Positions 1 to 27,027 of a stretch of DNA of 27,027 nucleotides are shown here, piece by piece; position 1 is the stretch's first letter; each line of letters opens with the position of its first letter. A program made the translations under genes and the position numbers. Under the pieces are notes generated by a model, which did no database searches, was not told where the DNA came from, and saw only the letters and a program-made list of their open reading frames with translations. The DNA is from a virus. The DNA lies in IMG/VR virus record IMGVR_UViG_3300017782_000166, positions 1 through 27,027 of that record. The stretch is one strand, 5' to 3'.

Positions 1-706
1 CTTGATCAGGCTCTAAGTCTACATCAGGCACAGCTTGAGCAATATCTACATCTCGATACACTCCCTTCTGTTGAGCAGTCTCTACCTGATGCAAGGGTAC
101 AAATTCATCAATAGCAACCCCTAACGCTTCATCAATACTTGTAGCAACCGGATCAATCAAAAAGTTTTGAGGTAAAATAGGACGGAGCTTTACTAGTGTA
201 CGTGACGACTCCATCACTCCTACAGCAGTCATGTCTCCATCCATGATTGGCTGAGTAGCAGGACGGGTTTCAGTTATTTCTTCAAGAACTATTTCTCCAA
301 TCCCTGTGCCAAATACAGCAGAGTTAATTAAACATTCTGCAATACTTTTACGAGCATTCGCAAACTGCATGTCTTCAGTAAGTTGATTGCGGAGTAGTTG
401 AATATCTTGCGGTTGCTGATCTGCAAAGTCATCTTTAATATCAAACCACTTTCCACGGCCAAATGTAGCTTCTTCTACTTCTGCAACAGATGACTCGACT
501 GCCTGTTGTAAAGCAGGGCTAATTAAACGAGAGCGTTCAGAAGAGCGTAAAGAATCTTCTTCAGCCCAGATTCCTCTCCATAGCCGATAGTATTCATCGA
601 AAGAGTATTGGTAGTTTGCTTCAAAGTGATCGCGCCATTGTTCACATTTTGAAATGACCCATCCCTCCAGAGATTGAAAGTCATTTGAAGTATCGCCGTA
701 ATTCAT
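1..706 (-). CDS. Portal (head-tail connector) protein, N-terminal part, truncated by window edge
   Basis: Reading leftward from the ATG at 706-704, the frame stays open to position 1, giving about 235 residues with no stop. The start (MNYGDTSNDF...) lies one base beyond the large-terminase stop, so the two genes are tightly coupled. The N-terminus is rich in aromatic and acidic residues (YRLWRGIWAEED, FGRGKWFDIKDDF). It is followed by a segment like that of podovirus portals, in which the protein enters the capsid-associated ring (AFGTGIGEIVLEE-like stretch, LVKLRPILPQNFLIDP). Portal proteins form the dodecameric ring through which terminase packages DNA. The assignment rests on overall resemblance and on the conserved order large terminase then portal. 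The C-terminal half is outside the window. Confidence 0.75.
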   Translation of the reverse strand, partial: MNYGDTSNDFQSLEGWVISKCEQWRDHFEANYQYSFDEYYRLWRGIWAEEDSLRSSERSRLISPALQQAVESSVAEVEEATFGRGKWFDIKDDFADQQPQDIQLLRNQLTEDMQFANARKSIAECLINSAVFGTGIGEIVLEEITETRPATQPIMDGDMTAVGVMESSRTLVKLRPILPQNFLIDPVATSIDEALGVAIDEFVPLHQVETAQQKGVYRDVDIAQAVPDVDLEPDQ

Positions 707-707
707 A

Positions 708-1961
708 TTAATATCCTGCTACTGGGTCTAAGATTTCAAATTCATCGTATTCATAATCATAATGGTAAGCAACTTTTGCAAGTTGATCAATATACGCAAG
801 CGCATCGACTAAGTCATCGTGAACTAATTGATTAGGAAATTGAAACAACTGATCTAAGAACTGTGCATTCCAATCTCCTTTATTAAGCTCAATTTGTCCA
901 TGTTCAAATCTTCCTTGAAGTCCCCATACAATTCTATCCGTCTTCTTTTTATTACCGTGAGTTAGTTCTTCGACTCTAAAAAACCTCTGCCCCGATTTCA
1001 TTAGATCGGTCAGGTAAGGCAGTACCGCATTCTTTAATGCTCCTTTTTCTATACCAACCGCTACTGGTTGATAGTAATGAACAGCATCGAATATTTTTTT
1101 GGCGGTCTTTTTGATATCCCATCGTCCATGTACAATATCCGAAACCCACCATCCGTCTGTACTCACTTTAACAATTGCAATTGCAGTTTCATCTAACTTT
1201 TTATTTTTAGATTTGGTGGCTGACTCAACATTTGCAAAACCCGCGAGGTCAACCGCAATATAATAATCACCATCATCAGGTTCATCTTCATTAAACTGTA
1301 CCCAATCTTCTTTGAATATTTCTGACCCCATTGCTTCAAACGATGCCATAAACTCCTGTCGAAAGGCGTAGGTAGACATACTTCGTTTAGCTGTATCAAT
1401 TTCTGTTGGATCAAGAAGCGGGTTGTCGTAAGATGTAAAATGCCACGCTTTATATCCTTCGTCATCTCCGAGTTCGGCATAAGTAAAGAGTTCATAAAAA
1501 TGATTCCTTCCCATTGGCGTACCAATAAATAATGCTTCACCCTTCTGGTCAGCAAGCGCAGGTCTCAAAATTTGTTCCCACACTGACGGCTTCATATCAG
1601 CATACTCGTCCATAACGAGAAACTTTAATGATACACCACGCATTGTTTCTGGCCGGTCTGCACCTTTTAAGGAAATAACACAACCATTGATCAACGTAAT
1701 TTGTAAATTATTAATGTGAGAACTTTTAATTACTGGGTGCGCGAGTTCCAACAATGTAGACCACATAATATCTCGCGCCTGTCCTTGTGTCGGTGCAACA
1801 TAAAACACATGCCCACGTTCTGTTTGTAGTCCATTAATAATTAATAACCATGCCGCAAGGCGAGACTTACCAGTACGCCGACCTGCCGCAACTATTTTAA
1901 ATCGTGTCGGGTCTCCAAAAACATCTTGTTGCCACGGTAGTAGCTCAACATTCAATTCCAT
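708..1961 (-). CDS. Terminase large subunit (packaging ATPase/nuclease)
   Basis: This 417-residue protein is the DNA-packaging motor. The N-terminal ATPase has an adenine-binding-type WQ pair (residues 10-11), a Walker A AGRRTGKS (26-33), a Walker B LVMDE (115-119) and a coupling GTP motif (147-149). The C-terminal RNase H-like nuclease shows YIAVDLAG with Asp238 and a late acidic motif HDDLVDALAY (381-390). Length and motif spacing fit the Terminase_6 type. It starts at a TGATG overlap with the upstream LysM gene and ends one base before the portal start, so it is translated as part of a coupled late operon read leftward from the promoter near 3900. Confidence 0.93.
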   Translation of the reverse strand: MELNVELLPWQQDVFGDPTRFKIVAAGRRTGKSRLAAWLLIINGLQTERGHVFYVAPTQGQARDIMWSTLLELAHPVIKSSHINNLQITLINGCVISLKGADRPETMRGVSLKFLVMDEYADMKPSVWEQILRPALADQKGEALFIGTPMGRNHFYELFTYAELGDDEGYKAWHFTSYDNPLLDPTEIDTAKRSMSTYAFRQEFMASFEAMGSEIFKEDWVQFNEDEPDDGDYYIAVDLAGFANVESATKSKNKKLDETAIAIVKVSTDGWWVSDIVHGRWDIKKTAKKIFDAVHYYQPVAVGIEKGALKNAVLPYLTDLMKSGQRFFRVEELTHGNKKKTDRIVWGLQGRFEHGQIELNKGDWNAQFLDQLFQFPNQLVHDDLVDALAYIDQLAKVAYHYDYEYDEFEILDPVAGY

Positions 1962-2980
1962 CAGGCGTTAATAGATGTGAAGAAGTTAGATACTTTATCG
2001 ACAATTTTTCTGCCTAGTTTTCCTGCACGTAGCTCTAACAAAGATGAAAAACTTTCTGGAGGAATATCTTGCTTGCCGGTTACACGCCTGAAGTCAAATT
2101 TATTTTCATTAACATTGTAAGAAGACAGTTCAACTTTATCTCCAGTATTCCCGCCAATAAAAAATACTTCGTTATCTTTTACATCTGCAACAACTCCAAC
2201 GTGGGCAACGCCAAGAGTTTTATCTTTTTTCCTTGCGTCTGCGCTATGATACTTAACCATAATGTCACCTGCTTTTACATTTTCAAGAGCAACACTTTCT
2301 CCTGCATTTGCATAAGCGGCGGCGCGGGTTTGAGCATAAGGGTCTTTAGTTTTTAAAAGCTTCATGGTATCAACACCAGAGTCTCGTAAAACTTGAGCAA
2401 GAAATGTAGCGCACCACGGAGTATCTCGTGCAAACTCTTCAGGAGTTTTTTCTTCGCCAAATCTTGACAATCCAATATTATCAAAAAATCCTCGAACAGC
2501 TTGAGCGCCTTCAGGCGTATCTTCTTTTATTCCTAAATATTTAACAGCCATGTCAGCAGGATTCTTAGCTGTTGAAATATCTGCGATTGCTTCTACTGAG
2601 GGAGGCTCTCCTCCTTTTATTTGGACATCTTCTGGAATTTCGGATGCTTCACCGTAAGCTCTAGGTATAAAAAAGTTTACAAGGCCCTGTCCTATTTCCA
2701 TTATAGGATTCATAGGAGACGGTGCAGTAGGTTCAGGTTGTTCAAGCGGTTCAATTGCTTGATCTAAAGTTTGAGCATTTTTAGGAATTGGTTTGTCGAA
2801 CTCTGACTCTAAAGACACCACAGTATCTTGTGGGGTATCTGGTAATAAAATATTTTGACCGCTACGTATTAAGTTAGGATTAGTAATTTCAGGATTAAGC
2901 GCTAGAATCTGATCAAGACTTGCCCCGCTTGTCTGAGCAATTTGACCTAACGTATCTCCTGCTTTAACTTTATACGCCAT
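1961..2980 (-). CDS. LysM plus CHAP/NlpC-like peptidoglycan hydrolase
   Basis: A 339-residue two-domain protein. Residues 2-47 are a LysM peptidoglycan-binding motif (YKVKAGDTLGQIAQ... ending GQNILLP). A proline-rich linker (about 50-130) follows. The C-terminal domain (about 140-305) resembles the TIGR02594/CHAP cysteine hydrolases: TPWCATFLAQVL with Cys190 as likely nucleophile, AHVGVV with His260, and GGNTGDKV with Asn278. No signal peptide is visible, so export would need a holin, or the protein may be virion-borne. It overlaps the upstream lysozyme by 11 bases and couples to the large terminase through TGATG. Its likely role is cell-wall cleavage during lysis or entry; which one cannot be told from sequence. 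Confidence 0.8.
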   Translation of the reverse strand: MAYKVKAGDTLGQIAQTSGASLDQILALNPEITNPNLIRSGQNILLPDTPQDTVVSLESEFDKPIPKNAQTLDQAIEPLEQPEPTAPSPMNPIMEIGQGLVNFFIPRAYGEASEIPEDVQIKGGEPPSVEAIADISTAKNPADMAVKYLGIKEDTPEGAQAVRGFFDNIGLSRFGEEKTPEEFARDTPWCATFLAQVLRDSGVDTMKLLKTKDPYAQTRAAAYANAGESVALENVKAGDIMVKYHSADARKKDKTLGVAHVGVVADVKDNEVFFIGGNTGDKVELSSYNVNENKFDFRRVTGKQDIPPESFSSLLELRAGKLGRKIVDKVSNFFTSINA

Positions 2981-3431
2981 TACGCATCATCTCCACTAAT
3001 TCTTCTGAGCGTCTGCCGACCTGACGATACCATTTTGAATCTACCATTTCGTCAGCGGCTTTTTCATAGTTACCTTCGTTGACAGCCTTCAACATATTTT
3101 TAAATTTGCTAAGACGATTTCGGCCAAGATTAAATGCCATGTTGACAAGAACTCTTTGCGCTGTTGGTGTTTGTCCTGCAAAGTTTAACACAAGGTTGCA
3201 AGCATCAGAGTATGCAACGTTGCAATCTTTATGAAACACATCTAGGATTCGTTCATCAGTTACCGGAGTTCCTACAGGCCATGAGTGTTCCATGTCGTCT
3301 TCCGTAACCATGTGACCGATACCAAAGGTTGGATAATTTTCTGAACATAAATATATTTCAGTGACGTAACCTTCATGGCGAATTAAGTCTTCTTTTACAA
3401 CTTCAATTAATTCATCTCTCGTCATCATCAA
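2970..3431 (-). CDS. GH24 (T4-type) lysozyme, E-C-T catalytic triad
   Basis: A 153-residue muramidase. The GH24 triad spacing Glu-8aa-(Asp/Cys)-5aa-Thr is exact: Glu20 in RHEG, Cys29 in IYLCSE and Thr35 in PTFGIGH. Cys replaces the Asp20 of T4 lysozyme. Cys variants are known in other phage endolysins such as P1 Lyz, so this is a natural alternative, not a defect. The second half carries the family's helical segment (NMAFNLGRNRLSKFKNML) and the SKWYRQVGRRSEE region. No N-terminal signal-anchor is evident. Three consecutive Met codons open the frame. The GAGG at about 3441 suits the first ATG. The gene overlaps the AT-hook gene by 20 bases. Confidence 0.9.
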   Translation of the reverse strand: MMMTRDELIEVVKEDLIRHEGYVTEIYLCSENYPTFGIGHMVTEDDMEHSWPVGTPVTDERILDVFHKDCNVAYSDACNLVLNFAGQTPTAQRVLVNMAFNLGRNRLSKFKNMLKAVNEGNYEKAADEMVDSKWYRQVGRRSEELVEMMRNGV

Positions 3432-3804
3432 TTACCTCGCCTTCAATAATGTTTGGTTCTGGGGTGATTACCGTTTCGCCGCCCACACCTGTAATGGTAA
3501 TTGAGACAGCAGAGCGTCCTGCATTATTTTTATCTTTTTCAAAATAACTAATCGGCAACATCCTGTCCATCAACAACTTCCATGCCGCCGCTTGATTCTT
3601 GTGTTCGTCATTTAACGCGGCGCTCATAATACTGTCAAGTACTTTTTGAGATCGAGGACTTGCGAGAAGCCTTGCCTTGAACTCGTTGATCGCCGCCGCG
3701 TCCCCTGCGGGTCTGCCACGTTTTACACGGTTGCCCGTTTTCTTAGACTCAACAAGTGACTTGCGAGGTCTGCCTCTTTTTTTCGTAGGAGTATTCTCAG
3801 TCAT
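3412..3804 (-). CDS. AT-hook DNA-binding protein, probable terminase small subunit
   Basis: A 130-residue basic-to-acidic protein at the head of the leftward late operon. The N-terminus holds two AT-hook-like GRP motifs, KKRGRPRK (8-15) and KRGRPAG (28-34), which bind the AT minor groove. The middle (about 40-85) is helical with KNQAAAWKLLMDRMLPI, a segment resembling small-terminase/DNA maturase A proteins. The C-terminus is acidic (EGEVIDDDER). Its position directly before lysis genes and the large terminase supports a DNA-recognition role in packaging. The two AT-hooks and the nearby AT-rich control region make a second, regulatory DNA-binding role possible. Confidence 0.65.
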   Translation of the reverse strand: MTENTPTKKRGRPRKSLVESKKTGNRVKRGRPAGDAAAINEFKARLLASPRSQKVLDSIMSAALNDEHKNQAAAWKLLMDRMLPISYFEKDKNNAGRSAVSITITGVGGETVITPEPNIIEGEVIDDDER

Positions 3805-3836
3805 ATACTGTACTCTATAGTTATCGCAACAAACAA
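3803..3836 (+). repeat. 34-bp element shared with the 7393-7427 promoter region
   Basis: Positions 3803-3836 align with 7393-7427 with one gap and five mismatches (29 of 34 identical). Shared blocks are ATATACT, TATAGT and ATCGCAA. Here the element covers the start codon and leader of the first late gene; at 7393 it carries an extended -10 promoter and leader. It is probably a shared regulatory sequence. Confidence 0.6.
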
Positions 3837-3837
3837 T

Positions 3838-3873
3838 GCAAGAGATTGCTAATGTTAATAATCTTTCTCTTGC
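3838..3873. promoter_or_regulatory. Inverted repeat GCAAGAGA/TCTCTTGC in the late leader
   Basis: GCAAGAGA (3838-3845) and TCTCTTGC (3866-3873) are perfect 8-bp inverted arms around a 20-base AT-rich loop. They lie 22 bases downstream of the leftward -10 and upstream of the first late gene. There is no U-run after the stem, so it is not a simple terminator. It could be an operator or a leader hairpin. Confidence 0.55.
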
Positions 3874-3894
3874 GTTATCTCTAAAGTGAGTATT

Positions 3895-3923
3895 ATTGTA
3901 TCATACTTTTGAGCTTTTGTCAA
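3895..3923 (-). promoter_or_regulatory. Consensus sigma70 promoter for the leftward late operon
   Basis: On the minus strand TTGACA (3923-3918) is followed by a 17-base spacer and TACAAT (3900-3895), with TGA just before the -10 (extended -10). Five of six -10 bases and all -35 bases match the sigma70 consensus. It reads into the AT-hook/lysozyme/terminase genes beginning at 3804. Confidence 0.85.
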
Positions 3924-4138
3924 GTTCTTTTTAATAACCAGTACAGACCCTTTCCTTTTCTCAGCGGGTTTCAGGCAGTAACTCTCCGCAGTGCGCGATT
4001 GATTTTTATTAATAATATCAATATACTTATCAGTGCATACGCAAATGCAAACCATTCTTATTAATATTCTAATTTCACTCTTTTTTGTATCTGGGTAGGT
4101 ACTATATATCGAGTCACTGTTGTGCGCCCTCCCCCGCC
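3924..4138. other. AT-rich non-coding tract, candidate DNA-unwinding region
   Basis: This stretch between the leftward promoter and the DnaA boxes has no convincing gene. It is AT-rich, especially about 4000-4035 (runs of TTATTAATAATAT type) and 4053-4110 (TTATTAATATTCTAATTTC, then T-runs and ACTATATATCG). An AT-rich tract flanking a DnaA-box cluster is what is expected of a duplex-unwinding element. A 66-codon minus-strand frame crosses it but has no Shine-Dalgarno sequence. Confidence 0.45.
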
Positions 4139-4242
4139 TGTGGATAACTCTGGGGATAACTATTTAATTTCTGTGGATAACTGCGCTGACTTGTGGATAA
4201 AACAGCGCTGTCTGTGGAAAACTCGGGAGAGAATGTGGATAA
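4139..4242 (+). other. DnaA-box array (putative replication origin or DnaA-titration site)
   Basis: Six same-strand copies of TGTGGATAA, the complement of the E. coli DnaA box TTATCCACA, begin at 4139, 4151, 4172, 4192, 4213 and 4234. Copies at 4139, 4172, 4192 and 4234 are exact. The copy at 4151 reads TGGGGATAA and the one at 4213 reads TGTGGAAAA, each one mismatch. Start-to-start spacings are 12, 21, 20, 21 and 21 bases, close to two helical turns, so the boxes face the same side of the helix. The array sits in the divergent intergenic region beside an AT-rich tract, as in bacterial and plasmid origins. A host-DnaA-dependent origin is the leading reading. Titration of host DnaA is the alternative. 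Confidence 0.8.
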
Positions 4243-4355
4243 GTAGTACCCATATGGTGCATAAGTCTGTTAATAACCCACCTGCCACGTTTCATGCCAG
4301 GAATAGCGACTAGCTAAACTATATTCGTATGGCGAGCCAGATGATTTTAGTATTG

Positions 4356-4371
4356 GTTAACTATGGTTAAC
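4356..4371. repeat. GTTAAC pair, site 1 (10-bp repeat step)
   Basis: GTTAACTATGGTTAAC: two HpaI-type palindromes with 10 bp between their starts. The pair ends two bases before the -35 box of the first early promoter, a position suited to an activator or UP-like function. Confidence 0.75.
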
Positions 4372-4373
4372 TG

Positions 4374-4401
4374 TTGCATTCCGCTTTCAGTTTGCTATTA
4401 T
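4374..4401 (+). promoter_or_regulatory. Early rightward promoter (TTGCAT-N16-TATTAT, extended -10)
   Basis: TTGCAT (4374-4379), a 16-base spacer and TATTAT (4396-4401) preceded by TGC, giving an extended -10. The start codon of the first rightward gene lies 57 bases downstream with a GGAGG ribosome binding site. A GTTAAC pair abuts the -35 box. Confidence 0.6.
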
Positions 4402-4457
4402 ATGCATATGGTCAATGGTGATCATAAATAAAGTAAATTAATAGACTGGAGGTAGTC

Positions 4458-5009
4458 ATGTCTAGCAAAAACGAAGCGATTCAATTCGACAATAGAGGTG
4501 CGTCTTATGCGGCATACCTAAACACTGATGTGGAATTAGTCATTGGTTCAACCGATGGTAAGCAGGTTTCCAACATGGTTGATATGGTTAACCACGTTAA
4601 CCTCGATACCGATTTAATCAAGGGATATTGCGAGGACTTCGCTAGCGCACTAATCGCGCAAGGTAGCGACAAAGGGTCGGTAAAGGCCTTGAAATCGGCG
4701 CGTAAATGCATTCTCGATTTCGCTTTAGGGGTTCGCACCAAGCAGGTACGGAATGCGGAGTTATGGTCGAACGGCGAAGGAAAGGCAATGATCGTTGATT
4801 TCTTCAATGACGCTGGGTCGATCAATCAACTAGCGGGTAAGTGCCGCGATGCTGAGGATGATAACGATGAAGCGAAGGTAGAAAAACCTTGGGATCTCGG
4901 TTTGGAACTTCAGAAGTTCATAGACAAGGCTGAAGGCGAGGGTCACTCAATCGCTGACATAGCGAAGGCGCTGAAGGAGCTAACACCGAAACCCGCGAAG
5001 GCGGCATAA
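4458..5009 (+). CDS. First early gene, hypothetical 183-aa protein
   Basis: This is the first rightward gene after the putative origin and has its own promoter, a strong GGAGG ribosome binding site seven bases upstream and a terminator just after it, so it is likely a monocistronic, abundantly expressed early product. The protein is mostly helical. It has an N-terminal QFDNRGASYAAYL segment, a central helical region (residues about 55-115, SVKALKSARKCILDFALGV) and a charged AEDDNDEAKVEK linker, then a C-terminal helix pair (IADIAKALKEL) with a KPAKAA tail. I recognise no family. A GTTAAC pair lies inside its coding sequence (4587-4601). A host-takeover, DNA-binding or origin-associated role is possible from position only. 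Confidence 0.8.
   Translation: MSSKNEAIQFDNRGASYAAYLNTDVELVIGSTDGKQVSNMVDMVNHVNLDTDLIKGYCEDFASALIAQGSDKGSVKALKSARKCILDFALGVRTKQVRNAELWSNGEGKAMIVDFFNDAGSINQLAGKCRDAEDDNDEAKVEKPWDLGLELQKFIDKAEGEGHSIADIAKALKELTPKPAKAA
4587..4601. repeat. GTTAAC pair, site 2 (9-bp step, inside a gene)
   Basis: GTTAACCACGTTAAC within the first early gene, encoding VNHVNL. The two hexamers are 9 bp apart. Confidence 0.6.
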
Positions 5010-5018
5010 CCGGAGGAG

Positions 5019-5043
5019 CGGGGGCGAAAGCCCTCGTTTTTTT
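5019..5043 (+). terminator. Rho-independent terminator after the first early gene
   Basis: The stem CGGGGGC (5019-5025) pairs with GCCCTCG (5030-5036) around a GAAA loop with one G-U pair, followed directly by seven T residues (5037-5043). It separates the first early gene from the next transcription unit. Confidence 0.9.
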
Positions 5044-5089
5044 ACGTCTAAAATAAATTTTTTTTATAGCGGATTCTACGTACAGGCTG

Positions 5090-5112
5090 TGTTATACTGT
5101 GTTTACACAGTA
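5090..5112 (+). promoter_or_regulatory. Extended -10 promoter overlapped by an 18-bp palindromic operator
   Basis: TGT-TATACT (5090-5098) is an extended -10 element with no good -35 box. The perfect inverted repeat TACTGTGTTTACACAGTA (5095-5112; arms of 8, centre TT) covers the -10 and the expected start site, a position where a bound dimer would block transcription. The arms resemble a LexA half-site (CTGT/ACAG), but the spacing is two bases shorter than the E. coli LexA box. Confidence 0.65.
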
Positions 5113-5138
5113 GGGAATTTGTGCTTGCTGTGTGGAAC

Positions 5139-5153
5139 GTTAACCAAGTTAAC
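5139..5153. repeat. GTTAAC pair, site 3 (9-bp step, 5' leader)
   Basis: GTTAACCAAGTTAAC in the leader, 17 bases before the start codon at 5171 and just upstream of its GGAGG. In RNA the two hexamers can pair as a 6-bp hairpin with a 3-base loop. Confidence 0.7.
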
Positions 5154-5170
5154 CTCTGGAGGGTTAAAGA

Positions 5171-5464
5171 ATGAACGATATAACTAAAGAGAGTATATTG
5201 GGAGCTTTCATGCACGAAGTGTTGGAGAGCATTGAGAAAGTTGAAGATGTGCAAAAGAACGCGACTGCATGGAGTGAGCCGAAAGTATACGAGCCGAGAG
5301 TCAATTCTCGTGTTGGTGGTTGCTTCTGGAGTTTGATTCACGTTGCACGTGGACTCGATTCGTACGCAGACAGGCATTGGTTTGAAGAGAGAGCGAAGGC
5401 GTTCTTGGATAGGCATTGTAAGAACGTGATCGAAACTTACGAGGTGACAATGAACGATGAGTGA
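5171..5464 (+). CDS. Hypothetical early protein, 97 aa
   Basis: A small early protein with a good ribosome binding site (GGAGG nine bases before ATG). The N-terminus is an amphipathic helix (SILGAFMHEVLESIEKVEDV). The C-terminus is also helical and charged (HWFEERAKAFLDRHCKNVIETYE). A central GGCFWSLIHVARGLD stretch may form a buried core. I do not recognise a family and no catalytic motif is evident. It is the first gene after the palindrome-controlled promoter. Its last codons overlap the next small gene by eight bases, suggesting coupled translation. Confidence 0.75.
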   Translation: MNDITKESILGAFMHEVLESIEKVEDVQKNATAWSEPKVYEPRVNSRVGGCFWSLIHVARGLDSYADRHWFEERAKAFLDRHCKNVIETYEVTMNDE

Positions 5465-5558
5465 GTTCGTGTTGTTCATCGGCCTGTTGGCTTTTATCGG
5501 GGCGGCATTCGTGCTGTCCCATCTTATTGCAGAATTTTTTAAAGGACTGAAGAAATGA
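5457..5558 (+). CDS. 33-residue single-span membrane peptide
   Basis: ATG at 5457 opens 33 codons to TGA at 5556-5558. The peptide starts MSEF and then has about 20 uninterrupted hydrophobic or small residues (roughly 4-23, VLFIGLLAFIGAAFVLSHL), ending in a basic tail (FKGLKK), the pattern of a one-pass inner-membrane protein with a cytoplasmic basic C-terminus. It starts inside the end of the preceding gene, and its stop overlaps the next start (ATGA), so both junctions look translationally coupled. A GAGGTG sequence lies nine bases upstream. Function is unknown; superinfection exclusion or membrane/host modulation are possibilities. Confidence 0.65.
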   Translation: MSEFVLFIGLLAFIGAAFVLSHLIAEFFKGLKK

Positions 5559-6208
5559 GTTATAAACTTGTAAATCCCTTGATCAATACGTGGTCACAGG
5601 AGAACTGGCAAAACGCAAGCGATACTATTTTGTTTGCAGGTTTGTCTGCTCAACAGCCTTTTCATACGATGGCTGTGCAAATGCAAGATGTGCGGTCTAA
5701 TGGTGTTGACTCTAAGTTTTTGTGGGGGTGGAAGCGCGATATGTACGACTACTTGCAAGTACATGGCGAACAATTGTATGACAAGCTCATGGAAATCAAG
5801 ACGACTAGATACGGTAAGTATGGTGTGCTTGAACGAGACAAACAAATGATGTTTGAGCTTACAAAAGTTCCGGGACTTGGTGTAGTCAAAGCCGGGTTTG
5901 TGATGCAGTTGATGTTTGGTCGAGTGGGATGTGTTGATGTGCATAACCTCAAGCGATTGCGTAGCGTGAAGCTGACAGACTTATCGTTCCCTAAATCTTT
6001 GCGGGATGATACCAAGCTCAAGAAGATCGAGAGCTATGTCAAGATATGTAAGGGTAACAATAGTTCCGAGAAACTCTGGAACAAATGGTGTGAAGTGTTG
6101 ACATACAAGCAGTGTAATCGCGGGCGATTCAAGTCTGGCTTTGATGTTTCAATGTTTCATCTTACTGCATTACTAGGTAAGAAGCAGTTCGGTGGACTGA
6201 CAGGTTAA
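5555..6208 (+). CDS. HhH-GPD DNA glycosylase-like protein
   Basis: A 217-residue protein with the signature region of the helix-hairpin-helix GPD superfamily (Nth/MutY/AlkA). KVPGLGVVKAGFVMQLMFG (104-122) matches the hairpin LPGVGRKTANVV...FG of endonuclease III, and VDVHN (127-131) supplies the catalytic Asp128 in the VDxH context. The lyase Lys of Nth is not in its exact position (V111), although Lys112 is next to it, so monofunctional base excision or a non-catalytic role is possible. No C-terminal Fe-S cysteine cluster of the Nth type is visible (C186 and C193 only near the end). The HhH fold is also used by phage base-modification enzymes. The gene couples to the 33-aa membrane peptide through ATGA. 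Confidence 0.7.
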   Translation: MSYKLVNPLINTWSQENWQNASDTILFAGLSAQQPFHTMAVQMQDVRSNGVDSKFLWGWKRDMYDYLQVHGEQLYDKLMEIKTTRYGKYGVLERDKQMMFELTKVPGLGVVKAGFVMQLMFGRVGCVDVHNLKRLRSVKLTDLSFPKSLRDDTKLKKIESYVKICKGNNSSEKLWNKWCEVLTYKQCNRGRFKSGFDVSMFHLTALLGKKQFGGLTG

Positions 6209-6230
6209 CCTCCGGTGTCCTGAGCATGAC

Positions 6231-6259
6231 TTGAAACTGCTCACCTATTGCTGTATAGT
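6231..6259 (+). promoter_or_regulatory. Sigma70 promoter TTGAAA-N17-TATAGT
   Basis: TTGAAA (6231-6236), 17 bases, then TATAGT (6254-6259), placed between the HhH gene and the 69-aa gene. The GTTAAC pair at 6258-6273 overlaps the -10 end and the expected start site, so a bound protein would repress. Confidence 0.7.
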
Positions 6260-6273
6260 TAACCATAGTTAAC
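6258..6273. repeat. GTTAAC pair, site 4 (10-bp step, over the +1)
   Basis: GTTAACCATAGTTAAC, the exact reverse complement of site 1. It overlaps the promoter start region and ends just before AAGGAG of the gene at 6286. Confidence 0.75.
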
Positions 6274-6285
6274 AAGGAGAACGGA

Positions 6286-6495
6286 ATGCTTATACTTAAC
6301 TATCAGAGTAAAAAACAATTGAAAGAGAATATCGGCAAGCCTCTCGACTACACAGAAACTTCTATGTTTGGTGAAGAGTTTGTGCGAGACGGTACAATGT
6401 GTGGGTCAAATCGCCCATCGCTAACCAAGATTAAAGGTCGAGAATTTTTTGCAGAGGTTACTATGTCTAATGGTTTGATTGCGAGGGTAGACTAA
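6286..6495 (+). CDS. Small conserved phage protein, 69 aa
   Basis: The protein begins MLILNYQSKKQLKENIGKPL, contains ETSMFGEEFV and ends in GREFFAEVTMSNGLIARVD. This pattern is familiar from small early proteins of T7-like and marine podoviruses but has no known function. The ribosome binding site AAGGAG is seven bases upstream. The stop overlaps the next start (TAATG), so it heads a tight run of three small genes driven by the promoter at 6231. No catalytic motif is visible. Confidence 0.8.
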   Translation: MLILNYQSKKQLKENIGKPLDYTETSMFGEEFVRDGTMCGSNRPSLTKIKGREFFAEVTMSNGLIARVD

Positions 6496-6851
6496 TGAGT
6501 GATACACACAAAGGAGTACTGGTTGATCCGTACACAAAGACAATCACGAACGTTCAGGTCGGAGACTTCAAAGATATTCAGAAACACTTGCAGTGTTCCG
6601 TGTTTTGTAGCGGTGGGTATGACGAGGGTGGTGATGCCATCTACGTCAACGATGAGGGACTGTTTGAGGAGACTGAGTTCTGGTATGCACCAGAGATCTA
6701 TCCATATCCTTATGCAGGGCGTGTGTTGTTCCTTGGTATTGATGCGGGCGGTAATAGCGCTGACTCGTTCTTGGATGCCGAAGACTTGGAAGACATAGAG
6801 GCTAAGTTTATGTCGCGTGATGAAGTTAAAGTAATGGGGAATTTGCACTGA
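6495..6851 (+). CDS. DUF3846-like protein, 118 aa
   Basis: The order of motifs matches DUF3846-type phage proteins: an N-terminal LVDPYTKTITNVQV strand pair, a helix (DFKDIQKHLQ), then AIYVNDEGLFEETEFWY and YPYPYAGRVLFLGIDAGGN. In that family the NDEGL and PxxGxxLxxG segments are conserved, and the function is unknown. The acidic C-terminal stretch (DAEDLEDIEAKFMSRDEV) is distinctive. It is coupled to both neighbours by TAATG/ATGA-type overlaps. Confidence 0.6.
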   Translation: MSDTHKGVLVDPYTKTITNVQVGDFKDIQKHLQCSVFCSGGYDEGGDAIYVNDEGLFEETEFWYAPEIYPYPYAGRVLFLGIDAGGNSADSFLDAEDLEDIEAKFMSRDEVKVMGNLH

Positions 6852-7138
6852 TGAGTATTTACAAAGATGGACAAGAGTACTTGTCTACTCACTATTGGTG
6901 GGACGAAGATGAGAACGATTACGAGTTGATTGCCACATGGCAGTACGAAGATAATGGTTCTAGTATGCCAAGTTATTGGCATTTGATTGAGGTGGAATTA
7001 GATTACTTTTCTGGTACACTACCCAATCATATTGTCGAGATGATCAGGGAAGGTTGTCAAAATGGTGGGAATATCTGGTGTAATATTGAGCGCGAAGGCG
7101 TACAGTTGGATACACTACAAGAGGTAAGCTACTACTAA
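6851..7138 (+). CDS. Hypothetical acidic protein, 95 aa
   Basis: A small acidic protein, rich in Trp and Tyr (HYWWDEDENDYELIATWQYED). Its start overlaps the stop of the DUF3846-like gene by one base. A strong negative charge and small size are features shared by DNA-mimic proteins of phages, but I see no specific similarity and would not assign a function. The last gene of this three-gene group; it ends 10 bases before the GTTAAC pair at 7149. Confidence 0.7.
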   Translation: MSIYKDGQEYLSTHYWWDEDENDYELIATWQYEDNGSSMPSYWHLIEVELDYFSGTLPNHIVEMIREGCQNGGNIWCNIEREGVQLDTLQEVSYY

Positions 7139-7148
7139 GAACGATGGG

Positions 7149-7164
7149 GTTAACTACGGTTAAC
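7149..7164. repeat. GTTAAC pair, site 5 (10-bp step)
   Basis: GTTAACTACGGTTAAC, with the dyad extending to 7 bp per arm (7148-7165). It lies between the 95-aa gene and the zinc-ribbon gene, 25 bases before the latter's start. A clear promoter was not found here. Confidence 0.75.
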
Positions 7165-7189
7165 CTCGTCAATTAACTAAGGAGTTTGC

Positions 7190-7393
7190 ATGAGATGCAA
7201 AGCATGTAATGTGGAGTTGAGTGATTTTGAATCCACTCGTAAAAGTCTAGATACTAATGAATTCATAGACTTATGTAATAATTGTTACTCGCATGTTAAG
7301 AGTGATGTCGCAACAATCGAACGGTTTGATCTGATGCACGAATCAGACGAAGAAATATTTTTGATTGATGAAGACATTAGCGATGATATGTGA
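7190..7393 (+). CDS. Small zinc-ribbon protein, 67 aa
   Basis: Two CxxC knuckles (Cys3/Cys6 and Cys29/Cys32) are separated by 22 residues, forming a predicted treble-clef or zinc ribbon in the first half of the protein. The second half is acidic (HESDEEIFLIDEDISDD). Proteins of this shape are common in T7-like phage early regions and may bind nucleic acid or protein, but the family function is unknown. A GGAG ribosome binding site is eight bases upstream. The gene lies between a GTTAAC pair and the promoter region at 7391. Confidence 0.75.
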   Translation: MRCKACNVELSDFESTRKSLDTNEFIDLCNNCYSHVKSDVATIERFDLMHESDEEIFLIDEDISDDM

Positions 7394-7427
7394 TATACTA
7401 TTACTGTATAGTAATCGCAAGAGACAA
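7391..7427 (+). promoter_or_regulatory. Extended -10 promoter with palindrome and shared leader element
   Basis: TGA-TATACT (7391-7399) is an extended -10 with a weak -35 (AAGACA at 7371-7376, spacer 17). The inverted repeat ATTACT-GTAT-AGTAAT (7400-7415) covers the expected start site, and GCAAGAGA follows at 7417-7424. Positions 7393-7427 are a near copy of 3803-3836. The promoter serves the 7475 gene and the primase-helicase. Confidence 0.6.
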
Positions 7428-7474
7428 CTTATTAACTTAGTTATCTCTTTAACTGCTGTGTTGAGGAATTGATT

Positions 7475-7705
7475 ATGATTGATATCCCTAAAGACGAGTT
7501 CACTCTTGCAATGGAAGAGCATAATGCCCACATGATATTGGTGGATTGTTGTGATATGATAGGCAAATACGGTCTGTTGCGTACACTTCGTAGTCTTCGT
7601 GACTACTGTAATGATCCAGTAGAATCATACGCTTTAGCTGTGTTGGCAGATGTATATGAGGAGAACGAGAGTGCCTTTTGTAAAGACGCACCTACCGTGC
7701 AATAA
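7475..7705 (+). CDS. Hypothetical protein, 76 aa, upstream of primase-helicase
   Basis: The ATG at 7475 is chosen over the in-frame TTG at 7469 because GAGG at 7463-7466 is eight bases before it. The protein is helical (AMEEHNAHMILVDCCDMIGKYGLLRTLRSLRDYC, then ESYALAVLADVYEE). I recognise no family. Its last 35 bases overlap the primase-helicase start, whose Shine-Dalgarno sequence lies within this gene, so the two are probably coupled. It is likely transcribed from the promoter at 7391. Confidence 0.7.
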   Translation: MIDIPKDEFTLAMEEHNAHMILVDCCDMIGKYGLLRTLRSLRDYCNDPVESYALAVLADVYEENESAFCKDAPTVQ

Positions 7706-9254
7706 CTGTGGCTCCAGTGATGGGCTGTCTATCAATGATGATGGATGGACGCATTGCTTTGTGTGCGAGGAGCGCAAGCCGCCAGAGGGCGAGTATTCAC
7801 CAACCTATGAGGATGTAGTATTGGAAGCAAAACAACTAGACACTGTCCACGAGATTTATCTAACGATTATCGAGCGTGGGATTAGCAGTGACACAGCGAA
7901 GGCGTACAAGTGTGCGAAAGATGGGCAGATGTACCACTTCAATTACACTGACAGCCAAGGTAATATCATTGCGTACAAGACACGCACGGCTGACAAAAAC
8001 TTTCGGACAAATGGCGATTGGAAAAATGCTGTGTTGTATGGGCAGAACCTATTCAGTAAGGGCGGCAAGTATGTAACCATTGTTGAGGGCGAGTTTGATG
8101 CGATGGCGGCATACCAGATGCTTGGATCAAAGTATCCGGTGATCTCAATCCGTAACGGTGCGTCATCTGCCGTCAAAGATATACGGCAACATTACGAGTG
8201 GATAGACTCGTTTGAAAATGTTGTGCTGTGTTTCGATGGTGATGAAGCGGGACAGAAGGCCGCATCACAAGTGGCAGAGTTGCTTGGCAGTAAAGCCAAA
8301 GTGTTCCGTCATCTTGATGGGATGAAAGATGCATCAGACTATTTACAAACCAAACGTAACAAGGAGTTTGTTGATAAGTGGTGGGCATCTGAACAGCATG
8401 TACCTGATGGTATCGTTGCGGGTAATACCTTGTATGATGAAGTCATGCGTCCGGTTGCTCCTGCTGATGTTGATTACCCATTCGTAGGGTTAACCAAGTT
8501 AACCTATGGCATACGCAAGGGTGAGCTAGTTACTATCACTGCGGGGTCTGGACTTGGTAAGTCACAGTTCGTTCGTGAGATTGTGTGGCACATCTTGAAC
8601 AAGACTGATGAAGGTATTGGACTTATGTTCTTGGAAGAGTCAGTACGCAAGACTGCGCTTTCGATCATGTCCCTTGCCGCTAACAAACCACTGCATCTCC
8701 CTGACGCAGATGCAACTGACGAGGAAAAGACTGATGCATATAACCAAACTCTTGGCACTGACCGTGTTTACCTCTTTGATCATTTCGGTAGCACTAGCGT
8801 TGATAACATTGTTAATCGTGTCCGATATCTTGCCAAGGGATTGGGCTGTAGCTATATCTTTCTGGATCATATTAGCATCGTGGTATCTGCTCAAGCCAGT
8901 GGAGACGAACGGAAAGCAATAGACGAGATAATGACTCGACTACGTATGCTCGTACAAGAGACAGGTGTCTCGCTGATTGTGGTGTCTCATCTCAAGCGTC
9001 CTGAATCCAAAGGACACGAAGAGGGTGCGGCCACATCATTGGCACAGTTGCGTGGCTCCGGTGCTATTGCACAGTTGTCTGACATGGTCATTGGTCTGGA
9101 GCGTAACGGTCAAGCAGAGGATGAGACTGAGCGTAATACTACCAAGGTGCGTGTACTCAAGAACAGATTCTGTGGTATCACTGGCCCTGCATGTAACTTG
9201 CTTTACTCTCGTTATACTGGTAGAATGTCTGAGGTAAATGAGGAAGAGCTATGA
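7671..9254 (+). CDS. T7 gp4-like primase-helicase
   Basis: A bifunctional replisome protein that unwinds DNA and makes primers. The GTG at 7671 is preferred: GAGGAG (7658-7663) is seven bases upstream and the resulting VPFVKTHLPCNNC matches the gp4 N-terminus. The earlier ATG at 7650 has no ribosome binding site. With 527 residues, the domains are: zinc-binding (Cys10, Cys13, Cys29, Cys32), TOPRIM (IVEGEFD with Glu139, and DGDEAG from 189), and RecA-like helicase (Walker A GSGLGKS at 292-298, Walker B with LDH at 398-400, SHLKRP, LRGSGAIAQLSD). T7 gp4 is 566 residues. The gene contains GTTAAC pair site 6 and is coupled by ATGA to the next gene. Confidence 0.95.
   Translation: MPFVKTHLPCNNCGSSDGLSINDDGWTHCFVCEERKPPEGEYSPTYEDVVLEAKQLDTVHEIYLTIIERGISSDTAKAYKCAKDGQMYHFNYTDSQGNIIAYKTRTADKNFRTNGDWKNAVLYGQNLFSKGGKYVTIVEGEFDAMAAYQMLGSKYPVISIRNGASSAVKDIRQHYEWIDSFENVVLCFDGDEAGQKAASQVAELLGSKAKVFRHLDGMKDASDYLQTKRNKEFVDKWWASEQHVPDGIVAGNTLYDEVMRPVAPADVDYPFVGLTKLTYGIRKGELVTITAGSGLGKSQFVREIVWHILNKTDEGIGLMFLEESVRKTALSIMSLAANKPLHLPDADATDEEKTDAYNQTLGTDRVYLFDHFGSTSVDNIVNRVRYLAKGLGCSYIFLDHISIVVSAQASGDERKAIDEIMTRLRMLVQETGVSLIVVSHLKRPESKGHEEGAATSLAQLRGSGAIAQLSDMVIGLERNGQAEDETERNTTKVRVLKNRFCGITGPACNLLYSRYTGRMSEVNEEEL
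8489..8503. repeat. GTTAAC pair, site 6 (9-bp step, inside primase-helicase)
   Basis: GTTAACCAAGTTAAC, identical over the whole 15 bp to site 3 (5139-5153), including the following CCT. Here it encodes LTKLT between primase and helicase domains, so codon constraint alone does not explain the match. Confidence 0.7.
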
Positions 9255-9466
9255 TCAAACGAATACATGTTAATCAGCACAACATTAGAGCGAATGCCAA
9301 AGGTGCTGACTTGCCTATCTTTACGGTCAAGACTTACAAGGAGAACCGCAAGGGTAATAGGGTTGTTATTCAAGGAGACTCTGAGTTAGTCTACAGCCCT
9401 GACAAGCCTTTATCCTGCGGAGCGAAAGTGTGGATTGAAACAGAAGCGGAGGTTATAATCGAATGA
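9251..9466 (+). CDS. Conserved small phage protein next to DNA polymerase, 71 aa
   Basis: The sequence MIKRIHVNQHNIRANAK...PIFTVKTYKENRKGN...GDSELVYSPDKPLSCGAKVWIETEAEV follows a pattern I recognise as widespread in tailed phages, often beside replication genes, with no assigned function. It is predicted to be a small all-beta protein. Coupled by ATGA overlaps with both the primase-helicase and the DNA polymerase, so it is expressed in step with the replisome; a replisome-accessory or transcript-level role is plausible. Confidence 0.75.
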   Translation: MIKRIHVNQHNIRANAKGADLPIFTVKTYKENRKGNRVVIQGDSELVYSPDKPLSCGAKVWIETEAEVIIE

Positions 9467-11085
9467 AGGTATTGGTTCTCGACATTGAGACCAACCTAGC
9501 GCACGATACAATTTGGTGCTGTGTTGCGAACGGTGATGTGTACACGGATGCTACTGGTCTGCAAGCCCTTATCAATTCGTATGACATTATAGTTGGGCAC
9601 AACATCATTGGGTTTGACGGGCCAGTGTTGTCACGAGTTTGGGGAGTCAAGGTTCCCCTCTCCAAAGTTCGTGATACTCTGGTCATGTCAAGGTTATCCA
9701 ATCCTCAGATTGAAGGGGGACATAGCCTACGTGCGTGGGGTGAACGTCTTGGTGATTTCAAAGATGACTTCACAGATTTTGATGGGGGTCTGACTCAAGA
9801 GATGATTGACTACTGCAAGCAAGATGTCCATGTCACAACACTGCTGTACAATCGACTAAAGCGCGAGCTTGATTTAATTGTCGGATGTGCTGTGGAACTC
9901 GAGCATCAGATTGCATTTATAATGAAGAGACAAGAGGACAATGGATTCAAACTCAATCTACGCGAAGCTGTCTTATTACTGGCTCAGTTTAAAGATCGCA
10001 TGTCTTTTATTGAAGACGAGATGCAAGCTGTGTTTCCTCCGATTGTGGAAGAGCGTTGGTCAGAGAAGACGGGCAAGAAACTCAAGGACAAAGTTACCGT
10101 ATTCAATGTGGGTTCAAGGAAACAAATCGCAGAAAGGTTGGAGAGCATTGGTGTCACGTTTACTCGTAAAACTGAAAAGGGTAGTACGATAGTTGACGAG
10201 ACAACTTTGAAGTCCATTGACAAACCAGAAGCGCAACTGATCGCAGAGTACCTAATGTTACAGAAGCGAGTCGGGTTGTTATCTTCATGGCTAGATAGTG
10301 TTAAAGATGATGGGAGGGTACATGGTAGAGTTATTACTAATGGTGCTGTTACTGGTAGGATGACGCATCAAAGTCCTAACATGGGACAAATACCTAGTGT
10401 CAACAGTGACTATGGTGCTGAGTGCAGACGACTGTGGACTGTTGATGAGGGTAATGTACTGGTAGGTAGTGATCTATCAGGCATTGAGCTACGTTGTCTT
10501 GCACATTACATGCAAGATGAAGAGTGGACAGAGGAGTTATTGAATGGAGACATTCACCAGAAGAACGCGATTGCGGCAGGGATTACCAGACCACAAGCTA
10601 AGACTCTTATCTACGCCACGCTCTATGGGGCAGGGCCCAGCAAAATTGGTAGTATTGTGGATGGGACGGCTAAGGATGGGCAAGCTATACTTGACCGCTT
10701 CTATCAGGGAACCCCTGCGCTTTCTCGACTCATGGCGAAAGTTAAATCAATGGCGAGCAAAGGGTATGTACGTGGCTTGGACGGTAGACGGATTATCGTT
10801 AGGTCAGAACATGCCGCCCTCAATTCACTCTTGCAAGGATGTGGTGCTATTATTGCAAAGCAATGGTGTATTGAAGCCCACAAGACTCTCAAGAAGCAAC
10901 GGGTTCCTGTCAAGCAAGTTGCGTTTGTGCATGACGAAATCCAGATTGAAACAAAGGAGGAGTATGGTCAACAGGTTGCGCTCTGCATGGTTGCCTCCGC
11001 TGTCAAAGCGGGGATTACCTTGGACTTTCGTTGCCCAGTAGACGCAGAAAGTAAAATAGGTAGTAACTGGTTTGACACGCATTAA
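9463..11085 (+). CDS. Family A DNA polymerase (T7 gp5-like) with 3'-5' exonuclease
   Basis: The 540-residue replicative polymerase has an N-terminal DnaQ-like exonuclease: Exo I LDIETN (Asp7, Glu9), Exo II GHNIIGFD (Asp52) and Exo III YCKQDVHV (Asp121). The polymerase domain has motif A SDLSGIELR (Asp337), motif B RPQAKTLIYATLYG (Lys380, Tyr384, Tyr388) and motif C VHDEIQIE (Asp491, Glu492). Tyr384 occupies the position equivalent to E. coli Phe762 and T7 Tyr526, a change that relaxes dideoxy discrimination. It is clearly shorter than T7 gp5 (704), with a reduced thumb/thioredoxin-binding region, so processivity may not depend on host thioredoxin. All catalytic residues are present. Coupled by ATGA to the small gene upstream. 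Confidence 0.96.
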   Translation: MKVLVLDIETNLAHDTIWCCVANGDVYTDATGLQALINSYDIIVGHNIIGFDGPVLSRVWGVKVPLSKVRDTLVMSRLSNPQIEGGHSLRAWGERLGDFKDDFTDFDGGLTQEMIDYCKQDVHVTTLLYNRLKRELDLIVGCAVELEHQIAFIMKRQEDNGFKLNLREAVLLLAQFKDRMSFIEDEMQAVFPPIVEERWSEKTGKKLKDKVTVFNVGSRKQIAERLESIGVTFTRKTEKGSTIVDETTLKSIDKPEAQLIAEYLMLQKRVGLLSSWLDSVKDDGRVHGRVITNGAVTGRMTHQSPNMGQIPSVNSDYGAECRRLWTVDEGNVLVGSDLSGIELRCLAHYMQDEEWTEELLNGDIHQKNAIAAGITRPQAKTLIYATLYGAGPSKIGSIVDGTAKDGQAILDRFYQGTPALSRLMAKVKSMASKGYVRGLDGRRIIVRSEHAALNSLLQGCGAIIAKQWCIEAHKTLKKQRVPVKQVAFVHDEIQIETKEEYGQQVALCMVASAVKAGITLDFRCPVDAESKIGSNWFDTH

Positions 11086-11100
11086 TTTGTGTGTTATAAT
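11072..11100 (+). promoter_or_regulatory. Perfect consensus sigma70 promoter before tRNA-Cys
   Basis: TTGACA (11072-11077), exactly 17 bases, TATAAT (11095-11100), with TGT before the -10 as an extended element. It overlaps the end of the DNA polymerase gene. The expected start is about 11104-11107, only a few bases before the tRNA, so the transcript begins almost at the tRNA and continues into SSB, nucleases and RNR. Confidence 0.92.
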
Positions 11101-11110
11101 ATTAGGGTAT

Positions 11111-11185
11111 CTTAGGGTGGCAGAATGGTTATGCGACTGACTGCAAATCAGTTCTATGCAGGTTCGACTCCTGTCCCTAAGTCCA
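11111..11185 (+). tRNA. tRNA-Cys (GCA), CCA encoded
   Basis: A complete cloverleaf: acceptor CTTAGGG (11111-11117) pairs with CCCTAAG (11175-11181), D stem GCA/TGC (11120-11122, 11132-11134), anticodon stem ACTGA/TCAGT (11136-11140, 11148-11152) with loop CTGCAAA, anticodon GCA at 11143-11145, and a T arm with GGTTCGA. The discriminator base is U73 (11182), the key identity element of cysteine tRNAs. The 3' CCA is encoded at 11183-11185. It starts with C rather than the usual G but the pair with G72 is kept. The only tRNA seen in this window. Confidence 0.94.
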
Positions 11186-11207
11186 ATCTTTTACAAAGGA
11201 GAATAGT

Positions 11208-11621
11208 ATGACTGAAGTATTTAAGCTTGAAGACGTTGAGCTTATGTGGCCTTTCCTGTATGAGCGTAACAAGCTCAGTAACAAATTCCAAGTTGACTTG
11301 GTTAACCTCACTGGTGATCAAGTGGAGGCTATTGAGAAGACGGGTGTAAAGGTACGCCAAGATTCTAATAAGCCAGAGAAAGGCTTCTTCATTACTTGTA
11401 AGTCTACCAACTACGAGATCACTCCCTATGATAAGAACGGGGATGTCATCACTCGTGAGGTAAAAGTAGGCAACGGTAGCAAGGCTGACATCATGGTCAA
11501 GCCCTACTCATGGAAGTCTCCGACAGGGCAGTCAGGTATGTCCTTGGGCATTGCCAAGCTAGTCGTCACTGACTTGAATGCCTACGTGCCTGAGCCTGTC
11601 GAGGAAGAAGACACGTTGTGA
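11208..11621 (+). CDS. Single-stranded DNA-binding protein, T7 gp2.5-like
   Basis: A 137-residue OB-fold type protein. Its strand-rich sequence (KFQVDLVNLTGDQVEAIE..., GFFITCKSTNYEITPYDKNG, ADIMVKPYSW, GMSLGIAKLVVTDL) follows the gp2.5 pattern. The tail is acidic (PEPVEEEDTL), as in phage SSBs, where it contacts the polymerase and helicase, although it lacks the usual terminal Phe. Its place between DNA polymerase and the 5' exonuclease supports the assignment. The ribosome binding site GGAG lies eight bases upstream; the transcript likely starts at the promoter at 11072, with the tRNA at its 5' end. Confidence 0.85.
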   Translation: MTEVFKLEDVELMWPFLYERNKLSNKFQVDLVNLTGDQVEAIEKTGVKVRQDSNKPEKGFFITCKSTNYEITPYDKNGDVITREVKVGNGSKADIMVKPYSWKSPTGQSGMSLGIAKLVVTDLNAYVPEPVEEEDTL

Positions 11622-12373
11622 TTGCTCTGATTGACGGTGACATTCTCTGTTACCGTATTGGGTTCGCAACGAACGAGGAATCTGAGAGTGTTGCCATCAG
11701 AACGATGGCTTCATTCTTGGAAGACTTGTTGATGTTTGATTTGAATGTGTCCGAATGGCAGACATACTTATCAGGCAGTACCAACTTTAGACATGGCGTT
11801 GCTGTAACCGCACCGTACAAGGGAAACCGCAAAGGCGACAAACCAGTTCACTATGCTTTGTTGCGGGAGTACCTTGAACTGTCATGGAATGGTGTAGTAT
11901 CCAATGATTGTGAAGCTGATGACGAGATCGCTATTGCGGCAACCTCGCATGGAGACGACTCAATCATTGTATCTTTAGACAAAGACTTTGACCAAGTACA
12001 AGGGTGGCACTATAACTTTGTCAAGAAAGATAAATACTACATTACCCATGACGAGGGTATGTTTAACTTCTATTGTCAGTTCCTCACTGGTGATCGTATT
12101 GACAACATCATTGGTGTCAAAGGTATTGGCCCTGTCAAAGCACGGAAGCTATTGGAAGGTAAAACAGAGCGAGAGATGTTTGCTACTTGCGCTGAGAAGT
12201 TAGGCAGTGTTGATCGTGCAATTGAGAACGGACTCCTTTTGCACCTTCAACGTACACATGGAGAAGTATGGGAACCCCCTTATGAAGACGCAGAGCGCGA
12301 AAGCAAAAGGCCGCAAACTACAACAGTGGACAGCGGATCAAATACTGAAAGCATTTCCACATCTGGAGAGTGA
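11618..12373 (+). CDS. 5'-3' exonuclease, FEN/T7 gp6-like
   Basis: A 251-residue flap/5' exonuclease. Metal-site acidic residues appear in order: LIDGDI (Asp6, Asp8), DCEADDE (Glu99, Asp101, Asp102), SLDKDFD (Asp121, Asp123) and GDRIDNI (Asp159, Asp162). A helix-hairpin-helix/H3TH element follows (GVKGIGPVKA, 166-175). This enzyme degrades host DNA and removes RNA primers. The GTG start overlaps the SSB stop (GTGA), so translation is coupled. The last 92 bases overlap the next nuclease gene in another frame. Confidence 0.93.
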   Translation: MIALIDGDILCYRIGFATNEESESVAIRTMASFLEDLLMFDLNVSEWQTYLSGSTNFRHGVAVTAPYKGNRKGDKPVHYALLREYLELSWNGVVSNDCEADDEIAIAATSHGDDSIIVSLDKDFDQVQGWHYNFVKKDKYYITHDEGMFNFYCQFLTGDRIDNIIGVKGIGPVKARKLLEGKTEREMFATCAEKLGSVDRAIENGLLLHLQRTHGEVWEPPYEDAERESKRPQTTTVDSGSNTESISTSGE

Positions 12374-12641
12374 CGATGTTAGATCAACAAGCATGGGTGT
12401 TAGTGGTAGCGATGTGCAACTTAGCCCTTTGGCTCGTAAGTCTTTCGCGTATGATGTCGAATGTAAATCGCTTGCGAAAGTTGGAGTCTATCGTTATGTT
12501 GAACAATGCGAGAATCGAGGCGCTACACAGCCACTTGTTATCGTTAAGCAAAACAGAAGCAGGCCACTAGCAGTCGTAGATGCTGAACACTTTTTTGAAT
12601 TACTAAGGTTAACTATGGTTAACCAAGGAGATACCGAATGA
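12282..12641 (+). CDS. PD-(D/E)XK endonuclease, Holliday-junction resolvase-like
   Basis: From the ATG at 12282 the product is 119 residues. The active-site pattern is VSGSDV (Asp44) followed by VECKS (Glu60-x-Lys62), the PD-(D/E)XK core, flanked by LSPLARKSF, typical of phage resolvase or recombination endonuclease families that occupy this slot (T7 gp3 position). The N-terminus is basic (KAKGRKLQQ). The start is uncertain: there is no strong Shine-Dalgarno, and an in-frame ATG lies at 12258. It overlaps the 5' exonuclease by about 90 bases and stops at ATGA with the metallophosphoesterase start. GTTAAC pair site 7 lies at its end. Confidence 0.8.
   Translation: MKTQSAKAKGRKLQQWTADQILKAFPHLESDDVRSTSMGVSGSDVQLSPLARKSFAYDVECKSLAKVGVYRYVEQCENRGATQPLVIVKQNRSRPLAVVDAEHFFELLRLTMVNQGDTE
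12608..12623. repeat. GTTAAC pair, site 7 (10-bp step)
   Basis: GTTAACTATGGTTAAC, identical to site 1, with dyad arms extending to 7 bp (12607-12624). It lies in the last codons of the endonuclease and immediately precedes AAGGAG of the metallophosphoesterase gene. Confidence 0.75.
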
Positions 12642-13399
12642 AACACATGGTCATACCCGACACGCAGGTAAAGCCAGATCAACCGACTGAGCATCTGAAG
12701 TGGGCGGGACAATATGCCGTAGAGAAAAAGCCTGATGTAATTATTCACATTGGAGATCACTTTGATTTACCAAGCTTGTCCACGTATGATGTAGGCAAGA
12801 AGTCGTTTGAAGGAAGACGATACGTAAAGGATATAAATGCAGGAGTTGAAGCAATGCAAGAGTTCCTCATACCTATTCGTGAGGAGCAAGCAAGACTCAG
12901 ACGCAACAAGGACAAAACGTGGAATCCTCGTTTAGTTTTTACACTAGGTAACCACGAGTATCGTATTGCTAGAGCTATCAATGCTGATCCCAAGCTAGAA
13001 GGATTGATGTCATTTGATGATCTATACCTGACTGAGATGGGGTGGGAGGTCTTTGATTTCTTACAGCCTGTTGTGATTGATGGTGTGTGCTACAGTCATT
13101 ACTTTGTCTCAGGCGTCATGGGAAGACCTGTAAGCTCCTCAAACGCTTTGATCAATAAGCAACATATGTCATGCGTTATGGGACACGTACAGGATCGCTC
13201 AATCAGTTACGCAAGACGGGCGGATGGTAAGCGTATCACTGGGTTATTCGCAGGAATCTTTTACCAACATGACGAGGAGTATCTCAATCCGCAAACAAAT
13301 GGATCATGGCGTGGTATTTGGATGTTGCATGAAGTTCTTAACGGAACGTTTGATGAAATGCCGGTGTCGCTCAACTACTTGAGGGATCGTTATGCCTGA
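12638..13399 (+). CDS. Calcineurin-like metallophosphoesterase
   Basis: A 253-residue protein with the metallophosphoesterase motif set: PDTQ (Asp8; Gln10 replaces the usual His), GDHFD (39-43), GNHE (104-107), YSHYF (His154) and GHVQ (His183; the second His of GHxH is Gln). Two metal ligands thus differ from the canonical set, so substrate or metal use may be altered. Phage relatives act on DNA ends, nucleotides or phosphoesters; the substrate is not predictable here. Placed between the resolvase-like nuclease and DUF3310 and coupled by ATGA and an 8-base overlap, it probably belongs to nucleic-acid metabolism. Confidence 0.88.
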   Translation: MKHMVIPDTQVKPDQPTEHLKWAGQYAVEKKPDVIIHIGDHFDLPSLSTYDVGKKSFEGRRYVKDINAGVEAMQEFLIPIREEQARLRRNKDKTWNPRLVFTLGNHEYRIARAINADPKLEGLMSFDDLYLTEMGWEVFDFLQPVVIDGVCYSHYFVSGVMGRPVSSSNALINKQHMSCVMGHVQDRSISYARRADGKRITGLFAGIFYQHDEEYLNPQTNGSWRGIWMLHEVLNGTFDEMPVSLNYLRDRYA

Positions 13400-13643
13400 T
13401 CTATCAGAGCTTGCAGAAGCACATGCGGCAGAGCTTGCAAGGTATCGCCAGATCGGTGGTAGTCATTATCAAAAGTCAATACAACCTTGGGACTATATGG
13501 AAGTAGTCTTAACGGAAGAACAGTTCAAGGGATATTTAATTGGTAACGTAATCAAATACATATCTCGATTCCAAGACAAGGGTGGTAGTGTTGATCTAGA
13601 AAAATGTTCACACTACCTTGACAAGCTCAAAGAAGTATGGTAA
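13392..13643 (+). CDS. DUF3310 protein, 83 aa
   Basis: Matches DUF3310, common in tailed phages near nucleotide metabolism genes. IGGSHYQ (21-27), QPWDYM, then GYLIGNVIKYISRFQDKGG (about 47-65) and a closing helix LEKCSHYLDKL are the family's signature. Some relatives are annotated as nucleotide kinases, without clear motifs. Coupled to the metallophosphoesterase by overlap and positioned just before the RNR genes. Confidence 0.9.
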   Translation: MPDLSELAEAHAAELARYRQIGGSHYQKSIQPWDYMEVVLTEEQFKGYLIGNVIKYISRFQDKGGSVDLEKCSHYLDKLKEVW

Positions 13644-13649
13644 AATATT

Positions 13650-13826
13650 ATGTTCACGCTTGAAGAATTGAAAGATAAACTCAAGCAGTTAGACGAGGTG
13701 ACTCTGCTGGAGACTTTGCAGATCACCTCCGATGACTTGGTTAATAAGTTCTCTGATGTTATTGAAGAGAACCAAGACTCACTGGAGAGACAGTTCGATG
13801 AAAACACACCTTGGGATAACGATTAA
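13650..13826 (+). CDS. 58-aa conserved phage protein before RNR
   Basis: ATG at 13650 opens 58 codons to TAA at 13824-13826. The sequence is MFTLEELKDKLKQLDEVTLLE, then LQITSDDLVNKFSDVIEENQD and ends in TPWDND. The LEELKxxLxxLDEVTLLExLxITSDDLV pattern is familiar in small phage proteins of unknown function. Strongly acidic and helical. It overlaps the RNR large-subunit start by 29 bases and carries that gene's ribosome binding site, so it is part of the RNR operon. Confidence 0.7.
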   Translation: MFTLEELKDKLKQLDEVTLLETLQITSDDLVNKFSDVIEENQDSLERQFDENTPWDND

Positions 13827-15555
13827 TTATGAAAGAGATGATCGCCTCAGTAACCAAGCTATTACCCTCATGCAAGACTATTATATGTACGAGCATGAGA
13901 CTTCTCCACAAGAAGCTTTCGCTCGTGCTAGCGTGGCCTATTGTGGGGATGACTTCGATCTTGCACAGCGGATTTACAACTATGCTTCGCAAGGTTGGTT
14001 TATGTTTGCGTCACCTGTGCTGTCAAACGCACCTGACCATGTACGAAACAATCGGGGCTTGCCTATTAGTTGTTTCCTTGCTTACGTGGGGGACAATCTT
14101 GATAGCCTTATTGAGCATAACGGTGAAGTAGCATGGCTTTCCGTAAAGGGAGGAGGTGTGGGTGGTCATTGGGGGAACGTGCGCGGAATAAGCGACAAAG
14201 CTCCGGGGCCAATCCCGTTTATGAAAGTAGTGGACAGTCAGATGACTGCTTACAAACAGGGGAAGACTCGAAAGGGAAGCTACGCCGCCTACCTAGACGT
14301 AAGCCATCCTGATATTGAGGAGTTTATTTCCTTCAAAGTACCCACTGGCGGTGACATTAATCGCAAGTGTTTTAATTTGTTTAACGCTGTGAATATCACA
14401 GATGACTTTATGGAGAGTGTAATTAATGATACAGAGTGGAAACTTAGAGACCCGCATACAGGAGCTACAAGAGATACAGTCCAAGCTCGTGAACTGTGGC
14501 AACGAATCCTTGAAGCTAGGTTCAGAACTGGCAGTCCTTATCTTAACTTTATCGACACGGCCAGAAGATACCTGCCAGAAGCTCAAAGAAAACTTGGACT
14601 CTCAATTAATGGCAGTAACCTCTGCAATGAAATCCATCTCGCAACAAGTGAAGAACGCACAGCAGTCTGTTGCCTCTCCTCCGTCAACCTCGAAAAGTAT
14701 GACGAGTGGAAAACAAGCGGAATGGTTGGAGACCTTATCCGATTCTTGGACAACGTCCTTCAATACTTTATTGACAACGCACCAGAAGAACTTGGAAAAG
14801 CTGTCTACTCAGCTTACAGAGAGCGCTCAGTCGGCCTTGGAGCAATGGGCTTCCACGGCTACCTCCAAAGTAAAAGTATAGCGTGGGAATCATGGCAAGC
14901 CGCAAGTGAAAACTACAGAATCTTCAAAGACATCAAGTCGCAGTCTACAGACGCCACCTACGAGCTTGCTGTGGAACGTGGCGAATGTCCTGATGGAGTG
15001 GGTACTGGTGTTAGGAATATGCATCTCTTGGCTATTGCTCCTAACGCTAATAGTAGCATCTTATGTGGGTGCAGTGCTAGCATTGAACCACGCATTAGTA
15101 ACTGCTATGTTCATCGCACTCGTGCCGGTAGTCATACTGTACGTAATCCGTATCTGGAGGAGGTCTTAGAATCTTATGGTAAGAACACCAAGAAAGTATG
15201 GGCATCAATCATTGAAAGTGAAGGCTCAGTTCAGCATTTGGAGTTCCTTAGCAACGGAGAAAAAGACACATTTAAGACGGCGTTTGAACTGGATCAGTCG
15301 TGGGTTGTTGAACATGCGGCCAAGCGACAGGAGTTTATCTGCCAAGGTCAAAGCGTCAACGTATTCTTCCCGTCTGGGACTGACAAGGCTTTCGTTAACC
15401 AAGTACACCTTCAAGCGTGGAGGCAGGGTCTCAAGGGATTATACTATCTCCGTACTACAGCGGGTGTTACTGCTGAGAAGGTTGGGACTAAGGTTGGCAG
15501 GAAAGCGCTTAAAGACTTTGTAGAGGAAGAGGGATGTGTATCATGTCAGGGATAG
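13798..15555 (+). CDS. nrdA: Class I ribonucleotide reductase, large (alpha) subunit
   Basis: The start MKTHLGITIN at 13798 is chosen over the upstream ATG at 13732 because GGAGAG lies about eight bases before it and the first 22 residues of the longer form have no family resemblance. The 585-residue enzyme reduces ribonucleotides to deoxyribonucleotides. Catalytic features: Cys92 (SCFL), NLCNE (Asn274, Cys276, Glu278), the partner cysteine region CC at 291-292, the radical-path Tyr pair in GLYYL (549-550) and the C-terminal redox pair CVSC (580-583). At 585 residues it lacks an N-terminal ATP-cone, so allosteric activity control is probably missing. It feeds dNTPs to the phage polymerase and pairs with the beta subunit at 15682. 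Confidence 0.95.
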   Translation: MKTHLGITINYERDDRLSNQAITLMQDYYMYEHETSPQEAFARASVAYCGDDFDLAQRIYNYASQGWFMFASPVLSNAPDHVRNNRGLPISCFLAYVGDNLDSLIEHNGEVAWLSVKGGGVGGHWGNVRGISDKAPGPIPFMKVVDSQMTAYKQGKTRKGSYAAYLDVSHPDIEEFISFKVPTGGDINRKCFNLFNAVNITDDFMESVINDTEWKLRDPHTGATRDTVQARELWQRILEARFRTGSPYLNFIDTARRYLPEAQRKLGLSINGSNLCNEIHLATSEERTAVCCLSSVNLEKYDEWKTSGMVGDLIRFLDNVLQYFIDNAPEELGKAVYSAYRERSVGLGAMGFHGYLQSKSIAWESWQAASENYRIFKDIKSQSTDATYELAVERGECPDGVGTGVRNMHLLAIAPNANSSILCGCSASIEPRISNCYVHRTRAGSHTVRNPYLEEVLESYGKNTKKVWASIIESEGSVQHLEFLSNGEKDTFKTAFELDQSWVVEHAAKRQEFICQGQSVNVFFPSGTDKAFVNQVHLQAWRQGLKGLYYLRTTAGVTAEKVGTKVGRKALKDFVEEEGCVSCQG

Positions 15556-15713
15556 ATAATCTTTTAGAAAGACTGAAGATGCTAAAAGACATTGATCCGT
15601 TTAACAAACAACTATTGAACGACTGTTATGATACAGTCTTAGAATTACGAGCAAGAAATGAAACACTGGAGAGACAATTAAATGAGCTTACTGGAATTAA
15701 ATACGACTTATAA
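15543..15713 (+). CDS. 56-aa coiled-coil protein between nrdA and nrdB
   Basis: ATG at 15543 opens 56 codons ending at TAA 15711-15713. It overlaps the end of nrdA by 13 bases and the start of nrdB by 32 bases. The sequence has regular Leu/hydrophobic spacing (NLLERLKMLKDID..., VLELRARNETLERQLNELTG), predicting a short coiled coil. No family is recognised. It may be a small partner protein or simply a coupling frame that carries the nrdB ribosome binding site (GGAGAGA). Confidence 0.6.
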   Translation: MSGIDNLLERLKMLKDIDPFNKQLLNDCYDTVLELRARNETLERQLNELTGIKYDL

Positions 15714-16632
15714 ACCTTTCAAGTATCCTTGGGCTGTGTCTTATGCTACAGAGCATGAGCGGATTCACTGGATAGAAGATGAACTAGAGTTACAGACAGA
15801 TGTATCGCACTGGAAATCTGGCAAACTAACTAAAGAAGAGAAGAACCATATCACTCAAATCTTACGGTTGTTTACTCAAACAGATGTTGCAGTGGGTACA
15901 AACTATCTGGAGTATTACATCCCTAAGTTTAAGAACAATGAAATTAGGGCAATGCTTACTGCCTTTGCTTCTCGTGAGTTCATACATCAACGGGCCTACG
16001 CACTACTAAATGATACCCTTGGACTGCCAGAGGAAGAGTTTACAGCGTTCTTGGAATATCAACAAATGGCAGACAAAGTAGAATTTATGGGGGACATAGA
16101 TGTACATTCCTTGTCAGGAACAGGTCTGGCTATTGCACGATCTGTACTCAATGAAGGGATGTCATTGTTCAGTGCTTTCGCCATGCTACTCAACTACCAA
16201 AGATTCGGCAAGATGCCGGGAATGTGTACGGTTGTGGAGTGGTCGGTCAGGGACGAGTCGCAACATGCGGAGGGAATGGCGAAACTGTTTAGGGAATTTT
16301 GCGAAGAGCATCCAAGGATTGTGAACGATGATTTTAAGAAAGATATATACGAGATGTTTAGACAAGCTGTCAAACTTGAAGACAAAGTTATTGACCTTGC
16401 TTATGAGATGGGAGCTTTGGAAGGACTTACTGCGGGAGAAGTTAAGCAGTATATACGTTACCTTGCAGATAGAAGGCTTATCCAACTGGGTCTCAAACCA
16501 AATTGGAAAGTTAAAGACAATCCTCTCCCGTGGATGGAAGAGTTGATTGGCGGGTCTAGTATTAGTAATTTCTTTGAGAAGCGTGTGACTGATTACAACG
16601 CTCAAGGCATGACAGGAACGTGGGGTTGGTAA
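15682..16632 (+). CDS. nrdB: Class I ribonucleotide reductase, small (beta) subunit
   Basis: A 316-residue diiron/tyrosyl-radical subunit. Metal ligands are in order: Asp68, Glu99, His102 (SREFIH), Glu158 (LNEGMSL), Glu192 and His195 (RDESQH). Tyr106, four residues after His102, is in the position of the radical Tyr122 of E. coli NrdB, so the enzyme is expected to be tyrosyl-radical based. The C-terminus (TGTWGW) is short and presumably docks on the large subunit. Ribosome binding site GGAGAGA is seven bases upstream. The stop overlaps the next start (TAATG). Confidence 0.95.
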   Translation: MSLLELNTTYKPFKYPWAVSYATEHERIHWIEDELELQTDVSHWKSGKLTKEEKNHITQILRLFTQTDVAVGTNYLEYYIPKFKNNEIRAMLTAFASREFIHQRAYALLNDTLGLPEEEFTAFLEYQQMADKVEFMGDIDVHSLSGTGLAIARSVLNEGMSLFSAFAMLLNYQRFGKMPGMCTVVEWSVRDESQHAEGMAKLFREFCEEHPRIVNDDFKKDIYEMFRQAVKLEDKVIDLAYEMGALEGLTAGEVKQYIRYLADRRLIQLGLKPNWKVKDNPLPWMEELIGGSSISNFFEKRVTDYNAQGMTGTWGW

Positions 16633-16808
16633 TGTTTAGAATTTATGAAGTGTATTGCGGTGATCGTTTTATAGGAAACTATAAAGATAGTTCAGCAGAT
16701 GGCGCTATTAATCAAGCATACATGAAAAGCGGCAGTGCCTCTAAGTACACAGGCAACGCTCGTCATATGTATAAAGCTAAAGAGATTGGTGTAGGAGGGA
16801 AACGATGA
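16632..16808 (+). CDS. Hypothetical protein, 58 aa
   Basis: Start chosen at ATG 16632 (TAATG overlap with nrdB) rather than the in-frame ATG at 16620. The protein starts MFRIYEVYCGDRFIGNYKDSSADGAINQAYMKSG and looks like a small alpha/beta protein with a basic C-terminus (MYKAKEIGVGGKR). I recognise no family. Likely the tail of the RNR operon. Confidence 0.65.
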   Translation: MFRIYEVYCGDRFIGNYKDSSADGAINQAYMKSGSASKYTGNARHMYKAKEIGVGGKR

Positions 16809-16996
16809 CAGTTTCCATTAAGTTCTGGCATGTGTTCGGATTATCGTGGGAGTCTGTTGAATCACAACCTGTCTACGGCCATCAACACGGAGAAACTCCA
16901 GACGATGCGACTATTTATTTCTTTGATGGATACATCTTCAACATACCGTTCTGTAAGATTATGATCGGGGAAGTCTACGGCTTTCTTGAAACCTGA
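16805..16996 (+). CDS. Hypothetical protein, 63 aa, last rightward gene
   Basis: Coupled to the preceding gene by ATGA. A Trp/Tyr/Phe-rich protein (FWHVFGLSWESV, DATIYFFDGYIFNIPFC) with a His-Gly segment (VYGHQHGE). No transmembrane helix or recognisable motif. It ends 21 bases before the operon terminator. Confidence 0.6.
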   Translation: MTVSIKFWHVFGLSWESVESQPVYGHQHGETPDDATIYFFDGYIFNIPFCKIMIGEVYGFLET

Positions 16997-17017
16997 ACCA
17001 CCCTCCAGTGGAACTTT

Positions 17018-17042
17018 GCCCTGCTTCGGCGGGGCTTTTTTT
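17018..17042 (+). terminator. Strong Rho-independent terminator of the rightward operon
   Basis: Stem GCCCTGC (17018-17024) pairs with GCGGGGC (17029-17035) around a TTCG tetraloop with one G-U pair, then seven T residues (17036-17042). It is oriented for the plus strand; the minus-strand side has no U-run. Confidence 0.93.
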
Positions 17043-17045
17043 GAG

Positions 17046-17071
17046 GTTAACTATGGTTAACTATGGTTAAC
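17046..17071. repeat. Triple GTTAAC array, site 8, at the early/late convergence
   Basis: Three GTTAAC palindromes at 17046, 17056 and 17066 with TATG between them, an exact 10-bp period. They lie between the rightward terminator and the stop codon (17074-17072) of the leftward gene, so the array separates the convergent operons. Confidence 0.85.
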
Positions 17072-19210
17072 CTACTGAGTTCGTAGAGGGATATCTTGTT
17101 CAAGTCCTTGCGAGAGGATATATTCATTAAAGAATTTTCTAGCAACATCAGGATCAGTACGCCGTAACTTAGCAAAGTATTGTTTTCGTACTTGTCCCTG
17201 CACCCTTCCTGTAACTTTTTCTAATAACCATTTCTTGCGCGGGTCTTGTGCATTCTGATAAGTAGCTGAGTTAATAAAGTTCTCAAGGATAGGCGTAAGC
17301 ATTTCTGCTGACATTTGCCTGTATTCCCCTAGCTGTTGGGTTGTCAATCCGACACGCATGATTTCATTACCCACCCTTCCTTTAGTAAACTTCAACCGAG
17401 CTAGCTCAAACTGCAAAGGTGACTGCGGTTCTGATGTGACTCCAAATCCTGTGAGCGCTTGAACTGTATCAGTCTTTCGCGCATCTCCAATAGCACCATA
17501 CTCAACTGGCAACTGCTCTCGCAAGAATGGAAAACGTTGCTGTAATTTTTCAAGAGGTGTTGCCGCGAGTCTTTCATATTCATCTGTTGATCGTGCAAGC
17601 ATATTAAGAAACGCAGGAGATAGCGGTCTTAATCCAGTAGCGGCAAATGATTGCATGTATCTTTCAGGATCACTGACTACTTCCGTAATGTTTGCAAACC
17701 CTTCCATAAAAGATTTACTAAACATGTTAGACTTCATGGCTCCAAGTATTTGCCCAATTGATTCTGTTGTTTTCTCTAACGTTTCAGGCGATGGGTTTTC
17801 TTGATAGTCATCATGCGTCCGTAGCAAGTCAGAGGCTAGTCCTAGTACAGTAGCGATTGGCTCAATACGTTGGTACGATACCCATGTGTCTCCAATCTTA
17901 ATTGAGTAAGGCTGAATCCCTTGGTCTTTCCATGCTTGCGCTTCTTGTGCATTACGAGGAGAACCTGTCACATTATTGTTTGCGTAGAGTGCGGCAACTC
18001 CAGTAAACATTGCGGCTCCTAAAACCTGACGAGGAATCAACTCTTCATTACTCATTTTTACTGGAGTCGAGCCTTGCAGATATTTTGGACGCAGTGCGAC
18101 ACCAAGGCCGGGAACAAATGTTGTGCCTTCTTTCAAGATGTTCCAAGGTGTTTTAATAAAAGGAACAAAGTAAGAAACTAGAACGCTTTCTCTTTTTATT
18201 TCTTGAGCAAGCTTAGGCCACCCAACTAACGCAGACTGAAACGTTTGTCGTAAAGCAAAGTCTTTAATATCTTTGTACGGAAGCATGGAGTCTTCGCCTT
18301 GCCCAAAGATTCTTCCTGTATCTGCTTTTAATCGGCCAAAGACTTCTTCAATTTCTTCACCTTTAGCTTCGTCAACAACTTTCAACGCATCCTTGCGATA
18401 CTGATTGTACAGTGTGCGGTAGTTTCCTTTACCTGCTTCAACATCTTTTCGTGCTTTAACGGAAGCCATTTGTGCGATTTTTTGTCTACGAAATCTAGCC
18501 TTTCCGTACTCGTCAATTGCTACGGTTAATCGCGTAGGCCACCGGATAATATTCCCACCGTACTGGGCAGGGATTGAGCTACGAATATAATCATAGGATT
18601 CATCCATGTATGCTTGAAACTCTTCAGGAGTAAACCCTTGCTTCTCGTAAGCCTTAACTAGGTCTTCCATTGTAGATGTGTTATCTGGTTTTGCAAACTG
18701 AACTTTAGCTTTTGATCCCGCAATTTCTTTACCAATAATTTTTTTAGCGTCTTGCGGAGATACTTTTAGTTGCCTAGCCAAAGCTGTTGTGCTTTGAGTA
18801 ATATCTAAAGGATATCCGTTATCAAAACCTTTTCTAAAAAACATTACATCTGCGCTAAACCCTTCAAGCATTGCTTCAAACATTGCAACACCATCGGCAA
18901 ACTCTCGATTGCCTTTAGTTAATCTAAGCTTATCAGTCATCGCTCCTAAGATTTCAAGAGTAGGTGCTGTGATGTTTTGTAAACCTACAGAAATTCCGTT
19001 AGCAATTGGAGTTCCAAAACCAGACAAGTATCCGTTAACCACAACTTCTAAAAACATATCACGCTTACGAGTTGGGGCTGTAGCTTTGTCCAATCCTTTT
19101 CTAATTGCTCTTGTTAATTCATCATCCGAAAGAGGTAAGGTGTCTACATCTAACGTGGCATTTACACTAACGTTACATTCTTTACTTACTTCAATAGTTT
19201 CTGCAACCAT
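17072..19210 (-). CDS. Large internal virion protein (last gene of the leftward operon)
   Basis: The ATG at 19210 is chosen (TAATG overlap with the preceding gene); a GTG at 19216 is an in-frame alternative. About 712 residues, helical with several apolar segments (FVPGLGVALRP near 370, VLGAAMFTGVAALYANN near 400, PIATVLGLASDLL near 460). Many basic residues and no catalytic motif that I recognise. In T7-like phages the large internal core/ejection proteins (gp15, gp16) come after the tail genes, as here, and are injected into the host. An interior virion or DNA-ejection role is inferred from size and position only. Ends against the triple GTTAAC array. Confidence 0.6.
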   Translation of the reverse strand: MVAETIEVSKECNVSVNATLDVDTLPLSDDELTRAIRKGLDKATAPTRKRDMFLEVVVNGYLSGFGTPIANGISVGLQNITAPTLEILGAMTDKLRLTKGNREFADGVAMFEAMLEGFSADVMFFRKGFDNGYPLDITQSTTALARQLKVSPQDAKKIIGKEIAGSKAKVQFAKPDNTSTMEDLVKAYEKQGFTPEEFQAYMDESYDYIRSSIPAQYGGNIIRWPTRLTVAIDEYGKARFRRQKIAQMASVKARKDVEAGKGNYRTLYNQYRKDALKVVDEAKGEEIEEVFGRLKADTGRIFGQGEDSMLPYKDIKDFALRQTFQSALVGWPKLAQEIKRESVLVSYFVPFIKTPWNILKEGTTFVPGLGVALRPKYLQGSTPVKMSNEELIPRQVLGAAMFTGVAALYANNNVTGSPRNAQEAQAWKDQGIQPYSIKIGDTWVSYQRIEPIATVLGLASDLLRTHDDYQENPSPETLEKTTESIGQILGAMKSNMFSKSFMEGFANITEVVSDPERYMQSFAATGLRPLSPAFLNMLARSTDEYERLAATPLEKLQQRFPFLREQLPVEYGAIGDARKTDTVQALTGFGVTSEPQSPLQFELARLKFTKGRVGNEIMRVGLTTQQLGEYRQMSAEMLTPILENFINSATYQNAQDPRKKWLLEKVTGRVQGQVRKQYFAKLRRTDPDVARKFFNEYILSQGLEQDIPLRTQ

Positions 19211-20979
19211 TAACACTTAACTCCAAAGATATCATCAATAGGTTTACCGGCTTTAATCTTTGCCGCATTCTTTCGTCTATTCTGGTTAATTGCTTGTAGC
19301 TCTTTCAAACTGTGTGACGCACGGGTTCCGTTTGTATCAATTGCGTTTGCTAAGTAAGAGTAAAACTGTAAGTCCATAACCGCATCGTATTCATCTTGCG
19401 TATACTTAGTTGTGCGGAACGAGCCATTAGCTCTCATTTTACGCATTGTTTTATACGTGATTAAAATATTTTGTTCAATCTCTGCACGTAACGGCTTTAG
19501 TACTCGCGCTTCCATTGCACTAAATGGACGGCCTCGTTCAGCTTGTTTGATTACAAAATCAACTAAACTATCAAAGTCTTCGCCTATTGCATCAAGTGCG
19601 TCTTGCTCTGCTTGTTCATTTGTCTCGAATGTATACGGGCCACGCTTGTGTCCTTTGAGTCTTTCTATTTGCTCATAGGCCGCATCTTCACGCATCTTTA
19701 ACCGGCGCAACTCTTGATCAGACTCTTCAAAGTTTCTACTTTTTGCAGGTTCTACATTTCTTCGTGACCATGCAGAAGATAAAAGCTCTGTCTCGTCAAC
19801 ACCTTCCGCGGCTTGTCCTGCATATCTGCGAGACGGATCAACACCCATTGCACCGACAGACTCTTCGGCTTTTAGACCTGTTGCTACAGGAGCAAACTCT
19901 TCTTCATCCGCATTTATTCTTTCTACTGGAATAGCTTCCGCCCCTGCTTTTGCAACAGCAACGCTAGGATCAGTGCCAGTTGGTTTAGGAGTGCGAACTA
20001 CCGGCTCTGGATTTAAAGCAGTTTGTGTTTCAGAGCTAAGTTTATCGGTTTGACCTGTGCGGAGTTTAGCTAGTTCTGCTCCTGCGGCTCTGCCTTCTTG
20101 TCCTTTCTTTATACGTAACCGCATCTCACGGACTTCATCCATTAAACGAGTTCGCGTGGTGTCGAATCGGTCTAATACTTTTTGTGCTTGTGTTTTGTCT
20201 TCTTTAGATCGTAATCCTTTGGTTCTCTTTGCACTTGCTTTTTCAATCTGCTCAACTTTCTTGAGTCTTTCATCAATTCCTTTTTGCAAAGTTTGTTCTG
20301 CATCAGGGGTCAACCCAACCTTTGCTTTTTCAGTCAAGTCAACTTCAACATCTTGTCTAGCTTCTTCGGGTGTTTTAACGCGAGGTGCTTCAACTGCTTC
20401 TGCTACATCTTCTAGTGCAGAGTCAACACCTTCATCTATATCTTGTTTTGTTGGAGGAGTAACATCTCGTGCAATAAACTTAGACAATGCACCACCAAGC
20501 GTACCGCCAAATGCAGCCCCTACTGTTGTGTTAAGTAATCGGCTGTCACCAAACTCTTCAAACACAGGCTCAATCCCGCCTCCTGCCGCACCCACAATCC
20601 CACCACGAGCAACGCCAGTAGCGACTTTACTGCCAAGAGTAATTGGTTTTAAGAATGCCGCCGGTAATGTAACAGGATCAAGAATCGAACCTACAAGTAA
20701 ACCACCGTATCCCGCATAAGGAGATTGTTCTAGCTGTACCCGATTACGAAACTCGTCCTCGTATGAGTCTTCATAAAAACCTAAGCCGGTAAGATTTGAG
20801 ATGCCCTCAATAGATGACTCAAGTCCTTCGCCTAGCTGATTAAAGAACACATCTCCTGAAGATTCTTCAGGTATAACTAACGTTCCTAAGTTTAATAAAG
20901 TTTGATTAATTTCTTCAAGTGAAGTGTTATCATCAAATTTTACTTGACCTAATACTGGATGGTTAACAGTAATTGTCAC
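19210..20979 (-). CDS. Internal virion protein, 589 aa, with Gly/Ala-rich membrane-like segments
   Basis: The GTG at 20979 overlaps the preceding stop (GTGA). The N-terminus (TITVNHPVLGQVKFDDNTSLEEINQTL) is a short beta/alpha unit often found at the start of large phage ejection proteins. Residues about 90-165 are apolar and Gly/Ala-rich (LLVGSILDPVTLPAAFL, VARGGIVGAAGGG, VGAAFGGTLGGAL), suggesting membrane insertion. Then come long charged coiled-coil-like stretches (170-330, KVEQIEKASAKRTKGLRSKED). Position between two other interior proteins fits a gp15/gp16-like ejection component. No catalytic motif recognised. Confidence 0.6.
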   Translation of the reverse strand: MTITVNHPVLGQVKFDDNTSLEEINQTLLNLGTLVIPEESSGDVFFNQLGEGLESSIEGISNLTGLGFYEDSYEDEFRNRVQLEQSPYAGYGGLLVGSILDPVTLPAAFLKPITLGSKVATGVARGGIVGAAGGGIEPVFEEFGDSRLLNTTVGAAFGGTLGGALSKFIARDVTPPTKQDIDEGVDSALEDVAEAVEAPRVKTPEEARQDVEVDLTEKAKVGLTPDAEQTLQKGIDERLKKVEQIEKASAKRTKGLRSKEDKTQAQKVLDRFDTTRTRLMDEVREMRLRIKKGQEGRAAGAELAKLRTGQTDKLSSETQTALNPEPVVRTPKPTGTDPSVAVAKAGAEAIPVERINADEEEFAPVATGLKAEESVGAMGVDPSRRYAGQAAEGVDETELLSSAWSRRNVEPAKSRNFEESDQELRRLKMREDAAYEQIERLKGHKRGPYTFETNEQAEQDALDAIGEDFDSLVDFVIKQAERGRPFSAMEARVLKPLRAEIEQNILITYKTMRKMRANGSFRTTKYTQDEYDAVMDLQFYSYLANAIDTNGTRASHSLKELQAINQNRRKNAAKIKAGKPIDDIFGVKC

Positions 20980-21905
20980 GCGGATTCGTCCTTACCTATT
21001 GGCATTTTTGGTGAACCGTCTGGATTATGGGTCTTACCATATTTTGCGTCCCACGCTCTTTCTTGATTTGTGTTGCCGTAATCATTAGGCCTAGGAGGAA
21101 CTTGATTTGGTCGTAGCGTTTTTGTTTCTTGTTCTTTCTCTTGGTCTTGTTGATCAGTTACGATGCTTCCCCTACCTAATGAATCTTTTGAGATAGGATT
21201 GCCGGGAAGTAAAAATCCTTCATCATTTAATGGATACCAATTTTTACCATCTAGTGAGCCAAGACTAACTCCGTTATCTCCTTGCCAAGTTACTTTAGGT
21301 GTTTGATTTGTTACTTCTTTAGCGTTTATAACTTCTGTATCGTCACCAAAATTTAGAGCGCCGCCATACGGAACAAATTTTCCATCTTTATCAAGAGTTC
21401 CTTTAACATTAATTACTTGTTGTCCAACTTGTCTGACAGGATCACCGCCCATAAACATAGGTTTATACTGAACTACGTCAACAACCATTGGACGGGTAAC
21501 TTCATCAGTTTGCTTTTTACTTGCTAAAGCAGATGCTTCTGCTGATTGTTGCTGTGCTTCAGCAGTAGCTCGTCTTTGCTTTGATGTATCCATAGAGTCA
21601 GCCATTGTAATTAACTGCAATGCTTTGTCAGGAAACTGAGAAGCTAACGTAGCCGCCGCCGCCCTCATTTGCTCAGGATTTTCAAAGTTAACCCCTTCTA
21701 ATTGTCCGAACAGTTCACGCTGACGAGTAACCTCCGCAGGTTCTCCACCAAACATACGGGCAAGACCTAAACCAATAGCACCACCTGCTCTGGCAAATGG
21801 GTCTTGTTGTTTTAAAACAGACATCGCGTCTTCGCGTCTGCGTTGCTCTAAAATTTGCTCTGGTGATGCACCAAAGAGACTTAATACTTGATTACGTGTT
21901 GCCAT
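20976..21905 (-). CDS. Probable internal virion protein, 309 aa
   Basis: Follows the gp14-position gene in the ejection-protein block. The N-terminal half is helical (SPEQILEQRRREDAMSVLKQQDPFARAGGAIGLGLARMFGG, then a Gln/Ala/Ser-rich coil to about 145); a beta-rich middle follows (residues 150-235); the last 60 residues are polar and Pro/Asn-rich. I recognise no family. It starts four bases after the end of the -1 frame extension of the upstream gene (stop at 21911-21909), which supports that extension being part of the real upstream gene. Confidence 0.6.
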   Translation of the reverse strand: MATRNQVLSLFGASPEQILEQRRREDAMSVLKQQDPFARAGGAIGLGLARMFGGEPAEVTRQRELFGQLEGVNFENPEQMRAAAATLASQFPDKALQLITMADSMDTSKQRRATAEAQQQSAEASALASKKQTDEVTRPMVVDVVQYKPMFMGGDPVRQVGQQVINVKGTLDKDGKFVPYGGALNFGDDTEVINAKEVTNQTPKVTWQGDNGVSLGSLDGKNWYPLNDEGFLLPGNPISKDSLGRGSIVTDQQDQEKEQETKTLRPNQVPPRPNDYGNTNQERAWDAKYGKTHNPDGSPKMPIGKDESA

Positions 21906-21908
21906 TGT

Positions 21909-22067
21909 TTAACCCCAAGGACTCCATCCAAAACGTTTGTACATAAATTGATCTGCGCTATTTCTGAACAAGCCTGCGTCTTGAGCTTGCAACATATTCG
22001 TCTGTTGACTTCCAATGTTAGTTCTATAGGTAGCCGCTGTGGAAGCGTTTGAGGGGCTACCTAAGCT
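21909..22067 (-). CDS. -1 frame extension of the gp14-position protein (52 aa)
   Basis: If ribosomes slip back one base at the G-run, translation passes the TAG and continues for 52 codons to TAA at 21911-21909, giving a 302-residue product. The extension is polar and Ser/Asn/Gln-rich first (SLGSPSNASTAATYRT), then has MLQAQDAGLFRN and ends SADQFMYKRFGWSPWG. The aromatic, proline-containing end looks like a natural C-terminus, and it ends four bases before the next start codon, as expected of compact late genes. There is no usable start codon for it as an independent gene of this length. Confidence 0.7.
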   Translation of the reverse strand, partial: SLGSPSNASTAATYRTNIGSQQTNMLQAQDAGLFRNSADQFMYKRFGWSPWG

Positions 22068-22073
22068 CCCCCC
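22027..22073 (-). other. Putative -1 ribosomal frameshift signal: slippery G-run plus hairpin
   Basis: On the minus strand the slippery heptamer G GGG GGA (22073-22067) is in phase with the zero frame (TTG GGG GGA GCT TAG). Three bases later comes a perfect 9-bp inverted repeat, TAGGTAGCC (22063-22055) and GGCTACCTA (22035-22027), with a 19-base loop. Slip site, close stop codon and downstream stem are the three standard parts of a -1 frameshift signal. The spacer is shorter than usual. Confidence 0.7.
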
Positions 22074-22816
22074 AATGCGCCTCCAATAACAGAACCAAAG
22101 AACCCTGCATTTTGCCCACGTTGATCTTGCTCAATATTTGCTAGTGTTTTATAAGGATCAAGTTGCATCATACCAGAAGCATACGATGCGGCGGCTCTTG
22201 CGGTTTCTGCATCTACGCCTAATCCAAGCAAGTTCTGCTCTAGTTGATTAATACTCATACCTGCATTAAGCATATTCATAGCAAGGTCAGTTAGTGTCGC
22301 TTGCTCTCCGAAAGCTTGCTCACGCGCTAACGGAGCTAGTGCTAACAGCGCTTGATTCTGAGCTTGCGACAAACCATACGCATCTTGGTTCACCATGCCA
22401 GAGCCTCTTCCTGCCCCGAGTGCTTCTCCTGCAAGTCGTTTACCTAGCGTACCTCGACCAAATGCACTTTGCTCGACATCAAGAGCCTGTCGTTGAAACT
22501 CTGGCCGTAACATCAAAGCTTGCTCATCAAATATTTCTTGCGCTCTGGCATCAGGATCAAAAGCGGCGGCTTGATCGAATAAACTACTAGACCCTGCAAG
22601 TGCTTTAGCTAAAATTTGAGAATAAGGATCAGATAGTGTAGACGTTAAATTACCTTCTCCATCATACCCTGCTGTTCCGGCACCAGTTGTTACTGTGTAG
22701 CCTTTAAACTTTGCATCAGCGCCAAGGGTTTTGCCTAACCTTACCGCATCACCGGCTGTTCCTGCTCCCCCTTTTCCGAATAAGGCGTTTGTAATACCGC
22801 CTACAATATTACCCAT
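22061..22816 (-). CDS. Internal virion protein, gp14-position (zero-frame product, 251 aa)
   Basis: A Gly/Ala-rich helical protein whose N-terminus (MGNIVGGITNALFGKGG) and C-terminus (FFGSVIGGALGGA) carry apolar, small-residue segments. The middle is Ala/Gln-rich and helical (NQDAYGLSQAQNQALLALAPLAREQAFGEQATLTDLAMNML). This fits T7 gp14-type ejection proteins that insert in the outer membrane. The zero frame stops at TAG (22063-22061) right after a run of six G residues. The stretch after that stop looks coding in the -1 frame to 21909, so this is probably the shorter of two products or one side of a single-base run error. Confidence 0.7.
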   Translation of the reverse strand: MGNIVGGITNALFGKGGAGTAGDAVRLGKTLGADAKFKGYTVTTGAGTAGYDGEGNLTSTLSDPYSQILAKALAGSSSLFDQAAAFDPDARAQEIFDEQALMLRPEFQRQALDVEQSAFGRGTLGKRLAGEALGAGRGSGMVNQDAYGLSQAQNQALLALAPLAREQAFGEQATLTDLAMNMLNAGMSINQLEQNLLGLGVDAETARAAASYASGMMQLDPYKTLANIEQDQRGQNAGFFGSVIGGALGGA

Positions 22817-23096
22817 TTACATATCTCCACATAGGTCTAGGGATTCCATCATCACATGGAAGTGTTTGCACATAACTATACCCAATTGACTTTACAAATT
22901 TTTCAAGTTTGCTATTGTCTGTTAAACAGTAAAACGGGTCGCTATGCATTGTTTGTAATAATCCATGTACTTTCATAAATTCTTTTTTAATCGTAGGTGT
23001 CCAGTTGCGTACATCTGCGTGTGTCCAAGTCCTGTCTGCAAAACGCTCAAAGTAAATAGTGTATTCAGGTTGTATTGCTACTGGTGTTTTTATCAA
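22809..23096 (-). CDS. 95-aa virion-region protein, possibly T7 gp13-like
   Basis: The start is TTG at 23096, overlapping the preceding TGA stop (TTGA); the next in-frame ATG would remove about 40 conserved-looking residues. The protein has WTHADVRNWTPTIKKEFMKV, LYxxD-like YCLTDNSKLEKFVKSIGYSYVQTLPC and ends MWRYVNG. This pattern and its site between the tail fibre-like gene and the gp14-position gene match small acetyltransferase-fold-like proteins (T7 gp13) in marine podoviruses. The function (catalytic or structural) is not clear. Confidence 0.6.
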   Translation of the reverse strand: MIKTPVAIQPEYTIYFERFADRTWTHADVRNWTPTIKKEFMKVHGLLQTMHSDPFYCLTDNSKLEKFVKSIGYSYVQTLPCDDGIPRPMWRYVNG

Positions 23097-23866
23097 GTAT
23101 GATATCCAGTAAACGTCATGTAGGATTCAAGTTGTCCTGACATACTGTTACCGTCTGCTCTTACCAGTTTAATACTACGTGCGGTTGGTGGCAGTAAGAC
23201 TGTAAAAGAATCTCGTCCAGACAGTCCTGATCCACCGTCAGTACCATTTAATTCGTTAAAACCACCACAGATAAATGTTTGCAATAACGTGCCTGTTCCG
23301 CTTGTGCTGTCATATACTTGAACATTAAGACGGCCTCCTGCACTCCCTATTCCACTAAATAAAGCAGTTCCTGAAAGGATATATGTGTCGGTTACTAAAT
23401 CGTAAGTTGTTCCATTGCCAAAAGAAGTTGATAGTGAAGCAAAAGTCATTGTTGGAAGAGTTACCGCAACGTTTGTAGCGTTTGTTAATCGCCCTTGAGC
23501 ATCTACAGTAATCTGAGGAACGTTTGAAGCACTCCCATAAGTATCCGCAGTAACTGCTGTGTCAGCTAGTTTATCTGCTGTTACTGCATCATTAGCAATA
23601 CCTGCGGTTGCAATATGGCCTCCTGTCTGAAGAACATCTTTAACATGCGCTGTTGTTGCTACTTTTGTAGAATCATCAGAAGCCGCTTGCGTAGTTGCTG
23701 TAGGGTTCACTAATGCGGGTGCGTTTAAGTCTGCTTTAGAATTAACCGCTGTTTGAATAGAGTTAAACTCGTCATCAATTTCCGTACCCTTAACAGTTTT
23801 AAGGGGATTACCTGTTAGCAACGAATCTTTAGATGCAAAGTCCGTTGATTTAGTATATGAACTCAT
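23093..23866 (-). CDS. Tail fibre-like protein, 257 aa
   Basis: The N-terminus (YTKSTDFASKDSLLTGNPLKTVKGTEIDDEFNSIQTAVNSKADLN) is the kind of attachment region found at the start of podovirus fibre/appendage proteins. Repetitive polar sequence with TTAHVKDVLQTGG and a DAVTADKLADTAVTAD repeat follows (about 60-125). Then comes a beta-rich Gly/Ser/Thr C-terminal domain (RLNVQVYDSTSGTGTLLQ, GGSGLSGRDSFTVLLP). Phage fibres mediate host contact. The protein is short for a fibre and no receptor-binding or chaperone domain is recognised, so it may be a fibre base or appendage. Confidence 0.65.
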   Translation of the reverse strand: MSSYTKSTDFASKDSLLTGNPLKTVKGTEIDDEFNSIQTAVNSKADLNAPALVNPTATTQAASDDSTKVATTAHVKDVLQTGGHIATAGIANDAVTADKLADTAVTADTYGSASNVPQITVDAQGRLTNATNVAVTLPTMTFASLSTSFGNGTTYDLVTDTYILSGTALFSGIGSAGGRLNVQVYDSTSGTGTLLQTFICGGFNELNGTDGGSGLSGRDSFTVLLPPTARSIKLVRADGNSMSGQLESYMTFTGYHT

Positions 23867-25842
23867 TAGAGAACCCTACCTTGTTTTACATAAATATCTA
23901 TCTTTTGAATTGACAAGGCTCCTCCATTAAGATCAGCCTCAAACCCTAATTGAATTACAGAACCACTTCCAACTCCAGGAACTCGTACAGTTTCTACAAG
24001 GGTTCCTCCAGAGTACTCTGCAATATTATATTCTGCATCATTATATTCCGAAACAGTTCCTTGTGAAATACTTAGAGGAGAGTTATTGTACAGGTCACTA
24101 TAGTCAAACCCTGACTTAACAATAAAGTTTTGTCCTGTTGCTCCTACTAAACTAAACGCCAGACGTTTAAGGATTTTTGTTTGCGATGGGTTACCAAGAT
24201 CAAAATAGTTAGTAAAATAAATCATTCGATAGGAAGAGTTATTATCTTGATAGCCATTGTATTGTGCAAGCCCACTAGCATGAGTCATATAAATTTTATC
24301 TTCAAACGCCATCCAGTTTGTAAAATTCATGCTGTTCCAGATAGTCGCTCTGGCTGACCCGTCCTCTAAAACAGAACGAGTATCAAAGCAGTAAACTTTT
24401 CCATACGTTGGAAAGGTTAGTAAGTAAAACGCATCATGTTCTGAGTAGACACTTTTAATTTTAGAAGCGGTTTCTGCATCAAGTATCTGAACTAAATCAT
24501 CCCGAATGTTTTTAGACAAGTCCCGCATCGGTGTAGACTTCTCTTGAATTACTCGTCCAAGGCTACGTAAACCAGACTCGGATAAAAAGAGAATGTCTGT
24601 GCCTGTATTTTGAATACTGTCTCGTGCAATACACCCAACGCCTGAAATAACTTCAACTAATTGCAAGTTAATCGGATTTAAAAACTGGTGATTATTATCG
24701 GTGTCTCCAAATATAATTACATTCTTTTTACAGAAAACAATTAAGAATCCGTTGTGCGCTCCAAGCCCTACAATTTCATCGTTACCATAAACAAGAATGC
24801 CTGAGATATCTAACTCACCGGCTGTACCATTTAAAAAGTCTGTACCGTCTAATAGATTAGACCAGTACAATTTTGTTTTTAAGTTTGTTGTATCAGCTAC
24901 CCAGAGCCTACCATAAGCCGCTAGAGCCGCGTTTCCTTGGGGTGCAGTACCATGAGACCATGTAGCGGTGATCGTCCCTGTAGCGGGGCTAGAGGCAGAG
25001 TTATGCAGGGTATACGTATAGGTATCTATATCAACAACAGTAATGCTGAATGTTCCGTTATAGTCTGACTCATTTGCTCCTGCAAACGTAACCGATGTTC
25101 CGGTAGCTAGTCCGTGAGAACTGTGTGTTACAGTAGCAGTTTGTTGCGCTGATGTAATAGTAACGGTTGCAGTTGTTGCGGCTTGCGAAATATCTTTAAT
25201 AGTATTTGAAGTTGTATCGTGGTACAAAGGTTCGTAACCACGTTGGAAAAAGTAAACTGCATCGTTTAATGTAACAGCTTGCCAGTTACCTGCTGTAAAT
25301 GTTTGCGATCCTAAGTATGAATACTCTTGTAAAAGATTATTTGTATAGCTGTAAAATTTATCCTCTGACCAAACAATAATTTCTTCTGTGCCATCAATGT
25401 CTATAAAACGATGACTGCCTTGCAGATTTGTTGCTGATGAAATTTTCCGTACAGTAAAACTTACGCTAGAACTAGAAGGAGTAGTAGGTAACGTAATTGT
25501 AATATTTGCGACATCAACGACTGTAATAGTAAAAATACCGTTGTACGTAGAATCACTACACCCGCTAATAATAATTTGGTTTCCAGTAGTTAGTCCATGA
25601 GTCGGCCAAAAAATATTAACGCTTGTGCCTGTGGCTACTCCGCCTAAACTAAAAGGAATACTGTAAACTGTTTGTGTTAAATACTGCCATCCTTTTCTAG
25701 CACCAAGCCTACCAAACTTATCAATAACACAGTTAGTAGCCTCAAGTGCAAATCCTGATTCAAGAGTAATACCAGACTCTTGGGTGTTTAAGCCAAAGAA
25801 TCCGGGCGCGGCAATACTAGCTGACTGTAAAGGAGATGCCAT
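23866..25842 (-). CDS. Tail tubular protein B-like (T7 gp12-like nozzle), two inserted HGL repeats
   Basis: A 658-residue beta-rich tail protein directly after the gp11-like gene, the T7 order. The start (MASPLQSASIAAPGFFGLNTQESG) and GRLGARKGWQYLT, then later GVGCIARDSIQNTGTDILFLSESGLRSLG, fit gp12-like proteins forming the tail tube. It contains two related units of about 65 residues, at 70-133 and 226-295, each with HGL-TG, YNG-F-ITVVD and a following T-rich strand. They look like beta-sandwich insertions that arose by duplication. They may extend the exposed surface of the tail. Confidence 0.82.
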   Translation of the reverse strand: MASPLQSASIAAPGFFGLNTQESGITLESGFALEATNCVIDKFGRLGARKGWQYLTQTVYSIPFSLGGVATGTSVNIFWPTHGLTTGNQIIISGCSDSTYNGIFTITVVDVANITITLPTTPSSSSVSFTVRKISSATNLQGSHRFIDIDGTEEIIVWSEDKFYSYTNNLLQEYSYLGSQTFTAGNWQAVTLNDAVYFFQRGYEPLYHDTTSNTIKDISQAATTATVTITSAQQTATVTHSSHGLATGTSVTFAGANESDYNGTFSITVVDIDTYTYTLHNSASSPATGTITATWSHGTAPQGNAALAAYGRLWVADTTNLKTKLYWSNLLDGTDFLNGTAGELDISGILVYGNDEIVGLGAHNGFLIVFCKKNVIIFGDTDNNHQFLNPINLQLVEVISGVGCIARDSIQNTGTDILFLSESGLRSLGRVIQEKSTPMRDLSKNIRDDLVQILDAETASKIKSVYSEHDAFYLLTFPTYGKVYCFDTRSVLEDGSARATIWNSMNFTNWMAFEDKIYMTHASGLAQYNGYQDNNSSYRMIYFTNYFDLGNPSQTKILKRLAFSLVGATGQNFIVKSGFDYSDLYNNSPLSISQGTVSEYNDAEYNIAEYSGGTLVETVRVPGVGSGSVIQLGFEADLNGGALSIQKIDIYVKQGRVL

Positions 25843-26487
25843 TTAATAGTTCCACTGTAGTTCTTCAACATGACGTTGAGAGTCTTGTGCAATTGCGTCA
25901 TTTAGTACACGGGCGGCTGTAGCATATGCGGTAGATGCTGATGCTCCTCCATCTTCTCCACGTTCTTCAACTGCTTTTGCGTAAGCAAGTAACATAACAG
26001 GAAGATGCGGAACAGTTAAAACATCGCTATCGTTAACAAGATCGCCTGTACGCTGAATTATATTAAAGAAAATATTGTACTGTCCGTTTGGTTTTGGATA
26101 CAAATCAACAAGAGTATCTCCATCAGCACTAACTCCGTTAAAGTTATAATATCGAGGATTACCAACTGAAGGATTCTGATTTAAATAAAACTGGTTAAAT
26201 TGATGTTGAGTTCTGTAGTCTAGAAAAAAATTGCCTTGATCATTAACAACATCCATAACCGTAAAGTTATTGCCAGTGCCATTTAGTTCATAGTTAAATA
26301 CACCAGAAGTAGTTTGAAGTGTTAACGTTTGACGTAAGGCTGACCAGTTCCAAGCATTTTCAACCTCAGACTTTGCATCGTTAACAAGCACACCAAGCAT
26401 AGATGAGTATGTATTTTCATCAACCGTGCTTACGCTACGTTCTCTTAAACGCTTTAAAAGATTTTGAACTAATGTTAAATATGTCAT
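25843..26487 (-). CDS. Tail tubular protein A-like (T7 gp11-like adaptor)
   Basis: A 214-residue protein with the gp11/P22 gp4-like pattern: an N-terminal helix bundle (TYLTLVQNLLKRLRERSVS, VLVNDAKSEVENAWNWSALRQTLTL), a beta core (VDLYPKPNGQYNIFFNII) and a closing helical part (LPVMLLAYAKAVEERGEDGGAS). Such proteins form the ring below the portal that joins the tube. The WNWSALR segment is typical. It is transcribed from its own consensus promoter at 26514-26542 as well as from upstream. Confidence 0.85.
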   Translation of the reverse strand: MTYLTLVQNLLKRLRERSVSTVDENTYSSMLGVLVNDAKSEVENAWNWSALRQTLTLQTTSGVFNYELNGTGNNFTVMDVVNDQGNFFLDYRTQHQFNQFYLNQNPSVGNPRYYNFNGVSADGDTLVDLYPKPNGQYNIFFNIIQRTGDLVNDSDVLTVPHLPVMLLAYAKAVEERGEDGGASASTAYATAARVLNDAIAQDSQRHVEELQWNY

Positions 26488-26513
26488 TTGCGTTTCCTAC
26501 GTAAGAGATTAAT

Positions 26514-26542
26514 AGTATAGCATACTTTGCTTGATTTGTCAA
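26514..26542 (-). promoter_or_regulatory. Consensus sigma70 promoter for the tail/ejection genes
   Basis: On the minus strand TTGACA (26542-26537), 17 bases, TATACT (26519-26514) preceded by TGC. It overlaps the end of the 92-aa gene and lies 27 bases before the gp11-like start. A GTAAGAGA sequence (plus strand, 26501-26508) follows the -10, as at two other promoters here. Confidence 0.87.
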
Positions 26543-26545
26543 CTC

Positions 26546-26824
26546 TTACCATTTTACTTTGTTTGCCCAGTAAGCGGCAGACATTTTGCCTTTTGCAATA
26601 TTTTTTGCGTGTCTAGCCTTAAAGGATTTACGTTTTGCTTTCATTCGTTTAGACTCACCTGCTTTTGGCTTACCGGCTGTCTTAGCACCTTTTTCCCCAA
26701 AGCGAATTACTTTTTCTTTTCCACCTGAGCAAGCTTTTACAATGTGAGATTTTTTAGAATGATTGGGAGTGCGGCGAGGTGAGTTACACTTCATTGCTTT
26801 TTTGTTTACTCGTTTTGTCGCCAT
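26546..26824 (-). CDS. Small basic conserved protein, 92 aa, before the tail genes
   Basis: A very basic protein (MATKRVNKKAMKCNSPRRTPNHSKKSHIVKACSGGKEKVIRFGEKG), ending KSFKARHAKNIAKGKMSAAYWANKVKW. The pattern CNSPRRTP...HSKKSHIVKAC...GKEK is recognised from marine podovirus gene clusters around the capsid genes, with unknown function. Lys/Arg richness suggests nucleic-acid or capsid-interior binding. Coupled to the gene before it (TAATG). Confidence 0.75.
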   Translation of the reverse strand: MATKRVNKKAMKCNSPRRTPNHSKKSHIVKACSGGKEKVIRFGEKGAKTAGKPKAGESKRMKAKRKSFKARHAKNIAKGKMSAAYWANKVKW

Positions 26825-27027
26825 TATTTTCTCCGTCTTCCTGATGCTGTGACCTTATGTTTAATTTTTGCAGGGCCGGTCTTCCTGCGTGTGCTTGAGG
26901 CTTTCTCGGCTTTGGTCATCTTTGCCGCTACTGCTTTGGGTCTGCAAGAAGGATAAGGCCTCTTCGATCCTCCTTTGGCACTCTTTCGACCACACGGCTT
27001 TCCGGTCTTTAAGTCTATCCATTCTTC
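26824..27027 (-). CDS. Basic DUF5872-like protein, C-terminal 67 residues (partial)
   Basis: Open from the window end to TAA at 26826-26824. The visible part has EWIDLKTGKPCGRKS, RPYPSCRP and MTKAEKASSTRRKTGPAKIKHKVTASGRRRK. The CGR...YPxCRP pattern resembles small conserved phage/virus proteins (DUF5872-type), which are basic and of unknown role. The start codon is beyond the window. It probably lies just after the major capsid gene. Confidence 0.6.
   Translation of the reverse strand, partial: EEWIDLKTGKPCGRKSAKGGSKRPYPSCRPKAVAAKMTKAEKASSTRRKTGPAKIKHKVTASGRRRK

Follow-up and report, generated by a model that had tools for sequence, protein, structure and literature searches.

A phased array of DnaA-type boxes in a predicted, exchangeable terminal repeat of an environmental podovirus

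Introduction

Why does a phage that encodes its own primase-helicase and polymerase carry an ordered series of DnaA-type boxes between its terminase genes and its early genes? The question is raised by a 27,027-bp IMG/VR virus fragment (here called the window, i.e., the whole stretch of DNA that was analysed), derived from a virus of bacteria known from environmental DNA only. A sequence-only reading had proposed a hybrid replication system started by host DnaA, or alternatively a decoy for this protein. Our comparisons make it rather probable that host DnaA docks at this array, that the array belongs to the direct terminal repeat (TR) of a linear podovirus, and that it is one version of an exchanged cassette.

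Results

The DnaA-type array

The sequence scan supports the segment 4139-4242 as a phased array of DnaA-type boxes. Six boxes are found on the plus strand only, starting at 4139 (TGTGGATAA), 4151 (TGGGGATAA), 4172, 4192, 4213 (TGTGGAAAA) and 4234, with spacings of 12, 21, 20, 21 and 21 bp; four of the six, including those at 4172, 4192 and 4234, are exact TGTGGATAA-type boxes. About 7.9 boxes with at most one mismatch are expected by chance in the whole window, both strands included. The Poisson probability of finding six of them on one strand within 104 bp is ~2e-14, and the biggest cluster in shuffled strands (n = 120) contained two boxes. This is the clustering of several TTATNCACA-type boxes beyond chance by which a DnaA-box array is recognized. 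The scan and the shuffles thus bear out the number, strand and spacing of the boxes as first noticed. The helical phasing is likewise borne out and extends beyond the window: 27 neighbour distances, taken after collapsing the arrays by relatedness, group at 11-12, 19-23 and 32 bp (Rayleigh p ~ 5e-9). An AT-rich tract had been described beside the boxes. The tract is real (approximately 3990-4115), but it does not adjoin them directly, as a C-tract (4129-4136) intervenes.

Clusters of at least five DnaA boxes were also seen in about 40 of 119 viral contigs (L002-L120, paired-box pattern), mostly outside the phage group of the window, and some of them have mixed orientation. Arthrobacter phage Seahorse (L455) has three exact DnaA boxes at 890-933, 23 and 12 bp apart, located after the last annotated gene and near the right end. 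In Microvirus mar31 (L457), a series of eleven near-consensus DnaA-type boxes with an exact spacing of 11 bp, and one additional box, is found at 417-575 in the noncoding gap between the capsid and pilot protein genes; similar matches occur in other microviruses.

Genome organization around the array

The features surrounding the array are listed in Table 1. Rightward of it lie the early genes, a T7-like primase-helicase, a family A polymerase, a 5'-3' exonuclease-like protein, a RusA-like resolvase and both ribonucleotide reductase subunits. The structural arm, from ~17 kb, is on the strand opposite to the early arm. The description of this virus as a T7-like phage agrees with its primase-helicase and polymerase, but no RNA polymerase gene was seen in the 27-kb fragment and the gene arrangement is LUZ24-like, not T7-like. 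In LUZ24, the order is terL, lysozyme, terS, noncoding DNA and an annotated 184-bp repeat, which is preceded by GTATCTGGGG. The small AT-hook protein at the terS position of the window had no match to a terS family, and its predicted fold (mean pLDDT of 58) was too poor for a structure search.

Table 1. Features of the window around the array of DnaA-type boxes (TR, terminal repeat).
Feature	Position	Strand	Remark
Terminase large subunit (terL)	708-1961	-	
LysM/endolysin-like protein	1961-2980	leftward	
T4-type lysozyme/endolysin	2970-3431	-	
Small AT-hook protein, terS position	3412-3804	-	terS by position only, from LUZ24 synteny
Strong sigma70 promoter, TTGACA-N17-TACAAT	3895-3923	-	drives terminase/structural arm; kept in relatives
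Left element L, TTTTTTGTATCTGGGTAGGTA	4081-4101	+	kept in more than 120 related loci
12-mer TCTGGGTAGGTA in L	4090-4101	+	corresponds to the motif at the TR start of T7, T3, K11 and gh-1
Predicted direct TR	4102-4251		~150 bp, right edge +/-10 bp; interior is the inferred exchangeable slot
C-tract, CTCCCCCG	4129-4136	+	as in T7-type TRs
Array of six DnaA-type 9-mers	4139-4242	+	phased by multiples of ~10.7 bp
Right element R, GTAGTACCCA	4243-4252	+	predicted right TR edge
Weak candidate early promoter	4374-4402	+	rightward; weak basis
First early gene, 183 aa, no assigned function	4458-5009	+	homologues in L121, L122, L135, L150 and others

Two further elements lie close by. A Fur-like ATGCAAACCATTCTTATT stretch is present at 4041-4064, left of the terminal repeat, and similar AAATGCAAATCATTCTCATT sequences are frequent there in relatives. 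A direct, operator-like repeat, GGTTAACTATGGTTAAC, is located at 4357-4376, just upstream of the candidate early promoter and the early gene. Relatives carry other palindromes at this place (TTAATCATGATTAA, TTAAGCATACTTAA), and the variability of the palindromes before the early gene suggests a second variable operator.

A predicted terminal repeat

The left side of the segment has the anatomy of a T7-type repeat boundary, TCTGRRTRNNNA followed by a C-tract. As in T7-type repeats, the C-tract (from 4129) follows the boundary motif within ~20-32 nt, and the segment lies between the terminase genes and the early genes. Each of the genomes of T7, T3, K11 and gh-1 has a single match to TCTGARTRNNNA followed by a C-tract, and this match lies where the TR begins, although the pattern was composed post hoc, after viewing those four sequences. 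In T7, T3 and K11, the end of the motif coincides with the annotated start of the repeat; in gh-1, the two are no more than one base apart. A left-element profile built from the window's phage group only was less selective: it ranked the TR boundary 26th of 79,754 positions in T7 and 11th of 76,296 in T3, but only 336th in gh-1 and 657th in K11, and first in none.

In the relatives, the conserved left element reads TTTTTTGTRTCTGAGTAGGTA followed by the C-tract, and the right element resembles GTGTGAGTGTCTGAGTAGTACCC. The sixth box of the window overlaps the usual right-element sequence, GTGTGAGTGTCTGAG. Contig ends give a second indication of the right edge. The two ends of a related contig of 37,662 bp (G002) overlap exactly over 2,141 bp, which gives a unit of 35,521 bp. 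This contig stops within the right element, that of L254 at the same base, and those of several other relatives close by. No contig starting exactly at the left edge was found among the relatives, and the window contig, a fragment, has no end repeats. Based on this anatomy, the array is predicted to lie in the direct terminal repeat of a linear podovirus genome.

Exchange of the slot contents

Is the array a fixed part of this repeat? Close relatives of the primase are encoded in 43 viral contigs. Conserved box spacing, suggested as a check in related phages, is found in two of them, L122 and L123, which have seven boxes with spacings of 12, 21, 20, 21, 21 and 22 bp; the other primase relatives have no array, so that it is not a trait kept throughout the family. 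Wherever the region was available in those other relatives, the flanking DNA is similar and the interior is different. The clearest case is the pair L121 and L122, in which the primase DNA is 97.4% identical and the left element 98%, against 41% for the slot: L121 has sigma54-like sites in the slot, L122 DnaA boxes. Similarly, L131 and L161 are 98.1% identical upstream and their slots differ. The slot class differs in 13 of 34 pairs with at least 92% upstream identity, the classes being coarse and some of the differences possibly threshold effects.

The scans with the left element covered at least 120 related loci, and 121 slots entered a census. At least two sites were present for DnaA in 11 slots, for sigma54-type sites (TGGCAC-N5-TTGC) in 27 and for Fur-like sites in 20, compared with none in shuffled slots and 0-3 in the flanks. 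These and the other slot classes are consensus matches. Some slots are mixed and have a single sigma54-type site in addition to DnaA boxes (L081, L169 and L182), and many slots hold repeats for which no protein was matched. The boxes of a DnaA array mostly face one way within a slot, yet both directions occur among slots. The sigma54-type sites face the early genes in 50 of 52 cases, with only two in the opposite direction. Judged from these alignments, the interior between the conserved edges is an exchangeable slot, swapped among near-identical phages. That the segment is a DnaA-type array and that it occupies such a slot in a TR are, taken together, highly probable.

Some slots carry other types of sites. 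Two tandem LexA-type sites (CTGT-N8-ACAG) are found in the L322 slot, the sole such slot of the 121. The slots of L261 and L273 contain TTGGCA-N7-TGCCAA inverted repeats, and an AT-rich palindrome near ATAAAGATATCTTTAT, which we presume might be a SahR-type operator, is present in those of L279, L294, L298, L306 and L326. A search for hosts with the slot frame in genome contigs was abandoned: its 51 matches came from unrelated taxa and look like chance. No cultured close relative was found by DNA or by the terS-position protein, and the best primase match (53%) was Pelagibacter phage HTVC115P.

This exchange bears directly on the proposed DnaA-dependent origin, joined to a T7-like replisome. 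Two features would suit an origin: the boxes have AT-rich DNA in their vicinity, and the cumulative GC skew reaches its minimum at their position (~4.0-4.2 kb). The skew minimum is indeed at the array, but the change of sign coincides exactly with the change in gene direction; it is not independent evidence, gives no support for an origin and was discarded. Near-identical replication genes occur both with and without boxes, which disfavours the hybrid system: the array is not kept among relatives whose replication machinery is the same (L121 versus L122, and the other primase relatives). In addition, the array of Berlinvirus sits in a terminal repeat. As DnaA is interchangeable here with other host DNA-binding proteins, it probably does not act as an origin initiator, and we regard this role as very unlikely.

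The same interchangeability speaks against a packaging (cos/pac) region, where host proteins bound to the DNA would help the terminase, in the manner of IHF at lambda cos. The slot adjoins the gene at the terS position, and the right element is the stopping point of several related contigs; both would suit such a region. However, one would not expect DnaA, Fur and sigma54-polymerase to replace one another in this task, as each has its own way of bending or wrapping DNA; a role in packaging is improbable.

Arrays in cultured T7-like phages

A query of a phage collection with the DnaA array returned, among other matches, Berlinvirus A7, P483, nasanit and vB_SEqdws-315, and the SP6-like Kp7 and PmP19. 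In nasanit, A7 and P483, AAAAATCTGAGTGGGTA runs into TCTCATAGTT...CCCCC, and the phased boxes follow directly. The record of Shigella phage A7 begins and ends with the same 177-bp sequence, which starts at TCTCATAGTT and contains eight boxes. BA14, whose annotated repeat measures 194 bp, shares this left edge and the terminal TCTCTGTGTCCCT with P151, P694 and PZJ0206; the interior is devoid of boxes in all four. In BLAST comparisons of the nasanit region with the phage collection, the edges match in many Berlinviruses and the middle does not. Classical T7-like phages, too, thus show the box arrangement and its exchange: A7, P483 and nasanit share their edges with BA14 and its kin and differ from them inside.

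Berlinvirus A7, P483, nasanit, vB_SEqdws-315, phiEap-1 and the SP6-like Kp7 and PmP19 thus resemble the window in carrying phased arrays in or beside the TR, and other Berlinviruses resemble its relatives in having different interiors between the same edges. Unlike the window, the array-bearing cultured phages are classical Studiervirinae/Molineuxvirinae; the arrays are unannotated in the record stretches examined. The premise that T7-like phages have no connection with DnaA boxes needs revision in view of these cultured T7- and SP6-like phages. No report linking Berlinvirus to DnaA was found in the open-access literature, where absence does not prove novelty.

Discussion

What could DnaA do at this place? 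As a docking site in the TR, the array would be present at the two genome ends and at each junction of the concatemers, and host DnaA would bind it cooperatively on one helix face. The bound protein may then form a barrier or anchor that affects genome entry, end stability or the processing of junctions. The property common to the alternative slots would be the occupation of the TR by a host DNA-binding protein. The slots show no excess of sigma70 promoters, which favours such a barrier or anchor. The orientation of the sigma54-type sites argues against it, as it suits promoters better than a passive barrier. We put this role forward tentatively, as the likeliest of those considered, plausible without being probable.

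The orientation of these sites leaves room for a regulatory role. DnaA, sigma54-RNA polymerase, Fur and other proteins bound to the TR would control the early genes and time the infection to the physiology of the host. Every protein identified reports on the state of the host, and there is a precedent in CtrA, whose sites cluster in direct terminal repeats (DTRs) with measured binding and transcription effects (PMC9437464). Against such a sensor stand the sigma70 promoters, which do not overlap the slots, with the sigma54-type slots as a possible exception to this absence of promoters. The DnaA arrays occurring in either orientation and the distance of at least ~130 bp between the window's array and the candidate early promoter also speak against it. 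A host-state sensor therefore appears rather unlikely.

A third possibility is a DnaA sponge. The array would then act like a portable datA, drawing off DnaA so that the host no longer initiates, and the other slots would titrate other regulators. Multiple high-affinity boxes, presumably doubled by the TR and amplified by replication, would suit this function. However, a sponge needs no fixed place between the TR edges, nor does it explain why sites for other host proteins take the place of the boxes. It would have only six sites per copy, and its effect would come late. We consider it quite improbable. In E. coli, datA and oriC are clusters of DnaA boxes to which the array bears a likeness; unlike it, they are chromosomal and accompanied by IHF and unwinding elements, the window array being known from its sequence.

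The closest parallel to a docking site for host proteins in the TR is found in alphaproteobacterial phages (phiCbK-like and others), where CtrA sites are clustered in DTRs or gap regions (Mascolo et al. 2022, PMC9437464). For the CtrA sites, with their measured binding and transcription effects in phiCbK-like DTRs, 'lytic deferment', a timing of infection to host physiology, was proposed; DnaA sites showed no asymmetry in that study (PMC9437464). The window group resembles those phages in the concentration of host-regulator sites in a DTR (here a predicted one), their fast turnover between relatives and several independent origins. The CtrA phages have one regulator, long gene-bearing DTRs and experimental proof, whereas the window group has a predicted gene-free repeat of ~150 bp and arrays for several proteins, described at the sequence level. 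As sigma70 promoters are not enriched inside the slots, the location of sites at regulated promoters, typical of CtrA, was not found. CtrA was the only host regulator with sites in phage TRs that we found in the open-access literature.

The repeats of T7, T3, K11, gh-1 and BA14 (160-231 bp) resemble the one predicted in the window in their boundary motif, TCTGRRTRNNNA, their C-tract and their position between the terminase end and the early genes. The interiors of the T7 and T3 repeats differ from it in containing CCTAAAG-type repeats, which are not known host-protein sites. LUZ24 and tf (Bruynoghevirus type) share with the window a convergent two-arm genome, with terL-lysozyme-terS at the right end in LUZ24, and their TRs of about 185 bp are comparable to the predicted one; unlike the window, the LUZ24 repeat has no DnaA boxes. 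Phage tf has the same convergent organization as LUZ24, and its genome ends were defined by experiment (PMC3517423). In phage T5, DnaA boxes have been reported within the injection stop signal, which halts the first-step DNA transfer (PMC13250531), although T5 is a very different phage and the role of its boxes is only putative.

These likenesses might reflect a general, gene-free TR cassette of T7-like and related podoviruses that has repeatedly been refitted with arrays for abundant host proteins: DnaA, sigma54-polymerase, Fur, and probably LexA and others. We give this generalization slightly less than an even chance. In the open-access literature, we found no description of a TR cassette with exchangeable host-protein arrays. 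If it exists, it would allow a virus to dress its genome ends and junctions with whichever host protein suits. The finding places the DnaA boxes of several T7-like phages in the terminal repeat, and it reveals a rapid exchange of host-protein sites at the genome ends of near-identical phages. Experiments on the role of the TR interior thereby come within reach in cultured E. coli K-12 phages.
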